Shown: positions 1 to 64,000 of the stretch, in pieces | Numbering within the stretch: the stretch's first letter is position 1 | Layout: each line of letters opens with the position of its first letter | Source: Acetobacter suratthaniensis | GTDB lineage: Bacteria > Pseudomonadota > Alphaproteobacteria > Acetobacterales > Acetobacteraceae | NCBI RefSeq assembly: GCF_017377745.1 | Contig: NZ_JAFVMG010000001.1 | Span: 124,001-188,000 of the forward strand | DNA length: 64,000 nt | Direction: 5' to 3' | The notes under the pieces: generated by a model | Database searches by the model: none | Told to the model about the DNA's origin: nothing | Seen by the model: the letters and a program-made list of their open reading frames with translations, nothing else | Translations under genes and position numbers: made by a program

Positions 1-546
1 ATCAGCATTGATTCGGCTACCATGTTCAACAAGGGGCTGGAAATCATTGAGGCATCGCGCATTTTCGATCTGCCGGAAGAGCGGATTGATGTTCTGGTAC
101 ACCCGCAGTCGGTCGTGCATGGTATGGTGCAGTACACCGATGGCAGCCTGATCGCCCAGATGGGCTCGGCGGATATGCGTATTCCCATCGCGCATACTCT
201 GGCATGGCCGCAGCGTATGGCCACAACATCCAGCTGGCTTGATCTGGCGGCATTCGGAACGCTGGAATTTTTTGCACCAGATGAAGAGCGCTTTCCCGCT
301 TTGCGTCTTGCGCGGCAGGCGCTTCGGCAGGGTGGGGCGGCTCCGGCTATCCTGTCTGCTGCAAATGAAATCGCGGTCGAGGCATTCCTGTCTGAACGGG
401 TTGGTTTTCTCGATATAGCGCGCATGGTAGAAGAGGTTATGAGCACGCTTGGCGCACCGCCAGCGGATACGCTCGAGGCCGTTCTTCATTGGGATATGCA
501 GGCCCGCAAGGCTGCGGAAAAGCTGGTTCTGACCTGCGCCGCTTGA
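1..546 (+). CDS. dxr: 1-deoxy-D-xylulose 5-phosphate reductoisomerase, C-terminal part
   Basis: The reading frame is open from base 1, so the gene starts upstream of the window and only about 181 C-terminal residues are present. It begins with ISIDSATMFNKGLE, the substrate-binding segment of DXP reductoisomerase, followed by the family motif HPQSVVHGMVQY and the C-terminal helical domain. The enzyme converts DXP to MEP with NADPH, the committed step of the MEP isoprenoid pathway in the cytosol. It heads the usual alphaproteobacterial dxr-rseP-bamA cluster, with only 34 bases before rseP, so co-transcription is likely. Identification is firm; only the N-terminal NADPH domain is out of view. 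Confidence 0.95.
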   Translation: MSIDSATMFNKGLEIIEASRIFDLPEERIDVLVHPQSVVHGMVQYTDGSLIAQMGSADMRIPIAHTLAWPQRMATTSSWLDLAAFGTLEFFAPDEERFPALRLARQALRQGGAAPAILSAANEIAVEAFLSERVGFLDIARMVEEVMSTLGAPPADTLEAVLHWDMQARKAAEKLVLTCAA

Positions 547-580
547 GAAAAATCCTTTCAGGCCCGATAACGGAGGCATG

Positions 581-1690
581 ATGATACACGATTATCTGCG
601 TACATTGGTTTCCTTCGTTTTCGTCCTGGGCGTGCTGGTTACCATTCATGAACTCGGGCATTACCTCGCCGCCCGTTGGCGCGGGGTGCATGTCGAGGTC
701 TTTTCGCTCGGCTTTGGCCCGGCATTGTTCAAATGGCGTGACCGCACGGGTACGGAATGGCGTGTCTGCCCCGTGCCGCTGGGCGGCTATGTGCGGCCCC
801 ACGGTTTTGAAGACCCCGAAGACGCCACGGAAGAGCAGAAAGCCGCGTGGATTCCCGGACGTACCTTTCATGACAAGTCAGTAGCTTCGCGTGCGATTGT
901 CATTCTGGCCGGGCCTGCCTTTAACTTCCTTCTGGCCTTTGTGCTCTTTACGCTCCTGTTCGCTACGGCGGGCGAGCCGCATGTGCGCGATGAGGTTGCC
1001 TCGGTTCAGTCTGGCAGTGCCGCAGCAGCGGCCGGGGTGCAGCAGGGGGATGTCATTACCCGTGTGGGTACGCATGACGTGCATGGCGTGGAAGATATTC
1101 TGGGCGAAGTGACCGGGCGTGCCGGTGTCCAGACAACCCTTGCCGTGCGCCGTCAGGGGCAGGATCTGGTTCTGCCTGTAACAATCGGCTCCGTTTCGGA
1201 TTCGGCTGGCGCACCCGCGCATGGTCAGCTTGGCGTGACGTTTGCGGTGGATAGCGGCAAGCCCCAGTCCCTGCCGCAAGCGGTGGTATCGGGGGCGAAA
1301 GCCACATGGAATACAACCGTACGCACCCTTGCCGGGGTATGGCAGATCCTCAGCGGGCAGCATTCCGCAAAGGAAATGGGCGGCCCGCTCAAGATTGCGC
1401 AGCTCTCCGGGCAGGTAGCGCAGTATGGTTTTGCCAGCCTGCTTTCGTTCATGGCGCTGCTATCGGTTAATCTCGGGTTGATTAATCTCTTTCCCGTACC
1501 GCTTCTTGATGGTGGACGTCTGGTTTTTTATGCCATAGAGGCAGTAAGGGGCCGCCCTGTTTCCAAGCGGGTGCAGGAGATCAGTTTTCAGGCTGGTTTT
1601 GCGGTGTTGGCTGGGTTGTTTCTGTTCTCGACATTTAACGACCTGTCAGGTTTTGGCCTGTTCAGGTGGATTGCATCGCTCGCGGGTTGA
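581..1690 (+). CDS. rseP: RIP site-2 zinc metalloprotease RseP
   Basis: A 369-residue inner membrane protease. The first TM helix carries the zinc-binding HELGH motif at about residues 23-27. A PDZ domain follows after the second TM region (roughly 125-200), and the last third has the NLFPVPLLDGG motif that supplies the third zinc ligand (LDG). Enzymes of this family cut anti-sigma factors and leftover signal peptides within the membrane. Two ATG codons stand in tandem (578 and 581). A GGAGG at 572-576 is 4 bases from the second and 1 from the first, so I chose 581. Length and the single clear PDZ suit alphaproteobacterial RseP. It lies between dxr and bamA as in relatives. Confidence 0.96.
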   Translation: MIHDYLRTLVSFVFVLGVLVTIHELGHYLAARWRGVHVEVFSLGFGPALFKWRDRTGTEWRVCPVPLGGYVRPHGFEDPEDATEEQKAAWIPGRTFHDKSVASRAIVILAGPAFNFLLAFVLFTLLFATAGEPHVRDEVASVQSGSAAAAAGVQQGDVITRVGTHDVHGVEDILGEVTGRAGVQTTLAVRRQGQDLVLPVTIGSVSDSAGAPAHGQLGVTFAVDSGKPQSLPQAVVSGAKATWNTTVRTLAGVWQILSGQHSAKEMGGPLKIAQLSGQVAQYGFASLLSFMALLSVNLGLINLFPVPLLDGGRLVFYAIEAVRGRPVSKRVQEISFQAGFAVLAGLFLFSTFNDLSGFGLFRWIASLAG

Positions 1691-1763
1691 AACGCCTCTG
1701 GGCGGAAAGAGAAAGTCTTGCGTGACAAGGGTAATTTCGGATACGTCCCTTGCGGGCGGGAAA

Positions 1764-4244
1764 ATGCAGGAGAGTGGGCTTCGTGCTGAGAACGATCTGG
1801 ATGGCTGGAGGCAGATCTTGAAGGGTAAACGGTCTGCCCTGTTCCTTTCTGTCTGTATGCTGCCACTTGTCATGGTCGCAACACGCAAGGCTGGTGCTGC
1901 TCCGCATCGCTCGATGGCGACGCAGGGTGCTGGTTCACGACAGGTTGCCGAGAGGGCTTCTGCTGCGCGGGCGGCTGATGGCATTATCGAGGATATTCGC
2001 GTGTCTGGTAACACGCGTATCGAAACCAGCACGATCCTGTCCTACATGGTGGTCAGGCCGGGCGATCCGTTCTCGCAGGACGATCTGGATCGCTCGCTCA
2101 AGACCCTGTACGCCACAGGGCTGTTCAGCGATGTGACGCTGCGGCGCGAAGGCAATGACCTGCTCGTGCGGGTTAAGGAAAACCCGGTTGTCAACCGCAT
2201 CGTGTTCGAGGGCAATCACGCCGCCAAGGATGAAGACCTGCACAAGGTTCTGACCCTTAAGCCGCGTGCCGTCTTCTCTGCGGAAACAACGGCGGATGAC
2301 CGCCAGCACATTTTGCAGGTTTATGCCCAGAAAGCGCGTTTTTCCGCGGTGGTAACGCCGCAGATCGTCCGTCTTGCCCATAACCGTGTCGATGTGGTCT
2401 TCAAGATCAACGAAGGCCCGCAGACCATGATCCGCAAGATTGCGTTCGTGGGGAATAAGGCGTTCAGCGAATCGCAGTTGGCCGGTGTGGTATCGTCCAA
2501 GGAAAGTGCCTGGTATCACTTCCTTGGGTCATCCGACGAATATAACCCTGAGCGTGTGAAATACGATGCCGAACTGCTGCGTCGTTTTTACCTGCGTAAC
2601 GGGTATGTGGATTTCCAGATCAAGGACGTAAAGGGCGAACTGTCGTCTGATCGTAAGTCCTTTTACGTGACCTTTACGGTGGATGAAGGTGTCCGCTACC
2701 GTCTGGGTAAGGTGGATATCCGCTCAAGCCTGCGCCATGTGCCGGCTGAATCAATGCGTAAGCATGTCGAGCTGTTTGCCCACCAGTGGTACGATGGCAA
2801 GGCCGTGCAGGACAATGCGACCGATATGGAGGAACTCCTCCAGGCCGAAGGGCATCCCTTCGCGCAGGTGCATCCCGAAATCGCGCGTAACCCTGAAAAG
2901 CGGATTATCAATCTTCTTTTCGATATCAGCGAAGGGCCGCGCCGTTATATCGAGCGCATTGATATCAACGGGAATACCATCACGCAGGATCACGTTGTGC
3001 GTGCGCAGCTTCCCTTCGCGGAAGGCGATCCCTACAGCGCCAGCTACAAGAAATACGCCAAGGAAAGCGTGCAGAACCTTGGCTTCTTCAAAAGTGCTGA
3101 CATCAAGGATACGCCCGGCAGTGCGCCGGACCGTGTTAACGTGGCGGTGGACGTGGTTGAAAAACCCACAGGCGAGTTCTCGCTTGGTGGCGGTTACTCG
3201 ACTGACGTGGGCGTGATCGGTAACGTTGGGCTCAAACAGCATAACCTGCTTGGCACGGGTGTGGATGCCGGTATTTCGGGCACCCTGTCCCTTTGGCAGC
3301 AGCAGGCGGATATTTCGATCACCAACCCGTCCTTCATGGGACGTAACCTCGTGGTTGGCGCGGATATCTTCTTTATCGAGAATAATTACCAGACGTACCA
3401 GAACTACTCGGAAGGCCGTTACGGTATTACCCTGCGTATGGGGTATTCCTATAATCGCTACCTCTCGCAGTCCTGGAACTACAGCCTGATCCGCCGCTGG
3501 GTGAATGACGCATGGAGCGAGGCTTCATGGTATATTCTTGACCAGCAGGGCGCATCGCTGCTGTCCCAGCTCAGCACCACGGTCATGTATGACCGTCGTG
3601 ATAACCGTATGGCACCGCATCGGGGCTACTACGTGTCCGCTGGTGGCGATTTCGCAGGCATCGGGGGTGATGAAGATTACGTGCGGGGCAAGATCAACGG
3701 GGCATATTACATCCCGCTGGATGATCTGACCAACAGCCATGACTGGACGCTTTCCTTCCGCGGTGGCGCGGGCTGGATGGCGGACTGGGGCAATGGCCGC
3801 CGCGATGTGATCGATAACTTCTACCTTGGTGGTAACAACCTGCGCGGCTTCCTGGACGGTGGTGCCGGCCCGCGTAGCGTTGGTAGCCGCACAGGGCAGG
3901 CATCGGAAGATCTGCTGGGTGGGCGTTTCATGTACAACGCTTCCGCACAGCTTACGTTCCCGCTGCCCTTCGTTTCCAGCATGGGGCTTGGTGGCCGTGT
4001 CTTCTCTGATATGGGCACGGTTACGGGCCTGCGTGTGCGCAGGCTCTACACGGATCCGGCGACAGCCGGTTCGCGTTATACGCCTGTCAGCGGTAACATG
4101 ATTTCGCCCCGCGTCAGCGTGGGTGCCGGTGTGTCATGGAAAAGTCCCTTTGGTCTGCTGAATGTGGATCTGGGTGTGCCGCTTATCCGCAGCTACAATG
4201 ACCGTACGCAGCTTCTGCGTTTTGGTTTCGGCCAGCAATTCTGA
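1764..4244 (+). CDS. bamA: Outer membrane protein assembly factor BamA
   Basis: About 826 residues: a signal peptide with core ALFLSVCMLPLVM, five POTRA repeats from about residue 73 (starting IIEDIRVSGNTRIETS) to about 430, and a C-terminal 16-strand barrel ending in GFGQQF with the terminal Phe typical of BAM substrates. BamA is the central pore of the BAM complex that folds barrel proteins into the outer membrane. The start is uncertain. ATG 1764 has only a weak ribosome site. TTG 1818 lies 6 bases after a perfect GGAGG (1807-1811) and would give a shorter, more normal signal peptide beginning LKGKRSALF. It is followed 7 bases later by the periplasmic chaperone gene, a standard pairing. 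Confidence 0.97.
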   Translation: MQESGLRAENDLDGWRQILKGKRSALFLSVCMLPLVMVATRKAGAAPHRSMATQGAGSRQVAERASAARAADGIIEDIRVSGNTRIETSTILSYMVVRPGDPFSQDDLDRSLKTLYATGLFSDVTLRREGNDLLVRVKENPVVNRIVFEGNHAAKDEDLHKVLTLKPRAVFSAETTADDRQHILQVYAQKARFSAVVTPQIVRLAHNRVDVVFKINEGPQTMIRKIAFVGNKAFSESQLAGVVSSKESAWYHFLGSSDEYNPERVKYDAELLRRFYLRNGYVDFQIKDVKGELSSDRKSFYVTFTVDEGVRYRLGKVDIRSSLRHVPAESMRKHVELFAHQWYDGKAVQDNATDMEELLQAEGHPFAQVHPEIARNPEKRIINLLFDISEGPRRYIERIDINGNTITQDHVVRAQLPFAEGDPYSASYKKYAKESVQNLGFFKSADIKDTPGSAPDRVNVAVDVVEKPTGEFSLGGGYSTDVGVIGNVGLKQHNLLGTGVDAGISGTLSLWQQQADISITNPSFMGRNLVVGADIFFIENNYQTYQNYSEGRYGITLRMGYSYNRYLSQSWNYSLIRRWVNDAWSEASWYILDQQGASLLSQLSTTVMYDRRDNRMAPHRGYYVSAGGDFAGIGGDEDYVRGKINGAYYIPLDDLTNSHDWTLSFRGGAGWMADWGNGRRDVIDNFYLGGNNLRGFLDGGAGPRSVGSRTGQASEDLLGGRFMYNASAQLTFPLPFVSSMGLGGRVFSDMGTVTGLRVRRLYTDPATAGSRYTPVSGNMISPRVSVGAGVSWKSPFGLLNVDLGVPLIRSYNDRTQLLRFGFGQQF

Positions 4245-4251
4245 GGTAATG

Positions 4252-5118
4252 ATGCACGTGCGTACTAAAGCAGCCCTGGTCGGGGCGGTTTGTCTGTCTG
4301 TTTTAGCCTCGGTTATGCCTGCCGCCCATGCGGAAGGTGGAGAAGGCTGGTTTGTGCCCAAGGCCAGCCAGCCCGCCGTGCCGCCGCAGCATGCGGCAAC
4401 GCATCGTGCGGCTCCTCCGCCGGTAGCGCTGCCAGCCCCCCCGGCTGATAGTCAGGAAGCCGATCAGGCTCCGCCGGTTCTGCCGCAGCCCAATATTCCC
4501 GATGCGCCTGAAATCGCCAAGGAAGCACCCCCGCCGACAACCGTTATCGGTGTGATCAGCGTTGGCGGTGTCATGCGTCAGTCCACGGCTGCGATGCAGG
4601 TCGAGCATATTCTGGGTGCGCGCCGCGATGCGCTGGCGCAGGATCTGCAGAAAGAGCAGGCTGCATGGCGCGATGAGCAGCAGAGCCTTCAGGCTCAGGC
4701 CAAGTCGCTCTCTTCTGACCAGATCCAGAGCCGTGAGCGCGCCCTGCAGGCACGTGTCATGAAGGCTCAGCGTGATTTCCGTAACCGCAACCGCATTATT
4801 CAGGAAGCGGCCCAGGTCTCTCTCGGTCAGATCGAGCGTGAACTGGTGCAGGTGATCCAGAAGGTGGCCTCCGCCCATGGCATGAACCTCGTGCTCCATA
4901 GCGAGCAGGTTGCCCTGCATGTGGACGGGCAGGATATTACCAATGAAGTGGCTGTAAATCTGAACAAGATCCTGCCATCGGTCTTTATCCCCGCTGCGAA
5001 TGAAGATCCTGAGCAGCTTGCCAAGTCTGGCAAGATGCCGACAACCGCTGACACGACGCAGTCTGTTGTCCGCACTGGCCCGGCACCAGTGGTACAGCCC
5101 ACCGCTGGAACGCCGTAA
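4252..5118 (+). CDS. OmpH/Skp-family periplasmic chaperone
   Basis: 288 residues. A signal peptide (MHVRTKAALVGAV..., probable cleavage after AAHA) precedes a proline-rich spacer of about 70 residues. An OmpH/Skp-like region at about 98-235 follows, rich in Gln, Arg and Glu and predicted to form the paired helical arms that hold unfolded barrel proteins. A short low-complexity tail ends the protein. Skp proteins deliver nascent outer membrane proteins to BamA, encoded directly upstream, and the position between bamA and lpxD is the classical one. GAGG at 4243-4246 favours ATG 4252 over ATG 4249. The proline-rich insert makes it longer than enterobacterial Skp (about 160 residues), so I give no symbol. 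Confidence 0.88.
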   Translation: MHVRTKAALVGAVCLSVLASVMPAAHAEGGEGWFVPKASQPAVPPQHAATHRAAPPPVALPAPPADSQEADQAPPVLPQPNIPDAPEIAKEAPPPTTVIGVISVGGVMRQSTAAMQVEHILGARRDALAQDLQKEQAAWRDEQQSLQAQAKSLSSDQIQSRERALQARVMKAQRDFRNRNRIIQEAAQVSLGQIERELVQVIQKVASAHGMNLVLHSEQVALHVDGQDITNEVAVNLNKILPSVFIPAANEDPEQLAKSGKMPTTADTTQSVVRTGPAPVVQPTAGTP

Positions 5119-5120
5119 GC

Positions 5121-6206
5121 ATGACAGCCGGAAAGGAGATATCCGGTCCGGCGGACCCTCGCTTCTTTACACGCGCGGGTCCTTTTGGGGCGGAGCAACT
5201 GGCAGAAGCCGCGGGAGCCGAACTGGTTCCGGCCAAGGCGGGCGATGGGGTCGTACGCGACTATGCAGGGATCGCACCGTTGCAGGTGGCTGGCCCTGCG
5301 GATGTCAGCTTTCTGGACAACCGGCGTTATGCCCCTCTGCTTGAGCAGACACGGGCTGGGCTGGTTATTGTCGCCCCTGCCTTTGTGGATAAGGTGCCTG
5401 CCGGATGTGCGGCACTGGTTACGGCCTCGCCTTATCTGGCGTGGTCGCGCGTCGCGCGCCTGTTTCACCCGCTGGCACCAGCACGGCCGGGTATTCATGC
5501 GCTGGCCTGCGTCGATCCTTCTGCGAGTGTTGCACCTGAAGCCGAGATTGAGCCTTTTGCGGTTATCGGCCCGAATGCCGAGATCGGGCCGGGTTGCGTT
5601 GTGGGGTCTCATGCCGTTATCGGGCAGGGTGTGCGGTTGGGGCGTGACTGCCGGATTGGCAATCATGTCAGCATTTCGCATGCGTTGCTGGGTGAGCGGG
5701 TGATTATTCTGCCGGGTGCGCGTATCGGGCAGGATGGTTTTGGTTTTGCAGTTGGCCCGGCAGGGTTTGAAACCATTCCGCAACTTGGCAAGGTTATCCT
5801 TGAAAACGATGTGGAAATTGGCGCCAACAGCACGATTGATCGCGGGTCAGTCAGCGATACGGTGATCGGGGCGGGTTCGCGCCTCGATAATCTGGTACAG
5901 ATCGGGCATAATGTGCAGATGGGGCGCTGCTGTATTGTAGTGTCGCAGGCTGGTATTTCCGGCTCTACTGTGCTGGAGGACTATGTAACGGTTGCCGCAC
6001 AGGCCGGTCTTATCGGTCATATCCGTATTGGCACCAAGGCGCGTATCGGTGCGCAGTGTGGTGTCATGTCGGATATCGAAGGCGGTGCGGATGTCATCGG
6101 TAGTCCGGCCATGCCGTTCCGGGAGTTTTTCCGTAACGTGGCCGTTCTGCGGAAGCTGGCAAAAAAAGCGTCTGGAACCGCTCAGGGCGAGACAGGCAAG
6201 GTGTGA
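5121..6206 (+). CDS. lpxD: UDP-3-O-(3-hydroxyacyl)glucosamine N-acyltransferase LpxD
   Basis: 361 residues. An N-terminal uridine-binding domain (about 20-115, with SFLDNRRYAPLL) is followed by a left-handed parallel beta helix made of hexapeptide repeats (about 120-330) and a short C-terminal helix. The segment NLVQIGHNVQMG contains the presumed catalytic His263. LpxD adds the second 3-hydroxyacyl chain, from acyl-ACP, to UDP-acylglucosamine in lipid A synthesis. The start is 2 bases after the ompH stop and the end overlaps fabZ by 4 bases, so translational coupling is likely. The family call is secure. Confidence 0.97.
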   Translation: MTAGKEISGPADPRFFTRAGPFGAEQLAEAAGAELVPAKAGDGVVRDYAGIAPLQVAGPADVSFLDNRRYAPLLEQTRAGLVIVAPAFVDKVPAGCAALVTASPYLAWSRVARLFHPLAPARPGIHALACVDPSASVAPEAEIEPFAVIGPNAEIGPGCVVGSHAVIGQGVRLGRDCRIGNHVSISHALLGERVIILPGARIGQDGFGFAVGPAGFETIPQLGKVILENDVEIGANSTIDRGSVSDTVIGAGSRLDNLVQIGHNVQMGRCCIVVSQAGISGSTVLEDYVTVAAQAGLIGHIRIGTKARIGAQCGVMSDIEGGADVIGSPAMPFREFFRNVAVLRKLAKKASGTAQGETGKV

Positions 6207-6727
6207 ACACAGGCCGGACTATATCTGGCGAAAAGGGTGGTCTTGGGGACGTGGAGACGAAACAAGAATCGCAGTGCGACGTTCAGACGATTGATCGGAT
6301 TGACGTAAACCGCATCATGCAGGCGATTCCACACAGATATCCTTTCCTTCTTATTGACCGGATGGAAGATATCGTTCTGGGTGTGAAAGCAACCGGAATT
6401 AAGAATGTCTCGGTAAACGAGCCGTTTTTCCCGGGGCATTTTCCGGGGCGGCCGGTTATGCCGGGCGTGCTCATCGTGGAAGCCATGGCGCAGACGGCGG
6501 CAACGCTTGTCGTGCTGACGCTGGGTGAAGCGTTTGAAGGTAAGCTGGTCTATTTCATGACCATCGAGGGCGCCAAGTTCCGCCGTCCGGTTGAGCCGGG
6601 CGACCAGTTGCGTATCCATGTGACCAAAGAGCGTCATCGCTCCAATGTCTGGAAATTCAAGGGCGAGGCTCATGTTGATGGCATTGTGGTGGCAGAAGCC
6701 TCCTTCAGTGCCATGATAATGGGCTAA
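6203..6727 (+). CDS. fabZ: 3-hydroxyacyl-ACP dehydratase FabZ
   Basis: A hotdog-fold dehydratase of fatty acid synthesis, up to 174 residues. The core begins at IMQAIPHRYPFLLID and includes FFPGHFPGRPVMPGV, whose His (about residue 79 from this start) pairs with the Glu of VLIVEAMAQ as catalytic residues. GTG 6203 overlaps the lpxD stop as GTGA. An in-frame GTG at 6251 would give 158 residues, closer to the usual FabZ length of about 150, and could be the true start. FabZ competes with LpxA and LpxD for 3-hydroxyacyl-ACP, which explains its conserved place between them. Confidence 0.95.
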   Translation: MNTGRTISGEKGGLGDVETKQESQCDVQTIDRIDVNRIMQAIPHRYPFLLIDRMEDIVLGVKATGIKNVSVNEPFFPGHFPGRPVMPGVLIVEAMAQTAATLVVLTLGEAFEGKLVYFMTIEGAKFRRPVEPGDQLRIHVTKERHRSNVWKFKGEAHVDGIVVAEASFSAMIMG

Positions 6728-6756
6728 TTGCCTCGTATTCAGGGCAGGGTACAGTG

Positions 6757-6785
6757 GTTTGCTTGTGCGGTAAAACCGTGCAAAC
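6757..6785 (+). other. Imperfect hairpin in the fabZ-lpxA gap
   Basis: In the 107-base gap the arms GTTTGC (6757-6762) and GCAAAC (6780-6785) enclose CGGT/ACCG around an AAA loop, with uneven spacers of 5 and 1 bases. No U-tract follows, so it is not a good intrinsic terminator. It could be an operator, a weak attenuator or an RNA processing site between two otherwise co-directional genes. This is seen in sequence only; any function is a guess. Confidence 0.3.
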
Positions 6786-6834
6786 TGCTGAGTATGGTAC
6801 GCGACTTGCGTAAGGTAGTGGGTAGGAAATTAAC

Positions 6835-7692
6835 GTGGTGCACGTTGTAAAGGAAGCTAGAGCGACCGTTATCCACCCAACTGCGATTGTCGCACCCGGT
6901 GCTCAACTGGGCGACGGTGTGACCATTGGACCATGGTGTTCGGTTGGGCCGGATGTCGTGATCGAAGACGGCGTGGAACTCATTTCCCATGTGGTGGTGG
7001 ATGGTCACACCCGTCTCGGCGCTGCCTCACGGTATTTTCCTTTCTGCACAGTTGGCATGGCGCCGCAGGATCTCAAATACAAGGGTGAGCCAACGCGGTG
7101 CGAGGTGGGTGCGCGTACGGTTGTGCGTGAGCATGTCACCATCCATCGCGGCACAGCGATGGGGGCGGGCATTACCCGTGTCGGTACTGATGTGCTGATT
7201 ATGGCCAACGCTCATGTCGCGCATGACTGCGTGGTGGGTAACCGCGCGATTATTGTGAACAACGTGGTCATGGGTGGCCATGTCTGTATTGGTGATGACG
7301 CCCGTATTATGGGGTCTGCCGCTATTCACCAGTTTGTCCGCATTGGCCACGCAGCCCTTGTGGGTGGTGTAACCGGGGTGGAAGCTGATATCATCCCCTA
7401 TGGAAGTGTGCTGGGTAACCGTGCGCGACTGGTCGGGCTGCATTGGATATGGCTGCGCCGCAATGGCGTGAAATCTGATGAAATCCATCGGATGCGAAAG
7501 GCTTTTCTGAGCCTGTACCCCAAAAATGGTGGTGATCAGCCTTTTGCCGTCCGCCTTGACGCTGTCCGGCAGGCGTTTGCGCAGGATCAGCGCGTGCAGG
7601 AAATCCTTGCCTTTATTGATGCGCCGAGTAGCCGCGGCCTTGTGCGTTCCGCTCGTGAGCAGGGACGTGGTCAGGATATGGAAGACGCGTGA
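6835..7692 (+). CDS. lpxA: Acyl-ACP:UDP-N-acetylglucosamine O-acyltransferase LpxA
   Basis: 285 residues that perform the first step of lipid A synthesis. The N-terminal two thirds is a hexapeptide-repeat left-handed beta helix starting VIHPTAIVAPGAQLGDG. The segment ANAHVAHDCVVGN contains His130, matching the catalytic histidine of E. coli LpxA. A helical C-terminal domain (about 200-275) follows. The start is a GTG preceded by AGGAAA; GTG 6838 is an equivalent alternative. A 107-base gap separates it from fabZ, the largest within this operon. The stop overlaps the next gene by 4 bases. Confidence 0.97.
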   Translation: MVHVVKEARATVIHPTAIVAPGAQLGDGVTIGPWCSVGPDVVIEDGVELISHVVVDGHTRLGAASRYFPFCTVGMAPQDLKYKGEPTRCEVGARTVVREHVTIHRGTAMGAGITRVGTDVLIMANAHVAHDCVVGNRAIIVNNVVMGGHVCIGDDARIMGSAAIHQFVRIGHAALVGGVTGVEADIIPYGSVLGNRARLVGLHWIWLRRNGVKSDEIHRMRKAFLSLYPKNGGDQPFAVRLDAVRQAFAQDQRVQEILAFIDAPSSRGLVRSAREQGRGQDMEDA

Positions 7693-8546
7693 TAACGCCC
7701 GTGGGTGGCGTTGGAATTCTTGCCGGTGGCGGGCCTTTGCCCGGCACTGTAGCGCGGGCGGTGGCAGCAGCCGGACGGCCTGTTTTCATTCTGGGATTTG
7801 CAGGCTTTGCGGAGCCCGCCGTTATTGAATCCTGGCCCCATGAATATGTCAGATTAGGTGCAGCAGGGCAGATGTTGGCGCTGTTGCGCCAGCACGGCTG
7901 TACTGATCTGGTGCTGATAGGCCCGATCAGGCGGCCCTCCCTGCGCAGCCTGTGCCCCGATGCGGAAGGTGCGCGGATTCTTGCGCGGCTCGGACGGGCT
8001 TTATTCGCCGGAGATGATGGCCTGCTGGCAGCCCTTGTTCGAATTCTGGGGGAAGAAGGGTTTCATGTGCGGGGTGCGCATGAGTTTCTAACACAGGCCG
8101 TGGTGGAGCAGCCCGGTGTGTTGGGGCAGCGGCAGCCCGATGCGCAGGCGCAGGGCGATATCCGGCAGGGTATCGCGGTGGTTCAGGCATTGGGGCGGCT
8201 TGATATCGGACAGGGCTGTGTCGTGCAGAATGGCGTGGTGCTTGCCGTCGAAGCCATGGAAGGCACGGATCGTATGCTGGCACGGGCAGGGGAGTGTCGT
8301 CAGCCGGGCGAGGGCGGTGTGCTGATCAAACTGCTCAAGCCGGGGCAGGAAAAGCGTGCCGACATGCCCGCCATCGGGCCCGCTACCGTGCGCAACGCCC
8401 ACGCGGCGGGTTTGCGGGGGATTGCGTTTGAGGCAGGCCATACCCTGCTGATGGATCGGGATGCCTGCGTGGAGGCTGCGGATCGGCTGGGGCTTTTCCT
8501 GCTGGCCGTCAGGCCGGAATCCGAGGCTGGTCTGAACGCACCGTAA
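7689..8546 (+). CDS. lpxI: UDP-2,3-diacylglucosamine pyrophosphatase LpxI
   Basis: 285 residues matching the LpxI (former DUF1009) family, which alphaproteobacteria use in place of LpxH to hydrolyse UDP-diacylglucosamine to lipid X. Visible family marks are the N-terminal GVGILAGGGPLPGTVA, the central LDIGQGCVVQNGVVLAVEA, the EGTDRML segment thought to hold the catalytic Asp, and the C-terminal DMPAIGP. GTG 7689 overlaps the lpxA stop as GTGA. In many alphaproteobacteria lpxB follows here; in this window a glyoxalase gene follows instead, so lipid A disaccharide synthase must be encoded elsewhere. Confidence 0.93.
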   Translation: MITPVGGVGILAGGGPLPGTVARAVAAAGRPVFILGFAGFAEPAVIESWPHEYVRLGAAGQMLALLRQHGCTDLVLIGPIRRPSLRSLCPDAEGARILARLGRALFAGDDGLLAALVRILGEEGFHVRGAHEFLTQAVVEQPGVLGQRQPDAQAQGDIRQGIAVVQALGRLDIGQGCVVQNGVVLAVEAMEGTDRMLARAGECRQPGEGGVLIKLLKPGQEKRADMPAIGPATVRNAHAAGLRGIAFEAGHTLLMDRDACVEAADRLGLFLLAVRPESEAGLNAP

Positions 8547-8574
8547 GGACGACATATAAAAGGAGAAAACCACC

Positions 8575-8967
8575 ATGCCCAGTTATCTGCATACTATGGT
8601 GCGTGTACGCGATCTGGAAGCAAGTCTGGCGTTTTACCGCCTGCTGGGCTTGCGTGAGCTGCGCCGCCGCGACGTGCCTGAAGGGCGTTATACGCTGGTT
8701 TTTATCGGTTTTGCTGATAATGCGGCGGGGCAGGCTGAAATTGAGCTGACCTATAACTGGGGGCAGGATGATGGCTATGTCATAGGCACCGGATTCGGGC
8801 ATTTTGCTCTGGGCGTGCCTGATGTGGCGGCTACGGTGGAAGCCGTGCGCGCCGGGGGCGGCAAGGTCACGCGTGAGGCCGGGCCAGTACAGTTCGGTAC
8901 AACCGTTATCGCCTTCGTGGAAGACCCCGACGGTTACAAGGTGGAACTGATCGAACGGCCAGACTGA
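8575..8967 (+). CDS. gloA: Lactoylglutathione lyase (glyoxalase I)
   Basis: 130 residues with two beta-alpha-beta-beta-beta modules of the VOC superfamily. The four metal ligands can be placed: His in YLHTMVRV near the N-terminus, Glu in AEIELTYNWG, His in GFGHFALGV and Glu in GYKVELIER. This pattern is that of nickel/cobalt-type bacterial glyoxalase I, which turns the methylglyoxal-glutathione hemithioacetal into S-lactoylglutathione in the cytosol. A good AAAGGAG site lies 9 bases before ATG 8575. The gene is 28 bases after lpxI on the same strand, so it may be read from the envelope operon. Confidence 0.94.
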   Translation: MPSYLHTMVRVRDLEASLAFYRLLGLRELRRRDVPEGRYTLVFIGFADNAAGQAEIELTYNWGQDDGYVIGTGFGHFALGVPDVAATVEAVRAGGGKVTREAGPVQFGTTVIAFVEDPDGYKVELIERPD

Positions 8968-8972
8968 GCGGG

Positions 8973-9425
8973 CTAATTTCCGCGTGGTGGCTGTTTGAGG
9001 CGGGCTGTCAGGCGGTCGAGACAGTCATTGATTGTTGTGCCAGCCTTGCTGATCTGCGGATCAGTGCTCAGGGAAAGCTGTTCTGCCGCCAGCATGGCCG
9101 GGCTGACAATGCCGCGAATATCATGCCTGAGCTTTGGGTCAGGATCGGTGAGTGCCGCAGGAGCAGGAGCAGGAGTTGGTGGCGCTTTTTCTGTGGCACC
9201 GGCCTGCGCACGCAGGCTCAGCCACGCGCCGAGTGCTGCGCCACCAATCAGGGGGAGCAGGGCCGCGGGGAAGGAAAGCCCCAGCAAGGCCGCGAGTAGC
9301 CCCCCCATGACAGGAAGGCAGAAAGCCAGCACGAGAACCCGTGCGGCGGAAGAGAAAAAGGTCATGCCAGTCCGGCCCTGATAAGGAAGTAGGCGAGGAA
9401 CGCAAGACGACTCTGCGCCCTCCAT
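8973..9425 (-). CDS. Small membrane protein with histidine-kinase-like H-box segment
   Basis: 150 residues, not assigned to a named family. Residues about 22-72 hold two hydrophobic helices (VLVLAFCLPVMGGLL and LIGGAALGAWLSL), followed by an Ala/Pro linker. The C-terminal helical segment starts LRHDIRGIVSPAMLAAEQL, resembling the H-box of HisKA dimerisation domains, and continues into a second helix CLDRLTARL. No ATP-binding HATPase domain follows, so it is not a complete sensor kinase. ATG 9425 has AAGGGA 6 bases upstream; ATG 9365 is an alternative. The gene is divergent from rpmH, and its start overlaps the rpmH promoter. Function unknown. Confidence 0.75.
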   Translation of the reverse strand: MEGAESSCVPRLLPYQGRTGMTFFSSAARVLVLAFCLPVMGGLLAALLGLSFPAALLPLIGGAALGAWLSLRAQAGATEKAPPTPAPAPAALTDPDPKLRHDIRGIVSPAMLAAEQLSLSTDPQISKAGTTINDCLDRLTARLKQPPRGN

Positions 9426-9453
9426 TGACGTTCCCTTATCTGAACTCTATAAG
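9425..9453 (+). promoter_or_regulatory. Sigma-70 promoter for rpmH-rnpA-yidC
   Basis: TTGACG at 9425-9430 and TATAAG at 9448-9453 are separated by exactly 17 bases. This is a near-consensus housekeeping promoter about 75 bases before rpmH, as expected for a highly expressed ribosomal protein gene. Its -35 box overlaps the start region of the divergent membrane protein gene. Confidence 0.75.
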
Positions 9454-9530
9454 CCGCCTCTTCAAGAGGGTGGTGCTCCGGCGGCCACTGGCAATGCATA
9501 TCTGATTCTTAGAACGAAGGGAGCGCCACC

Positions 9531-9665
9531 ATGAAGCGCACTTATCAACCGTCCCGGCTGGTCCGCAAGCGTCGTCACGGCTTTCGTAGCCGCATGGCTA
9601 CCGTAGGTGGCCGCAAGGTCATTGGCAACCGTCGCAGCAAGGGCCGTAAGCGTCTTTCCGCTTAA
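9531..9665 (+). CDS. rpmH: 50S ribosomal protein L34
   Basis: A 44-residue, very basic protein beginning [18 protein letters not shown] and ending [10 protein letters not shown], the exact pattern of bacterial L34. The length equals that of other alphaproteobacterial L34 proteins. A GAAGGGAG ribosome site lies 8 bases before the ATG, and a strong promoter lies upstream. The gene sits 9 bases before rnpA, the universal rpmH-rnpA pair. Confidence 0.98.
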
Positions 9666-9674
9666 GTTCCGGTC

Positions 9675-10058
9675 TTGATCGACGGTTCCTGCGGAGCGGA
9701 ACAGGCGCAGCCTGTTCCCGAGCGTTCCGGCAGGCTGAAAAAAAGGAAGGAATTCCTTTTTCTGGCGGCACGTGGACGCAAAGCCCCGGTATCGGGGCTG
9801 GTGCTCCAGCTTGTCCGCAGGACCGATACCGGGGCCGCCCGGATAGGGTTTACGGTAACCAAAAAGGTCGGCAACGCGGTGGTGCGTAACCGGGTGCGGC
9901 GTAGGCTGCGCGAGGTTGTGCGAAATGTCGAGCGTGATACGCCGCTCAATGGCCTTGATCTGGTTCTGATAGGCCGCGCGGCAACACAGACCCGCCCGTT
10001 CGACGCCCTTGTGTCTGACTTCCGCAAGGCGCTAAGGCTCTGCCAGAAAGATGGCTAG
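9675..10058 (+). CDS. rnpA: Ribonuclease P protein component
   Basis: 127 residues. The body starts RLKKRKEFLFLA and contains the RNR motif region VGNAVVRNRVRRRLREVV that contacts the RNase P RNA. The protein helps the catalytic RNA remove 5' leaders from pre-tRNAs. The only reasonable start is TTG 9675, with no evident ribosome site, so translation may be coupled to rpmH 9 bases upstream. In most bacteria yidD comes next; here only 48 bases separate rnpA from yidC. Confidence 0.95.
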   Translation: MIDGSCGAEQAQPVPERSGRLKKRKEFLFLAARGRKAPVSGLVLQLVRRTDTGAARIGFTVTKKVGNAVVRNRVRRRLREVVRNVERDTPLNGLDLVLIGRAATQTRPFDALVSDFRKALRLCQKDG

Positions 10059-10106
10059 ACCCCCGATCGTCGCGGCGGGGCGCTTGAGCATGATGGATAG
10101 GGTCTT

Positions 10107-11867
10107 ATGGATACAAGACGTCTGATACTGGCAACGCTGCTTTCGGCGGCCGTGCTCTTCGGATTTGAATATTTCTTTCCGCAGGCGCAGCAGCAGACGA
10201 CCAGTGTCGCGCCCCCGGCTGTTACGCAGTCGGTGAACAAGCCCGATGCCGCCGCACAGGCTGGCGATACGGCAGAAGTTTCCCATTCTGATACGCCCGA
10301 CAGCACGGCTAGTGATGCACCGGCCCGTGTCGCTATTGATGCGCCGGCCGTCATGGGAAGCATTAACCTGCGTGGCGCCCGGCTTGATGACCTGTTGCTC
10401 AAGCAGTACCGCGAAACCGTTAAGCCAGACAGCCCGGATGTGCGCGTGCTTAGCCCGGCTGCTACTTCCCGTGCGGATTTTGTGGATTTTGGCTGGCGTG
10501 CGGCCCCTGATACACAGGTGCGTCTGCCTGACAGTCAGTCTCTATGGCATGCCTCGGGTGCGACGCTGGATGATAAGCATCCGCTGACCCTGAGCTGGGA
10601 TAATGGTCAGGGCCTGACTTTTGAAGTGAAACTGGCGGTTGATCAGGACTTCATGTTCACTCTGACGCAGAGCGTGCATAACGCTACGGCGCAGGCTGTG
10701 ACACTGTATCCGTTCTATCGTGTTAACCGTGGTTATACCCCTGAGGAAACCGGGGGCATGCTGGTGCATGAAGGCCCGATTTCTGTGGTGGATGGGCGCC
10801 TGAATGAAGGCTCCTACAAATCCGTACGCACGGGTGGCACGCCGCCAGACAATATTTCATGGAGCCATCAGGGCACAGGTGGCTGGGCTGGCATTACCGA
10901 TAAATACTGGCTGATGGCGGTTCTGCCTGACCAGACAGCCGCCGTCGTGGGCAGCTATGGCTGGCAGGCGACCAAGGGCCAGTATCAGGTGGGCTTTACG
11001 GGGGCAGCCCCTGTGGTGGTAGCACCGGGTGCCAGCGCCTCGTCGCAGGCACATGTATTTGCGGGCGCCAAGGAAGTGCGTCTGCTCGATCGCTACGAAA
11101 CCCAGCTTCATGTTCCCATGTTCTGGAAAGCAGTCGATTTCGGGTGGCTGTCCTTCCTGACCCGTCCGGTCTTTTTCGTGCTGGATCTGCTTTATCAGCA
11201 ATTCGGCAGCTTTGGCTGGGCGCTGCTGATCTTTACCGTGATCGTTAAGGTTGTGTTCCTGCCGCTGACCGTCAAGCAGATGCGCATGACCTGGAAGATG
11301 GCGCGCCTGAAACCGCAGGTGGATGCCATCCGTGCGCGGCACAAGGACGATCCGATGGTGCTGCAGCAGAATATCATGATGCTGTATCGCAAGGAGAACG
11401 TGAGCATGTTCGGCGGTTTCCTGCCGCTGTTCATTCAGGCTCCGGTGTTCTGGTGTCTCTATAAAGACCTGTATGTGACCATTGAAATGCGTCATGCGGC
11501 CTTTGTGGGCTGGGTGAAGGATCTTTCTGCGCCCGATCCGACGAACGTGTTCAACCTGTTCGGTCTGGTGCCTTTCGATCCCACGCAGATCATGCCTTTC
11601 CTTGTGCTGGGGGCGTGGCCGATCATGTATGGTGCAACCCTGTTCCTGATGCAGAAGGTCAGTTCCAGCGCCAGCAACATGGACCCTGCCCAGCAGAAGG
11701 TCATGATGTTCATCCCGCTGCTGTTTACCTTCTTCATGGCGCGGCAGCCGGTGGGTCTGGTCATCTATTACTGCTGGAGCAATATCCTGACAGCGTTGCA
11801 GCAGGTGGTGATCATGGGTCGCCTGCGTGCAGCAGATGCCAAGCCTCAACTGGTAGAGAAAAAATGA
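10107..11867 (+). CDS. yidC: Membrane protein insertase YidC
   Basis: 586 residues of the Gram-negative YidC type. TM1 (RLILATLLSAAVLFGFEYFF, about 4-24) is followed by a large periplasmic beta domain (about 60-340) and a conserved five-helix insertase core beginning FGWALLIFTVIVKVVFLPL. The core has the cytoplasmic hairpin MARLKPQVDAIRARH and ends with MARQPVGLVIYYCWSNIL. It inserts inner membrane proteins alone or with SecYEG. The stop overlaps the next gene as ATGA. An AGGG ribosome site precedes ATG 10107. Confidence 0.97.
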   Translation: MDTRRLILATLLSAAVLFGFEYFFPQAQQQTTSVAPPAVTQSVNKPDAAAQAGDTAEVSHSDTPDSTASDAPARVAIDAPAVMGSINLRGARLDDLLLKQYRETVKPDSPDVRVLSPAATSRADFVDFGWRAAPDTQVRLPDSQSLWHASGATLDDKHPLTLSWDNGQGLTFEVKLAVDQDFMFTLTQSVHNATAQAVTLYPFYRVNRGYTPEETGGMLVHEGPISVVDGRLNEGSYKSVRTGGTPPDNISWSHQGTGGWAGITDKYWLMAVLPDQTAAVVGSYGWQATKGQYQVGFTGAAPVVVAPGASASSQAHVFAGAKEVRLLDRYETQLHVPMFWKAVDFGWLSFLTRPVFFVLDLLYQQFGSFGWALLIFTVIVKVVFLPLTVKQMRMTWKMARLKPQVDAIRARHKDDPMVLQQNIMMLYRKENVSMFGGFLPLFIQAPVFWCLYKDLYVTIEMRHAAFVGWVKDLSAPDPTNVFNLFGLVPFDPTQIMPFLVLGAWPIMYGATLFLMQKVSSSASNMDPAQQKVMMFIPLLFTFFMARQPVGLVIYYCWSNILTALQQVVIMGRLRAADAKPQLVEKK

Positions 11868-12535
11868 ACACCGGCCCTACCACCTTCAGGGAACTGAAGG
11901 ATGACAACGCCATCGCCGCCGCCCTGGAAAACGGGCGGCGGCTTTTTGCCGGTTCATGCGACTTTGTGTTTGGTGCGCAAAAGCTGGGGCAGCTTCCCCC
12001 GCTGACCTTGCCCGAAATCGCGTTTGCCGGGCGCTCCAACGTAGGCAAGTCCAGTCTTGTCAACGCTCTGACAGGGCGCAAGACGCTGGCACGGGCCTCT
12101 TCCGAGCCGGGGCGCACTAAACAGCTCAATTTCTTTGATCTGGCCGGGCGTCTCATGCTGGTGGATATGCCCGGTTATGGCTATGCGCGCGCCGCCAAGT
12201 CGGTCAAGGAAGACTGGCAGGACATGATGTTTGACTACCTGCGCGGCCGCCCGGTGCTACGCCGGGTTGTGCTGCTGCTTGATGCGCGCGTGGAGCTGAA
12301 AACTCATGATCGTGAGGTCATGGATCTGCTGGATCGTGCGGCTGTCAGCTTTCAGGTTGTGTTGACCAAGTGTGATGATGTCAAACCCACCCCGCTTGCA
12401 CGCAAGCAGGCCGAGGTAGAGGCGGTTATTGCCAAACATCCCGCAGCATTTCCCTATCTGACACTGACCAGCAGCCAGACCGGGCTCGGTATGGAAGCCC
12501 TCCGGGCTGAACTTGCGGAATTTGCTCTGCCGTGA
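11864..12535 (+). CDS. engB: Ribosome biogenesis GTP-binding protein EngB (YihA/YsxC)
   Basis: 223 residues with a complete TRAFAC-type G domain: G1 GRSNVGKSS, the TKQLNFF switch region, G3 DMPGYGYA and G4 TKCD. It is an essential GTPase of large-subunit assembly. ATG 11864 overlaps the yidC stop by 4 bases, a strong sign of coupled translation. The frame stays open upstream inside yidC, but the homology and the coupling fix the start here. The yidC-engB-argB order is common in alphaproteobacteria. Confidence 0.96.
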
Positions 12536-12573
12536 GCAGAGTGGCGGATAGACGACGAACAGGACTGCAGAAT

Positions 12574-13491
12574 ATGACCGAACCTCAGGTTCCTTCTTCC
12601 GGTCTTCAGCTTGACGCAGCGCAGGAGGCCGCCGTTCTGGCGGGTGCGCTGCCGTATCTGCGCCGCTATGCGGGCGATACCATTGTGGTCAAATACGGCG
12701 GACATGCCATGGGCAACCGCGATCTGGCCCAGACATTCGGGCGGGACATAGCGCTGCTCAAGCTGATCGGCATCAACCCTGTGGTGGTGCATGGCGGCGG
12801 GCCGCAGATTAACCAGATGCTTGAGCGGCTGGATATTCCCTCATCCTTCGTTGATGGCCTGCGTGTGACCGACGCCAATATGGTGGACGTGATCGAGATG
12901 GTTCTGGCCGGTTCGGTCAACAAGGAAGTGGCAGAACTGATCTGCGCCGCCGGTGCGCTGGCTGTTGGTATTTCGGGTAAGGACGGTAAGATGATTACCG
13001 CCCGCAAGCTCAAGCGGACGGTGCGCGATACCGATAGTGAAATCGAGCGCGTGCTGGACCTCGGCTTTGTTGGTGAGCCGGTGAAGGTGGATCCGCGCGT
13101 GATTTACGCGCTATCGGGTTCGGGCCTGATCCCGGTGATCGCTCCCGTGGGGCTGGGTGAGGATGGCGCTACTTACAACATCAATGCCGATACGGCCGCC
13201 GGGGCTGTTGCCGGGGCGGTGCATGCCACCCGCCTGCTGATGCTGACGGATGTGGCCGGTGTGCTTGATGCGCAGGGCAAGCTTATTCCCGAACTCAGTG
13301 CAACCGAGGCCCGCAAGGCCATTCAGGACGGCGTTATTACCGGCGGGATGATTCCCAAGGTTGAAACCTGTATCGAAGCGGTGCAGGCCGGGGCGAGGGC
13401 GGCTGTCATTATTGACGGGCGTATCCCGCATGCCTGCCTGCTGGAACTGTTTACGGCATCGGGTTCCGGCACCCTGATCCGCGCTGACTGA
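12574..13491 (+). CDS. argB: Acetylglutamate kinase
   Basis: 305 residues of the amino acid kinase fold. Motifs visible are [11 protein letters not shown] near the N-terminus (phosphate binding), [14 protein letters not shown] (acetylglutamate site), [13 protein letters not shown] and a C-terminal [10 protein letters not shown]. It phosphorylates N-acetylglutamate, the second step of arginine synthesis. I chose ATG 12574; an in-frame GTG at 12532 overlaps the engB stop as GTGA and would add 14 residues. The last gene of the window, argF, belongs to the same pathway but is 50 kb away. Confidence 0.95.
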
Positions 13492-13563
13492 AGGGGCGGC
13501 TGAGCGGCCTCTTTTCCGGCGATCTGTTTTTTTCTGGCCCATTTTTTCATCAGACGGTGTGTT

Positions 13564-14412
13564 ATGACTGACGAAACTCTTCGCGCGCATATTGAAGCTC
13601 TTTGGGAAAAGCGTGACGGCATTTCCTCCGCAACCCAAGGGGCGGATCGCGCCGCCATTGAACAGGCGCTTGATGCGCTGGATTCTGGCAAGCTGCGCGT
13701 TGCAGCCCCGCAGGAAGATGGCTGGGTTGTGCACGAATGGCTGAAAAAAGCGGTTCTGCTCTCCTTTCGCCTGAATGACAGTGTTGTTCTGCCCGGTGGG
13801 GCGGCTGGTGCTCCGGCTTATGACAAGGTGCCGCTGAAATTCGCGGGCTGGGATCAGGCGCGCTTTGATGCTGCCGGGTTCCGTGTTGTGCCGGGTGCCG
13901 TTGTGCGCCGGTCAGCCTATATCGCGCCCGGCGCGGTGCTGATGCCCAGCTTTGTCAACGTGGGTGCGCATGTGGGCAGCGGCACCATGGTGGATACATG
14001 GGCTACGGTGGGTAGCTGTGCGCAGATTGGCCGTAACTGCCATATCAGCGGTGGCGCGGGTATTGGTGGCGTGCTGGAGCCTTTGCAGGCTGCTCCTGTC
14101 ATCATTGAAGATGACTGCTTTATCGGTGCCCGTTCGGAAGTGGCCGAAGGCGTGATTGTTGAGCGCGGTTCCGTTCTGTCCATGGGTGTTTTCCTCGGGG
14201 CTTCGACCAAAATTGTCGATCGCGCGACGGGCGAAATCTACATGGGCAGGGTTCCGGCCTATTCGGTTGTGGTGCCGGGCACCATGCCGTCTTCCAACCC
14301 GGTCGGTGCGGATGGTCGCCCCAACCCGGCGCTGGCCTGTGCGGTTATCGTCAAGCGTGTTGATGAGCGCACCCGTTCCAAGACATCCATTAACGAACTG
14401 CTGCGCGACTAA
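13564..14412 (+). CDS. dapD: Tetrahydrodipicolinate N-succinyltransferase DapD
   Basis: 282 residues. An N-terminal helical domain is followed by a left-handed beta helix of hexapeptide repeats (about 105-230) with [18 protein letters not shown] and [15 protein letters not shown], typical of DapD. It succinylates tetrahydrodipicolinate in the succinylase branch of lysine and meso-diaminopimelate synthesis, needed for peptidoglycan. The 72-base gap after argB carries T-rich runs but no clear terminator stem. dapE follows 21 bases later on the same strand. Confidence 0.96.
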
Positions 14413-14433
14413 TCGCGCGGAGGAGGCTCCGGC

Positions 14434-15627
14434 ATGACGGAAATGACCACAGATGGCACAGCCTGCGCGGCCGAAACATTGCGGCCGGGAGACCTGTCCA
14501 ACCCTGTGGCCGTGGCGCAGGCGCTTATCCGCCTGCCTTCCGTTTCTCCCGATCCGGGGGAAAGCCAGCGTCTTTTAGCTTCCATGCTGGAGGCTCTGGG
14601 CTTTTCCGTCACCCATCTGCCATTTGGCGAGGGTGCGGAATGCACGCCCAATATTTTTGCCCGTCTGGGCACAGGCGGGCCGCATATCTGTTACGCCGGG
14701 CATACCGATGTGGTGCCGCCGGGCCGTGAGGAAGATTGGCGCTACCCGCCTTATGCGGCGCATATTGCCGATGGTCTGCTCTATGGCCGTGGCGCCTGTG
14801 ACATGAAAGGGGGCATTGCCGCCTTCGTGTCAGCCGTGGCTCGGCAGGCGGCTGCCGGTGGTGTTAACGGCTCCATCAGCCTGCTGATTACGGGCGATGA
14901 GGAAGGCCCGGCCACCTATGGCACCTGCAAGGTGCTGGAGTGGATGCAGGCCAACGGCCAGATTCCTGATTACTGCCTTGTTGGTGAACCAACCAACCCC
15001 CGCACGCTGGGGGAGATGGTCAAGGTCGGGCGGCGTGGCAGCCTGAACGCCCAGATTGTGGTGGAAGGCACGCAGGGGCATGTGGCCTATCCGCATCGGG
15101 CAGATAACCCGGTACACCGCCTTCTGGCCGTTCTGGAAGCCCTGCGGGCAACGCCGCTGGACAATGGCACGCAGTATTTCGAACCCTCGTCCCTACAGGT
15201 GACAAGCCTTGATGTCGGGAACGAGGCCACCAATGTCATTCCCGCCCGCGCGCAGGCACGGCTGAACATCCGCTTTAATGATCTCCACACAGGGGCTGCA
15301 CTGATCGGGTGGATTGAAACGGTGTGCCGCCAGCATGCCCCGCGCTCGACCGTTACGGCCAAGATCAGCGGAGAATCTTTCCTGACCCAGCCGGGGCGCG
15401 AAACCCGTGCGCTGGTGGCTGCCATTACGCAGGTTACGGGGCTGGAGCCAGCGCTTGATACCGGAGGCGGCACATCGGATGCGCGCTTTATTGCGCAGTA
15501 CTGCCCGGTTTCCGAGTTCGGGCTGGTGGGGGCAAGCATCCATAAGGTCGATGAGCATACGGCCGTGGATGACCTTGAGAAACTGACCTGTATTTACCAG
15601 ACTTTTCTGCAAGAGGTGTGCGCGTGA
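14434..15627 (+). CDS. dapE: Succinyl-diaminopimelate desuccinylase DapE
   Basis: 397 residues, an M20 dizinc peptidase-family enzyme. Metal and catalytic motifs are GHTDVVPPG (His, Asp), GRGACDMKGG (bridging Asp) and ITGDEEGPA (general base Glu and ligand Glu). The lid domain lies at about 195-310, and the C-terminal part has TGGGTSDARFI and a late His ligand in GASIHKVDEH. The product, LL-diaminopimelate, feeds lysine and cell wall synthesis. An extra N-terminal stretch of about 25 residues precedes the family core. It overlaps the following membrane protein gene by 4 bases. Confidence 0.96.
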   Translation: MTEMTTDGTACAAETLRPGDLSNPVAVAQALIRLPSVSPDPGESQRLLASMLEALGFSVTHLPFGEGAECTPNIFARLGTGGPHICYAGHTDVVPPGREEDWRYPPYAAHIADGLLYGRGACDMKGGIAAFVSAVARQAAAGGVNGSISLLITGDEEGPATYGTCKVLEWMQANGQIPDYCLVGEPTNPRTLGEMVKVGRRGSLNAQIVVEGTQGHVAYPHRADNPVHRLLAVLEALRATPLDNGTQYFEPSSLQVTSLDVGNEATNVIPARAQARLNIRFNDLHTGAALIGWIETVCRQHAPRSTVTAKISGESFLTQPGRETRALVAAITQVTGLEPALDTGGGTSDARFIAQYCPVSEFGLVGASIHKVDEHTAVDDLEKLTCIYQTFLQEVCA

Positions 15628-16250
15628 TTTCTGACGGCAAACCGATGGGCGTGGTCAAGCGCATCATACAGGGCATGCTGCTCCTGTCCTCTGGTCGCCG
15701 CGAAGGGCTTGCGTGCTTCGAAGGCACGACCAACGCCCTTGGCGCGGCTATGGCGCCCCAGCTTGCTTTTGTTCTGGTAGGGGCGTTGCAGGTTTTCATG
15801 CAGCCTGATCCGGTTATGGAACTGGTCAAGGTGCTGCTGTCGTTCTGCGTTCTGCTGCTGCCGCTTGTCATTACCCATGCCTATGCCCGGCGCTGGGGGC
15901 GCGAGGGGCTGTGGCTGCGCTATATGACGGCTGCGACCTGGTGCAACTGGATGATCGTGCTGGTGTCGTTGGCCTGCACCATGCTGGCTGTTCTGCTGTT
16001 TCCAGCGCTGGTCAAGGAGCCTGCCTTTATGGTGGCTCTGGTGTTTGTGGCCACCTTGTATGAAATGTGGTTGCAGTGGTTTATCGCGCGGGTGGGGCTG
16101 GAGCTTGGCGCTGGTCGCGCCATTATTGTTTACCTGTCCGTGCTGCTGGCCTGCTTCGTGCTGTATGCCCTCGCAGCCCTGCTGCCGCCGCACTATCTGT
16201 TCATGCACGATCTTTTTCAGCCGATGGTGGGCGGCGAAGCCCAGCACTGA
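15624..16250 (+). CDS. Five-TM inner membrane protein coupled to dapE
   Basis: 208 residues with five predicted TM helices: APQLAFVLVGALQVF, VLLSFCVLLLPLVI, MIVLVSLACTMLAVLLF, FMVALVFVATLYEMW and IIVYLSVLLACFVLYAL. I do not recognise a family. GTG 15624 overlaps the dapE stop (GTGA) with GAGG 7 bases before; GTG 15618 is the alternative. The gene lies between dapE and truA. The polar N-terminus (KRIIQGMLLLSSGRREGLACFEG) is probably cytosolic. A role linked to diaminopimelate or the cell wall is only suggested by the coupling. Confidence 0.8.
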   Translation: MISDGKPMGVVKRIIQGMLLLSSGRREGLACFEGTTNALGAAMAPQLAFVLVGALQVFMQPDPVMELVKVLLSFCVLLLPLVITHAYARRWGREGLWLRYMTAATWCNWMIVLVSLACTMLAVLLFPALVKEPAFMVALVFVATLYEMWLQWFIARVGLELGAGRAIIVYLSVLLACFVLYALAALLPPHYLFMHDLFQPMVGGEAQH

Positions 16251-16264
16251 GGCATGTGTAATGT

Positions 16265-16293
16265 CCGCCATATGGCCTTTGCCAGTATGGCGG
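16265..16293. terminator. Hairpin between convergent genes
   Basis: CCGCCATA (16265-16272) pairs perfectly with TATGGCGG (16286-16293), with inner GGC/GCC pairs around CTTT. It lies in the 61-base gap between the converging membrane protein and truA genes. No T-run follows on either strand, so it may stabilise 3' ends or assist Rho rather than act as a classical terminator. Confidence 0.45.
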
Positions 16294-16311
16294 GTCGCTA
16301 TCCTGTAGCCT

Positions 16312-17112
16312 TTAGCGCTCGGTTGCTGGCGGGCTGAACGGGTCGGGTTCGTAACCGACACCGCTCAGGTAAAGCCCTTCGGCGGGGGCGGTTTGCCCAG
16401 CGGCTGAACGGTCACGCGCTGCGAGTGCCTGCGCCACCCGCTCGGGCGCCCAGTATCCGCATCCAACCTGTTTGAGCGTGCCGACCATGTTGCGCACCTG
16501 ATGGTGCAGGAAAGACCGCGCCCGCGCGGTAATCAGGATTTCATCTCCCTCGCGCCGTACGGCCAGATGGTCGAGCGTGCGGATCGGGCTTTTGGCCTGA
16601 CAGGCCGCCGCGCGGAACGAGGTAAAGTCATGCAGGCCCAGCAGCAGGCTGGCGGCCTCGTTCATGCGCTCGGTATCCAGCGGAGATTTAACGTGCCAGA
16701 CATGCCCCGCCACCAGTGCCGGGCGGGCGCGGCGGTTGAGAATGCGATAGCGATAAGCCCGCCATGTGGCGGAAAACCGGGCATTCCAGTCAAGAGAGAC
16801 CGGGGCCGCATCCACCACCACAACGGCATGGGGTTTGAGGTGATAACTCAGCCCCTCGCGCACGGCATGGGGTGTCAGCTTTATCCCGGCGGGAAAATCC
16901 AGATGAGCGACCTGTGCCAGAGCATGCACGCCAGCATCTGTGCGTCCGGCGGTAATGCTGCCAACCGGCGTACCACCCGCTAACCGGCTTGCGGCTTCTT
17001 CCAGCAGGCCCTGCACGGAAACGCCAGAAGACTGGCGCTGCCAGCCGACAAGCCCCGTGCCATCATACTCGATCCTGACAGCCCAGCGCTGGATGGCTGG
17101 TGTGTCAGTCAT
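16312..17112 (-). CDS. truA: tRNA pseudouridine synthase A
   Basis: 266 residues. It starts MTDTPAIQRWAVRIEYDGT. The catalytic motif TAGRTDAGVHA holds the nucleophilic Asp, and ARSFLHHQVRNMVGTL is the second family signature. TruA converts U38-U40 in the anticodon stem of many tRNAs to pseudouridine. ATG 17112 overlaps the fmt stop by 8 bases. The frame is open further upstream, but that stretch lies within fmt and has no homology. The truA-fmt-def order on one strand forms a translation-start and tRNA maintenance operon. Confidence 0.96.
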   Translation of the reverse strand: MTDTPAIQRWAVRIEYDGTGLVGWQRQSSGVSVQGLLEEAASRLAGGTPVGSITAGRTDAGVHALAQVAHLDFPAGIKLTPHAVREGLSYHLKPHAVVVVDAAPVSLDWNARFSATWRAYRYRILNRRARPALVAGHVWHVKSPLDTERMNEAASLLLGLHDFTSFRAAACQAKSPIRTLDHLAVRREGDEILITARARSFLHHQVRNMVGTLKQVGCGYWAPERVAQALAARDRSAAGQTAPAEGLYLSGVGYEPDPFSPPATER

Positions 17113-18043
17113 GGGTATGGGCTGTGTCTTCGCCCAGACGCAGGCCGGGGGGCAGGCTCTGTCCGCGCAGGAAGGCATCGGCCTGCATCATGCCGCGTCC
17201 GGGGCGTTGCAGGGCCAGCAGGCGGATGGCCCCTTCACCACAGGCGATGTTCAGATCATCGTCCAGAATGGTGCCGGGCAGGGCGCTGTGTCGTGTTGCG
17301 CAGGGAGTGGCAGCCCCGATCTTGATCACCGTGCCATCTGGCAGGGTGGTGAAGGTGCCGGGCCACGGCGTAAGTGCGCGAATACGGCGGTCAATGGCTG
17401 TGGCACTGTCCTGCCAGTTTATGCGTCCGTCCTCACGGGTCAGGCGGGGGGCGTAGGTCACACCGTCTTCAGGCTGTGTTACGGGGGTGGCCCCTTCGGC
17501 CAGCACATGCACAACCAGTTCCGCCCCCATAAGGGCTAGCTGGTCATGCAGGGTTGTGGCGGTGGTGGCGGTCGTAATGGGCACGCTGTCCGCACGGAGC
17601 ATGGGGCCGGTATCCAGCCCTGCTTCCATCTGCATGATGGTTACACCACTTTGCGTATCCCCGGCCAGAATAGCGCTCTGGATAGGCGAGGCGCCGCGCC
17701 AGCGTGGCAGCAGGCTGGCGTGGATGTTCAGGCAGCCCAGCCGGGGGGCTGTCAGCATGGCAGGCGGGAGGATCAGCCCATAGGCCGCGACAATGGCGGC
17801 ATCGGCCTTGAGTGCGGCAAAGGCATCCCATTCCGCCTGATTGGCGCGCAGGGATACCGGGTGGCGCACGTCCAGCCCCAGTTCTTGGGCGGCACGGTGA
17901 ACGGGCGAAGGGCGCACGGCCTTACCCCGGCCTGCCGGGCGGGGCGGCTGGGAGTAGACGGCGGCAATATCATGCCCGCGTGCGTGCAGCGCACGCAGGG
18001 CGGGCACGGCAAAGTCGGGCGTGCCCATGAAGACAAGACGCAT
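17105..18043 (-). CDS. fmt: Methionyl-tRNA formyltransferase
   Basis: 312 residues. The formyltransferase domain begins MRLVFMGTPDFAVPALRAL. It contains the folate-binding and catalytic segment GCLNIHASLLPRWRGASPIQ (Asn, His) and LDTGPML, and is followed by a C-terminal OB-like domain. It formylates Met-tRNAi for translation initiation; the def product 33 bases upstream later removes the formyl group. Length and motifs are normal. Confidence 0.97.
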   Translation of the reverse strand: MRLVFMGTPDFAVPALRALHARGHDIAAVYSQPPRPAGRGKAVRPSPVHRAAQELGLDVRHPVSLRANQAEWDAFAALKADAAIVAAYGLILPPAMLTAPRLGCLNIHASLLPRWRGASPIQSAILAGDTQSGVTIMQMEAGLDTGPMLRADSVPITTATTATTLHDQLALMGAELVVHVLAEGATPVTQPEDGVTYAPRLTREDGRINWQDSATAIDRRIRALTPWPGTFTTLPDGTVIKIGAATPCATRHSALPGTILDDDLNIACGEGAIRLLALQRPGRGMMQADAFLRGQSLPPGLRLGEDTAHTHD

Positions 18044-18076
18044 GAACCGGGGCTTTCTGCTAACGGGACTTGGGGC

Positions 18077-18637
18077 TTAGGTGCGCTTGAGTTCCTTGGC
18101 CAGCCGACGCAGGATCATGTTGCGGCGCAGGTTGGACAGGTGGTCTACAAACAGCACGCCTTCGAGATGATCCATTTCATGCTGGATGCAGGTGGCCAGC
18201 AGGCCGCTGGCGTCACGCTCGATGGTGGCGCCATCAATACCCGTCCAGCGCACGCGCACGCCTTCGGGGCGAGCGACTTCGGCATACTGGTTGGGCAGCG
18301 ACAGACAGCCCTCTTCATGCACGTTCATGGCGCTGGTTTCGCGGATGATCTCGGGGTTGATCATGATCAGCGGGTCACGCGCGTCTTTTTCGCCCAGATC
18401 AACCAGCAGGAAACGCTGGCTGATGCCAACCTGCGGCGCGGCAAGGCCAATGCCGGGGGCGGCATACATGGCCGCGAACATGCCGGGCAGCACGGCGCGG
18501 ATGTCGGACATATCTTCAGGGCGCACAGGGCGGGCCTTCTGGCGGAGCACCGGGTGGGGTGGCGTCAGAATTTCAAGCGGAGCCGCCTGGGCTGCTGCGG
18601 CGGCAAAGGCGGCATTGGTCAGGGTTGCGTCTGTCAT
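18077..18637 (-). CDS. def: Peptide deformylase
   Basis: 186 residues. The three family motifs are present: GIGLAAPQVG (about 62-71), EGCLSLP (metal Cys) and QHEMDHLEGVLF (two metal His and catalytic Glu). It removes the N-formyl group from nascent proteins using Fe2+ or a similar ion. It is the first gene of the def-fmt-truA operon. The 291-base region upstream is shared with the divergent Hsp20 gene. The N-terminus has about 20 extra residues (Ala-rich) compared with E. coli Def. Confidence 0.97.
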   Translation of the reverse strand: MTDATLTNAAFAAAAAQAAPLEILTPPHPVLRQKARPVRPEDMSDIRAVLPGMFAAMYAAPGIGLAAPQVGISQRFLLVDLGEKDARDPLIMINPEIIRETSAMNVHEEGCLSLPNQYAEVARPEGVRVRWTGIDGATIERDASGLLATCIQHEMDHLEGVLFVDHLSNLRRNMILRRLAKELKRT

Positions 18638-18828
18638 AAGGCCGGATTTAGCGCCCTGTCAGGGCAGATGCCAGAAGAAAAGCAGCCTGAGCCTGACAAA
18701 ATAGCCCCCGCAGGCGCCATGCAGGGTAGCGCTTGAGGGAAGAGGGCAACCGCCCGTGTGGTTGTCACTCCGGGGCCACAGGCCGTAGGCCAATAAGCGG
18801 ACAATCCCACCATATATAGCGGGGCGGG

Positions 18829-18856
18829 GTTGCGTACGGGGCGGAACCTCCCATAT
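18829..18856 (+). promoter_or_regulatory. Possible RpoH (heat shock) promoter in the def-hsp20 gap
   Basis: The 291-base divergent gap 18638-18928 holds no gene. At 18850-18856 CCCATAT matches the -10 core of sigma-32 promoters. It is preceded at 15 bases by GTTGCG (18829-18834), a weak match to CTTGAA. Sigma-32 control would suit the downstream Hsp20 gene. The -10 match and spacing are seen; the promoter role is inferred. Confidence 0.35.
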
Positions 18857-18928
18857 CGTTAAGAAAGTCGGAACGCCGTTAAGGGTCCGGTTTTCTGTCT
18901 CGCTCAGGAAGGAGGAGGCTTCTACATC

Positions 18929-19420
18929 ATGTCAGGCAGGCTTTTCGGGTCGCCCATGTTTTTGGGGTTCGACCATCTTGAACAGATGCTCGAACGCGCC
19001 GGTAAAGGGGCGGGGGATGGTTATCCGCCCTATAATATCGAGCAGATTGCCCAGAACGGACTGCGCATTACGCTTGCGGTCGCCGGTTTTCGTATGGAAG
19101 ATCTCCAGATCACCCAAGAAGACAACCAGCTCGTGATCCGTGGACGCCAGACCGATGAGGGCGAGGAAAAAATTTACCTGCATCGCGGCATTGCCTCTCG
19201 CCAGTTCCAAAAAGCGTTCGTTCTGGCCGAAGGGATAGAAACCGGTGGTGCATGGCTGGATAACGGCCTGCTGCATATTGATCTGTTCCGCCCCCAGCCC
19301 GAGGTGCGGGTCAAGCAGATCGAAATTATCCAGGGCGGACAAAAACGTGCAGGTGCTACACTCAAGCCCCGCACAGCCGCCCGGGTGCTCCGTCCGGTTA
19401 CGGATGTGAGCGAAAGCTGA
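18929..19420 (+). CDS. Hsp20/alpha-crystallin family small heat shock protein
   Basis: 163 residues. A short N-terminal arm (SPMFLGFDHLEQMLERA) precedes an alpha-crystallin domain at about 33-130, with PYNIEQIAQNGLRITLAVAG and DNQLVIRGRQ. It ends with HRGIASRQFQKAFVLAEGIE and a Lys/Arg-rich tail. Such proteins bind unfolding clients independently of ATP and form oligomers of the IbpA/HspD type. The ribosome site GGAGGAGG is strong, 10 bases upstream. It forms a two-gene unit with the DUF1150 gene and ends at an intrinsic terminator. Paralogues are common in this group, so no symbol is given. Confidence 0.93.
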   Translation: MSGRLFGSPMFLGFDHLEQMLERAGKGAGDGYPPYNIEQIAQNGLRITLAVAGFRMEDLQITQEDNQLVIRGRQTDEGEEKIYLHRGIASRQFQKAFVLAEGIETGGAWLDNGLLHIDLFRPQPEVRVKQIEIIQGGQKRAGATLKPRTAARVLRPVTDVSES

Positions 19421-19441
19421 GCACGCAAGAAGGAGGACGCC

Positions 19442-19705
19442 ATGAAAAGTGCAAGTGAAAACAGCCGTGGCCCGGCGTTGCTGAAGGCCGAACCGCTGCT
19501 TGATGTGCGCCAGCTTTCGGACGTTCAGTTCCGTTCTCTGGGGTTACAGCAGGTTGCCTATATGCGCCCCGCAACAATGGAAGACGGAGACGAAGGCTGC
19601 GCCATTTACGCCGCCGATGGCTCTCTTCTGGCCGTGGTGGAAGACATGGAAACCGCGTGGGGGGCCATCATGCAGAATGACATGGTGCCTGCTTCGCTTC
19701 AGTAA
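19442..19705 (+). CDS. DUF1150 family protein
   Basis: 87 residues. The pattern matches DUF1150, small acidic cytosolic proteins found in alphaproteobacteria directly downstream of Hsp20 genes: LGLQQVAYMRPA, then a compact segment YAADGSLLAVVEDMETAWGA. AAGGAGG lies 5 bases before the ATG. No enzymatic motif is seen, and the biochemical role is unknown. Its constant pairing with Hsp20 suggests a part in the heat shock response. Confidence 0.9.
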   Translation: MKSASENSRGPALLKAEPLLDVRQLSDVQFRSLGLQQVAYMRPATMEDGDEGCAIYAADGSLLAVVEDMETAWGAIMQNDMVPASLQ

Positions 19706-19730
19706 GGTCTGGCCATATCGGCCAACAGGA

Positions 19731-19760
19731 AAAGGGGCCGTTTACACGGCCCCTTTTTTA
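19731..19760 (+). terminator. Rho-independent terminator after the Hsp20-DUF1150 unit
   Basis: GGGGCCG (19734-19740), loop TTTACA, CGGCCCC (19747-19753), then six T residues; A residues precede the stem. It is a textbook intrinsic terminator on the + strand and may also serve the convergent hibernation factor gene. Confidence 0.92.
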
Positions 19761-19791
19761 TTGTGGCTTGCGGCTGTAAGGCCAAGGCCCT

Positions 19792-20388
19792 TTAGACGGG
19801 TGCGGTATCCACCCAGCCGATATTACCGTCATCTCGCCGGTAAACGAGGCTGATCTGCCGGTTTCCGGCATTGCGGAACAGCATGAAGTCGCTCCCTGCC
19901 AGGTCAAGTCGCATGACGGCCTCGCCTACGGCAAGCAGGGGAATATCAGTGGGCTGTTCGGCAATGATGGTGGCGTAGGTTTCATCCGGTCGGGACTGGT
20001 TGTCTCCCGCCTGAGCGGGGTTCTCGCTTTCATCTACCGGGCGCAGGATATAGGAACGGGCTTTCTGCGGCAGTTCCTGCCGGGGAGCTGTGCGGCTGTG
20101 GGTCGTAACCCGCCGGTGATACCGGCGCAGACGCTTGGCGATATGCTCCGCTGCATCATCAAAGGCGGCGTTGGCATCCGAGGCTTCGCCTTCTCCACGC
20201 AGGATAAGGCCGCGGCCCGCGCGCACGTTGATATCGCAGGTAAAGAACGAGCGCGCACGGCTGAATGTCACCTGCGCTTCCAGCCCCTTGTCAAAGTATC
20301 GTTCAGCCAAGGTGCCGAGATGCGTGTTGACCCGATGTTTCAGGGCGCTGGAAAGGTCAACCTGTTTACCGGAAACCTGTATATGCAT
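19792..20388 (-). CDS. hpf: Long-form ribosome hibernation promoting factor
   Basis: 198 residues. The N-terminal S30AE domain (MHIQVSGKQVDLSSALK..., about 1-105) binds the 30S decoding region. A variable linker follows, and the C-terminal domain (EAVMRLDLAGSDFMLFRNAG, about 140-198) mediates 100S dimer formation in long-form HPF. The start is ATG 20388, with AAGGAG 9 bases upstream; the open frame extends further but has no homology. In many alphaproteobacteria hpf follows lptB and rpoN. Here it is near lptB, but rpoN is absent and two + strand genes intervene. Confidence 0.93.
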   Translation of the reverse strand: MHIQVSGKQVDLSSALKHRVNTHLGTLAERYFDKGLEAQVTFSRARSFFTCDINVRAGRGLILRGEGEASDANAAFDDAAEHIAKRLRRYHRRVTTHSRTAPRQELPQKARSYILRPVDESENPAQAGDNQSRPDETYATIIAEQPTDIPLLAVGEAVMRLDLAGSDFMLFRNAGNRQISLVYRRDDGNIGWVDTAPV

Positions 20389-20670
20389 AGGACATTGCTC
20401 CTTGCTGCTGACAGGCAGAGCCGAGCGAGCCTGAAAAGGCGGCGTCAATCCGCACGCGGATTCAGGCCCGGGCGGTATGCCCTTCTGCGTGGCGGGTGGA
20501 CACCGCAACGCTTCATTTGCTATTTGGGCACGCCTTCCGGGGGCGTGTCCATGTCTTTGTTAAGGTTTTAATGCAGCAGCGCGGGGCAGGGTTGCATCGC
20601 TCGGGTGTGAATGCGTAACCATGTAGAAATCGGGCCTGCATGGCGGGCCGGATTCTGAAGGAAAGCCACC
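20389..20670. other. 282-base intergenic region between hpf and a divergent small gene
   Basis: I see no coding pattern here. It must hold the hpf promoter (minus strand) and that of the 20671 gene. Near 20527-20551 a GC-rich imperfect inverted repeat (GGGCACGCC...GGGCGTGTCC) is followed by an AT-rich patch (TTTGTTAAGGTTTTAATG). No convincing promoter pair could be fixed. Confidence 0.5.
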
Positions 20671-20979
20671 ATGCTCCTGCGTTCTTCTCTTGCGGATTCC
20701 ATGCCGCGTATGCCACGCAGCCGCTGGCAGTGGCGGATCAGGCTTGGTTGTCTGGCTTTTCTGGCGCTGGCTTACGGTGGGCTGATGTGGCACATGACCC
20801 ACGGCTCAGGCCCGCAGGGTGCCGGTGCGGCACCTAAGGCGGGCATGCTGCATATTCCTGTAAAGCTGCTTGCACCCGAGCGCGAGAACCCAGCGCCTGT
20901 AGCGCCGCCTATTGTTCTCGAAGCCCCACCCCCCGCAGCCTTTGCGGCACCGGTTCTGGAGCGTGGGCATCATGGGTGA
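20671..20979 (+). CDS. Small single-TM hypothetical protein
   Basis: 102 residues. A basic N-terminus (PRMPRSRWQWRIR) leads into one TM helix (LGCLAFLALAYGGLMW, about 25-40). A periplasmic tail rich in Pro and Ala (VAPPIVLEAPPPAAFAAP) follows. The N-in topology with a proline-rich tail recalls membrane tethers or TonB-like proteins, but no C-terminal TonB domain exists. AAGGAA lies 8 bases before the ATG, and the stop overlaps the MOSC gene by 8 bases. I do not recognise a family; expression is plausible but unproven. Confidence 0.6.
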   Translation: MLLRSSLADSMPRMPRSRWQWRIRLGCLAFLALAYGGLMWHMTHGSGPQGAGAAPKAGMLHIPVKLLAPERENPAPVAPPIVLEAPPPAAFAAPVLERGHHG

Positions 20980-21811
20980 TCTGTCTCTGGCCAGTGTGCA
21001 CCTGTACCCCGTCAAGGGTTTGCATGGCCTGACCCCGCCTGCGGCCCTTGTGCGGCCATGGGGGCTGGAGGGCGATCGACGCTGGATGATCGTGGACCCC
21101 GATGGCCGTTTTCTGACGCAGCGCGCCTGCCGTGGCATGGCGCTGATTACGCCTATTCCGACATCCGAAGGGCTGACCCTGACCCGTGCTGGCAGCAGGC
21201 CGTGTCCGGTACGGTTTCCCGATGTGGAGGCCCCGCAGCGTGTCGTAACCGTATGGAACGATACCGTGCGTGCGCGGGATGCGGGCGATGTCGCCGCTCA
21301 CTGGCTGTCCGAGGCGCTAGGCCGGGAATGCAGGCTGGTGTGGATGCACGTGCCCGAGCTTGCGCGCATACGCGATCTGTCGGGCGAGGATGTTCCGGTT
21401 TCTTTTGCCGATGGCTACCCGCTTCTGGTCGCCAGCATGGCGTCCCTGAATGACCTGAACGCACGGCTTGCCCCCAAGCCTGCTATTCCAATGAACCGTT
21501 TTCGTGCGAATATCGTAGTGGAAGGCGGCCTGCCGTGGGAGGAAGATAGCTGGCAACTGCTCTCTATCGGCACCGCACTGATCCGCATTGTGGCGGCCTG
21601 TGCGCGCTGCGTGGTGACAACCATAGACCAGCATACCGGCACTATTCCCACGCCGGGCGAGCCGCTGGGCACATTATCGACGTTCCGCCGCGCTAAGGAC
21701 GGCATCATGTTCGCACAGAATGCCGTTGTGGAAAAAGCAGGCATGATTACGGCGGGCGACAAGGTGGAAGTGCTTGAGCGCGGCCCCTCCAACCTCGTGC
21801 TGGCGGGCTAG
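20972..21811 (+). CDS. MOSC domain protein, YcbX/mARC type
   Basis: 279 residues. An N-terminal beta-barrel domain (LASVHLYPVKGLHGL..., about 5-120) is followed by a MOSC domain (about 130-275). The motif ARCVVTTID at about residue 211 carries the Cys that ligates molybdenum in YcbX and mARC proteins. Related enzymes reduce N-hydroxylated compounds using the molybdenum cofactor and an electron-transfer partner. No ferredoxin domain is fused here, so a separate partner is needed. ATG 20972 overlaps the preceding stop. The 3' end overlaps that of lptB by 4 bases (convergent). Confidence 0.87.
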   Translation: MGDLSLASVHLYPVKGLHGLTPPAALVRPWGLEGDRRWMIVDPDGRFLTQRACRGMALITPIPTSEGLTLTRAGSRPCPVRFPDVEAPQRVVTVWNDTVRARDAGDVAAHWLSEALGRECRLVWMHVPELARIRDLSGEDVPVSFADGYPLLVASMASLNDLNARLAPKPAIPMNRFRANIVVEGGLPWEEDSWQLLSIGTALIRIVAACARCVVTTIDQHTGTIPTPGEPLGTLSTFRRAKDGIMFAQNAVVEKAGMITAGDKVEVLERGPSNLVLAG

Positions 21812-22614
21812 AGCGAGAAGCTTTCGCCCAGATAGACGCGGCGGACATCTTCATGCGCCACGATTTCTTCGGGGACACCCTGCATCAGAACCTGTCCGCT
21901 GTGCATGATATAGGCGCGGTCGATAACTTCGAGCGTTTCACGCACGTTGTGGTCGGTAATCAGCACGCCAATGCCACGGTCTTTCAGGTGCGAAACCAGA
22001 TCGCGGATTTCGCCTACGGCAATGGGGTCAATACCCGCCAGAGGCTCATCTAACAGGATATAGTGCGGCTGGCTGGCAAGGGCGCGCGCGATTTCAAGGC
22101 GGCGGCGTTCCCCACCGGACAGTGAGAGTGAGGCTGAGCGCCGCAGGTGAGAAATACCGAATTCGCCCAGCAGGCTGTCCAGCATCATCTGGCGCTGGTC
22201 AGGGTCGGATTCCACAACCTCCAGTGCCGCCATAATGTTCTGTTCGACATTCAGTCCACGGAAAATACTGGCTTCCTGTGGCAGATAGCCAATGCCCAGT
22301 CTTGCGCGGCGATACATGGGCAGGTGCGTTATGTCCGCGCCATCAAGGGTGATGGAGCCGGTATCGGGCTGGATCAAACCCACGATCATGTAAAAACTGG
22401 TGGTCTTGCCCGCGCCGTTGGGGCCGAGCAGGCCCACCGCCTCGCCCCGATGCACCTCGATCGAGACGTTTTTGACCACTTCACGTTTCTTGTAGCTTTT
22501 GCCGATCCCGTGCGCGAACAGGCCATTGCCCGGCGTATCTGTGTTGGGCAGGCCTGTGGGGGCACTGTCAACGCCGTCAGAGGGGGGTAGCATCTGCTCT
22601 GTTTCGGGGGTCAT
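21808..22614 (-). CDS. lptB: LPS export ABC transporter ATP-binding protein LptB
   Basis: 268 residues. A complete ABC ATPase: Walker A GPNGAGKTT, Q-loop GYLPQEASIFRGL, signature LSGGERRRLEIARAL, Walker B HYILLDEPLAGID and switch His in ITDHNVRETL. An extra N-terminal region of about 25 residues precedes the family core. LptB powers LPS extraction from the inner membrane with LptF and LptG, which are not in this window. ATG 22614 is 1 base after the lptA stop, and it is the last gene of the kdsD-lptC-lptA-lptB operon. Confidence 0.97.
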   Translation of the reverse strand: MTPETEQMLPPSDGVDSAPTGLPNTDTPGNGLFAHGIGKSYKKREVVKNVSIEVHRGEAVGLLGPNGAGKTTSFYMIVGLIQPDTGSITLDGADITHLPMYRRARLGIGYLPQEASIFRGLNVEQNIMAALEVVESDPDQRQMMLDSLLGEFGISHLRRSASLSLSGGERRRLEIARALASQPHYILLDEPLAGIDPIAVGEIRDLVSHLKDRGIGVLITDHNVRETLEVIDRAYIMHSGQVLMQGVPEEIVAHEDVRRVYLGESFSL

Positions 22615-22615
22615 G

Positions 22616-23638
22616 CTATTTCCTGTCCGATGTATCGGCGTTGGCGGGAACCACCACACCGCTTACCCGCCCACCAGGCTGCTCCGACATGGTCGCCAGA
22701 CCTGTGTGCATATTGATGATGGCGGCCGCACCCTGAATCTGGTTCGGCCCACGTGTGATATGGACATTGCCGACAATGCGGGCAATGCCGGTATCAGGTA
22801 CGTAAACGCCGCGATCCCCCGTAACGGTTTCCGTCTGGGTGCGTACCCAGACATGGCCGAACGCGTTCACTTTTTCCAGTTTGCCCGAACCGTTCTCCAT
22901 GGGCGATGTGACATCGGCCGCACCTTTGTCCGTCTTGTTGTCCGCAGGGGCATCGGGCGCGCTGTAGGCTACGAGCACATCGGCCCGGATCTGGCGCTGG
23001 TCATTGGTGGTGACGGTGGCATCACCCCGACCGATGGAAATATGCTGCTGGGCATAATACTCCATCGAATCCCGCGCGGTCAGCACATCCTGCGGGGTGG
23101 TCAGTTTCATATTTTTGCCGGTCATGACCATGGTGGACTGGTCTATGTCATACACCGCACGGTCGCCCCAAGCCTGATCGGTCTGGGTGTAGATATGAAC
23201 ATGACCAATGGCTTCAAGCCGGTAGATTTCATTGGCGCCGGAATCCTGCCCGTTATCGTGCTGGTCAGCGGTTTTTTTGTCCGCAGCAGGCTGTCCGGCA
23301 TCCGGCTGGGTCGGGGGCTGCGTGGCATCGGCAGGTGTGGCGCCGTCAGCCGGGGCTTTCTTGCGGTAAAAGGCAATCAGCTTGTCCGCTGTAACGGTTA
23401 CATCGCCCCGCACAGCTTTGGCCTGATCATAGGCCGTGACCTTTTTCTGGTTCTGATCCCAGTCAAATCCACCTGCGGCGGTTACGGTAATCTGCCCGCC
23501 GTGGGACATGTCGATAGCCTGTGCGTGGGCTGGACGTTCGAATGCCAGCGCTGCCAGTGCAAGGCCCGGCAGCAGCATGCAGGCACGTGCTGGACGCCAA
23601 CAGAGCGACCCGGACAGGAAAGGGAGGGCATTACGCAT
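22616..23638 (-). CDS. lptA: LPS transport periplasmic protein LptA
   Basis: 340 residues, longer than E. coli LptA (185). A signal peptide ends near ERPAHAQA. OstA-type beta-jellyroll repeats follow (DKLIAFYRKK, AIGHVHIYTQTD, NAFGHVWVRTQTE, GNVHITRGPNQI), interrupted by a low-complexity Pro/Ala/Asp insert at about 95-130. LptA bridges the periplasm and carries LPS from LptC to LptD. I chose ATG 23638, with AAGG 9 bases upstream and just after the lptC stop. An upstream ATG at 23686 overlaps lptC and lacks a ribosome site. Confidence 0.92.
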   Translation of the reverse strand: MRNALPFLSGSLCWRPARACMLLPGLALAALAFERPAHAQAIDMSHGGQITVTAAGGFDWDQNQKKVTAYDQAKAVRGDVTVTADKLIAFYRKKAPADGATPADATQPPTQPDAGQPAADKKTADQHDNGQDSGANEIYRLEAIGHVHIYTQTDQAWGDRAVYDIDQSTMVMTGKNMKLTTPQDVLTARDSMEYYAQQHISIGRGDATVTTNDQRQIRADVLVAYSAPDAPADNKTDKGAADVTSPMENGSGKLEKVNAFGHVWVRTQTETVTGDRGVYVPDTGIARIVGNVHITRGPNQIQGAAAIINMHTGLATMSEQPGGRVSGVVVPANADTSDRK

Positions 23639-23639
23639 G

Positions 23640-24416
23640 TCAGGACGCCTTTTTACTCTGGTCCGGGGTGCTGTGGCGGTCGTCATTCAGGATCAGCCTA
23701 CCGGGGCCGCGAAACTGCGCGATGCCGTCATGCTGCGAGAGCAGGAAGCCCTGTGCGTCAAGCTGACCGAACGGGCCTTCGATATGCACCCAAGCATCGG
23801 AGGCGGCAATGCCGCGCCTGACGTCTATATCCACCATCGGGGTGTGCATCATCAAGCCATCACTGCGGTAGAGCGTGACATCGCCCGTCAGGTCCAGCAG
23901 GTGCGCGTGTTGCATGTAAACGCCTTTGGCCGAACGGGCCAGCATCCACCCACCCGACTGGGGGAGAATATCGGCTACCGGCTTGGTCAAATCCATGCGG
24001 TTGTCATTGATCTGGTGTGCACTATCCGCCGTGATCATGAAGGGGCGCTGCTGCTCGTCCACCCCGCGATAGGTCGCGCCGAGCAGGTTGCCGCTTTCAA
24101 TGCGGATATTGGCCAGTTCCCGCAATACGGTTTTGTTGGCGCTGAGCCGCTGCTCCACTTCGGGCCATGCGATAATGCTGGCCAACAGCAGCAGGGCGGC
24201 TGCGGGGAGAGCCCATTTGGCACGGCGCAACAGGGCGCGGCGGCGGGCCAGATTGGCGCTGTCAGGCACGGCGCGGCGAGTCTTGTTTGTCGACAGTTTT
24301 TCGCGCTGCTGCGCCATGAGCGTGCGTGGGCGTGCAAAGTCAGCGCGTTGGGCGCGTGGGCTGGCGTTGTCCGCGGGCTCGGGCGTGTGCGGTGTTTCGG
24401 GAGGAAGCTCGCTCAT
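23640..24416 (-). CDS. lptC: LPS export protein LptC
   Basis: 258 residues. A cytosolic, basic N-terminus of about 65 residues is followed by one TM helix (WALPAAALLLLASIIAW). A periplasmic LptC jellyroll has GNLLGATYRGVDEQQRPFMI and LDLTGDVTLYRSDG. LptC passes LPS from LptBFG to LptA. The long N-terminal extension is typical of Rhodospirillales-type proteins rather than of E. coli. The start overlaps the kdsD stop by 4 bases. Confidence 0.93.
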   Translation of the reverse strand: MSELPPETPHTPEPADNASPRAQRADFARPRTLMAQQREKLSTNKTRRAVPDSANLARRRALLRRAKWALPAAALLLLASIIAWPEVEQRLSANKTVLRELANIRIESGNLLGATYRGVDEQQRPFMITADSAHQINDNRMDLTKPVADILPQSGGWMLARSAKGVYMQHAHLLDLTGDVTLYRSDGLMMHTPMVDIDVRRGIAASDAWVHIEGPFGQLDAQGFLLSQHDGIAQFRGPGRLILNDDRHSTPDQSKKAS

Positions 24417-25420
24417 TCAACCCCGGCTTTGATCAGGTCATGCACGTGGATCACGCCCAGCGGGTGGCGGTCTGGCCCCAGAACAAACAGCGAGGTAATG
24501 GGCCGCGCACGCGCGTTCATGACCCGCAACGCTTCAGAGGCGAGGATGTCTGGCTCTATCGTCAGCGGCATGGTGTTCATGACATCCTTGGCAAGGGTGG
24601 CCGTCAGATCGTGATCCAGGGCGCGGCGCAGATCGCCATCCGTTATCAGTCCGGCCAGAGCGCCATTCTGCCCCACAATGCCTACACAGCCTAGCGCCTT
24701 ATGTGTCATTTCCATGATCACGTCGCGCATGGGGGCCAACGGTGTGGCCAGAGGCATGGCAGCGCCCGTGCGCATGAGTTCGCGCACCGTGCGTAAGCGC
24801 GCACCCAGCCGCCCACCGGGATGGAAGGTGCTGAAATCCGCCGCCGTAAACCCGCGCTGGCGGAGTAGGGCCACGGCCAGCGCATCGCCAAAAGCAAGCT
24901 GGCAGAGCGTGCTGGTGGTGGGGGCCAGCCCCATGGGGCAGGCTTCGGGCATGGCGGGCAGAATCATTGCCACCGTGGCGGCAGCAGCCAGAGTGGAGTC
25001 AGCCCGGCTGGTTACGGCCAGCAGAGGCAGTTTGCTGCTGCGGGCATGGGCTGCGATGTCAGCCAGTTCCGTGGTTTCGCCCGAATTGGAAAAGGCCAGT
25101 ATGGCATCGCCGGGCTGGATCATGCCCAGATCCCCGTGCGAGGCCTCGGCCGGGTGCACGAACAGCGAGGGCGTGCCGGTGGAGGCCAGCGTAGCCTGTA
25201 TCTTGCGTGCGATATGGCCGGACTTGCCAATACCCGTCACTACCACACGGCCGGGTAGAGGGAGCAGAATGGCCATGGCGGCAGCAAAAGCCCCCCCTAG
25301 TCCAGTGGAGTCTTCCAGAGCATGGGCCAGTGCTGCGAGTCCGGCGGCTTCCATCCGCACTGTGGTGGCGGCGTCCGCGCCGGAAGGGGCCGTTATGGAT
25401 GTGGGGGTAGGCTGGGTCAT
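24413..25420 (-). CDS. kdsD: Arabinose-5-phosphate isomerase KdsD (KpsF/GutQ family)
   Basis: 335 residues. A SIS sugar isomerase domain (about 40-190; VVVTGIGKSGHIARKI, FVHPAEASHGDLG, SNSGETTELADI) is followed by two CBS domains (about 210-330). It interconverts ribulose 5-phosphate and arabinose 5-phosphate, the precursor of Kdo in the LPS core. The HPGGRLGARL motif between the domains is typical of this family. Being first in the operon with lptCAB, it links Kdo supply to LPS export. A 48-base gap separates it from rnd upstream. Confidence 0.95.
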   Translation of the reverse strand: MTQPTPTSITAPSGADAATTVRMEAAGLAALAHALEDSTGLGGAFAAAMAILLPLPGRVVVTGIGKSGHIARKIQATLASTGTPSLFVHPAEASHGDLGMIQPGDAILAFSNSGETTELADIAAHARSSKLPLLAVTSRADSTLAAAATVAMILPAMPEACPMGLAPTTSTLCQLAFGDALAVALLRQRGFTAADFSTFHPGGRLGARLRTVRELMRTGAAMPLATPLAPMRDVIMEMTHKALGCVGIVGQNGALAGLITDGDLRRALDHDLTATLAKDVMNTMPLTIEPDILASEALRVMNARARPITSLFVLGPDRHPLGVIHVHDLIKAGVE

Positions 25421-25468
25421 GGGTTGTGCCGTTCGCTTACACGCAAAAGATGGGGGGCGTGAAGGTTT

Positions 25469-26122
25469 TCATGCCCTGTGCGCGAAAATATCCGGCTCAC
25501 CATAGCCCAGAATATCCAGTCTGGCCCGGCTTGGCAGAAAGTCGAAGCAGGCTTGTGCGAGTTCGCGCCGCTCTTCGCGTTCCAGAAGCGCTTCCAGCCG
25601 TGACCAGAGTGCGTGCAGGTGCAGCACGTCCGAGGCGGCATAGGCGCGCTGCTCGGGGGTGAGGGTGGGCGCGCCCCAGTCAGAACTCTGCTGGTGCTTG
25701 CTTAACTCAATCCCCAGAATTTCACGGCACAGGGCGGCAAGCCCGTGGCGCTCGGTAAAGGTGCGTACCAGCTTGGCGGCAATTTTGGTGCAGACCACGG
25801 GGGCTACGGTAATCCCCAGCGTGTGTTGCAAAATTCCGACATCAAAACGGGCGAAGTGCATGATTTTTGTCAGCGTCGGGTCAGCTAAAACCCGCTTGAG
25901 ATTGGGGCAGTCATAGCCTGCACCGCCAAGACGGGTGGGGATAAGCTGCACCAGATGCGCCGTGCCATCGCCCGCTGAAAGCTGGACAAGGCACAGCCGG
26001 TCACGGTGGGGGTTCAGCCCCATGGTTTCGGTATCCACGGCAACGGAGCCGGTAAAGGTCAGGCCATCAGGCAGGTCGTTCTGATGGAGGGTTACGGCAT
26101 GGTCCGAATAAGCTGAGGTCAT
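25469..26122 (-). CDS. Ribonuclease D-type 3'-5' exonuclease
   Basis: 217 residues with the DEDDy exonuclease fold: Exo I VAVDTETMGL, Exo II HFARFDVGIL and Exo III YAASDVLHLHAL with the Tyr and Asp of the DEDDy class. There is no HRDC domain, so it is the short alphaproteobacterial RNase D form (E. coli Rnd is 375 residues). It is likely to trim tRNA or other RNA 3' ends. ATG 26122 has GGAG 8 bases upstream. The frame is open much further upstream, but that part overlaps the divergent rlmB control region and looks non-coding. Confidence 0.92.
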   Translation of the reverse strand: MTSAYSDHAVTLHQNDLPDGLTFTGSVAVDTETMGLNPHRDRLCLVQLSAGDGTAHLVQLIPTRLGGAGYDCPNLKRVLADPTLTKIMHFARFDVGILQHTLGITVAPVVCTKIAAKLVRTFTERHGLAALCREILGIELSKHQQSSDWGAPTLTPEQRAYAASDVLHLHALWSRLEALLEREERRELAQACFDFLPSRARLDILGYGEPDIFAHRA

Positions 26123-26330
26123 GGCCCGCTCCCCGGTTGCGTGGTGCCCGGCCCGTGCCGTTGGGGCGGGGCCTTTGTCATTGCGTGGTGAAGGCGAACC
26201 GATACAGCCCGTAAGGCGGCTTGTCCATTCCTGCTGCCTGAGTGGTGGGGCTGTTGGTCGGCTGGCCGGGGCCAAACAGGGCAGGGGGGATAGGCGAAAG
26301 CCCCGCACATGCGCTAGGGGTGTGAGCAGA

Positions 26331-27164
26331 ATGACCAGAAAACCGGACACCTCGCCCATGCGCTCTCCTCGCCCATCCCGGCCCGCGCGCCGTCCCCGCT
26401 CTTCAGGCCCGGCCGGTGGTGGCCGTGGGGGTGCGCCGGGTGGTGGGTTATGGCTGTTTGGTACCCATGCCGTGGGGGCAGCGCTCGCCAACCCGCAGCG
26501 TGTGTGCGAACGCCTGCTGGTAACAGAAGCCGAGCATCCCGCCGTGCAGGAAGCCACGCAGGCTGGTGGCCTGCGGGTAGCCCCCGAAGTGGTGCAGCGC
26601 GCCCGGTTGGATGATCTGCTGGGGCCAGAGGCCGTGCATCAGGGTGTTGCCCTTCTGGTGCGCCCGTTACCGGCTCTGGCGCTGGATGAGGCGCTTGAAC
26701 GCCCCGGCCCGGTGCTGGTGCTCGATCAGGTTACAGACCCGCGTAATGTTGGCGCTATCCTGCGCTCGGCCGCGGCATTCGGGGCGGCGTGTCTGGTGGT
26801 GCAGGATCGGAATGCACCGGAGGAAACCGCCGTGCTGGCCAAGGCTGCATCCGGCGCGCTGGAAACCGTGCCGATTGTGCGCGAGGTCAATCTCTCCCGC
26901 GCGATCGAACAGTTGCAGAAGGCCGGGTGCTGGACAGTCGGGCTGGATGCCGGTGGCGGTGTGCTGGATGGCGTAGCGTTTGAAAACCGCCGCGTGGCGC
27001 TGGTATTGGGTGCGGAGGGGCGCGGCCTGCGCCGCCTCACACGGGAAAGCTGCGATGAAATCGCCGGGCTTTACATGCCCGGCGAGATGGAAAGCCTGAA
27101 CGTGTCCGTGGCCGCAGCCGTCGGGCTTTATGAACTGGCCCGCCGGGGGCGGCTGAGCGCGTAA
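26331..27164 (+). CDS. rlmB: 23S rRNA (guanosine-2'-O)-methyltransferase RlmB
   Basis: 277 residues of the SpoU/TrmH family. A disordered Arg/Pro/Gly-rich N-terminus (about 1-38) precedes the substrate-binding domain (LWLFGTHAVGAALANP). The knotted SPOUT domain follows with motif 1 LDQVTDPRNVGAILRSAAAFG, motif 2 ALVLGAEGRGLRR and motif 3 MESLNVSVAAAVGLYE. The expected reaction is 2'-O-methylation of a conserved 23S guanosine (G2251 in E. coli). The ribosome site is weak; GTG 26322 and ATG 26358 are alternatives. Its 3' end overlaps the convergent permease gene by 37 bases. Confidence 0.94.
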   Translation: MTRKPDTSPMRSPRPSRPARRPRSSGPAGGGRGGAPGGGLWLFGTHAVGAALANPQRVCERLLVTEAEHPAVQEATQAGGLRVAPEVVQRARLDDLLGPEAVHQGVALLVRPLPALALDEALERPGPVLVLDQVTDPRNVGAILRSAAAFGAACLVVQDRNAPEETAVLAKAASGALETVPIVREVNLSRAIEQLQKAGCWTVGLDAGGGVLDGVAFENRRVALVLGAEGRGLRRLTRESCDEIAGLYMPGEMESLNVSVAAAVGLYELARRGRLSA

Positions 27165-28498
27165 CCCGCGAAAGCCCCAAAAAACCCGACATAATAGCCT
27201 ATATCAGCCCCGCCCAGCCACGTGGCTACGGGGCCGGTATACAGGCTGCTGGTGGAAAACAGGCCAATGGTCAGCACGGTCATGACCACGAAGAGCGTTG
27301 CCCCGCGCGTCCAGCCGGGGGGAACGGGATGAACCGTGCGGTCGCCCAGATACCAGTCCGCCAGCACAATGCCGATCCACGGCGCAATCCAGTAGAGTGT
27401 GACCAGCAGGTAGTCGGTATAAAGCGTGGTGTAGCGCCCGGCTCCGGCCACGGCCAGCCCGTAGCCCAAGAGTGCTGTCAGCACGGCGGCGGCTACGCGC
27501 GGAATGTGCAGCCCGGCGGAAATCAGACTGTAACTGGCCGTGTTGTCGTTGAAAGAATTGCCGGTGATGGACGACAGCGCAATGGCGGCCAGCGCCACTC
27601 CGCCCAGTGGCCCCATGGCCTGCTGGAGCGAGGCAATAACCGCCGTGGGCGAAGGATCAGCCACGCTGCCCGCGCAGATCAGCCCCAGAATCTGGAAGGG
27701 AATGGCCGAGCAGAGCAGCCCGGCCAGTGCCAGAAAGACGACTTTGGCAGGGCTTGAGCGGGCAGGCAGGTACCGGGTGTAATCCGATGAGTAGGATGCC
27801 CATGACAGGTTGAAGCTGACCAGCACCCCAACCGCCAGCATGAAAGTGCCAAAGCTTACGGCATGGTGCGTGGCAAGTGGCGCCTGCCCGCGCAGCGCGA
27901 ACACAATCCCGATCAGGCTGAACACCACCAGCAGCATCCCGCCCAGATATTTCTGCAGGGCCTGCACCATATGGTGGCCGTAGATGGAGGCCATCATCTG
28001 CACCCCTGCCAGCACCGCCAGCGCCAGCCAGAACGGTGTATGCAGGCCCACGGCCAGCAGCAGGGTCAGCAGGGCGGTGGCGGCGGGAACATTGTTCACC
28101 GCATCCCACCCCACGCAGTAAATCCAGTTCAGCAGGGCTGGAGGCCGCACCCCAAGTCGCCCCAGAGCGCGGCGCGAGGCCTCCATCTGTGTCAGGCCGG
28201 TTGGTGGGCCTATGGCGGCGGCCAGTGCCACAGGCAGTGCGCCGATCAGGTTGCCCAGCAGCACGGCGGCAAGGCCCGCGCGGAAATCCAGCCCCATGCT
28301 GACAAGCAGCGCCCCCGTTACCCAGCCACCGGGGCCGAGATTGGGGGAAAAATGGCTCCAGAACACCCTGTCCATTTTCATGGTCTTGAGCGCATCGGGT
28401 ACAGGCTGGCTGACGGAGGCGGCGGAAAAATCCTCCATCCAGCCATTTTGGGGTGTGGCGGCACCGGGCTGGGCGGGCAGTGGTGTATCCTGTGTCAT
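27128..28498 (-). CDS. NCS1-family permease, cytosine permease-like
   Basis: 456 residues with about 12 TM helices. Family features are the N-terminal VFWSHFSPNLGPGGWVTGALL, the GNLIGALPVALAAAIGPPTGLTQ loop, SWASYSSDYTRYLP in the middle and a NDNTASYSL segment. The pattern fits the purine/cytosine permease branch (CodB type), probably a proton or sodium symporter for a nucleobase or related heterocycle. No cytosine deaminase or nucleoside hydrolase gene lies nearby, so the substrate cannot be fixed. An SDR gene lies 44 bases upstream on the same strand. Confidence 0.85.
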   Translation of the reverse strand: MTQDTPLPAQPGAATPQNGWMEDFSAASVSQPVPDALKTMKMDRVFWSHFSPNLGPGGWVTGALLVSMGLDFRAGLAAVLLGNLIGALPVALAAAIGPPTGLTQMEASRRALGRLGVRPPALLNWIYCVGWDAVNNVPAATALLTLLLAVGLHTPFWLALAVLAGVQMMASIYGHHMVQALQKYLGGMLLVVFSLIGIVFALRGQAPLATHHAVSFGTFMLAVGVLVSFNLSWASYSSDYTRYLPARSSPAKVVFLALAGLLCSAIPFQILGLICAGSVADPSPTAVIASLQQAMGPLGGVALAAIALSSITGNSFNDNTASYSLISAGLHIPRVAAAVLTALLGYGLAVAGAGRYTTLYTDYLLVTLYWIAPWIGIVLADWYLGDRTVHPVPPGWTRGATLFVVMTVLTIGLFSTSSLYTGPVATWLGGADIGYYVGFFGAFAGYALSRPRRASS

Positions 28499-28542
28499 GG
28501 TGGTTCCGCAAAGTGCAGGGAAATTAAAGTGCCCGCTCCCGT

Positions 28543-29382
28543 TCAGGAAAGGTCGGGTTCGGGCATGCTGCCGGGCGCGCCTGTGGACTGGCGCGTGTAA
28601 TAGGCTTCGGCCACGCGCGGCGGCAGCAGATCCATCAACCGTGACCCCGCCGCCAGCCAGAGCGGAAAAGTAATGCGCCGCTCATTGCGCCCCAGTCCGC
28701 GCAGGATACGATGGCATGCCGTGTTTACATCTGTCAGCCCCGGCATGGGAAAGCGGTTACCCGCAACCATGGGTGTATCCAGAAAACCACAAACGACCGA
28801 ACTCAGCAGAATGCCCTCGCGCCGCGCATTGGCCCCACTGGCGACCATAAAGCGATCCACCGCCGCCTTGGCCGCGCAATAAGCAGGCGTGCCCGGAAAG
28901 GATACCAGCCCCGCAACCGAAGCAATGGCGCAGATACGCCCGCGCAGCCCGTCCGCCGTGCGGGGCTGGCGGCGCATGACATCCATTGCGGGCAGCACGG
29001 TATTGAGCACGCCCATCAGGTCGGTTTCAAAAATACGGCGCACCTGCTCGGGGGGCTCATGCGGAGCCTGCATGGTGGCTGTCGGTGCGCGGGCACCCCC
29101 GGTAATGCCCGCACAGGCCAGCACCAGATTGAGTGTTCCAGCACCATAAATCCAGTCCTGCATGGTGGCGCGGTCGGTTACATCCGCCAGCAGGGTGGAG
29201 ACCTCGGCCCCTTTTTCCGTGCAGCGTGCGGCGGTGTCATTCAGGCGTGACGCACAGCGCCCGCCCAGCCACAGCCTGCGGCCGGGGCGCGCCAGTGTCA
29301 GGGCAAGCGCTTGACCCAGTCCAGAGGACGCGCCGGTAATCAGGACAGATGGATGGAGCATTGAAAAATCAGTCTTCGCCAT
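28543..29382 (-). CDS. Short-chain dehydrogenase/reductase
   Basis: About 279 residues. The classical SDR pattern is clear: cofactor motif TGASSGLGQ near the N-terminus, ACAGITGG (NAG-like), catalytic Ser in IASVAGLVSF, YCAAK with the catalytic Tyr and Lys, and a post-catalytic CGFLDTPM. NAD(P)-dependent oxidoreduction of a carbonyl or alcohol is expected; the substrate is unknown. The start is uncertain: ATG 29382 has no good ribosome site, and ATG 29409 and 29361 are alternatives. It is divergent from gmk. Confidence 0.88.
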   Translation of the reverse strand: MAKTDFSMLHPSVLITGASSGLGQALALTLARPGRRLWLGGRCASRLNDTAARCTEKGAEVSTLLADVTDRATMQDWIYGAGTLNLVLACAGITGGARAPTATMQAPHEPPEQVRRIFETDLMGVLNTVLPAMDVMRRQPRTADGLRGRICAIASVAGLVSFPGTPAYCAAKAAVDRFMVASGANARREGILLSSVVCGFLDTPMVAGNRFPMPGLTDVNTACHRILRGLGRNERRITFPLWLAAGSRLMDLLPPRVAEAYYTRQSTGAPGSMPEPDLS

Positions 29383-29484
29383 ATCGTGTTGCGGGCTGTG
29401 GCGCAGCATGGCGGCTTCTGGCATGAAGGGGCAAGACCGGAAGCGCAATACGGTAGCATACCGAAGGGGAGCATTGAGGGGAGC

Positions 29485-30147
29485 ATGGAAGGCGGCATGG
29501 TGGAAAACGGAGCGGACTGTCCGGCAAAAATAAACCGCAGGGGTGTATGTTTTGTCATATCTGCGCCTTCGGGGGCAGGAAAATCGACCATCGCCAATGC
29601 CTTGCGGGCTTCAGATACACGGCTGCGGCATTCTGTTTCCGTGACCACGCGCAACCCCCGCCCCGGCGAGAAAGAGGGCGTGCATTACTATTTCCGCAGC
29701 ATGGAACAGTTCGAAACCATGGCCGCAGCGGGCGATATGCTGGAATGGGCCACCGTGTTCGGGCGTGGCTACGGCACCCCGCGTGCGCCGGTGGAACAGA
29801 CCCTGGCCGCCGGACATGATATGGTGTTCGACATTGACTGGCAGGGCCACCAGCAGATCCGGCAGGCTTTGCCGGGCGATGTCGTGAGCCTGTTCGTGCT
29901 GCCGCCTTCCATGGCCGAACTTGAGCGCCGCCTGCATGGCCGCGCCTCCGATCACCCCGATGAAATTGCCCGCCGCATGGCCGCCGCGCGCGATGAAATT
30001 TCGCACTGGCGCGAGTTCGATTACGTGATCGTCAATACCGAGCTGGATCGCGCCATAGCCGAAGCCCGCGCGGTGCTGGTGGCCGCCCGTCAGGCGGTGT
30101 CCCGTCAGGCTGGGCTGGTGGATTTTGTCGGCACCTTTGGGGTCTGA
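29485..30147 (+). CDS. gmk: Guanylate kinase
   Basis: About 220 residues. P-loop SAPSGAGKST near the N-terminus, the GMP-binding region SVTTRNPRPGEKEGVHYYF, and DIDWQGHQQIRQ are all typical. It phosphorylates GMP and dGMP to the diphosphates, feeding GTP pools. ATG 29485 (after TTGAGGGGAG) and ATG 29497 (after GGAAGG) are equally plausible starts; both lie before the conserved domain. The gene is 6 bases before hldE on the same strand. Confidence 0.95.
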   Translation: MEGGMVENGADCPAKINRRGVCFVISAPSGAGKSTIANALRASDTRLRHSVSVTTRNPRPGEKEGVHYYFRSMEQFETMAAAGDMLEWATVFGRGYGTPRAPVEQTLAAGHDMVFDIDWQGHQQIRQALPGDVVSLFVLPPSMAELERRLHGRASDHPDEIARRMAAARDEISHWREFDYVIVNTELDRAIAEARAVLVAARQAVSRQAGLVDFVGTFGV

Positions 30148-30153
30148 AATCTG

Positions 30154-31599
30154 ATGGATTTTTCCGCCATTACCGTCCTGTGCGTGGGCGATGTCATGCT
30201 CGACCGTTTTCTTTACGGACGCATGGAACGGATATCCCCCGAGGCGCCGGTACCCGTGCTTCTGCTCGATAACCGCCGCGAAATGCCCGGTGGGGCCGGT
30301 AATGTCGCCAGCAATATCCTCTCGCTTGGCGGGCGGGCGGTTCTGGTGGGGCTGACCGGGCAGGACGAGGCCGGGGCCACCCTGCGTGCTGCTCTGGCCA
30401 ACCGTGAGCGCCTGTGCGATGCCACCTGCGTCAGCCCCGTGCGGCCCACAATCTGCAAAACACGCTTTATCGCGGCCCATCAGCAGGTTGTGCGGGTGGA
30501 TGAGGAGAGCCGCACCGCACTCGAAACCCATGAGGCGGAAAAGCTGTGCGCGGCCATTAGCGCACATATGGCGCAGGTTCAGGCGGTTGTGGTGTCGGAT
30601 TACGGCAAGGGCGTATGCGCACCTGCCGTACTGGAACACCTGTTTGCACAGGCCCGGCATCTGGGCGTGCCGGTTTTTGTTGACCCCAAAAGCACGGATT
30701 ACAGCCTGTACCGGGGGGCTGCGTGCATTACCCCCAATGCGCGCGAACTGGCGGCTGCCTCGGCTCTGCCGGTAGAGAGCGAAGCACAGGTAGAGACCGC
30801 TGCCCGCACGGTTATGGAACTGGCCGAGGCGCAAGCCATTCTGGCCACCCGTTCCGAAAAAGGCATGATGCTGGTGCGGCGCAACGGCCCGGCCCTGTCC
30901 GTACCTGCCCGAGCGCGCGAGGTGTTTGATGTGTCCGGGGCGGGCGATACCGTTATCGCCACCATGGCGCTGGCCGTGGGCGCTGGCATGAGTTTTGAAC
31001 AGGCCATGCGTGTCGCCAATGCCGCTGCAGGCGTGGTGGTGGGCAAGCTCGGCACGGCCACGGCGGATATTGGCGAGGTTCTGCGCGAACTTGATGATCA
31101 GGACGCATCGGGCGAGGGCGAAGAAACCATGGCCCCCCTGCTATCGCTGGAGGCCATGCGCGGGCAGGTGGATCGCTGGCGTGCGCGGGGGCTCAAGGTT
31201 GGCTTTACCAACGGCTGCTTTGATATTCTGCACCCCGGTCATGTCAGCCTGCTGGCACAGGCCCGCGCTGCGTGTGACAGGCTGGTGGTGGCCCTGAATA
31301 CGGATGCCAGCGTGCGCCGCCTGAAAGGGGAAACCCGCCCCGTCAATACGCTGGAGGCGCGTGCGACTGTTATGGGCGCACTGCGGATGGTGGATGCCGT
31401 TGTCGCGTTCGATGCGGATACTCCGCTAGAGACAATCCGCGCCCTGATGCCCGATGTGCTGGTGAAGGGCGCAGATTATACGGCTGAAACCGTTGTGGGG
31501 GCTGATCTTGTTCTGGGGGCCGGAGGGCGACTGGTGCTGGCTGATCTGCGGCAGGGCCACTCCACCACGGCTATTATCGGGCGGGCGCGGAGCGAGTGA
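30154..31599 (+). CDS. hldE: Bifunctional heptose-7-P kinase / heptose-1-P adenylyltransferase HldE
   Basis: 481 residues. A ribokinase-type kinase domain (about 1-310) with MPGGAGNVASNI, FVDPKSTDYSLYRGA and the GAGDT anion hole at about 260 is joined to a nucleotidyltransferase domain (about 340-481) with FTNGCFDILHPGHVSLL (HxGH at about 360). It makes ADP-D-glycero-manno-heptose precursors for the LPS inner core. Domain order and length match E. coli HldE. It ends with a 4-base overlap with the next gene. The partner genes gmhA, gmhB and hldD are not in the window. Confidence 0.96.
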   Translation: MDFSAITVLCVGDVMLDRFLYGRMERISPEAPVPVLLLDNRREMPGGAGNVASNILSLGGRAVLVGLTGQDEAGATLRAALANRERLCDATCVSPVRPTICKTRFIAAHQQVVRVDEESRTALETHEAEKLCAAISAHMAQVQAVVVSDYGKGVCAPAVLEHLFAQARHLGVPVFVDPKSTDYSLYRGAACITPNARELAAASALPVESEAQVETAARTVMELAEAQAILATRSEKGMMLVRRNGPALSVPARAREVFDVSGAGDTVIATMALAVGAGMSFEQAMRVANAAAGVVVGKLGTATADIGEVLRELDDQDASGEGEETMAPLLSLEAMRGQVDRWRARGLKVGFTNGCFDILHPGHVSLLAQARAACDRLVVALNTDASVRRLKGETRPVNTLEARATVMGALRMVDAVVAFDADTPLETIRALMPDVLVKGADYTAETVVGADLVLGAGGRLVLADLRQGHSTTAIIGRARSE

Positions 31600-32822
31600 C
31601 AGGCATGGGGCATTCCCCTGTCTGTGCGCAGCAGGATGCGGCCAGTGCGCTTGCCGCCGTGCATGTGCGCTTTACGGACTGGCTTTTCGGGCAGGCATTG
31701 CCCTTCTGGGCCGATACAGGCTGCGATAGCGTGGCTGGAGCGCCAGCCTTCCTTGGCGCACAGGAGCACCTGACGGGCGAGGGCGTGCCAGCTCTGCCCC
31801 CTTTCAAGCGGGTGAGGGTGCAGGCCCGCCAGCTTTTCGTGTTTTCTTGGGCGGCGCTGCGGGGCTGGCCCGAAGCCCGCGCACGGGCGGACGGTATTTT
31901 CCGGTTTCTGCTCAACGCACGCCGGGCCGATGGCGGCTGGGCCTGCCGCCTGACCCGTTCGGGTGCGGTGCTCGACAATACGGCGGATCTGTATGATCTG
32001 GCTTTCGTGGTTTTTGCTCTGGCCTGGTATGCCCGGCTGGATAGGGCCGATGGGCAGGCCATAACCCTTGCACGCGAGACCCTGCGCTGGATCGAAGCGG
32101 CCATGCCCCGGCCGGATGGTGGTTTTGTAAACTGCCTGCCCGATGATGGCGCAGCGTGGCAGCAGAACCCCCATATGCATCTTTTTGAGGCCGTTCTGGC
32201 CCTGTATGATACTACCGGCCAGACCGATGATCTGACGCTGGCCCACCGTCTGCACGCGCTGTTCAGCACCCGTTTTTTCGATCCTGTAACCGGGTGTCTG
32301 GGGGAATATTTTCAGGCGGGTTGGCTGCCAGCGGCAGGCGAGGCCGGGCAGTGGACGGAGCCGGGGCATCATTTCGAATGGGTGTGGCTGCTCCACGCCT
32401 ATACTGCCCGCAGCGGGGTTGAAACCCACAGACAGGCTGACAGCCTTTACCGTTTTGCACTGGCGCATGGCGTGGTGGCAGAGACTGCTCTGGTGCGCGA
32501 TGCGGTCGGCAGGGGCGGGCAGGTGCTGAGTAACGCCGCGCGCCTGTGGGTGCAGGGTGAGGCCCTGCGCGGCATCCTCCGCCACGATGCGCAAGGCAAT
32601 GGCCTGCTGGCGGCACGCGTGGCGGACAACCTGCTGACACGCTACCTGCATGGCCCCGTAGCCTGCGCCAGTGCCGGTGCGACATGGACAGACCAGCTTG
32701 ACGCACAGGGCCAGCCCGCAGCCGAGCGTATTCCCACAAGCTCACTCTATCATATCGTTACTGCGTATGATGAGCTTGACCGCGCCGTGCAGGAAGGCTG
32801 GGCGGGAAAGAGCCGCGCGTAA
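31596..32822 (+). CDS. AGE-family sugar epimerase/isomerase
   Basis: 408 residues predicted to form an alpha6/alpha6 barrel, as in N-acylglucosamine 2-epimerases and mannose isomerases (YihS). Family signatures are NPHMHLFEAVLALYD, TEPGHHFEWVWLLHAY (catalytic His region) and the N-terminal PFKRVRVQARQLFVFSWA. These enzymes epimerise or isomerise hexoses at C2; some act on mannose-fructose. GTG 31596 overlaps the hldE stop (GTGA) with GGAG 4 bases upstream. The coupling suggests a part in nucleotide-heptose or surface polysaccharide supply, but the substrate cannot be read from sequence. Confidence 0.88.
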   Translation: MTGMGHSPVCAQQDAASALAAVHVRFTDWLFGQALPFWADTGCDSVAGAPAFLGAQEHLTGEGVPALPPFKRVRVQARQLFVFSWAALRGWPEARARADGIFRFLLNARRADGGWACRLTRSGAVLDNTADLYDLAFVVFALAWYARLDRADGQAITLARETLRWIEAAMPRPDGGFVNCLPDDGAAWQQNPHMHLFEAVLALYDTTGQTDDLTLAHRLHALFSTRFFDPVTGCLGEYFQAGWLPAAGEAGQWTEPGHHFEWVWLLHAYTARSGVETHRQADSLYRFALAHGVVAETALVRDAVGRGGQVLSNAARLWVQGEALRGILRHDAQGNGLLAARVADNLLTRYLHGPVACASAGATWTDQLDAQGQPAAERIPTSSLYHIVTAYDELDRAVQEGWAGKSRA

Positions 32823-32872
32823 TCGCTGCCGACTCTTACGGTATTGGCCGGAAATCTGCTACAGAGACCGGC

Positions 32873-34372
32873 ATGAACACGATCGAGAGCGACCAGCAGA
32901 AGGAAGAAGGGCCACTGGCCCTTGGCCTGCGCCAGCCCCCCGCCAACATAGAGGCCGAGCAGGCGCTGCTTGGTGCCTTGCTGACCAATAACCGTGCCTA
33001 TGACCGGGTTTCGGATTTTCTCGCGGCCGAGCATTTTGCCAACAGGGTGAATGGCCGGATTTTCGAGGCCATTGCCCGGCGGGTCGAAGCCGGACAGCTG
33101 GCAGACCCCGTGACCATGCGTGCCGAGCTTGAACATTCAGGTGTTCTGGAAAGCGTTGGCGGCATGGGTTACATGGCCAAGCTTCTTGGCTCCATGGTGG
33201 GGATTATCAACGCGGGCGATTATGGTCGCGCCATTCATGACGCGTGGATACGCCGCCAGTTGATTGATATTGGCGAGACCGTCGTCAACAATGCCTTTGG
33301 CATATCGGGCGGGCTGTCCGGGCCTGATCAGATTGAGGCCGGGGAAGAAGCCCTGTTCAAGCTGGCCACCGAAAAAGGCAAGGAAGGGGATTTTGTCTCC
33401 TTCAACCGTGCGCTGGCGGGCGCGATCGAGGTTGCGGCACAGGCGTTTGAGAACGATGGCCATGTAACAGGCCTGACCTCCGGCCTGCGGGATCTGGATA
33501 AGAAAACCGGCGGCCTGCACCCTTCCGATCTGCTTATTCTGGCAGGGCGACCCGCGATGGGTAAAACGGCTCTGGCTACTAAAATGGCCTTTTCCGCCGC
33601 CCGCGCCATTATGGAAGACAGTTCGGACAAGGGGGGCAAACCCAAGGGTAGTGTCGCCATTTTCTCGCTCGAAATGTCGGCCGAACAGCTTGCTACCCGT
33701 ATCCTGTCCGAACAGGCTGAGGTATCGGGCGAGCGCATTCGGCGTGGCGATATCGGGCAGAAGGAATTCGACCGCTTTGTGCGTGTCAGCCACGAGCTGG
33801 CGTCTTTGCCGCTGGTGATTGACGATACCCCGGCCATCAGCCTTTCGGCTATGCGCACACGCTGCCGCAGGCTCAAGCGTACGCAGGGGCTTAGTCTGGT
33901 GGTGGTGGATTACCTCCAGCTTATGCGCCCGTCTGTCGGCACCCGCCCAGAAAGCCGCGTGCTGGAAATTTCCATGATTACGCAGGGTCTCAAGGCTATT
34001 GCCAAGGAACTGGAAGTGCCGGTTCTGGCCCTTTCCCAGCTCTCCCGTCAGGTGGAAAGCCGAGAGGACAAACGGCCTATGCTGTCGGATCTGCGTGAAT
34101 CAGGTTCGATCGAGCAGGACGCCGATGCGGTGATGTTCGTCTATCGTGACGAATATTATCTCCAGCAGCGTCAGCCCAAGGAAACGGCGTTTGATTCCAT
34201 GGATAAATATCAGACTGCCATGGAAGACTGGCAGCGCCGTATGGGGCTTGTGCATAATAAGGCCGAGCTGATTCTCGAAAAACAGCGTCATGGGCCAACC
34301 GGCACCATCAACCTGTTCTTCGAAGGCGAATACACGCGCTTTGCCGATCTGGACACCCTGCACGATCACTAG
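32873..34372 (+). CDS. dnaB: Replicative DNA helicase DnaB
   Basis: 499 residues. The N-terminal primase-interacting domain (NIEAEQALLGALLTNN..., about 22-125) and linker precede the RecA-like ATPase. Walker A is GRPAMGKTA at about residue 224. SLEMSAEQLATRIL, DYLQLM (Walker B region) and SQLSRQVE complete the hexameric helicase pattern. It unwinds DNA ahead of the replisome. Compared with E. coli (471 residues) there is a short insertion after Walker A (MEDSSDKGGKPKG). No intein is present. It converges with the MscS gene 56 bases downstream. Confidence 0.98.
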   Translation: MNTIESDQQKEEGPLALGLRQPPANIEAEQALLGALLTNNRAYDRVSDFLAAEHFANRVNGRIFEAIARRVEAGQLADPVTMRAELEHSGVLESVGGMGYMAKLLGSMVGIINAGDYGRAIHDAWIRRQLIDIGETVVNNAFGISGGLSGPDQIEAGEEALFKLATEKGKEGDFVSFNRALAGAIEVAAQAFENDGHVTGLTSGLRDLDKKTGGLHPSDLLILAGRPAMGKTALATKMAFSAARAIMEDSSDKGGKPKGSVAIFSLEMSAEQLATRILSEQAEVSGERIRRGDIGQKEFDRFVRVSHELASLPLVIDDTPAISLSAMRTRCRRLKRTQGLSLVVVDYLQLMRPSVGTRPESRVLEISMITQGLKAIAKELEVPVLALSQLSRQVESREDKRPMLSDLRESGSIEQDADAVMFVYRDEYYLQQRQPKETAFDSMDKYQTAMEDWQRRMGLVHNKAELILEKQRHGPTGTINLFFEGEYTRFADLDTLHDH

Positions 34373-34428
34373 GATGCGGCTGCACCGCTCTGTCGCATAC
34401 CGTAATGGTTGCAGCAGGGCGGTGGCTG

Positions 34429-36927
34429 TCAGCTTGCGGGTGCGTCCGCATCGCGCATCAGCAGTACCTGCCGGGATGCGACGATAATCCCCTGTTCATG
34501 AAAAGCCTGCCACAGTGCGCGCAGGGCTATGGGTCTGGCGAGTTTGATGGTCAGATCCGCACGGGCGGTGGCGGTGCCGGTCAGCAGCACCGTGCCATCC
34601 TCTACCGATGTCATGTCCACCGTAACAGGGGCAAGGCCGTCCACGGCGTCACAGGCGCTCAGTGTGTCAGCAATGACCTGCATCGCGTGGTTGAGGTCGG
34701 AGGAGAACGGCACATCAAGCGTTACGGTAAACACGCCGGGTTTCTGTGCCGCAGTGGCGTTCTTGACCGCCGAGGTAATGAACTGCGAGTTCGGCACGAT
34801 CATGATGGATTTGTCGTCCAGCAGGATGTCGGTAGACCGCACGCTGATCCGCCCTACCTTGCCCGTTACACCGGCAATCGTCACGGTATCACCCACCGAG
34901 ACAGGGCGTTCGGCCATCAGGATAATGCCTGAAACGAAATTCTGCACGATGGATTGCAGACCAAACCCGATCCCGACCGACAGCGCGCTGACAACCCATG
35001 TCAGGCTTTTGACTGTCACCCCCAGCACCGACAGCATGGCCAGTCCGATGAGAATCCACGCAGAATATCCCAAAATACCCAGAATGGAGGCCTGTGCCCC
35101 CGTATCCAGCCGGGTGGTGGGGAAAAACTTCTGGCTGAACCAGCTTTTGACCAGATTGATGACGTAGTGCCCGGCTATCAGCAGCCCGACACAGAGCAGT
35201 ACGGCATTGAGCGAGACAAAATGTGTTTCGGCATTGGTCTGGCCATTAAACAGGTAGCCAAGCTGCGCCCATACCTGCGAGGGGTCAAACCCACCGCCTG
35301 AACTGGCAACAGCAAACAGAACCACCAGCAGCAGCAGATTGACCGCGCCGGGAATAAGCACACTGATCTGGTTGACCAGCCGTGCCGGAATGCCCAGAGC
35401 TGTCAGGCGTTGGCCAAGGCTGCCATGCGCGCACAGGGCTGTGGCGCATAGCGTGCTGGACAGGAGCGAGACCAGCAGCAGGCCGGAAAGCGTGATACTC
35501 ATCATGCTCAGCCATGAGATGATGGTATAGGCCAGCGGAATATAGCCCGAAAACACAGCCAGCCAGCAGATAATAGCCACGGTCATGGCCAGACTGCGCA
35601 GAAACTGCGCGAGGGGCGGGTTATCTTCGTCTTCCGTATTGGCGGTAACCCGTAGCTCCCGCGGGATCGCGAACAGCAAGGGGCTGACCGCCAGCGTATA
35701 GGCGCCATCCATCAACTGCACGGACAGCAGGGACAGGCCGCTATGTGTGTCCATATAGCGCAGCGCACCGCGCACCAGCATGGCGACGGCCAGCCATGCG
35801 GGGAACAGGCGCAGGTTTCTGGCCAGTTCGTCGGGCATGGTGAAAACCCGCCATTCCTTCATGCGTGAGAACAGGCACCAGCCCAGTTCCAGTACAAAGC
35901 CGCACAGGGGAGCCTGTGTTGCCACCATGTCGGCCAGCACGGCCAGATCACCCTGTGCGGCAGGGTTATCGAACGACAGGATGTTCCACAGGATCTGGAA
36001 GGAAAAACCCCAGGCGGCTGTGGCAATGGCCGCACAGGCGAGGGTGGCTGTAATCGGGCGCAGGCGGCCAAAGGGTACAAAGCGGGTAATCAGCCTGCGT
36101 ACAGGGCCGTGGCAGCCAAGCCAGAGCGCCATGAGCAGGGCCGTGCCCGCCATTCCGCCCAGAGTGATAAACACGCGCGAGCCGCTAAAGGCGACCCCCG
36201 TCAGGGCGACGGTCTGCTGGGAAAGGTCATGCAGGTGGTTGCTGTCCTGCCGGAAGGCGCTGATCAGCCCTGACCAGAAATTGATACCTAGCGGCGAGGG
36301 AAAACGCTGCCAGAGCGTTGCCTGCTGAATGGCGCTGCCATGCTGGCGCAGGGCGCTGATAAGCTGCTGGGCTTCCGCCTGATACAGCTTTAGCCGCACC
36401 ATGCGGGTGTCCACCTCTTTCTGGCGGCGTGTCAGGGTATTGCGCTGCTCGGTAATGGAGGCGGCTTCTGCCGGGTCGCCGGAGGCGGGAGGCTTGCCCA
36501 GAATATCCAGAAAGTTCTGGTACATTGCATGGTAGGGCTTCAGCCGCGCCATGAGCGTATCGGCCTGCGTGGCGACAGCCGTTGCGCGTTGCAGCAACGT
36601 GGCCAGATCAGCGGAGGTATGGCCTGTATCGTGGTCTTGCAGGCCGGTGGTGTAAATGGTGCGGATTTCCGCTTCCATTGCGTCCAGCGTCTGATCGGGC
36701 GCGCTGTTTTCAGCGCGGGCGATAAAGGCGCTGGCCAGCCCGCCGGGTACGGTGGTGCCTACGGTCGGTTGTGTCGTATCAGCCGATGGGGCGGCTGGCG
36801 TTGTGTCGGTGCGTGTGGTGGCGGCGGTGGCTGCCGTGGCAAGGGCAGGCGCGGCAAGCAGGGCAAGGGCCAGCCCCGCAGGTCGGAGCAGGCGGCGCAA
36901 AGAGGAGAAAAAAAGCTGATGGCGCAT
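34429..36927 (-). CDS. Large MscS-family mechanosensitive channel (DUF3772 type)
   Basis: 832 residues. A signal peptide (about 1-32) precedes a periplasmic coiled region (DUF3772-like, about 70-230) and roughly eight TM helices. The pore-lining TM3-like helix and MscS beta domain follow, with GIGFGLQSIVQNFVSGIIL, PVSVGDTVTIAGVTGKV and PNSQFITSAVKN (about 650-745), then an alpha-beta C-terminus. Such MscK/YbdG-like proteins act in osmotic downshock and need not be plain emergency valves. It converges with dnaB and lies downstream of mlaEF and a small lipoprotein on the same strand. Confidence 0.9.
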   Translation of the reverse strand: MRHQLFFSSLRRLLRPAGLALALLAAPALATAATAATTRTDTTPAAPSADTTQPTVGTTVPGGLASAFIARAENSAPDQTLDAMEAEIRTIYTTGLQDHDTGHTSADLATLLQRATAVATQADTLMARLKPYHAMYQNFLDILGKPPASGDPAEAASITEQRNTLTRRQKEVDTRMVRLKLYQAEAQQLISALRQHGSAIQQATLWQRFPSPLGINFWSGLISAFRQDSNHLHDLSQQTVALTGVAFSGSRVFITLGGMAGTALLMALWLGCHGPVRRLITRFVPFGRLRPITATLACAAIATAAWGFSFQILWNILSFDNPAAQGDLAVLADMVATQAPLCGFVLELGWCLFSRMKEWRVFTMPDELARNLRLFPAWLAVAMLVRGALRYMDTHSGLSLLSVQLMDGAYTLAVSPLLFAIPRELRVTANTEDEDNPPLAQFLRSLAMTVAIICWLAVFSGYIPLAYTIISWLSMMSITLSGLLLVSLLSSTLCATALCAHGSLGQRLTALGIPARLVNQISVLIPGAVNLLLLVVLFAVASSGGGFDPSQVWAQLGYLFNGQTNAETHFVSLNAVLLCVGLLIAGHYVINLVKSWFSQKFFPTTRLDTGAQASILGILGYSAWILIGLAMLSVLGVTVKSLTWVVSALSVGIGFGLQSIVQNFVSGIILMAERPVSVGDTVTIAGVTGKVGRISVRSTDILLDDKSIMIVPNSQFITSAVKNATAAQKPGVFTVTLDVPFSSDLNHAMQVIADTLSACDAVDGLAPVTVDMTSVEDGTVLLTGTATARADLTIKLARPIALRALWQAFHEQGIIVASRQVLLMRDADAPAS

Positions 36928-37039
36928 CGGGCAGTCGTATCTCCGCTTTACCGTATGCCTTGCGTGACTGTCCTGAGCGCGAGCCTCCTGAAAGCAGGGG
37001 GGAAGGGATCAGGGGCGCTCGGTCAGGCCGGGAGACAGC

Positions 37040-37183
37040 TTAGGTGTTGCTGTTCTGGATATGATCGCGGAACCCCAGTTTTTCGAGCTGAGCGGGGGAG
37101 GTAATATGGCGGGGGGTCGAATGGAACATCCCGCACGCCGAAAGGCCGAGCGCACAAGCCAGCAGCAGGACTGCACGTTTCAT
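37040..37183 (-). CDS. 47-residue lipoprotein
   Basis: A short gene that is easily missed. It reads MKRAVLLLACALGLSACGMF and then a 27-residue tail ending HIQNSNT. The signal peptide has a perfect lipobox, LSAC, with Cys at residue 17, so the mature lipoprotein would be about 31 residues, polar, with no Asp at +2 (Gly follows), suggesting outer membrane sorting. GGAGAAAG lies upstream of the ATG. It sits 100 bases after mlaF and 112 before the MscS gene, all on the minus strand. I do not recognise a family. Confidence 0.72.
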   Translation of the reverse strand: MKRAVLLLACALGLSACGMFHSTPRHITSPAQLEKLGFRDHIQNSNT

Positions 37184-37283
37184 GATGTTGTCTTTCTCCA
37201 CGGTTGACTGGCCGTTTCACTGTCTTCTTTCTATCTCACCCGCAGGCAGTGCGGGCAAGCGAAGAAGTGCGCCCAGCCGCTCT

Positions 37284-38060
37284 CTAACGACGCAGTTCCA
37301 TGGTGATAGGCCCTTCGCGGCGGCCATGGGTGAACTGATCCACATAGGGGTTGCCGCTCTCCATCAGGGTGCTGGCGGCCCCCTGCCAGATCAGCCGCCC
37401 CTGATAGAGCATGGCCGCCTGATCGCCTATCCGCTGGGCGGAGGCCATGTCATGCGTGATGGCAATGGCGGTGGAGCCGAGTGTTTTGACGCAGTTTACA
37501 ATCAGCCCGTCGATGACAGCCCCCATGATCGGGTCCAGCCCGGTTGTGGGTTCATCAAAAAACAGCATGTCCGGGCGTGCGGCGATAGCGCGTGCAAGGC
37601 CCACACGCTTTTGCATGCCGCCTGAAAGTTCCGCCGGGTAAAGATCGCCCACGGATGGGTCAAGCCCGACCTGTGTCAGGATTTCGCCCGCATGGGTGCG
37701 GGCATTACGGCGGGAAAGATGCTTGCGCGCGAGAAGCCCGAAGGTGACATTTTCCCATACGGGCAGGCTGTCAAACAGGGCGGCGTTCTGGAACAGCATG
37801 CCTATTTCGCCGCGCAGGCGCTCGCGGCGGCTGGCGGGGGCGCTGAGAATGTTTTCACCGTCGATTTCAATCACGCCGGAATCGGGCGTCATAAGGCCCA
37901 GCAGGCAGCGCAGCAGAACCGATTTACCGCTTCCTGACCCGCCAATGATTACGCATGAAGTACCCTGCGCCACATCAAGTGTGACGCCATCGAGCACCTT
38001 TTTGCTGCCAAAAGATTTGTGCAGGTCACGGATACGGATTTTCGGAGGCGCATCTGTCAT
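37284..38060 (-). CDS. mlaF: Phospholipid transport ABC ATPase MlaF
   Basis: 258 residues. ABC ATPase motifs: Walker A GGSGSGKSVLL, Q-loop LFQNAALFDSLPVW, signature LSGGMQKRVGLARAI, Walker B MLFFDEPTTGLDP and His in ITHDM. The LFQ..ALFDSL and PTTGLDPI sequences are typical of the Mla/Mkl group, which moves phospholipids between inner and outer membrane. It is 24 bases downstream of mlaE. The third member, the MCE protein MlaD, does not follow as it usually would. Confidence 0.93.
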   Translation of the reverse strand: MTDAPPKIRIRDLHKSFGSKKVLDGVTLDVAQGTSCVIIGGSGSGKSVLLRCLLGLMTPDSGVIEIDGENILSAPASRRERLRGEIGMLFQNAALFDSLPVWENVTFGLLARKHLSRRNARTHAGEILTQVGLDPSVGDLYPAELSGGMQKRVGLARAIAARPDMLFFDEPTTGLDPIMGAVIDGLIVNCVKTLGSTAIAITHDMASAQRIGDQAAMLYQGRLIWQGAASTLMESGNPYVDQFTHGRREGPITMELRR

Positions 38061-38084
38061 GCGGGGCGGCGGTCCTTATGGTGT

Positions 38085-38870
38085 TCAGTGCGAGAAAAAC
38101 AGGTCCGTTATCAGATAATCGAACGCCAGTAGTAAAATGGAGGCAGCGACCACGGCAGATGTGGTGGCAGACCCCACGCCCTCGGCCCCGCCCTTGCTGT
38201 TATAGCCGTGGTAACAGCCCATGAGGGTGATCAGAAAGCCGAACAGAGCGGCCTTGACCAGCCCGACCGTGACATCCTCGGCTTTCAGGGCGTTGAGGGT
38301 GGCGGTAATATAGGCGGTGGCGGAAAAATCGAGCTTGACCACTGCCACGAGAAAACCACCGGCAACCCCCAGCACATCGGCTATCAGCACCAGCAGGGGC
38401 AGGGCTACAAGCCCGGCCAGCAGGCGTGGGGCCACCAGATATTTCATGGGGTTGGTGGACAGGGTATCCAGCGCATCAATCTGGTCGGTTACGCGCATGG
38501 TGCCAATCTGGGCAGCCATGGCAGCGCCCACCCGTCCGGCCACCATAAGCCCTGCCAGAACCGGCCCTAGCTCACGGGTAACGGCCAGTACCACAATACC
38601 GGCAATCGCACTCTGGGCATGGTACTGTGCAAAGCCGGTATAGGATTGCAACGCAATCACCCCGCCTGAAAACAGGGCGGTTAGCGCTACAACGGGGAGC
38701 GAGAAAAAACCCGTCTCGAGAAAACTGCCCCAAAAGACGCGCCCGTAAAACGGCGGGCGGACAATATGCGACAGGCCAGACAGCGCGAACAGCGCGATCG
38801 CCCCCGTTGCGCGGAGAAGGGAAAGGGTAGCGCGGCCAATGCCGGCCACGAGATCGAGCGCCATATCCAT
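38085..38870 (-). CDS. mlaE: Phospholipid transport ABC permease MlaE
   Basis: 261 residues with five or six hydrophobic helices. Family signatures are GGVIALQSYTGFAQY, VTRELGPVLAGLMVAGRVGAAMA and MRVTDQIDALDTLSTNPMKYLVAPRL, the conserved MlaE core. A C-terminal ITLMGCYHGYNSKGGAEGVG follows. MlaE is the membrane subunit of the MlaFEDB phospholipid transporter that keeps outer membrane asymmetry. It is divergent from radA, with about 220 bases between them. Confidence 0.95.
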   Translation of the reverse strand: MDMALDLVAGIGRATLSLLRATGAIALFALSGLSHIVRPPFYGRVFWGSFLETGFFSLPVVALTALFSGGVIALQSYTGFAQYHAQSAIAGIVVLAVTRELGPVLAGLMVAGRVGAAMAAQIGTMRVTDQIDALDTLSTNPMKYLVAPRLLAGLVALPLLVLIADVLGVAGGFLVAVVKLDFSATAYITATLNALKAEDVTVGLVKAALFGFLITLMGCYHGYNSKGGAEGVGSATTSAVVAASILLLAFDYLITDLFFSH

Positions 38871-39093
38871 GGATCGGGGCTGTCTGCTCCTGCGTGGGGG
38901 TGGGTGCTGTATCGCTCTGCTGGCCTAGCGTGGAAGGAGGGGGTTCGTCAAAGTGCCTGTATGCGTCATGGGGGTAGGCAGGGGGGCTGCGGGCTTGAGT
39001 TTGTTCTTGTTTTATTCCATTTTATGCGGGAGCCGGAGCTAACCGGTGTCGTGCCGCGCCGGGTTAGGCCGCGCGGAGTTTCAAGGAGTGCCC

Positions 39094-40482
39094 GTGGCCA
39101 AAAAACCAGCCCGTCAGTACGGATGCACCGCCTGCGGAGCCGTACATGCCAAATGGGCCGGGCAGTGCGATGCCTGCCAGGAATGGAACACGCTTGAAGA
39201 ACTGGCGATAGAACCGCTGGCGGCGTCTTCTGCCGCACGGGCTGTGCCGGGGCGGCGTGTCCGGCTTGAGGCCTTGCAGGGTGTTGTACAGCCACCGCCG
39301 CGCGTGCGCTCGGGTATTGCCGAGCTGGATCGCGCACTGGGTGGGGGGTTGGTGCCTGCCTCTGTCGTGCTGGTGGGGGGCGATCCGGGGATCGGTAAAT
39401 CCACGCTGCTGTTGCAGGCCGCGAGCAAGCTGGCGGAACAGGGCGAGCGGGTTTTGTATATTTCGGGTGAAGAGGCGGTGGATCAGATCCGCCTGCGCGC
39501 CCGGCGGCTGGGGGTGGAAGGGGCAAAGCTGGAACTGGCGGCCTCCATCAATGTGGCGGACATTATCGCCACCGCCGAGGCCGAGGCTGATGTGCGGGTG
39601 GTGGTTATCGATTCTATCCAGACCATGTGGCTGGAAACGGTGGAAAGCGCTCCGGGCACGGTTTCGCAGGTGCGGGCCTGCGCGTTCGAGCTGATCCGCG
39701 CGGCCAAGCGCCGGGGGTTCTGTCTTATTCTGGTGGGGCATGTCACCAAGGAAGGGGCACTGGCAGGCCCGCGCGTGCTGGAACACATGGTGGATGCCGT
39801 CATGTATTTCGAGGGCGATCGCGGGCATCAGTTCCGTATCCTGCGCGCGGCCAAGAATCGCTATGGTGCGACGGATGAAATTGGCGTGTTCGCCATGACC
39901 GATCGCGGGCTGGAGGAAGTCAGTAACCCTTCCGCCCTGTTTCTGGCCGAGCGGCGGGGTAATATTGCCGGTTCCGCCGTCTTTGCCGGGCTTGAAGGGT
40001 CTCGCCCTGTCCTGCTGGAAGTGCAGGCCCTGCTCTCGCCCAAAGGGGGGGATGGCGCGCCCCGCCGTGCTGTTGTGGGCTGGGATGGCGGGCGGTTGGC
40101 CATGCTGCTTGCCGTGCTGGAAACCCGTTGCGGGCTGAAGCTTTCGGGCATGGATGTGTATCTGAACGTAGCCGGAGGGCTGAAAGTGGCGGAACCGGCG
40201 GCTGATCTGGCCGTGGCTGCCGCACTCGTTTCCGCAGCGACCGGCGTGCCGACCAGCCCCGGTGCGGTCTATTTTGGCGAAGTCGGGCTTTCGGGCGAGA
40301 TCAGGCAGGTTTCTCAGGCGGATTCCCGGCTGAAAGAAGCCGCCAAGCTGGGCTTTACCCAAGCTGTTCTGCCACGCCGTGTGGCGCGAGGCAGTGCGCC
40401 CACCCGCCCGCCGGAAGGGCTGAGCCTGCGAGAGAGCGGGCATATATCCGATCTGATCAGCCCGGATGCGCAAAGCGAGTAA
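39094..40482 (+). CDS. radA: DNA repair protein RadA
   Basis: 462 residues. An N-terminal four-Cys zinc finger (CTACGAVHAKWAGQCDAC) is followed by a RecA-like core with Walker A GGDPGIGKST and the RadA-specific KNRYG motif (RAAKNRYGATDE). A C-terminal Lon-protease-like domain (about 290-450; GGLKVAEPAADLAVAAALV) completes it. RadA promotes branch migration during recombination repair. GTG 39094 lies 5 bases after a perfect AAGGAG (39083-39088), which settles the start although the frame is open 16 codons further upstream. Confidence 0.97.
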   Translation: MAKKPARQYGCTACGAVHAKWAGQCDACQEWNTLEELAIEPLAASSAARAVPGRRVRLEALQGVVQPPPRVRSGIAELDRALGGGLVPASVVLVGGDPGIGKSTLLLQAASKLAEQGERVLYISGEEAVDQIRLRARRLGVEGAKLELAASINVADIIATAEAEADVRVVVIDSIQTMWLETVESAPGTVSQVRACAFELIRAAKRRGFCLILVGHVTKEGALAGPRVLEHMVDAVMYFEGDRGHQFRILRAAKNRYGATDEIGVFAMTDRGLEEVSNPSALFLAERRGNIAGSAVFAGLEGSRPVLLEVQALLSPKGGDGAPRRAVVGWDGGRLAMLLAVLETRCGLKLSGMDVYLNVAGGLKVAEPAADLAVAAALVSAATGVPTSPGAVYFGEVGLSGEIRQVSQADSRLKEAAKLGFTQAVLPRRVARGSAPTRPPEGLSLRESGHISDLISPDAQSE

Positions 40483-40504
40483 GCGGGAAAATACACCCTT
40501 CGGA

Positions 40505-40533
40505 TTGCCAGTCAGCAGAAGCGGGGTTATAAG
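40505..40533 (+). promoter_or_regulatory. Promoter of tRNA-Gly
   Basis: TTGCCA at 40505-40510 and TATAAG at 40528-40533, spacer 17 bases, lie 20 bases before the tRNA. Both boxes match sigma-70 consensus at five of six positions. Confidence 0.75.
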
Positions 40534-40552
40534 ACGCCCACTGGTTCGCCAC

Positions 40553-40626
40553 GCGGATGTAGTTCAATGGTAGAACGGCAGCTTCCCAAGCTGCATACGG
40601 GGGTTCGATTCCCCTCATCCGCTCCA
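40553..40626 (+). tRNA. tRNA-Gly (anticodon CCC)
   Basis: 74 nucleotides including an encoded CCA end. The acceptor stem GCGGATG pairs with CATCCGC, the D-arm holds GTTCAATGGTAGAAC, and the anticodon stem GCAGC/GCTGC encloses loop TTCCCAA (anticodon CCC at its centre). The T-arm GGGGGTTCGATTCCCC is standard. It reads GGG codons. It is an independent unit between radA and a permease gene, with its own promoter. Confidence 0.97.
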
Positions 40627-40730
40627 GTTTCCCCCCGATTCTGATGACGTGCCGGACAAGGCCATGCACTGGGCATGGCTCTGCCTCGTGGCGCTGTCTG
40701 TCTGCATTGCAGCAGTCGGGCCGGTGCGCT

Positions 40731-40758
40731 TTGGATATTGTTCCGTTTCAAGTATGAT
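40731..40758 (+). promoter_or_regulatory. Probable sigma-70 promoter of the APC permease gene
   Basis: TTGGAT at 40731-40736 and TATGAT at 40753-40758 are 16 bases apart. The site is about 60 bases before ATG 40819, in the gene-free stretch 40627-40818 where I see nothing else but GC-rich sequence. Confidence 0.6.
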
Positions 40759-40818
40759 CGATCGGTTCGATTACGCAGGAACATTATAGAGATCGGGCGA
40801 CAGAAAAGGAATTTCCGT

Positions 40819-42177
40819 ATGGCACAGGCAAAGACCACACCGCCCGCTAGGTCGGGCGCGGGTCTTCGGAACCGGCATATCGCCATGATCGCCCTTGGCG
40901 GCACCATCGGCGCGGGGCTGTTCGTCGGTAGCAGCGCTGCCATTGTCGCCACCGGGCCTGCGGTTCTGCTGGCCTATCTTGGTGTTGGCGCGTTGGTCAT
41001 GCTGGTCATGCGGATGCTGGGCGAAATGGTGGTGAACAACCCGCGACAGGGATCGTTCGTGGCATATATCCGCATTGCCCACGGCGACAGGGTCGGGTTT
41101 ACCGCTGGCTGGCTTTACTGGTTTTTCTGGGTGGTGGTGCTGGGCAGCGAGGCCATTGCCGGGGCTATCCTGTTGCAGGATTGGGTTAATCTGCCGGTCT
41201 GGCTCCTGGCTCTTGTGCAACTGGCAGTGCTCAAGGCAGTCAATTTCGCGGCGCCGCGTGTTTTTGGCGAATGCGAGTTCTGGCTTTCCGGGGTGAAGGT
41301 TTTCAGCATTCTGGCCTTTGTGGGCCTGAGCCTGCTGTATGTGCTGCATGTTTTTGGGCCGGGCGTATCGGTGCGCTCCAACCTGGTGGGGCATGGCGGT
41401 CTTGTGCCGCATGGTTTTCTGGCGGTGCTATCGATTGTACCCACCATTCTGTTCAGCATGATGGGGGCGGAAATCGCAACCGTGGCGGCGGCGGAATCCA
41501 GTGAATCGGAAAAGAGCATCGACCGCGTAACGCGTAGTCTGGGGCTGCGTGTTACGCTGTTTTATGTTCTGGCAGTGGGCATGATCCTGCTTGTTGTGCC
41601 GTGGGATACGATCATTTCCGGCCGCTCGCCCTTTGTTGCGGCCATGGATCGCATGGGTGTGCCCGGTGCCGGGTTGATGATGCGCGTTGTGGTGTTGAGC
41701 GCCATCCTGTCCTGCCTGAATTCCAGCCTGTACATTACCTCCCGCGTGCTGCGTGAACTGGCGGAACAGGGCGATGCCCCGGCCCCACTGGGGCGTCTGG
41801 CGGGCTCGGGCGCGCCGCGTCTGGCTATTACAGTCAGCGGTCTGGCGGGGGCTCTGGTGGCGTTTTCTTCCATTCTCGCCCCCGATACGATTTTTGCCTT
41901 CCTGCTGAGTTGTAGCGGTGGCGTTATCCTGCTGATTTACAGCCTGATTGTGACAGCCCATGTCGTAACCCGCAAAGCGGCTGAGCGTGCAGGGCAGGGG
42001 CGGTTTGCGTTACCGTTGTTTCCGCTGACCAACTACGCCACGGTGGCGGGGGTTGCGGTTGTCTTCGGGGCCATGCTGGTTAACCCGAGCGAGCGTATGA
42101 CGGCGGTGGCCTCGTTGGGCACGTCTGTCTTCTGTTTTGCGCTGGCATCGTATTTCATGATCCGCCGGGCGGACTGA
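40819..42177 (+). CDS. Amino acid permease, APC superfamily (AAT/GABA permease type)
   Basis: 452 residues with 12 TM helices. The signature of the AAT family is clear: RHIAMIALGGTIGAGLFVGSS in TM1, the GEMVVNNPRQGSFVAY segment, GFTAGWLYWFFWV, and MMGAEIATVAAAESSE in the TM6 region, followed by SLYITSRVLRELAEQGDAP. Close groups transport GABA, proline, lysine or aromatic amino acids with protons; the exact substrate is not readable. AAGGA lies 8 bases before ATG 40819. It ends at a hairpin shared with the convergent DUF1275 gene. Confidence 0.92.
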   Translation: MAQAKTTPPARSGAGLRNRHIAMIALGGTIGAGLFVGSSAAIVATGPAVLLAYLGVGALVMLVMRMLGEMVVNNPRQGSFVAYIRIAHGDRVGFTAGWLYWFFWVVVLGSEAIAGAILLQDWVNLPVWLLALVQLAVLKAVNFAAPRVFGECEFWLSGVKVFSILAFVGLSLLYVLHVFGPGVSVRSNLVGHGGLVPHGFLAVLSIVPTILFSMMGAEIATVAAAESSESEKSIDRVTRSLGLRVTLFYVLAVGMILLVVPWDTIISGRSPFVAAMDRMGVPGAGLMMRVVVLSAILSCLNSSLYITSRVLRELAEQGDAPAPLGRLAGSGAPRLAITVSGLAGALVAFSSILAPDTIFAFLLSCSGGVILLIYSLIVTAHVVTRKAAERAGQGRFALPLFPLTNYATVAGVAVVFGAMLVNPSERMTAVASLGTSVFCFALASYFMIRRAD

Positions 42178-42194
42178 ACAACACCGCAACGTAA

Positions 42195-42221
42195 ATCGGG
42201 CCAGTGGCATACCGGCCCGAT
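42195..42221. terminator. Hairpin between convergent permease and DUF1275 genes
   Basis: ATCGGGCC (42195-42202) and GGCCCGAT (42214-42221) form a perfect 8-bp stem with an 11-base loop. It lies in the 54-base gap between two converging genes. Only a short T-run follows on the minus strand and none on the + strand. Confidence 0.5.
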
Positions 42222-42231
42222 CGTGGTGCGC

Positions 42232-42927
42232 TCAGGGAATGCTGATCCGGTCCAGCCGCACGACAAGCGGCAGGCGCCCGACCAGTAGCACCGTACCGGC
42301 CATCATGATGATGAACGCCGTTAAGGCTATTCCCTGTGCTACGCTATGGGCCGAAATCAGCGTGCCCATGACCGCGCCGAGAAAGAGCGCGCCAATGGCC
42401 GCCGCCCTGCGCCAGCTTCCCCTGTTATCGCCCCCGGCCACGCTGCTGTTATGCGCCAGACCGTGCAGAACAACGGTTGCGGCGGGTAATGTCATGTCCG
42501 GCAGGCTGGCGTGGCGGGTGGCGGAGGTCTGCACCCCCATGGCAAAAGCCAGCAGGCCCAGCGTTATATAAGGTGCGCCGGGTGGCGCGGCTGACCAGAT
42601 CCATGCCGCCAGCGCAATAAGGCTGGCGACACCGAGCAGCATATCTCCGATAATCAGGCGCTGGTGCCGTCTGCGCCGGACAAGGCGTCCTCCCAGCACA
42701 GCGCCACTATAGAAGCAGGCAATGGCCTCCAGCCCGGACAGGACGATAGCCTGCGAGGTGGCGATGTTGACCGCAATCAGGATGATGCTTGCGGTCATGT
42801 ACCCCGCGAACATTTTCAGGTGCAGCAGCGAGATGGCATCAAGCATGCCCATTGCCATCGTAACCAGAATAATTGCGACAACCAGACGGGCATCATGCCC
42901 TTTTTGAATAGGGGGAGTATGTTCCAT
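42232..42927 (-). CDS. DUF1275 family membrane protein (YoaK-like)
   Basis: 231 residues with about six TM helices. The order of helices and the motifs MGMLDAISLLHLKMFAGYMT, GAVLGGRLVRRRRHQR and MGVQTSATRHASLPDMTLPAATV resemble DUF1275 (YoaK) proteins, whose role is unknown. ATG 42927 has no clear ribosome site. ATG 42975 would add 16 residues written in AT-rich, unbiased codons unlike the rest of the gene, so I prefer the shorter form. A large gene-free region lies upstream. Confidence 0.82.
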   Translation of the reverse strand: MEHTPPIQKGHDARLVVAIILVTMAMGMLDAISLLHLKMFAGYMTASIILIAVNIATSQAIVLSGLEAIACFYSGAVLGGRLVRRRRHQRLIIGDMLLGVASLIALAAWIWSAAPPGAPYITLGLLAFAMGVQTSATRHASLPDMTLPAATVVLHGLAHNSSVAGGDNRGSWRRAAAIGALFLGAVMGTLISAHSVAQGIALTAFIIMMAGTVLLVGRLPLVVRLDRISIP

Positions 42928-43453
42928 TGATACAGAAATAGCGTGAGTGGATTGAGTGGATAAAAAAGATAGCATTAATTGTTATAACGCAGAACATGCC
43001 TTCGGGTGGGGGCAGCCATGACCTCTCACCCGGCCAAGTGAGGCGAAAACCGAGGCATCAGGGACAGATCACCAGATCGTGATGCAGGTTGAGGACCCTG
43101 TAGAGAGGGGGACAAAAGGGGGTGCGTACCCTTGTGCAGGGGGTGTACAACGCGAATGGACATGCTGTTTTATCAGATGGATAGACTGGTTTGCCAACTT
43201 TGCCCTGTCTGGCCTGAATTCAGAAAAAACAGACAGGTTAAAGAGCTTTTGCGTTTTTTCGTTCAGGTGTCTGCGCGCTGCATGGGCGGGGGCGATGGGG
43301 CGGCACACAGATCGCGCCTTTATGGCGGGGGGCTGCGCAACGCAGGGTGAAGGGCGCGTGTGGTCTGCCATGTTTTTTGTGCGCCCGGCGGCTGCTTGAT
43401 CTTTGGACAGATTACGGGGCAGTTTGTCGCATATTCCGCTAGGGAGATTCTTG
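42928..43453. other. 526-base gene-free region with nested inverted repeats
   Basis: No reading frame here has a ribosome site, familiar motif or the codon bias of its neighbours. The region is more AT-rich than the surroundings. A perfect 8-bp inverted repeat CCTGTCTG (43204-43211) / CAGACAGG (43230-43237) encloses the palindrome CTGAATTCAG (43214-43223). Two tandem copies of GAGTGGATT-like sequence lie near 42950-42967. It should contain the promoters of both flanking genes, but none could be fixed. Confidence 0.6.
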
Positions 43454-43885
43454 ATGAAACTGACAGCCGTACGTGCCCTGTCGGCGCTTGCCCTTACCAC
43501 CTCTCTCCTGGCTGGCGCTCCGGTGCTGGCTCACGCACAGGAGCTGAACATTCCCGTCGTGCGTGGGGGGGATACGTCCTCTCTGACAACTGTTGACCCG
43601 TCCGATCAGGTCGCGGCCATCAACCCCGCTGAAAACGCCGGGCTGCTGAACTACTGCGTGCAGAACGAATATGTCGATTATGACGACGGTTTCCGCACCC
43701 TGCAGGAATACGTCAAAAAGACGAATGCCGTGCCTGAAGGCGCTGACGGCAACATGTTCTACGCCATTGGCACCGCTGGCCAGCTGCGCGTGAACAACAA
43801 GACCTATTCCATCGCCACGGCAACGCTGCCCATCCGCCAGTCCACCTGTAAGGTTGTGCTCGCACGGGCCAAGGCGTCTCTGTAA
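43454..43885 (+). CDS. Secreted DUF2501 (YjjA-like) protein
   Basis: 143 residues. A clear signal peptide (MKLTAVRALSALALTTSLLA..., cleavage near AHAQ) precedes a small mature domain. The domain has NAGLLNYCVQNEYV and a C-terminal TCKVVLARAKASL, the paired-Cys pattern of DUF2501 proteins such as E. coli YjjA. A single disulfide is likely in the periplasm. Function is unknown in the family. AGGGAG lies 7 bases before ATG 43454. A structured 3' region and terminator follow. Confidence 0.85.
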   Translation: MKLTAVRALSALALTTSLLAGAPVLAHAQELNIPVVRGGDTSSLTTVDPSDQVAAINPAENAGLLNYCVQNEYVDYDDGFRTLQEYVKKTNAVPEGADGNMFYAIGTAGQLRVNNKTYSIATATLPIRQSTCKVVLARAKASL

Positions 43886-43893
43886 GGGCGTTT

Positions 43894-43962
43894 TTTCGGT
43901 GCGCGGCCTTTTTGTTTTCAGGCCCTTGTAAGGGGCGGTCAACACAGGGCGTAGCACCGAAA
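43894..43962 (+). ncRNA. Structured 3' region, possible small RNA body
   Basis: TTTCGGTGC (43894-43902) and GCACCGAAA (43954-43962) are a perfect 9-bp inverted pair 51 bases apart. They enclose the hairpin CCCT-TGTA-AGGG (43923-43934). An intrinsic-terminator-like stem follows at 43981. The arrangement would fold as a closed multi-stem RNA at the 3' end of the DUF2501 transcript. It could be a 3'-derived small RNA or simply a long UTR; only the pairing is seen. Confidence 0.35.
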
Positions 43963-43980
43963 TATCAGGCAGAATCTTCA

Positions 43981-44012
43981 AAGGCCAGCCGCGTTTCGCG
44001 GCTGGCCTTTGT
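43981..44012 (+). terminator. Terminator downstream of the DUF2501 gene
   Basis: A 13-bp perfect stem AAGGCCAGCCGCG (43981-43993) / CGCGGCTGGCCTT (43997-44009) with a TTT loop, followed by TGTTG. The U-tract is short, but the stem is very stable. It ends the transcript before the acs leader. Confidence 0.75.
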
Positions 44013-44128
44013 TGCATTACCGAAGTTTTAGGTTCCGTTATGCGGGCAGGTACCTTTACCTGTTGTGCCTCAATGTGATCAAAACGCCATACCTGAACGG
44101 TTGAAACGAAAAACAAGAAGGACAGGGC

Positions 44129-46066
44129 GTGGTGGACGAGGCTGCAAATCCGGCTCTAGGGGCTGTTTCCGATCAGTATGTGCAGAATGTTCTGGAAGCG
44201 GAACGCGACCCGGAAGCTTTCTGGCTGGCGCAGGCGCGCCGTCTTGTCTGGCACAGCGAACCCAGCCATGCCTCCCGCTCAGACTTTACGGGCGATGTCC
44301 GCATTGCCTGGTACGAGGATGGCCGCCTGAACGTGGCGGAAAACTGTCTGGATCGTTACCTGCTGACCCAGCCTGATAAGGCCGCTGTCATCTGGGAAGG
44401 GCAGGAAGACGGGCACCGCACCGTTCTGACTTATCGCGAATTGCATGCCCGTGTGTGCCGTCTGGCCAATACGTTGCGCCGTCTGGGGGTGAGCAAGGGC
44501 GACCGCGTTGCCATTCACCTGCCTATGGTGGTGGAAGGCGTAGTCGCCATGCTGGCCTGCGCACGGATCGGGGCCATTCACGTGGTGCTGTTTGGCGGTT
44601 TTTCGGCTGAAGGGCTGGCCGAACGCCTGCGCGATAGTCAGGCCGTACTGGTTATTACGGCGGATGTCGCCCGCCGGGGTGCCAAGCTGATCCCGAGCAA
44701 AACCACCATGGACGAGGCGCTGGACGCCTGCGGCCCCGAATGCGCTGTGCGCAAGGTGCTGGTCGTGGCTGTAACCGGTGCCAAGGTGCCTATGCAGGCC
44801 GGGCGCGATCTGTCTTACGAGGCGGAAGTGGCGCTGGAAATGCCGGATTGCCCGGTAGAGGTCATGGATGCATGTGACCCGCTGTTCCTGCTCTATACTT
44901 CGGGCAGCACGGGGCGGCCCAAGGGCGTTGTGCATGGCTCGGGCGGCTATCTGGTATGGGCCAGTTTTACGCACCAGACCGTTTTCAATAGCCAGCCAGA
45001 TGATATTTTCTGGTGCACGGCCGATACAAGCTGGATCACCGGTCACACCTATGTGGTGTATGGCCCGCTGGTGAATGGCGGCACCATCATGATTTACGAG
45101 GGGCTGCCCTCATGGCCTGCACCGGGCCGCTGGTGGGATGTGATTGATCGCAACGGGGTGACGGTTTTCTATACTTCCCCCACCGTTATCCGCGCCGCCA
45201 TGCGCGAGGATGATCACGTGGTGGAAAGCCGCTCGCTGGCCAGCTTGCGGGTGCTGGGCACTGTGGGTGAGCCGATCAGCCCCGAGGCCTGGCAGTGGTT
45301 CCATGACAAGGTGGGGCGTAACTGCTGCCCGGTTGCCGATACATGGTGGCAGACCGAAACCGGCGGTGTCATGATTACGGCCAGCGCGGGCAAGGTGCCG
45401 GGCAGGCCGGGGGCTGCGGGCCTGCCGCTGCCGGGCGTGCAGGTTGAACTCCTGACCCCCGCCGGAGCAGGGCAGGAACAGCCGGTGGTGGAAGGGGCTG
45501 GTGAGGGGCTGTTGTGCCTGTCGTCCTCATGGCCCGGTCAGGCCATGACGCTGTGGCAGGATCATGAGCGTTTTCGCCAGACCTATTTCACTACCTGCCC
45601 GGGGCGGTATTTCTCGGGCGATGGGGCACGTCGCGAGGCCGATGGCTATATCTGGATCACGGGCCGGGTGGATGATGTGGTGAATGTTTCCGGCCACCGG
45701 ATTGGCACGGCGGAAATTGAAGACGCCATCGCAACCGACCACGAGGTGGTGGAAAGTGCGGCGGTCGGTATCCCGCATGACCTCAAGGGGCAGGGTTTGG
45801 TGGTGTATGTCGTCCCGCGTGAGGAAGGCGTGCTGGATACGGCGCGGGTGCGCAAGGTGGTGGCGGATAGCGTGGGCCGTTATGCCGCCCCTGAAAAAGT
45901 CTATGTCGTGCGGGATCTGCCCAAGACGCGCTCTGGCAAGATCGTACGGCGGCTTTTGCGCAAGATCGCAGCGGGTGAGCTGGAAAATCTGGGAGATCTG
46001 TCCACCCTGTCTGACCCGGACTGTGTGCAGGCCCTTATCCGTCAGGTAGCAGAACAGCAGGGTTAG
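44129..46066 (+). CDS. acsA: Acetyl-CoA synthetase (AMP-forming)
   Basis: 645 residues of the ANL superfamily. The motifs are in order: LYTSGSTGRPKGVVH (P-loop A3), the acetate-pocket DTWWQTETGG (A5, with the Trp typical of acetate specificity), YFSGDGARREADGYIWITGR (A7-A8) and RSGKIVRRLLRK with the catalytic, acetylation-regulated Lys. It makes acetyl-CoA from acetate, ATP and CoA. In acetic acid bacteria this supports acetate assimilation during overoxidation. GTG 44129 (or GTG 44132) starts after AAGGAC. The gene is single, with terminators on both sides. Confidence 0.95.
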   Translation: MVDEAANPALGAVSDQYVQNVLEAERDPEAFWLAQARRLVWHSEPSHASRSDFTGDVRIAWYEDGRLNVAENCLDRYLLTQPDKAAVIWEGQEDGHRTVLTYRELHARVCRLANTLRRLGVSKGDRVAIHLPMVVEGVVAMLACARIGAIHVVLFGGFSAEGLAERLRDSQAVLVITADVARRGAKLIPSKTTMDEALDACGPECAVRKVLVVAVTGAKVPMQAGRDLSYEAEVALEMPDCPVEVMDACDPLFLLYTSGSTGRPKGVVHGSGGYLVWASFTHQTVFNSQPDDIFWCTADTSWITGHTYVVYGPLVNGGTIMIYEGLPSWPAPGRWWDVIDRNGVTVFYTSPTVIRAAMREDDHVVESRSLASLRVLGTVGEPISPEAWQWFHDKVGRNCCPVADTWWQTETGGVMITASAGKVPGRPGAAGLPLPGVQVELLTPAGAGQEQPVVEGAGEGLLCLSSSWPGQAMTLWQDHERFRQTYFTTCPGRYFSGDGARREADGYIWITGRVDDVVNVSGHRIGTAEIEDAIATDHEVVESAAVGIPHDLKGQGLVVYVVPREEGVLDTARVRKVVADSVGRYAAPEKVYVVRDLPKTRSGKIVRRLLRKIAAGELENLGDLSTLSDPDCVQALIRQVAEQQG

Positions 46067-46075
46067 CCCATGCAG

Positions 46076-46105
46076 GGCACCAGCCTCCTTCGAGGGGCTG
46101 GTGCC
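46076..46105. terminator. Hairpin between convergent acsA and DUF1653 genes
   Basis: GGCACCAGCC (46076-46085) pairs with GGCTGGTGCC (46096-46105), with further pairing inside around CTTC. It is a stable stem in a 49-base convergent gap, without a U-tract on either side. Confidence 0.5.
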
Positions 46106-46115
46106 ATCAACCCGG

Positions 46116-46397
46116 TTACGGTGTTGCGCCGTTTTCCAGCCGGGCAAAACGGGGCTGGCCGTTTACGTTTTCCATCCACATGGCCAGAGGGCGCACCCAG
46201 TAGCTGCCCTGCGCCTCGCTTCTGTATGTGACAAGCCATTCCTCGGTTTCGCTGTGCCGCCCGGTGCATAGAACTGTGTAAAGCCCTCCCTTGTAATGTC
46301 GGTAAAGACCGGGCTGCGGGTGCGCTGGCATAGCGCCGTGCGCCGGGGCGGCTGGCTGTGTCGAGAGCGTGGCCGGAGCGTGATCGGGGCTGGTCAT
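46116..46397 (-). CDS. DUF1653 domain protein
   Basis: 93 residues. After a 27-residue Pro/Ala-rich N-terminus comes the compact DUF1653 domain: GLYRHYKGGLYTVLCTGRHSETEEWLVTY and WVRPLAMWMENV. The first part is the family hallmark. These are small cytosolic beta proteins of unknown role. ATG 46397 has GGAAGAAG upstream. The frame is open for much longer upstream on this strand, but that part overlaps the next + strand gene and has no family pattern. Confidence 0.87.
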   Translation of the reverse strand: MTSPDHAPATLSTQPAAPAHGAMPAHPQPGLYRHYKGGLYTVLCTGRHSETEEWLVTYRSEAQGSYWVRPLAMWMENVNGQPRFARLENGATP

Positions 46398-46442
46398 GGC
46401 GGCTTCTTCCGTGTTCTGTATGTTTATGGCTGTAATGAAAGG

Positions 46443-46976
46443 ATGGGGGCGCGCGTGATCATGGGGCATCTGGGCTTTTTCGTGCGGGGCGGGAGCCGGG
46501 TTGCGCGGCTGGGCAGGATAAGCGGGCTCTTGCTGGCTGTCATCGGGCTTTTCCATGGTCTGGCACATGCTGCGGGGCATGCCCGTGGTGTCACCGTTAC
46601 TCTGAGTGCCCAACCCGGCACACCGCTGGATGCACAGGCCCGTTTGCTGGCAACGGAAGACATGGCCGCCGCCGCCCGGCATGGCGAAACCCCGCTGGTG
46701 CTGGTGGGCAACGCAGTGCTGGCGCTTAAAGGGGAGGGTGCGGAGGCACTGTTTGTTCAGGTGCAGTCGGCCAGCCTGTGTGGGTCGGCCGGGTGTTCGA
46801 CCGATGTTTACCTGAAAAAACAGGGGCAGTGGGTCAAGGTGCTGGATTCTGTCAGTGGGCCGGTTGAGATTCTGCCCGCCGGGCATGGCGGCATGAAAGA
46901 TATTCTGGTCGATGGGACTGATCGCTGGGTCTGGAAAAACAACAGCTATGTGGACACTCTGGCCCTGCAGGAGTGA
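46443..46976 (+). CDS. Secreted hypothetical protein with CGSAGC motif
   Basis: About 177 residues. A hydrophobic segment (LGRISGLLLAVIGLFHGLAHAAG) serves as signal peptide. The mature part has ASLCGSAGCSTDVYLKKQ, with two Cys spaced for a disulfide, then WVKVLDSVSGPVEILPAGHGGMKDI and VDGTDRWVWKNNSY near the C-terminus. This pattern occurs in small periplasmic proteins of alphaproteobacteria, but I know no named function. Start choices are ATG 46443, GTG 46455 or ATG 46461; none has a strong ribosome site. It converges with the methyltransferase gene over a perfect hairpin. Confidence 0.75.
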   Translation: MGARVIMGHLGFFVRGGSRVARLGRISGLLLAVIGLFHGLAHAAGHARGVTVTLSAQPGTPLDAQARLLATEDMAAAARHGETPLVLVGNAVLALKGEGAEALFVQVQSASLCGSAGCSTDVYLKKQGQWVKVLDSVSGPVEILPAGHGGMKDILVDGTDRWVWKNNSYVDTLALQE

Positions 46977-46990
46977 ACAGGGCCAGAGTG
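46955..46990. terminator. 13-bp perfect hairpin spanning the end of the secreted protein gene
   Basis: CACTCTGGCCCTG (46955-46967) and CAGGGCCAGAGTG (46978-46990) are perfect complements with a 10-base loop that contains the stop codon. It lies at a convergent junction (next gene ends at 47002). No U-tract is present, so it is a likely bidirectional 3'-end structure rather than a textbook terminator. Confidence 0.6.
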
Positions 46991-47001
46991 TTCAGGGGCG
47001 T

Positions 47002-47985
47002 TTAGCCTGATACGGGCTGTGGCTGACCGGTCCAGCCCGGCAGGGGGCTAACCCCTTCCTTGGCGGCTGTTTCAGACCAGAAAAATGTCAGCTCATGCTT
47101 GTTATGGGCCAGATGGGCCAGCGCTCCACCGGGAATGGCTTCAAAAGCGCTGACGGTTTCATGGTCGGTCTCGCCCTGAAACTTGACGGTCAGCACCATG
47201 TTACGGGTCTGCTGCGTATCAATCCAGCGCTGGGCCAGCCGCAGCAGGCGTTGTGGATAGGCAATAATATCGGAAAACACCCAGTCAGCTCGCTCAAGGG
47301 TGGAGGGTTCCAGCCCAAAGGCGCTGGCCTGATGAAAGCGCACATTTTTCATGGCAGCTACGGCCGGGGCCAGTGGCGCACGGTCAAACGCATCCACCCG
47401 TGTTTTCAGGGTCGCCAGTGCCCATGTCCACCCGCCGGGGGTTGCCCCCAGATCGTAGCAGAGCGCGCCCGGCTCCGGCCAGCGGCCTAAACGGGTGCAG
47501 GCTTCCCATAGTTTCAGATAGGCGCGTGAGGGTGGCCCGGTACGGTTTTCCACAAAACGGGGGCTGCCATTGGGGAAAGGGCTGCTCTTGCGTGCCGAAA
47601 ACAGCAGGGTTTCGGGGTCGAGCAAGGTCCATGCGCCTAGCGGGCTGGAAGGCGGGCTTGTTGGAAAGACCAGTGCGGCCGCCTTGACCGGGGGCAGGCG
47701 CTCTTCCACCAGCCGGGCGCGGCCAAAACAGGTGGCGGCGTACAGGCTCCAGTTCCGCTGGCGTGCACGCAGCGTATCGGCTGCCGCGCGGATGGAGGCA
47801 ACCGGCACACATTCGGGCTCAAGCCATATATCCAGCGCCCACGGGGAATACACGGCCGGGTGGCTGGAAAGGGCTAACTGTCCGTGCCAGCGCTCGATGG
47901 TAACACCCCGGCGGCGGAGGTCTTCGCTCAGGGTTTCTTCCAGCCCTTCTGCCGCCAGCCATGCGCCGCCTATTGTCGCGCTCAT
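47002..47985 (-). CDS. RlmM/FtsJ-like SAM-dependent RNA methyltransferase
   Basis: 327 residues. An N-terminal part (about 1-165) resembles the RNA-binding half of RlmM. A Rossmann methyltransferase follows with SAM motif CYDLGATPGGWTWAL, WVFSDIIAYP (catalytic Asp) and NMVLTVKFQG (catalytic Lys), the K-D-K-type 2'-O-methyltransferase arrangement. The likely target is 23S rRNA (C2498 in E. coli). ATG 47985 overlaps the DUF423 stop by 4 bases. It is shorter than E. coli RlmM (366), so I call it RlmM-like. Confidence 0.85.
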   Translation of the reverse strand: MSATIGGAWLAAEGLEETLSEDLRRRGVTIERWHGQLALSSHPAVYSPWALDIWLEPECVPVASIRAAADTLRARQRNWSLYAATCFGRARLVEERLPPVKAAALVFPTSPPSSPLGAWTLLDPETLLFSARKSSPFPNGSPRFVENRTGPPSRAYLKLWEACTRLGRWPEPGALCYDLGATPGGWTWALATLKTRVDAFDRAPLAPAVAAMKNVRFHQASAFGLEPSTLERADWVFSDIIAYPQRLLRLAQRWIDTQQTRNMVLTVKFQGETDHETVSAFEAIPGGALAHLAHNKHELTFFWSETAAKEGVSPLPGWTGQPQPVSG

Positions 47986-48368
47986 GCGCCGCGCGCCCAT
48001 GCGAAGGCGAGGCACAGCCATGACAGGATCAGCAGGCTACCACCGGTAGGCGCGACATGCCCGGCATGGTGGCCGGTAAAGGCCGTGTAGTACACCGCTC
48101 CGCAGAACAGCAATGTACCGAGCAGAATGCCCGCGGCCCCAATGCGTAGCAGGCGCGTGCTCAGGCGGTCTGCCCCAAGCCCGAGGGCGACAAGGGCGAG
48201 GCCCTGCCACATCTGCATTTCCATGGCGCCACGCGCCATGACGCGGCCCCCCGTGGCAAAGGCGGTTTCAGGCAGGTGTGCCGTGAGCGCACCCATGATC
48301 ACGCCACAGGCGACGACCAGCGCGCCGCCTGTGCGGTACAGGCGGGGAGGAAAGGCAGAGTGTGTCAT
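47982..48368 (-). CDS. DUF423 family membrane protein
   Basis: 128 residues with four TM helices. The family pattern is present: GALVVACGVIMGALTAHLP (first helix), AMEMQMWQGLALVALG (conserved polar residues), LLFCGAVYYTAF and HVAPTGGSLLILSWLCLA. DUF423 proteins are found widely, and their role is unknown. The gene is translationally coupled to the methyltransferase. The 132 bases upstream, toward the cobalamin gene, are divergent control sequence. Confidence 0.9.
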   Translation of the reverse strand: MTHSAFPPRLYRTGGALVVACGVIMGALTAHLPETAFATGGRVMARGAMEMQMWQGLALVALGLGADRLSTRLLRIGAAGILLGTLLFCGAVYYTAFTGHHAGHVAPTGGSLLILSWLCLAFAWARGA

Positions 48369-48500
48369 GCGGCCATTCTATAGTCGCGCAGGCGGCGGAC
48401 GGCAAAGGGCGTTGTCTTTGTGGGGCCGTATTGTTTTCTACCGCCGCCCGAGGAATGTTGGTTTGGATTATAAAAAGGCCGGAACAAAGGACAGCATGGC

Positions 48501-49106
48501 ATGAGCATTCGCATAGACAGAGTGGTAACGCGCGGCGGTGATGGCGGACAGACATCGCTGGGAGATGGCTCACGCGTGGGCAAGGACAGCCTGCGCATAG
48601 ATGTGCTGGGTGCGCTTGACGAGCTTAATGCGGTGCTGGGGCTGGTGCGTGCCCATGCGGCCCATTCCAGTAAGCCTGCCACAGCACAGCCTGAAACACA
48701 GAGTGAAAGGGAACTGGCAGCCCTGCAGAATCTCCTGTTCGATATGGGGGCGGAGCTCTGCATGCCTGAAGGGCCAAAAGCCCAGCGGGTGAAATCGGTG
48801 GAAGACACGGTGGTGCTGGAGCTGGAAAGCTGGATCGAACGTATGCGCGCGGATCAGCAGCCGTTGAGCGGATTTGTGCTACCCGGTGGCTCCCTTGCCG
48901 CCTGTTGGGCGCATATGGCCCGCACCCAGACCCGCCGTGCCGAGCGGCAGCTTGTGGCGCTTGCACAGCTTGAAACGATTAATCCCGTATTACTGAAAAT
49001 ACTGAACAGACTCTCTGATTACTTTTTCGTTCTTGCCCGTTATTTCAATCAGAACGGGCAGTCTGATCTGCTATGGCAACCCAGAGTATCAGCCAAAGCG
49101 GAATAA
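48501..49106 (+). CDS. Cob(I)yrinic acid a,c-diamide / cobalamin adenosyltransferase, PduO type
   Basis: 201 residues, a PduO-type helical bundle. The N-terminal ATP-binding segment TRGGDGGQTSLGDGSRVGKD, followed by VLGALDELNAVLG, and the C-terminal RRAERQLVALAQ...INPVLLKILNRLSDYFFVLAR (split motif) are diagnostic. It transfers adenosine from ATP to Co(I) corrinoids to make coenzyme B12. No other cobalamin genes lie nearby, so it probably serves salvage or final activation. AAGGA lies 9 bases before the ATG. Confidence 0.93.
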   Translation: MSIRIDRVVTRGGDGGQTSLGDGSRVGKDSLRIDVLGALDELNAVLGLVRAHAAHSSKPATAQPETQSERELAALQNLLFDMGAELCMPEGPKAQRVKSVEDTVVLELESWIERMRADQQPLSGFVLPGGSLAACWAHMARTQTRRAERQLVALAQLETINPVLLKILNRLSDYFFVLARYFNQNGQSDLLWQPRVSAKAE

Positions 49107-49399
49107 ATGCGCTATTTTGCCCGGAAAACCTGCATATTACGCTTGGATAACACATCCGGGCGTGATATGGATTTAACACCAACAGGTTAAAGATGCTTAC
49201 TTGGCGCTGATTTCTCTGTTGACCATTTCTTTTAAAAGATCGTTAGCCGGCCCTATTGCAGGGCAAACGGTTTTCTAAAAACCCGGCGCGGTCTGATGTA
49301 TTCCCTACTGCAAATTGGTACGGGAAATGGCAACGGGCTACACGTTGGGCATTTCTGTTTCATGTAACGTGATAAAATAAGAACGTGACATTAGGATTG
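49107..49399. other. 293-base AT-rich intergenic region
   Basis: No gene is seen. The stretch is clearly richer in A and T than its surroundings (for example TTTCTTTTAAAAGATCG near 49230 and GTGATAAAATAAG near 49370). Partial promoter boxes occur, such as TTGACC at 49217 and GATAAAAT at 49371, but no pair has both good boxes and a 16-18 base spacer. Confidence 0.5.
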
Positions 49400-50053
49400 A
49401 TGAATACTTCTCCTTTTCTTTCTTCTTCTCCGTCCGACCAGCAGCATGAAGATGGGCTTGAAGAAGCCAGCATGCTTAATGCGCTTGAACGCCTTGGTCA
49501 GTCTGCCCGTACACGTCCTGCAAACCGGCAGCCTGCCGAGTCTGCGGGCAAGCGGCGGCGCTTCGTGCGTGATGGCGAGGTGCAGGTTGAAAAACACACC
49601 CTCGGTCGCGCTGCGGCTCCTCGCACGCTGGCAGACCCCCGCCCCGGTAACGGCAATGCCCGCGCCGTGCATTTTCCCGATGAGGATAACGGCGAACTGA
49701 CACGCCTGCGCCGCCATCTGGCGGAAGAAAAACTGCGTGCGGAAGAAGCCGAGCGTCAGTTGGCCGAAACACAGGCCAGCCAGCGTGGGTTGATGACCCG
49801 TGCCGGACATGCCGATGTGCTGGTGCGTGAACTCAAGGAAAAGCTGACCGAACGTGAAACGCATCTGGCTCGTGCCGTGCGTGAGGTCAAAACCCTGCGT
49901 GAAAAGCTGGAAGTAACGGAGGCCGAAGTCACTCTGTTGCGTCAGCGGGTTGAAAGACGGCCTGCCGCAGCCCCCGCGACACGGCGTTATGAACTCGCGG
50001 TTGGGGAATCGGAAAACGGTGGGCCTCAGCCCGTCAAATGGTGGAAGGACTGA
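49400..50053 (+). CDS. Coiled-coil protein with C-terminal PVKWWKD tail
   Basis: 217 residues, family not recognised. A polar, disordered N-terminal half with a basic patch (SAGKRRRFVRDGEVQVEKH) precedes a long Glu/Arg/Leu coiled coil (about 95-190; LTRLRRHLAEEKLRAEEAE and later heptads). It ends in GGPQPVKWWKD, a short motif with two Trp that may be a docking tail. The protein is probably cytosolic or nucleoid-bound. GTG 49385 is an alternative start. A membrane protein gene follows 85 bases later. Its AT-rich leader suggests regulated expression. Confidence 0.75.
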   Translation: MNTSPFLSSSPSDQQHEDGLEEASMLNALERLGQSARTRPANRQPAESAGKRRRFVRDGEVQVEKHTLGRAAAPRTLADPRPGNGNARAVHFPDEDNGELTRLRRHLAEEKLRAEEAERQLAETQASQRGLMTRAGHADVLVRELKEKLTERETHLARAVREVKTLREKLEVTEAEVTLLRQRVERRPAAAPATRRYELAVGESENGGPQPVKWWKD

Positions 50054-50138
50054 GCAGCACCTCTGTCTGCGCTGTTTACCTGATGTCCGTGCCGGATTTT
50101 GAAACGGTGCCTGTACCGTGTTGTGGCAGGGTGCAGGT

Positions 50139-50624
50139 ATGAGCGAAAGCTCTCAGCCTGCCTCACGCATGGCAATGCTTGGTTTTGTCGTGCTGATCAT
50201 TGATCTGGCAGCAGGCATTGGCTTTGTGCTGGTGCCGCTGTTGATTGTTGGCTTTCTTTCCCTCTTGCGGGATGTTTTTGGCGTTCTGCTGCTGCCGTTC
50301 AGCTTTCTGCTGGGGCTGGCGGGTTGGTCGGCGGATCAGAAGACACTCCATGCCATGCAGGCGGGTTTTCTGCCTGATGGGGGCGCTCACGCCCTGCGTG
50401 CAGGCTGTGTCGTGCTGGCGCTGGTTGTCTCGCTTGTCTGTTCGGTGCTGGCCAGCCGCCGGATGGGGCGTGCTGTCGGCTTTGAAAGCTGGCTGGCGCC
50501 CTGCCTGACAGCCTTGGCGGCGTGGCAGGAGGGCGGCAGTCTGGCACTTGTGCTGCTACCAGCCTTTCTTTTGCAATGCATCGCCCTGCGTTACCCCGGC
50601 CTGCGGCGTGCAGGCGCGCGGTAA
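50139..50624 (+). CDS. Four-TM hypothetical membrane protein
   Basis: 161 residues with four hydrophobic helices (AMLGFVVLIIDLAAGIGFVL, DVFGVLLLPFSFLLGLAG, GCVVLALVVSLVCSVLA and LALVLLPAFLLQCIAL). No charged pore or catalytic motif is evident, and I do not recognise a family. ATG 50139 follows a weak GCAGG. It lies in the same direction as the coiled-coil gene and converges with the FAD oxidase gene 17 bases later. Confidence 0.7.
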   Translation: MSESSQPASRMAMLGFVVLIIDLAAGIGFVLVPLLIVGFLSLLRDVFGVLLLPFSFLLGLAGWSADQKTLHAMQAGFLPDGGAHALRAGCVVLALVVSLVCSVLASRRMGRAVGFESWLAPCLTALAAWQEGGSLALVLLPAFLLQCIALRYPGLRRAGAR

Positions 50625-50641
50625 GCCGGGAGCAAGCCGTT

Positions 50642-52084
50642 TCAGGCGGCGGGAAAGATCTTGCCGGGGTTCATCAGCCCATCAGGATCGAGTGCGTTTT
50701 TGATACGGCGCATGCTTTCCAGTTCAGCGCCACCCCGCCATGACGGCATCATGTAGGTTTTAAGCTGGCCTACACCGTGCTCTGCGGAAAAGGAGCCGCC
50801 AAGGTGGCGCACGATCTCGGCCACCGTATCCATGATATCATGATCGCGTGCGCTGAAAGCCGCCGCATCCATCTGTTCAGGCTGCACCAGATTGAAGTGG
50901 ATGTTGCCATCGCCAATATGCCCGAAAGGAGCAACCCGGATACCCGGTATCAGGGCTTCGCACGCGGCGGTGGCTTCCGTAATCAGGGTGGGAATGGCGG
51001 CAAGGGGTACGGATACGTCGTTTTTGACGGATGCCCCGGCCCGCTTCTGGGCTTCAGCATGTTCTTCACGCAGCATCCACAGAGCGTTACGCTGGGTTTC
51101 GCTTTCGGCCAGAACCGCATCGCTGACCAGCCCGCTTTCCAGAGCCTCGCCCAGCACATCTTCCATCAGGCTACGCAGGCCATCTCCCGCGCGGGGGCTG
51201 GAAAGCTCAACCAGCGCGTAGGCCGGGGCCGGTTCGGATAGTGGCAGGGCGGCGCCGTCAATGAAGCGGTTTACCAGCCCCATGCTGGTACCGGACATGA
51301 ACTCGAACGCCACCACAGCGGCCGGGTCCTGCTTGCGGAACGCGGCAAACAGATCCAGCGCACCTGCGGCACTGGCGACAGCACACAGCGCGGTTTCACG
51401 CGCACGCGGGGCAGGCTGGAGCTGGATAACCGCCTGAGTGATGATACCCAGCGTGCCTTCAGCCCCGATCAGCAACTGCCGCAGGGCGTAGCCGGTGTTG
51501 TCCTTGCGCAGGCGGCGCATGAGGTTGAGCACGTTGCCATCGGGCAGAACGGCCTCAAGCCCAAGTGCTAGTTCACGGGCATTGCCATAGCGCACCGTGT
51601 TGTTGCCCCCGGCATTGGTGGCCAGAATCCCGCCAATATCAGCCGATCCTTCCGATGAAATCGACAGGGGCAGGAAAAGCCCTTCGGCGGCGGCGGCATC
51701 CTGCGCGGCCTTGAGCGTGACCCCGGCATCGACCGTCATGGTCAGGTCGGCATGGTCGATGGCGTGTACGCGGTTCATTCGCGTGGTGGAAATGACAACC
51801 GCCCGGCCACTGTCATCCGGCGTGGCGCCGCCTACCATGCTGGTGTTGCCACCCTGCGGCACCATAGGCACGCCGTGGGCATGGCATAGGGCCACGGCCT
51901 TTGCGCATTCCTCGGTGCTGGCGGGGCGGAGTACGGCAGCACAGCGGCCTTGATAGAGTGCGCGCCAGTCCGTGCAGAAAGCGGCGGTGTCTGTTGTGTC
52001 CGTCAGCAGGCCGGAAGGGCCGAGCAGGGCTGCGAGCGCCTGATGGAGTGTTGAGGGAAGGGAGGTTTCAGGCGTGCCGGACAT
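50642..52084 (-). CDS. FAD-linked oxidase, D-lactate / D-2-hydroxyacid dehydrogenase type
   Basis: 480 residues of the GlcD/VAO family. The FAD-binding half has PQGGNTSMVGGATP and DIGGILATNAGGNNTVRYG, with the pyrophosphate-binding segment and GAEGTLGIIT. The C-terminal substrate domain ends with GHIGDGNIHFN and SAEHGVG, which hold metal-binding His residues in D-2-hydroxyglutarate and D-lactate dehydrogenases. It likely oxidises a D-2-hydroxyacid and passes electrons to a quinone or flavoprotein. The substrate is not readable. It is a single gene. Confidence 0.9.
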   Translation of the reverse strand: MSGTPETSLPSTLHQALAALLGPSGLLTDTTDTAAFCTDWRALYQGRCAAVLRPASTEECAKAVALCHAHGVPMVPQGGNTSMVGGATPDDSGRAVVISTTRMNRVHAIDHADLTMTVDAGVTLKAAQDAAAAEGLFLPLSISSEGSADIGGILATNAGGNNTVRYGNARELALGLEAVLPDGNVLNLMRRLRKDNTGYALRQLLIGAEGTLGIITQAVIQLQPAPRARETALCAVASAAGALDLFAAFRKQDPAAVVAFEFMSGTSMGLVNRFIDGAALPLSEPAPAYALVELSSPRAGDGLRSLMEDVLGEALESGLVSDAVLAESETQRNALWMLREEHAEAQKRAGASVKNDVSVPLAAIPTLITEATAACEALIPGIRVAPFGHIGDGNIHFNLVQPEQMDAAAFSARDHDIMDTVAEIVRHLGGSFSAEHGVGQLKTYMMPSWRGGAELESMRRIKNALDPDGLMNPGKIFPAA

Positions 52085-52176
52085 GGCAGGGCGCTTCCTT
52101 TGCAGGGCCGCGGAAAGAGCGGGGTGGACAGGGTATGAGGCCGATGGTTCGGTCAGGAAAAGGGCGGGCTGCGCAC

Positions 52177-52734
52177 TCAGTTAAACGTATGCGGCGCACT
52201 ATGGGTAAAGGGCAGGGGTGTGGGCCTGAGGGTATGGAACACCTCTGTACCCGCAACGCCCGCCAGCAGCCCGGCCAGCAGGGCCGCCACAATCATGAGC
52301 GGTTTGGGGTTGCGGGTGGAAGAAAGCTGCATGGCGGCCAGATGGGTCTGGAGTTCAGCGCGGGATTGCTGGGTCAGGTAAAGCTGGGCCTTGAGGGATT
52401 CGTTCTGTGCGGTAATGGAGCGCAGGTCGCGGTCCAGCCGGTTGATGCTGTCGGCCATTTCACGCAACTGGGTGCGGTAGGAATCCGGCATGTCCTGCTT
52501 GTCCGCACGGGCGCGGGTGGTCGAGCTTCTGCGACGGTCGGTTGGCTGGGCGCGGGAGGGATCGGCCGAGATCACCTGAAACAGATTTTTGAGCGCGCCA
52601 CCCGTGGTGTTGTTGCGCTGTGCGCGGCGGCGCAGGGTTTCCAGTGCGGCGACAGCCTGCCCCTGCTGTTCCTCCAGAACAAGTGCCAGAATGTCTGAAA
52701 GGAGTTTGACCTCCTTGGGATCCAGCTCGCTCAT
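52177..52734 (-). CDS. Coiled-coil protein with C-terminal membrane anchor
   Basis: 185 residues, not recognised. An N-terminal helical segment (LLSDILALVLEEQQGQAVAA, LETLRRRAQR) is followed by a basic linker. A coiled coil (about 85-145; MADSINRLDRDLRSITAQNE) comes next, then one TM helix (PLMIVAALLAGLLAGVAGTEV, about 148-168) and a short tail. It looks like a tail-anchored inner membrane protein. Its ATG overlaps the Sua5 stop by 4 bases (ATGA), so the two are co-translated. Confidence 0.78.
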   Translation of the reverse strand: MSELDPKEVKLLSDILALVLEEQQGQAVAALETLRRRAQRNNTTGGALKNLFQVISADPSRAQPTDRRRSSTTRARADKQDMPDSYRTQLREMADSINRLDRDLRSITAQNESLKAQLYLTQQSRAELQTHLAAMQLSSTRNPKPLMIVAALLAGLLAGVAGTEVFHTLRPTPLPFTHSAPHTFN

Positions 52735-53741
52735 GGCAGGGTGTTTTCTTTCGGGTTGGCGGAAAAGGGACGGGGGGCGGCGGCACGGGTCAGCCGGTCA
52801 TGAATGGCCAGCCCCAGTCCGTGAGTAGGAATAGGCTGCACGGCTATCGCGCGCAGGTTGCGGGCATGGCCCGCATGGTCGAGTGCGCGCAGGCCAGCAA
52901 ACAGTCGGGATGCGGCTTCTTCAAGACTACCGCTTTCGCTCAGGTTCCAGCTTATGGCTGCGGCAGAGGGGCTGCTTTGCGGGCCAAAGGCCAGCAGGGC
53001 TTCATCCGCGCGGGGGGTGAGCACATCCAGCCGCACCGGCAGTCCGGGGGCATAGTGCGATAGCATACGGCCGGGCGAGAGGGGGGCTGCATCGGCCTGC
53101 GTGGTGGGGCGGTGCAGGGGGCCGCATAGGGCTTCGAGCGCTTCCGCCGTTATGCCGCCGGGTCTGAGCAGGCAGGGGCGGTCAGGGTCTGACAGATCAA
53201 GCACCGTGCTTTCCAGCCCGATGGCGCACGGCCCGCATTCCAGCACGGCATCAATCCGGCCATCGAGTTCTTCGAGCACATGGGCCGCACTGGATGGGCT
53301 GATCCGCCCTGAACGGTTGGCCGAGGGGGCGGCTACGGGGCGGCCGGTCTGGCGCAGCAGGGCGGCGGTTATCTCTCCACGCGGCACGCGCACCGCCAGA
53401 GTGGACAGGCCATCGGCCGCGAGGTCGCTGACTGTGCTGCCCACCGCACGGGGCAGCACCAGCGTAAGCGGGCCGGGCCAGAAGGCCGCTGCCAGCCTGC
53501 GGGCCAGCGGGGTGGCCTGCACCTGTTCAAACGCGGCCTCGGCCTCGGCAAAATGACTGATAAGCGGGTTGAAACGCGGCCTGTTCTTGGCCTCGAAAAT
53601 ACGCGCCACCGCCTGTGGCTGCGTGGCATCCGCGCCCAGCCCGTAAACCGTTTCGGTGCCAAAAGCTACAAGCCCGCCTTCACGTAGAAGGCGGGCAGCC
53701 GTGGCAATGCCGGTTTCGGTGCTGTCCAGACGCAGTGTCAT
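52731..53741 (-). CDS. L-threonylcarbamoyladenylate synthase (Sua5 type)
   Basis: 336 residues. The YrdC-like domain (about 10-205) has GGLVAFGTETVYGLGADA, AKNRPRFNPLISH, VAAPSANRSGRISP and IGLESTVLDL. A Sua5 C-terminal domain (about 230-330) begins after SPGRMLSHYAPG, the linker hallmark of Sua5 over TsaC. It makes threonylcarbamoyl-AMP for the universal t6A37 tRNA modification. The C-terminus shares a 4-base overlap with the downstream coiled-coil gene. Confidence 0.95.
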   Translation of the reverse strand: MTLRLDSTETGIATAARLLREGGLVAFGTETVYGLGADATQPQAVARIFEAKNRPRFNPLISHFAEAEAAFEQVQATPLARRLAAAFWPGPLTLVLPRAVGSTVSDLAADGLSTLAVRVPRGEITAALLRQTGRPVAAPSANRSGRISPSSAAHVLEELDGRIDAVLECGPCAIGLESTVLDLSDPDRPCLLRPGGITAEALEALCGPLHRPTTQADAAPLSPGRMLSHYAPGLPVRLDVLTPRADEALLAFGPQSSPSAAAISWNLSESGSLEEAASRLFAGLRALDHAGHARNLRAIAVQPIPTHGLGLAIHDRLTRAAAPRPFSANPKENTLP

Positions 53742-53826
53742 GAGTCTTTCAGGCTCTTGCGCTCAAGCAGGCCGCATGGCGCCCCTTCCCGCGGAAAGGC
53801 GGCAGGCCATACGGCAGCAGCGTGGG

Positions 53827-54597
53827 TCATAGCGATCCGGTACAGACAAACGGCGGATTTTTCCAGCCTGATTTACCATAAACGAGGGGCGAACCATCCA
53901 GAAGCGTGATCTGCCCGCCCGCTGCTTCCACAATGGCCTGCGGGGCGGCGGTGTCCCACTCCATGGTGGGGCCAAGGCGTGGGTAGAGATCGACCAGCCC
54001 TTCTGCCACGCGCACGAACTTCACGGCAGAGCCAATATTGCCCAGCGTGGCCACCTTGCGGCCATTGAGGTATTCCGCCAGCCGCACATCATCCGCATGA
54101 TGGCGGGAGGCGAGAACGCTCAGCCCTTCCGCCGGAGCCTTGCGGACATGAATGGCCTGTTCGCCCTGACTGTCGCGCCGGAACGCGCCCAGCCCCACGC
54201 CACCCCAGTAGGTCTGGTGGTAAGCGGGTAGTGACATCGCCCCCAGATAAGCCCGCCCATCGCGCACAAGGCCGATATTGACGGTAAAATCATCCCGCCC
54301 GGCGGCAAATTCACGCGTGCCGTCCAGCGGGTCCACAAGCCAGTAGGTTGGAGCTACGGCGGTTTGCAGTCCGGCGGCCACTTCTTCTTCCGCAACAACG
54401 GGAATATCCGGCGTGGCAGAGCGCAGGCCGCGCAGGATATGCGCCTCGGCGGCGGTGTCCGCTTCCGTTACGGGGGAGGAATCGGTTTTGGTCTGGGTTT
54501 CAAATCCCTTGGCGCGAATAGCGCGGATGAGATCTGCGGCTTCTTCCACCAGTCTGGTGGCCAGGGCCAGAAGCTCGGACTCTGTATGGGCGTTCAT
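53827..54597 (-). CDS. cysQ: 3'(2'),5'-bisphosphate nucleotidase CysQ
   Basis: 256 residues of the inositol monophosphatase superfamily. Metal motifs are TDSSPVTEADTAAEAHIL, the VVAEEE glutamates, WLVDPLDGTREFAAGRDDF and MEWDTAAPQAIVEAAGG. The TREF after DPLDG is typical of CysQ rather than of inositol phosphatases. It degrades PAP to AMP, clearing an inhibitor of sulfate assimilation. I chose ATG 54597; GTG 54642 would add 15 residues, and neither has a clear ribosome site. It is divergent from pepA. Confidence 0.92.
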   Translation of the reverse strand: MNAHTESELLALATRLVEEAADLIRAIRAKGFETQTKTDSSPVTEADTAAEAHILRGLRSATPDIPVVAEEEVAAGLQTAVAPTYWLVDPLDGTREFAAGRDDFTVNIGLVRDGRAYLGAMSLPAYHQTYWGGVGLGAFRRDSQGEQAIHVRKAPAEGLSVLASRHHADDVRLAEYLNGRKVATLGNIGSAVKFVRVAEGLVDLYPRLGPTMEWDTAAPQAIVEAAGGQITLLDGSPLVYGKSGWKNPPFVCTGSL

Positions 54598-54713
54598 GCA
54601 GGCACCATACGCCAGCTTGAGCGTGGCGTCATGTCCCGTCACGCTATTGCCAAGCCCGCGACAGAGACTTACGCAGAAGGGAACCCGTTTTGCAGGAATG
54701 ATCGGTAGAATTC

Positions 54714-56186
54714 ATGCTTCAGATTTCGTTCTCCTCCGACATACGGCCCGTAGGCGGCAGTCTGGCCATTCTGGTGCCGCAGGGCGAAACCCGCCCGGCT
54801 GTTTTTACGGAGCTGGATACCGCTCTGTCCGGTGCGCTGTCCCGCGCGGCAAAGGCCGAGGGCTTTAGCGGCAAGGATGGCACAAGCTGTGTCGTGCTCG
54901 CACCCTCAGCAGCGTTCGAGCGCATTGTGCTGGTGGGGCTGGGTAAGGCGGAGGCCGTGGATGCTTTCGTGGCCGAAAAGGCTGGCGGGCTTGCGTCCTC
55001 GCTTCTGGGCCGTGCGGAAAAGGCGGCTGTCGCCACGGGCGATCTGTCCGGGGCGCTGGCGGCGCATGTGGCGCTGGGTGCTACGCTGGGTGCGTATCAT
55101 TTCGGCCTGTACCACGGTGCGCCCGAAGCGCTGGATAACCACAAGCTACAGGCTCTGTCCGTGCTGAGTGCCCACGCGGCGGATGCAGACAGCGCATGGC
55201 CGTCTCTGCAGGCGGTGGCGCGGGGTGTGGTGCTGGCGCGTGATCTGGTGACGGAACCGGCCAATGTGCTCAACCCCGTCGAGTTCGCCGAACGCGCCCA
55301 GACCCTGCGTGCCCACGGGCTGGAGGTTGAGGTGCTTGACCGCCCCGCCATGGAAAAGCTGGGTTTTGGCGCATTGCTGGGTGTGGCGCAGGGGAGTGCG
55401 AACGAACCGCGCATGGTGGTCATGCGCTGGAACGGTGGCAAGGCGGATGCCGCACCGCTGGCCTTTGTAGGCAAGGGTGTGACGTTCGATTCAGGCGGCA
55501 TTTCCATCAAGCCTGCGGCGGGTATGGAAGACATGAAGTGGGATATGGCCGGGGCCGCCGCCGTAACCGGGCTTATGGCCACACTGGCGCTGCGCAAGGC
55601 CGAAGTGAATGCAGTGGGCCTTGTCGGTCTGGTGGAAAACATGGTGTCCGGCACGGCGCAGCGGCCGGGTGACGTGGTGCGCAGCGCTTCGGGGCAGACG
55701 ATCGAAGTGCTGAACACCGATGCCGAAGGGCGTCTGGTTCTGGCCGATGTGCTGTGGTACGCGCGGGATCGTTTCGCACCCCGTCTGATCGTTGATCTGG
55801 CGACCCTGACAGGGGCCATCATTGTCAGCCTCGGGCATGAATATGCAGGGCTATTCTCCAATGATGAGGCGCTGGCCTCTGGTCTGGCTGATGCCGGGGC
55901 CTTCACGGGTGAAAAGCTGTGGCGCATGCCTATGGGCACGGCCTACGACAAGCTGCTGAAATCCGATATTGCGGATATGCAGAACATCAGCGGTGGCCGG
56001 GCTGGTGGCTCCATTACGGCAGCCCAGTTCCTCAAGCGCTTTGTGGGGGAAACCCCCTGGGCGCATCTGGATATTGCCGGGGTTGCATGGGATAGCAAGG
56101 CGCGTAACGGCCAGCCCAAGGGGGCCAGCGGTTTTGGCGTGCGCCTGCTTGATCGTTTTGTGCGTACGGGGTTTGAACAGAAATAA
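54714..56186 (+). CDS. pepA: Leucyl aminopeptidase PepA (M17)
   Basis: 490 residues. The N-terminal macro-like domain (about 1-160) is followed by the M17 catalytic domain with FVGKGVTFDSGGISIKP (metal Lys and Asp), MKWDMAGAAAV, and the family signature NTDAEGRLVLAD, plus HLDIAGVAWDSKA near the end. It is a dimetal hexameric aminopeptidase that recycles peptides in the cytosol; some homologues also bind DNA. The holC gene lies just downstream in convergent orientation, a pairing often seen in alphaproteobacteria. Confidence 0.97.
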   Translation: MLQISFSSDIRPVGGSLAILVPQGETRPAVFTELDTALSGALSRAAKAEGFSGKDGTSCVVLAPSAAFERIVLVGLGKAEAVDAFVAEKAGGLASSLLGRAEKAAVATGDLSGALAAHVALGATLGAYHFGLYHGAPEALDNHKLQALSVLSAHAADADSAWPSLQAVARGVVLARDLVTEPANVLNPVEFAERAQTLRAHGLEVEVLDRPAMEKLGFGALLGVAQGSANEPRMVVMRWNGGKADAAPLAFVGKGVTFDSGGISIKPAAGMEDMKWDMAGAAAVTGLMATLALRKAEVNAVGLVGLVENMVSGTAQRPGDVVRSASGQTIEVLNTDAEGRLVLADVLWYARDRFAPRLIVDLATLTGAIIVSLGHEYAGLFSNDEALASGLADAGAFTGEKLWRMPMGTAYDKLLKSDIADMQNISGGRAGGSITAAQFLKRFVGETPWAHLDIAGVAWDSKARNGQPKGASGFGVRLLDRFVRTGFEQK

Positions 56187-56278
56187 CATCCTGTTCGCAA
56201 GCCGGGGCTGCCCATTGTGCAGGCCCGGCGATTATGCCCCGTCTGTGGGGTGGTTTTCAGGGGCTGGTGTAAGGGGGG

Positions 56279-56725
56279 TTACCCGCCGCGCGTCCAGCCC
56301 TGTGCTTCCTGTTTCCAGTATGTGGGGCTATGGCCCGCCGCACGGGCGGCTGTCCAGCGTTCACGAGCGGCAGCGACCGCTTGGGGGTCCTGCCCGTCAA
56401 ACAGGTCAAACACGCGGCTGAACGCGGCAAAGTCCGTGCAAGTGCGGTTTTCCAGCAAAAACAGAAAGCGGGCCTTGTTCGGGCTGTCTTCTCCTGTTGT
56501 CAGCCAGATCGGGTGTAGGTCGGGGCAGAGCGCGCCTTCGCTGCCATGCGGGAGCCAGCGCGGGGTTGCAACCTGCCACAAGGCCTTGTCCAGTTCCTGC
56601 AACATCGGCTTGGCCGCACACCAGATCACCGCCTTTTCGCCCGCACCCAGCGTGCGTGTCAGCAGCGGGGGCAGGGCTTCGGTCGTGCCGGTGCGGGTCA
56701 GGTGGTAAAAACCGATCTGTGTCAT
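56279..56725 (-). CDS. holC: DNA polymerase III chi subunit
   Basis: 148 residues. The start MTQIGFYHLTRTGTTEALPPLL and internal segments WLPHG, PIWLTTGEDSPNKARFLFLLEN and FDLFDG match the chi subunit, which links the clamp loader to single-stranded-DNA-binding protein. GAGG lies 5 bases before the ATG. It converges with pepA. A strong hairpin separates it from the protease gene upstream. Confidence 0.93.
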   Translation of the reverse strand: MTQIGFYHLTRTGTTEALPPLLTRTLGAGEKAVIWCAAKPMLQELDKALWQVATPRWLPHGSEGALCPDLHPIWLTTGEDSPNKARFLFLLENRTCTDFAAFSRVFDLFDGQDPQAVAAARERWTAARAAGHSPTYWKQEAQGWTRGG

Positions 56726-56789
56726 CCTGCCTCTATAACAGCCGCGCCTCTGTGCGGGAAAGGCGGCGTGTCCGCAGTCGGGTTATGTC

Positions 56790-56826
56790 CGGGCTTATGC
56801 GCACTGGCACGGTGCGCATAAGCCCG
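56790..56826 (-). terminator. 14-bp hairpin after the DegP-type protease gene
   Basis: CGGGCTTATGCGCA (56790-56803) and TGCGCATAAGCCCG (56813-56826) are perfect complements with a 9-base loop. It lies 26 bases after the protease stop on the minus strand. No T-run follows. It probably ends or protects that transcript before holC. Confidence 0.6.
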
Positions 56827-56851
56827 TTGCTGTGCGGGCTGTCGCACGCTT

Positions 56852-58096
56852 TTAGTGCGGGTCGGTGTCTTCGGTTAGTGGGCGATGGCCGACAAGGGCT
56901 TTAAGCTCAAGGGGCTGCGCATGGCGCGTGATGCTCAGCGCTACGGTCTTGCCCGGTGCGGCGGCGGCCACGGCGCGAATCATGAACCGGGCCGATTCTA
57001 CGCGTTCATCATTCAGGCGGGTGACAATATCCCCCCGGCGCAGGCCGGCATGGGCGGCGGGGCTGTCGCGATCCACTTCCGTAACCTGTGCCCCCAGCGG
57101 GTTCGTGCTGTCCTTGAGGGTAGCCCCCAGCCAGCCCCGGTCCATGTGGCCGGTTTTGCGCAGCGTTTCCACAATCGGGCGCACAATTTCGGAAGGAATG
57201 GAAAATCCCAAGCCCACAGAACCGCCAGTGGGCGAGACAATGGCCGTATTCAGCGCAACCACCTGACCAGCCATGTTAAAGGTCGGCCCCCCTGAGTTGC
57301 CGGGGTTTATGGGCGCATCGAGTTGCAGGAAATCATCAAATGGGCTGGCGCCAATATCGCGCCCCCGTGCCGAGACAATGCCTGCGGTGACGGATGAGCC
57401 AAGGCCGAACGGATTGCCCGCCGCGAGTATCCAGTCGCCTACCTGCACAAGGCGGCTATCACCCCACTGGGCATAGGGCATGGGTTTGCCGGTGTTGATT
57501 TTGATCACGGCAATATCGGTCAGCGGGTCTATGCCCACCGGGGTTGCGGTAAACTCCTGCCCATCCATGAGCGAGACGGTAATGCGATCCGCATCGGCCA
57601 CCACATGCCCATTGGTGACGATGCTGCCATCCGGGTCGATAATAAAGCCTGACCCGGCTTCAAGCAGGTCGTTCCAGTGCTGGCGCATGCGCTCGCGGTA
57701 GCGATGTTCAAGCGGCGTGCCGCGCACGGACGAAGGTAGTTTGTGCTGCGTTTCCGATTCGCGTGTGACGGCGATATTGACCACCGTAGGGGCGATCCGG
57801 CGTACCAGCGGCGCAAAGCTGAGCGGGCGGGATTCGACCAGCGGCACAGGGGTTTGCCCCGGTGGCGGTTCTTCACCCATGCCAGCGGCATGGCCCGGTG
57901 TCTGGCCCGTGGAGAGTGTGTCTGCCGCCTTGGCCGCCCCGCTCTGGGCCAGCAGGCTCCATGCCAGACCACAGGCCATGCCGCGTGCCAGCCTGCGGGT
58001 CATGCCCTGCGGCACCACCCTATGGCGGGGCTGGGGCTTGGCCCTGCATGGCAGAGGCAGGGTGGACAAAGCGGGCAGGCGGGGAGCCTGTGTCAT
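56852..58096 (-). CDS. Periplasmic trypsin-like serine protease, DegP/DegQ family
   Basis: 414 residues. A long N-terminus leads to a signal peptide (LARGMACGLAWSLL, cleavage near AKA). The protease domain has SIVTNGHVVADA (His), LTDIAVIKI (Asp) and INPGNSGGPTF (Ser). One C-terminal PDZ domain (about 310-400; GWLGATLKD, AGLRRGDIVTRLND) follows. A single PDZ makes it closer to DegS or short DegQ forms than to DegP. It should remove damaged periplasmic proteins. ATG 58003 would give a shorter, more usual signal peptide and may be the true start. Confidence 0.9.
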   Translation of the reverse strand: MTQAPRLPALSTLPLPCRAKPQPRHRVVPQGMTRRLARGMACGLAWSLLAQSGAAKAADTLSTGQTPGHAAGMGEEPPPGQTPVPLVESRPLSFAPLVRRIAPTVVNIAVTRESETQHKLPSSVRGTPLEHRYRERMRQHWNDLLEAGSGFIIDPDGSIVTNGHVVADADRITVSLMDGQEFTATPVGIDPLTDIAVIKINTGKPMPYAQWGDSRLVQVGDWILAAGNPFGLGSSVTAGIVSARGRDIGASPFDDFLQLDAPINPGNSGGPTFNMAGQVVALNTAIVSPTGGSVGLGFSIPSEIVRPIVETLRKTGHMDRGWLGATLKDSTNPLGAQVTEVDRDSPAAHAGLRRGDIVTRLNDERVESARFMIRAVAAAAPGKTVALSITRHAQPLELKALVGHRPLTEDTDPH

Positions 58097-58237
58097 GCGC
58101 GAAGCGCCAAGAAACTGGACATGGTCTTGATTTTTGAACCCGTTTGCCCGGCACATGCAACAGGGATCATGTTTCTATCCATGTTTTCATGCTGTTGTGC
58201 CGATGTGGTGACAGGCAGCCCGGCCTTTTCAGGCAGT

Positions 58238-60802
58238 CTACGGGCGGCGGGTTCTGGTGGCCGGGGCAAGGGCCGGGTTTTCGGGCCATTCATGCCGGGG
58301 GTAGCGGCCGCGCATGTCGCGCCGCATATCGGCCCAGCCTCCCTGCCAGAACCCGCCCAGATCAGCCGTGATGGCCTGCGGCCGCCCGGCGGGGGAGAGC
58401 AGCGCCAGACGGAGCGGAATACGCCCACCCGCCAGAAGCGGCGTGGTGCTGGCGCCAAAAAATACCTGTGCGCGGGCCGAGGCCACGGGAATGGGTTGGG
58501 TATAGTCCACCTCGGCCCTGCCGCCGGGAAAATTAAGGGCGGTGGGCAGTTCCTTATCCAGCCACGCGGTATGGGCATAACCTAGCCAGCCACGCAGCAG
58601 GGGGACGACATCCAGCGCTTTGAGCCCGGCAATAGAGGTGCAGCCCGCCAGAGCCGGGGCCAGCCATGTGTCCGTGCTGGCAGCCAGCGCAGGGAAGGAG
58701 AAGTCCGGCCAGTCGGTCATGTCTGACGGCATGGGGGCGGAGAGGGCGCGCGCCAGCTCAACACGCGCCTGCAACTGCCCGCCAGCCCCGCTCCAGTCCA
58801 GTGCGGTACTCAGGTTGGTGCGGGCGTGCTCAAGCAGCAGGGTGGCGGCTTCTTCAGGGCGGACTTTTTCCGTGCGGTCGCGCAGCACCAGGTTGCCGAT
58901 ACGCATGCGCCTACGGGCCATAATGGCGCCGCTAGCCGGATCGAGTGCGGTTTCCACCTGTTCGCGCGTGCGGGCGAGTACGGCGGGGGGCAGGGCATCG
59001 GGGTCGAGTGGGGCGGCCAGCCGGATTTCAGCCGTGGTGCGCAGGTGCAGGCCCGCTACGGCCAGCAGTCGTGCGCTGGCCAGCGTATCGTCGCGGCGCA
59101 GGCGGGCATTGCCGCCATTGGCCATGCGAAAGCTGCCGATTTCGCCCCGGCTCAGGGCAATCCTGTCTACAAAGCCCGCAGCCAGCAGGGCTGCGGCATT
59201 GCCGCGTGCGGGCAGGCCGTGGGGTAGGCCCAGCCGCGCCCGAAAACGCCCCGAAGCCTGCCGGATCCGTGCGAGTGCCGCCCGGTCTGCATCCGGGTCA
59301 TCGCCACCGGCGATCAGGTCAAGGCGCAGGCTTATATCCGCCGGAGGGATGGGGGGCGGGCCACCGCGTGCGGCCATGCGTGGGCGTAGCGGGTCACGTT
59401 CTTCCAGCAGGGCGGCCAGATCAGCCGCGAGGGCGGCTTCCTCCTGAGTGGTGGCGGCCAGCAGCATGGCGGCCAGTCTGGGGTGTGTGCCAAGCCCTGC
59501 CATGTTCCGCCCCAGTGGGGTCAGGTTCTGGCTGTCATCCAGCGCACCCAGTAAGCCCAGCAGGTCACGTGCAGCCGCTAGTGCCGCCCCCGGCGGCTGG
59601 TCGGGTAAGGGGAGCGGGGTATCCGATTGGCCAAGTGTTTCCGCCCACAGGCTGGTGGCCAGCACAAAGTCCGACAGATCGGCCTCAAGGATTTCCGGGC
59701 GGTCATGCTGGGGCATGGCGCGCTCGGTATGGGGTGTCCACAGACAGTAGGCGGTGCCGGGGGCTTCACGCCCGGCGCGGCCTGTGCGCTGGCGGGCCGC
59801 GGCTTTTGAAATGCGAAGCGTTTCCAGCCGTGACAGGCCTGCCCCGGCATCAAACCGTGGGGCGCGGCGGTAGCCGCAATCCACCACAACCCGCACACCC
59901 GGTACGGTGAGCGAGGTTTCGGCAATGGATGTAGCCAGAATGACCCGGCGCTCCCCAGCCGCGCCGGGCTGGAGTACGCGCGCCTGTTCGGCAGGATGCA
60001 ACTCGCCATGCAGGGGCAGGACGGTTACGGGGCAGTCGGCCAGCAGTTGCGCCGTGCGCCTGATTTCTCCCGTGCCGGGCAGGAAAACCAGAATATCGCC
60101 CTGCGTTTCCGCCAGCGCTTTGCGCACGCCCGCAGCCGTAACCGTGGGAATATCGCGCAGAGTGGCGATATCCTTGGTAGCGTGGTGGATATCCAGCGTG
60201 TGCATCCGCCCTGCACTGGTGAATACAGGCGCATTCATAAGCGTGCTCAGGCGTTCGGTTTCTGCTGTGGCGGACATGGCAACCAGCCGTAAGTCTGGGC
60301 GTAAGCTGCGTTGCAGGTCGAGGCAGAACGCCAGTGCCAGATCGGCATCCAGTGAGCGCTCGTGGATTTCGTCCAGAATGACGCAGGCCACACCTTCGAG
60401 CATGGGGTCTGACAGCAGGCGGCGCAGGAATAGCCCTTCTGTCAGGACTTCTATGCGGGTGTGTTCTGATACGGCGCTGTCCACCCGGGTGCGGTAGCCT
60501 GCAAACCCGCCCACTTTTTCACCCCGGAGTGCCGCAATGCGCTGGGCTGCGGCACGGGCGGCCAGCCGCCGGGGCTCTAGCATGATGATACGCTCGTTTT
60601 CGCCCCGCCAGGGGGCTGAGGCCAGAACCGGCGGAATGGAGGTTGTCTTGCCCGCACCGGGAGGGGCCACAACAACGGCGCTGGCAAACTGCCCCCCCGC
60701 AGGCTCCGTGGCCAGATGCGCGTAGAGCGCGGGTAGGATTTCCCTTACGGGCAGGCCTTCCGCGATAGAGAACGGGTCAGAAGCGGGGGGCATGATAGGC
60801 AT
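58238..60802 (-). CDS. hrpB: ATP-dependent helicase HrpB
   Basis: 854 residues of the DEAH group. Motifs in order: APPGAGKTTSIPP (I), LEPRRLAARAAAQRIA (Ia), TEGLFLRRL, ILDEIHERSLDADL (II, DEIH), MSATAE (III), ILATSIAETSLTVPGV (V) and RQRTGRAGREAPGTAY (VI). The C-terminal HrpB-specific domain has RGWLGYAHTAWLDKELP and GRIPLRLALLSPAGRPQAIT. The cellular role of HrpB is poorly known, probably RNA remodelling. ATG 60802 or 60793 may be the start; a TTG at 60838 also fits. No ribosome site is clear. Confidence 0.94.
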   Translation of the reverse strand: MPIMPPASDPFSIAEGLPVREILPALYAHLATEPAGGQFASAVVVAPPGAGKTTSIPPVLASAPWRGENERIIMLEPRRLAARAAAQRIAALRGEKVGGFAGYRTRVDSAVSEHTRIEVLTEGLFLRRLLSDPMLEGVACVILDEIHERSLDADLALAFCLDLQRSLRPDLRLVAMSATAETERLSTLMNAPVFTSAGRMHTLDIHHATKDIATLRDIPTVTAAGVRKALAETQGDILVFLPGTGEIRRTAQLLADCPVTVLPLHGELHPAEQARVLQPGAAGERRVILATSIAETSLTVPGVRVVVDCGYRRAPRFDAGAGLSRLETLRISKAAARQRTGRAGREAPGTAYCLWTPHTERAMPQHDRPEILEADLSDFVLATSLWAETLGQSDTPLPLPDQPPGAALAAARDLLGLLGALDDSQNLTPLGRNMAGLGTHPRLAAMLLAATTQEEAALAADLAALLEERDPLRPRMAARGGPPPIPPADISLRLDLIAGGDDPDADRAALARIRQASGRFRARLGLPHGLPARGNAAALLAAGFVDRIALSRGEIGSFRMANGGNARLRRDDTLASARLLAVAGLHLRTTAEIRLAAPLDPDALPPAVLARTREQVETALDPASGAIMARRRMRIGNLVLRDRTEKVRPEEAATLLLEHARTNLSTALDWSGAGGQLQARVELARALSAPMPSDMTDWPDFSFPALAASTDTWLAPALAGCTSIAGLKALDVVPLLRGWLGYAHTAWLDKELPTALNFPGGRAEVDYTQPIPVASARAQVFFGASTTPLLAGGRIPLRLALLSPAGRPQAITADLGGFWQGGWADMRRDMRGRYPRHEWPENPALAPATRTRRP

Positions 60803-60965
60803 GAGCGCAGTTATGGCGCGCACCCGTAGCGGGCGCAATGGCGTGCCTGCATGTGCCTGTCAGGGGGCGGAGGTGTGTGGGCCTGTCTGCGTGGCGCTAG
60901 CTGGTGGGCCGGAAGGTTTGCATTGCTTCCAGCCCGTTTTTTTAGGCCGTGTTGGCCGTATGTGC

Positions 60966-61871
60966 TTACTGACCGCTGGCCGTGTTTTTACCCGGCAGGC
61001 TCAGAAAGCTTGCCTTGGGGGAAAGGGTGCGCGGCTTGGCGGGTTTGGTAGCCGGGGCGGTGTCCCCCCCGCTCGGGAAAATGGGGTTGGGTTCCGCGTC
61101 CTGCGCACTGGTGGCCGGGGCCGGGGCCGTGGCGGGTGCCGCCAGTGTTTCTGTGAAGGCGGCCGGGGGCGTTGCACTGGCCGGAGCGGCAGGCAGGGTC
61201 TGTGTATCGGTTTTGGTGGCGCTGGGGGCTGGCAGGGGGGCTGCGCTATCATCCTGCCCGGTGAGGGACTGGGTCTGAATGGCGCTGCCTACCGGGGTGC
61301 CGCCTGCATCCACCAGCCATTTGCTCAGTGAATGATGCACCTGATACTCGAACTCCACATTGAGTGTCTGCATCATGTCGCGGGTAACGGCGTAAAGATT
61401 GGCACGGCTTTCTACATCTCCTGATGGATCAGGATGCAGCGACTGCGATGCCTGTGCGGATGCGGAGGCCACGCGGTGGCCATCGGCGGCGAGAATATCG
61501 AGATGCACCCCGACATTCCCTTTCAGCGTGCCGCCGGGCAGATGCAGGATGGAGGCCCGGTCGATAACGAAGCGTGCTGTGTTGGGGGAATCAACCGTAC
61601 CGCGCGCGGTCAGCCTGTCCTGCGCCATCTGGCGGACAGCCTGTAGCGGCGGGGTGGGGGCTTCCGGCCCGATATTGCCTTCCACCGGGTGGGTGGCGGT
61701 TCGGTCAACAATCGCGAGTGAAGAAACATTGAGGTTCATCTGCCCCAGATAGTCGTACCGCAGGGGGGCGAACTGTGTCGGTTCGTTGTTCTGGGCGCAG
61801 CCAGCCAGCAGGGCGGGAAGCAGAACGGCGGCTGCCACGGATGAACGGAACAGGTGGGGAAACGACATCAT
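60966..61871 (-). CDS. Lipoprotein of unknown function with Ala/Pro-rich tail
   Basis: 301 residues. The signal peptide ends in the lipobox LAGC (Cys at about 25). The mature domain (about 30-185) contains PLRYDYLGQMNLNVSSLAI, QMAQDRLTARGTVDS, GVHLDILAADGHRVA and MMQTLNVEFEYQVHHSLSKWL, a regular alpha/beta pattern. A low-complexity Ala/Pro/Thr tail (about 200-301) follows, perhaps a periplasmic spacer. I do not recognise a named family. It is a single gene between hslO and hrpB on the same strand, with gaps above 100 bases on each side. Confidence 0.78.
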   Translation of the reverse strand: MMSFPHLFRSSVAAAVLLPALLAGCAQNNEPTQFAPLRYDYLGQMNLNVSSLAIVDRTATHPVEGNIGPEAPTPPLQAVRQMAQDRLTARGTVDSPNTARFVIDRASILHLPGGTLKGNVGVHLDILAADGHRVASASAQASQSLHPDPSGDVESRANLYAVTRDMMQTLNVEFEYQVHHSLSKWLVDAGGTPVGSAIQTQSLTGQDDSAAPLPAPSATKTDTQTLPAAPASATPPAAFTETLAAPATAPAPATSAQDAEPNPIFPSGGDTAPATKPAKPRTLSPKASFLSLPGKNTASGQ

Positions 61872-61995
61872 GATTCAAACACTCTGCAACAGCCGGATTA
61901 CGGACAGATAAACCACCAACGCCCGACCCGGTCTGGCGTCGCTCTCTTGTGGGGCAGAGTGTGCGACAGGGGTTGGGCGCGGTCAACGGGGCGTG

Positions 61996-62988
61996 TCAGC
62001 GCCCCACTGCAATGCTCTGGCGCGGGAAATGGAAATCCTTGTTACAGAACTCACAGGTCATGACGATTGTACCGTTGTCCTGACACATGTGGTCCAGATC
62101 GTCTTCAGGGAAGCGTTCGAGCACATCAATCAGCCGGGCGCGTGAGCAGCGGCAACCAAAGGCGAGGGCGCGCGGTTGGCTGACATGCAGGTTCTGTTCA
62201 TGGAACAGGCGGTGGAGCAGATGCGTGGAGGGTAGCCCGTCATCCAGCACCTCCTGATCGCGCAGGGTTGCCGCCAGAATGGTGGCGGTTTCCCAGTTGG
62301 CATCATCCGCACTCAGCAGCGGGTTTTCGCCCGAGGCGTCATCCACCACAGCAGCAGTCTCGGCTTCGTTCTGGGCGCCGCCTTCCCCCGCGATCCGCTC
62401 CAGCACCAGACCGCCCGCGCGCCAGCCTGCATCTGTCATGGCGCAGGCCAGCATGACCTGACAGGCATGCTGCTCGCTGGTGTCGAAATAATGGGTGGCC
62501 ATGGTGGCGAGGTCATCGCCTGTTATGCCTACAATCCCCTGATGGCGTTCCATATCCGCCCCCTGATCAACGGTCAGGGCCAGATACCCATCGCCCAGCA
62601 GGGCGCGGTCGGTGGGGTTGGGCGTACTGGCGAGCAGGGCTTCCAGTGCCTCATCATTCGTGCGGACATAAAAGCGCAGGGCGCCGGTGTTGGTGCAGTC
62701 TGCCACCAGCATGGAAACCGGGCCATCGCCCTTGATCTGGAGCGAGAACGACCCCTGAAACTTCAGGGCCGAGGCCAGAGCCGCCACCAGAGCCAGCGCC
62801 TTGCCTGCAAGCTGCGTTACGGGGGCGGGGTTGTCATGCCGGGTCAGCAGGGCATCCGCCAGTATGCCAAGCCGGATCAGACGGCCGCGTACCGGCTGCC
62901 CTGCCAGATAAAACGGCGTAACGCCGCCGGGCACCACGAGGTCAGGCACATCGGGGCGGTCGCGATCAAGAAAAGCCGGTTTTTCCAT
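61996..62988 (-). CDS. hslO: Hsp33 redox-regulated chaperone
   Basis: 330 residues. The N-terminal and middle domains carry LALVAALASALKFQGSFSLQ and GPVSMLVADC. The C-terminal redox switch has four zinc Cys: GCRCSR and CEFCNKDF, about 35 residues apart. Oxidation releases zinc and activates the holdase, protecting proteins during oxidative stress, which fits an obligate aerobe. It is commonly near argF in alphaproteobacteria; here one small gene lies between. Confidence 0.96.
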   Translation of the reverse strand: MEKPAFLDRDRPDVPDLVVPGGVTPFYLAGQPVRGRLIRLGILADALLTRHDNPAPVTQLAGKALALVAALASALKFQGSFSLQIKGDGPVSMLVADCTNTGALRFYVRTNDEALEALLASTPNPTDRALLGDGYLALTVDQGADMERHQGIVGITGDDLATMATHYFDTSEQHACQVMLACAMTDAGWRAGGLVLERIAGEGGAQNEAETAAVVDDASGENPLLSADDANWETATILAATLRDQEVLDDGLPSTHLLHRLFHEQNLHVSQPRALAFGCRCSRARLIDVLERFPEDDLDHMCQDNGTIVMTCEFCNKDFHFPRQSIAVGR

Positions 62989-63061
62989 GGAGTAACGTTA
63001 GGCCCTGCATAAATACGGAGAAAATGCGCAACGGCAGGGCCGCAAAGCCCCGCCGGGGAGA

Positions 63062-63379
63062 TCAGATGCTCGCGGAAATATCGAGTTCCAGTTTTTCGAG
63101 CTTCTGTTCCAGTGCGCGCTGATCAGGCGCGGAAAGGGGCAGAACCGACGACAGTTCGGCCAGAAACGCCTTGCGGCAGGCATCGTGCTCGGCGTCGAGG
63201 TCCTGAGCCCGGCCACATCCCGCCAGACAGTCGAGATAGCGCGCACGCGGAGCGGCGAGCTTTTCGGCGGTTACGGGCAGTTCAGCCAGAATGGCGTCAA
63301 GGCTGCCCTCCACCCAGCCGGGGGTGCTGGGCGTGTCTTCCGTGGTGGTGGGGGAGGCGGGTCTGTCTACACCGTTCAT
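63062..63379 (-). CDS. Small hypothetical protein between argF and hslO
   Basis: 105 residues, cytosolic and acidic, mostly helical. It contains LDCLAGCGRAQDLDAEHDACRKAF with three Cys and ends in a Leu/Glu/Lys helix (ALEQKLEKLELDIS). I do not recognise a family. Its ATG overlaps the argF stop by one base, so it is probably translated with argF. A 73-base gap leads to hslO. Confidence 0.75.
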   Translation of the reverse strand: MNGVDRPASPTTTEDTPSTPGWVEGSLDAILAELPVTAEKLAAPRARYLDCLAGCGRAQDLDAEHDACRKAFLAELSSVLPLSAPDQRALEQKLEKLELDISASI

Positions 63380-64000
63380 CAGGCTTGTTCCTTGCCGAAA
63401 GAAGTCCAGTTCGGGCCACCCAGCGCCCAGGCGAGGATACCTTTCTGGGCGTGCAGACGGTTTTCAGCCTCATCGAACACAACGGAATGGCGGCTTTCAA
63501 ACACGTCCTGCGTGACTTCCTCCCCTATATGGGCAGGCAGACAGTGCATGAACAGGGCCTGCGGGTCGGCCAGCGCCATCAGCTCCGTGGTAACACGGTA
63601 GGGTTCAAGCCGCTCGGCGCGAACGCTGGCTTCGGCCTCGGAGTCGGACATGCTTGTCCATGTGTCCGTCACCACGCAGTCGGCACCGATTACAGCGGCA
63701 CGGGGGTCGGCTGTCCATTCCACCTTGCCGCCTTCGCGTAACGCCCAGTCCAGCACGGCCTGCGGGGGTTTCATGCTGGCAGGGGTTGCAGCACGCAGCG
63801 TAAAGCCAAAGCGCACGGCCCCTTCAATCAGCGAAACCAGCACATTGTTGCCATCGCCTGTCCAGGCGAAGGTCCGCCCTTTAACCGGGCCGCGATGTTC
63901 TTCAAAAGTCATGACATCGGCCATGATCTGTACCGGATGAGAGTCGGGTGTCAGCCCGTTGATGACCGGCACGCTGCTCCAGCGGGCCAGATCATGCAGG
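63379..64000 (-). CDS. argF: Ornithine carbamoyltransferase, C-terminal part
   Basis: The frame runs out of the window at 64000, so only about the last 207 residues are present. [19 protein letters not shown] (carbamoyl-phosphate and ornithine region), [29 protein letters not shown] and the active-site [11 protein letters not shown] identify the enzyme. It converts ornithine and carbamoyl phosphate to citrulline in arginine synthesis. The gene order argF - small ORF - hslO is on the minus strand. Confidence 0.95.

Follow-up and report, generated by a model that had tools for sequence, protein, structure and literature searches.

In Acetobacter suratthaniensis, the genes for the permease (mlaE) and the ATPase (mlaF) of an Mla transporter are followed on the same strand by a 47-codon frame for a small lipoprotein, and then by a gene for an MscS-family channel. 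The initial annotation of this DNA placed the lipoprotein at the position of mlaD, which it held to be missing, and left three readings of the small frame side by side: an accessory of the transporter, an accessory of the channel, or an unrelated neighbour. Two questions arise, namely where the MlaD of this transporter is encoded, and whether the small frame is a gene and what its product may do. Both are addressed here for a window of 64,000 nucleotides, by which we mean the whole stretch of DNA that was analysed, and for the genomes related to it.

Gene content of the locus

On the minus strand of the window the order is mlaE, mlaF, the lipoprotein frame and the MscS-type gene. The product of mlaE (38085..38870; 261 aa) scores 254.1 bits with PF02405 (cut-off 22.5) and 237.9 bits with TIGR00056 (cut-off 212.2) and matches solved MlaE-type permeases at 1e-36 to 5e-46, yet it stays under the cut-off of the narrower MlaE model NF033619 (197 vs 315 bits). 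The mlaF product (37284..38060; 258 aa) is above the cut-off of PF00005 (ABC_tran); the NCBIfam MlaF model NF008809 ranks second for it with 173.2 bits, a score similar to those of other ATPase models and below the cut-off of 441. The two genes named at this locus are present, the assignment of the ATPase to MlaF being probable. The lipoprotein gene, recognised by its open frame, lipobox, family conservation and selection, extends over 37043..37183 on the minus strand with its stop codon at 37040-37042, and agrees with the tiny same-strand lipoprotein with a lipobox (L-S-A-C) described initially. The MscS-family gene (34429..36927, minus strand; 832 aa), which was identified by profile matches and carries a sub-cut-off match to DUF3772, begins 112 bases past this stop codon and does adjoin the lipoprotein, as was stated. 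Divergent from mlaE, on the plus strand, lies a gene at 39046..40482 (start approximate), in which KaiC-type ATPase, Zn-ribbon and ChlI domains were found and which we take to be radA.

Genes of MlaD, MlaA and MlaC type lie elsewhere in the genome

A search of the rest of the genome for an MCE gene had been suggested, and the profile search of the contigs recovered four genes with the MCE domain (PF02470) and three with the MlaE domain (PF02405); none of the four MCE genes lies within the window. Two of the four have an MlaE gene no more than about 1 kb away (one on contig C45, one on contig C1 near 317 kb), and the other two are single-MCE genes unlinked to MlaE genes. One of the latter (C34:121892; 177 aa; 6725-7258 of locus L058) is found between NDUFA12 (L058 7314-7724) and DUF2155 genes; it scores 61.8 bits with PF02470 (cut-off 25.1) and 133.5 bits with the MlaD equivalog model TIGR04430, just below the cut-off of 135, and its product matches solved MlaD-type chains at 2e-19. 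The genes for MlaA (PF04333, 200.7 bits) and MlaC (PF05494, 106.8 bits) are neighbours on this contig, some 17 kb from the MCE gene. The claim that MlaD is missing is thus incorrect, and loss or replacement of MlaD is rejected in view of the unlinked MCE genes, including the MlaD-like one beside NDUFA12.

This arrangement has a precedent. In Alphaproteobacteria, according to the available excerpts of PMC5561183, NDUFA12 lies upstream of a single-MCE gene, in place of ABC transporter genes; likewise, the single-MCE gene here adjoins NDUFA12 and not ABC genes, so that an MlaD unlinked to mlaEF matches that description and the reading of a lipoprotein “instead of mlaD” does not hold. Unlike the arrangement in those excerpts, the genome here has a second unlinked single-MCE gene (C1:602409; 202 aa; L059 6296-6904), which is near an uppP/BacA gene and whose product shows 36% identity to the NDUFA12-side one over 138 columns and scores 94.6 bits on the MlaD model. 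For one mlaEF pair lacking an adjacent MCE gene there are two unlinked single-MCE genes of MlaD type, and two strong matches of the unlinked-MCE type in short open frames were seen in many genomes of the genus among the matches listed; a mixed or alternative MlaD ring is possible.

In comparison with the known MlaFEDB system, mlaE and mlaF match the MlaE and ABC ATPase profiles, and MlaD-, MlaA- and MlaC-type genes exist in the genome. What differs is that the order here is E-F, that MlaD is unlinked and beside NDUFA12, that MlaA and MlaC are together on C34, and that the lipoprotein matches no Mla subunit. We infer that the mlaEF pair is an ordinary Mla permease and ATPase, which would be served by MlaD from the NDUFA12 locus.

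No MlaD-like frame was detected in 76 loci with the lipoprotein, mlaF or a weak lipoprotein match, when the two unlinked MCE proteins were used as queries in a test whose control missed the own genome's two more distant MCE genes. Outside the genus, an mlaF locus was found at E<=1e-60 in 13 of 15 searched genomes (three of the 13 belonging to genus g82), and in 10 of these 13 the gene 3′ of mlaF, in the same orientation, is radA, at spacings from a one-base overlap (L113) to 871 bases. Since radA and not mlaD comes after mlaF in these loci, the absence of mlaD there is the usual state and not a replacement. It may be added that the order of radA differs in the Acetobacter lineage, being divergent from mlaE in the window and 3′ of mlaF outside the genus (loci among L093-L118).

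The small frame is a conserved gene under selection

Conservation of the 47-codon frame was examined with a single-protein search and two profiles. At E<=0.1, the former detected the frame in 47 of the 49 genomes of the genus. The full-length profile (A1) gave matches in 46 of 299 genomes, and many of these end within or shortly past the signal peptide; because they cover little beyond it, a profile of the mature part only (A2) was used for the counts. With A2 the lipoprotein was found in 48 of 49 genomes of the genus, including all 46 of good quality, the one miss being a genome that is 68% complete. There is one match per genome except in G045 (two; 9% contaminated) and G006, where the second match is weak (E 0.04) and contains stops. 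Across the Acetobacteraceae, at E<=0.05, A2 matched 33 of 397 genomes: 14 in g1, which is Acetobacter (25 loci belong to named Acetobacter records), 13 in g82, four in g113, and one each in g10 and g108. The proteins read from g82 retain the lipobox and a W-x-x-x-G-[YF]-x-x-G-L motif, and AGGAGG precedes the start, read as TTG in most, in 11 of 12. The single g113 match that was inspected (G160) looks real, and the g108 match is without a lipobox. A class-wide search matched four of 289 genomes including the own one; the other three are partial model matches that we take as chance, and the one inspected (G693) has no lipobox. Going by their sequences, relatives of the lipoprotein are present in g82 and g10, and probably in g113.

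The pattern of substitution is that of a coding sequence. Lack of conservation or a Ka/Ks near 1 across the frame had been named initially as grounds for dismissing it, and neither was observed: the median dN/dS was 0.32 with all pairs below 1 (457 of 1081 pairs with 0.1<dS<1.5, from 47 coding sequences; the pairs overlap and are not independent, and G012 was dropped as its start could not be placed). Substitutions at codon positions 1, 2 and 3 numbered 41, 30 and 107 in 12 disjoint pairs. The median dN/dS was 0.37 for the signal peptide and 0.50 for the mature part, which indicates that the mature part is less strictly held. Moreover, similarity drops in the 90 bases 3′ of the gene in all 11 pairs, and stays at about the level of the gene itself in the 85 bases 5′ of it in 7 of 11. 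On these grounds we consider the 47-codon frame a genuine gene under purifying selection, beyond what chance would give.

Sequence and family of the lipoprotein

The small frame reads MKRAVLLLACALGLSACGMFHSTPRHITSPAQLEKLGFRDHIQNSNT, with a signal peptide at residues 1-16, the lipobox LSAC, the lipobox cysteine at position 17 and Gly at +2. The sequence features of a bacterial lipoprotein are present, i.e. positive residues at the N-terminus, a hydrophobic stretch and a lipobox with an invariant Cys. In an alignment of 22 members (A1, hand-picked rows), Met1, Leu14, Cys17 and Gly37 are invariant, and the C-terminal part follows a consensus of about [KR]H[LM]TxxxQWExxGYxDxL, from which single members deviate. 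The corresponding segment of the window protein is ITSPAQLEKLGFRDHI, with Leu for the Trp and Phe for the Tyr of the consensus. Most members in the genus have 44-53 aa, and seven have 76-83 aa and lysine-rich tails (G024, G040, G010, G038, G009, G033 and G036). One Acetobacter group (L029, L031-L034, L036 and L037) carries an extension of about 30 residues that ends lysine-rich.

In the Pfam and NCBIfam copies searched, no model scores above its cut-off for the window protein, and no Pfam family comes up at E<=0.1. The 22 members gave weak matches to 10 Pfam and 23 NCBIfam models, among them the SA0632 family lipoprotein model (10 of 22 members, best E 0.00016). MCE, DUF330/PqiC, MlaA and MlaC domains were found neither in the window protein nor among the 10 weak Pfam families of the 22 members. 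Structure prediction for the full-length protein gave a poor model (mean pLDDT 63, pTM 0.26), with a helix for the signal peptide and two short turns of helix in the conserved part. A PDB search with the A2 profile gave a sole match of 9 residues to 7ong_A (SAKe6BE-L1), which was discarded. In the excerpts returned by a literature search on an Acetobacter small lipoprotein, Acetobacter MlaF and Mla of acetic acid bacteria, nothing relevant was found, only papers on Borrelia and on rice rhizobacteria.

Promoter-like elements upstream of the lipoprotein gene

Between mlaF and the lipoprotein gene, a scan of the window for the sigma-70 consensus gave no promoter, and no terminator-like site was found either. 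The region contains a bipartite element, CTTGCCC-N15-GAGATAGA, as an exact match at 37230..37259 on the minus strand, starting 76 bases before the ATG. With the last base of each box left free, it occurs with the same spacing in 30 of 47 genomes, and the spacer is 45% alike among 14 representatives. It may be read as a -35 box TTGCCC and an extended -10 box TGA-GATAGA, separated by a 17-base spacer. Among the 17 genomes without this pair, 11 carry CTCGC-N19-CAT at 62-66 bases before the start: nine out of the 11 in which the gene is not near mlaF (G025, G027, G032, G034, G018, G013, G028, G007 and G045), and G043 and G015. The loci concerned are L040-L045, L049, L050, L052, L053 and L184, nine of them with the gene away from mlaF. 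Neither pair was found in G016, G047, G011, G044, G020 and G031 (47 upstream regions, with G012 left out). The g82 genomes show yet another pair in 11 of 12 cases, namely TTCCGC and TGCTA, 15 bases apart, whose distance from the gene varies.

The CTTGCCC and CTCGC patterns are each present a single time in the 64-kb window, both strands taken together, where the former with three mismatches would be expected about once by chance. Both patterns were spotted by eye before counting, so that the conservation of letters inside the boxes is partly built in, and the evidence for the pairs consists of their counts and constant spacing. We regard these pairs of fixed spacing as candidate promoters with an extended -10. 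An RNA element between mlaF and the lipoprotein gene was considered and rejected: there is no Rfam match at E<=1 in 36800-39100, and a possible CCCGCA/TGCGGG hairpin falls in the spacer between the boxes. Because that spacer is only 45% alike, a promoter is preferred.

Gene neighbourhood and alternative explanations

In 34 of 48 genomes of the genus, including the G011/G044 branch, the lipoprotein gene shares the strand of mlaF and lies at most 300 bases 3′ of it; in G043 and G015 the two are 2.2 and 5.1 kb apart. The lipoprotein gene lies elsewhere in 11 of 48, where “elsewhere” means outside the fetched flanks with no measured distance, and where draft contigs may split the two genes; in the remaining genome (G006) the contig ends at the locus. 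The adjacency, together with the nearness in G043 and G015, indicates that the link is old within the genus, and we consider it inherited gene order in Acetobacter. Different genes follow the lipoprotein at the elsewhere-type loci, e.g. an MFS transporter and then an acetyltransferase, and a dehydratase gene is 3′ of it in the G043, G015 and G011 loci.

The adjacency to mlaF would suit an Mla accessory in Acetobacter, made from the mlaE-mlaF operon and acting as an outer-membrane anchor or guide for MlaA-MlaC or for MlaD. One of the closest known systems is the Mpc system of Brucella, for which the excerpts of PMC12436622 describe an Mla-like ABC transporter and a lipoprotein gene in one operon, with the MCE protein MpcD encoded within the operon and the lipoprotein MpcA being PqiC-like. 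Here, in contrast, none of the weak Pfam matches of the lipoprotein is to a PqiC/DUF330 model, and no MCE gene is beside mlaEF. Against a role as an Mla accessory stand the 11 genomes with the gene elsewhere and three g82 genomes in which the lipoprotein and mlaF are apart (on different contigs in G209, at about 0.4 Mb in G299 and about 0.9 Mb in G330), the family genomes with mlaF and no lipoprotein match (e.g. G049, G054, G056 and G058), and the promoter-like boxes that the lipoprotein gene has of its own. Adjacent in 34 genomes and apart in these others, the two genes leave a functional tie to Mla within Acetobacter possible and not favoured, and an accessory made from the operon is on balance unlikely.

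The promoter-like elements of its own in several lineages, the lack of fixed neighbours and the lysine-rich tails in one group would suit a stand-alone envelope lipoprotein with its own promoter and a stress or antimicrobial role outside any assembly machine, similar to the entericidins. However, there is no entericidin model among the 10 Pfam and 23 NCBIfam models weakly matched by the 22 members, and the presence in every good-quality genome of the genus is more housekeeping-like, which makes this explanation rather improbable.

A further candidate is LptM (YifL), described in excerpts of PMC10567701 as a small lipoprotein of the LPS translocon. The architecture, a short lipoprotein with a conserved mature peptide, is common to both, and a highly diverged LptM helping the maturation of LptD could be envisaged; most members match the LptM models weakly, NF047847 being hit by 15 of the 22 (lowest E 0.013) and PF13627 by eight (lowest E 0.23), and no LptM is above cut-off in the own genome. 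However, the window protein is far below both cut-offs (14.3 of 27.7 bits for NF047847, 10.2 of 27.3 bits for PF13627), its matches being limited to residues 1-18 and 4-18, and, as with the SA0632 model, they span only the signal peptide and the Cys. The unrelated SA0632 model even has the lower best E value, so that weak signal-peptide matches of this kind mean little; the missing LptM means little as well, since an LptM above the cut-off was found in only one of 14 control genomes. In addition, LptM carries a KGPL stretch, which is absent from the aligned members, and the conserved part of the window protein lies towards the C-terminus. We thus doubt strongly that the protein is an LptM, and retain the comparison only for the way in which such a lipoprotein may work.

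That the lipoprotein works with the MscS-family channel 3′ of it is the least probable of these explanations, and very much so, for in spite of the short gap of 112 bases in the window and of a same-strand MscS relative in 25 of 48 genomes, where many of the other loci were covered by flanks of just 1.5 kb, the distance to the channel gene, estimated from partial matches, varies and is much longer in e.g. L030, and where the lipoprotein lies elsewhere other genes come next, e.g. for an MFS transporter or a dehydratase.

A putative tethered peptide of acetic acid bacteria

Of the three readings left side by side initially, the evidence leans to the neighbour, with the addition of a putative promoter of its own, as the gene lies away from mlaF in 11 of 48 genomes and in the three g82 genomes in which both genes were located. 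The account that we somewhat prefer, as drawn from sequence comparison, is an independent, lineage-specific small lipoprotein with its own transcription, acting as a tethered docking peptide and being a neighbour of Mla by gene order. Its gene would probably be transcribed on its own from the promoter-like element, and given the adjacency to mlaF and the same-strand MscS relative in 25 genomes, read-through from mlaF or expression together with mscS is possible. The product would be exported by Sec and processed by signal peptidase II. In E. coli the residue at +2 governs sorting by Lol, and with Gly or Ser at this position the lipoprotein would be expected to reach the outer membrane. The mature part of about 30 residues might then form a flexible tether and, at the consensus QWExxGYxDxL, a short amphipathic helix for docking on a partner in the outer membrane or the periplasm, a small tethered peptide acting by analogy as LptM does on LptD. 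A tethered peptide of this size would hardly serve as an enzyme or a channel on its own, and docking on a partner is hence its likeliest use; the docking helix is a guess, as the structure model is poor. A bolder version, to which we give limited credence, would make the protein an envelope assembly factor of acetic acid bacteria, in which the outer-membrane-tethered peptide of about 30 residues uses its WxxxGYxxxL motif to switch or mature an outer-membrane machine (BAM, Mla or the LPS translocon) and is expressed from its own conserved promoter.

An mlaEF pair with no adjoining mlaD is ordinary in Alphaproteobacteria and calls for no replacement subunit. The lipoprotein family is new and of an ordinary kind, that of small envelope lipoproteins, well supported as a gene and so far unsupported as a component of Mla. 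With it, one more conserved family of small proteins is added to those of bacteria noted for life in acetic acid and ethanol, conditions under which the outer membrane is important.
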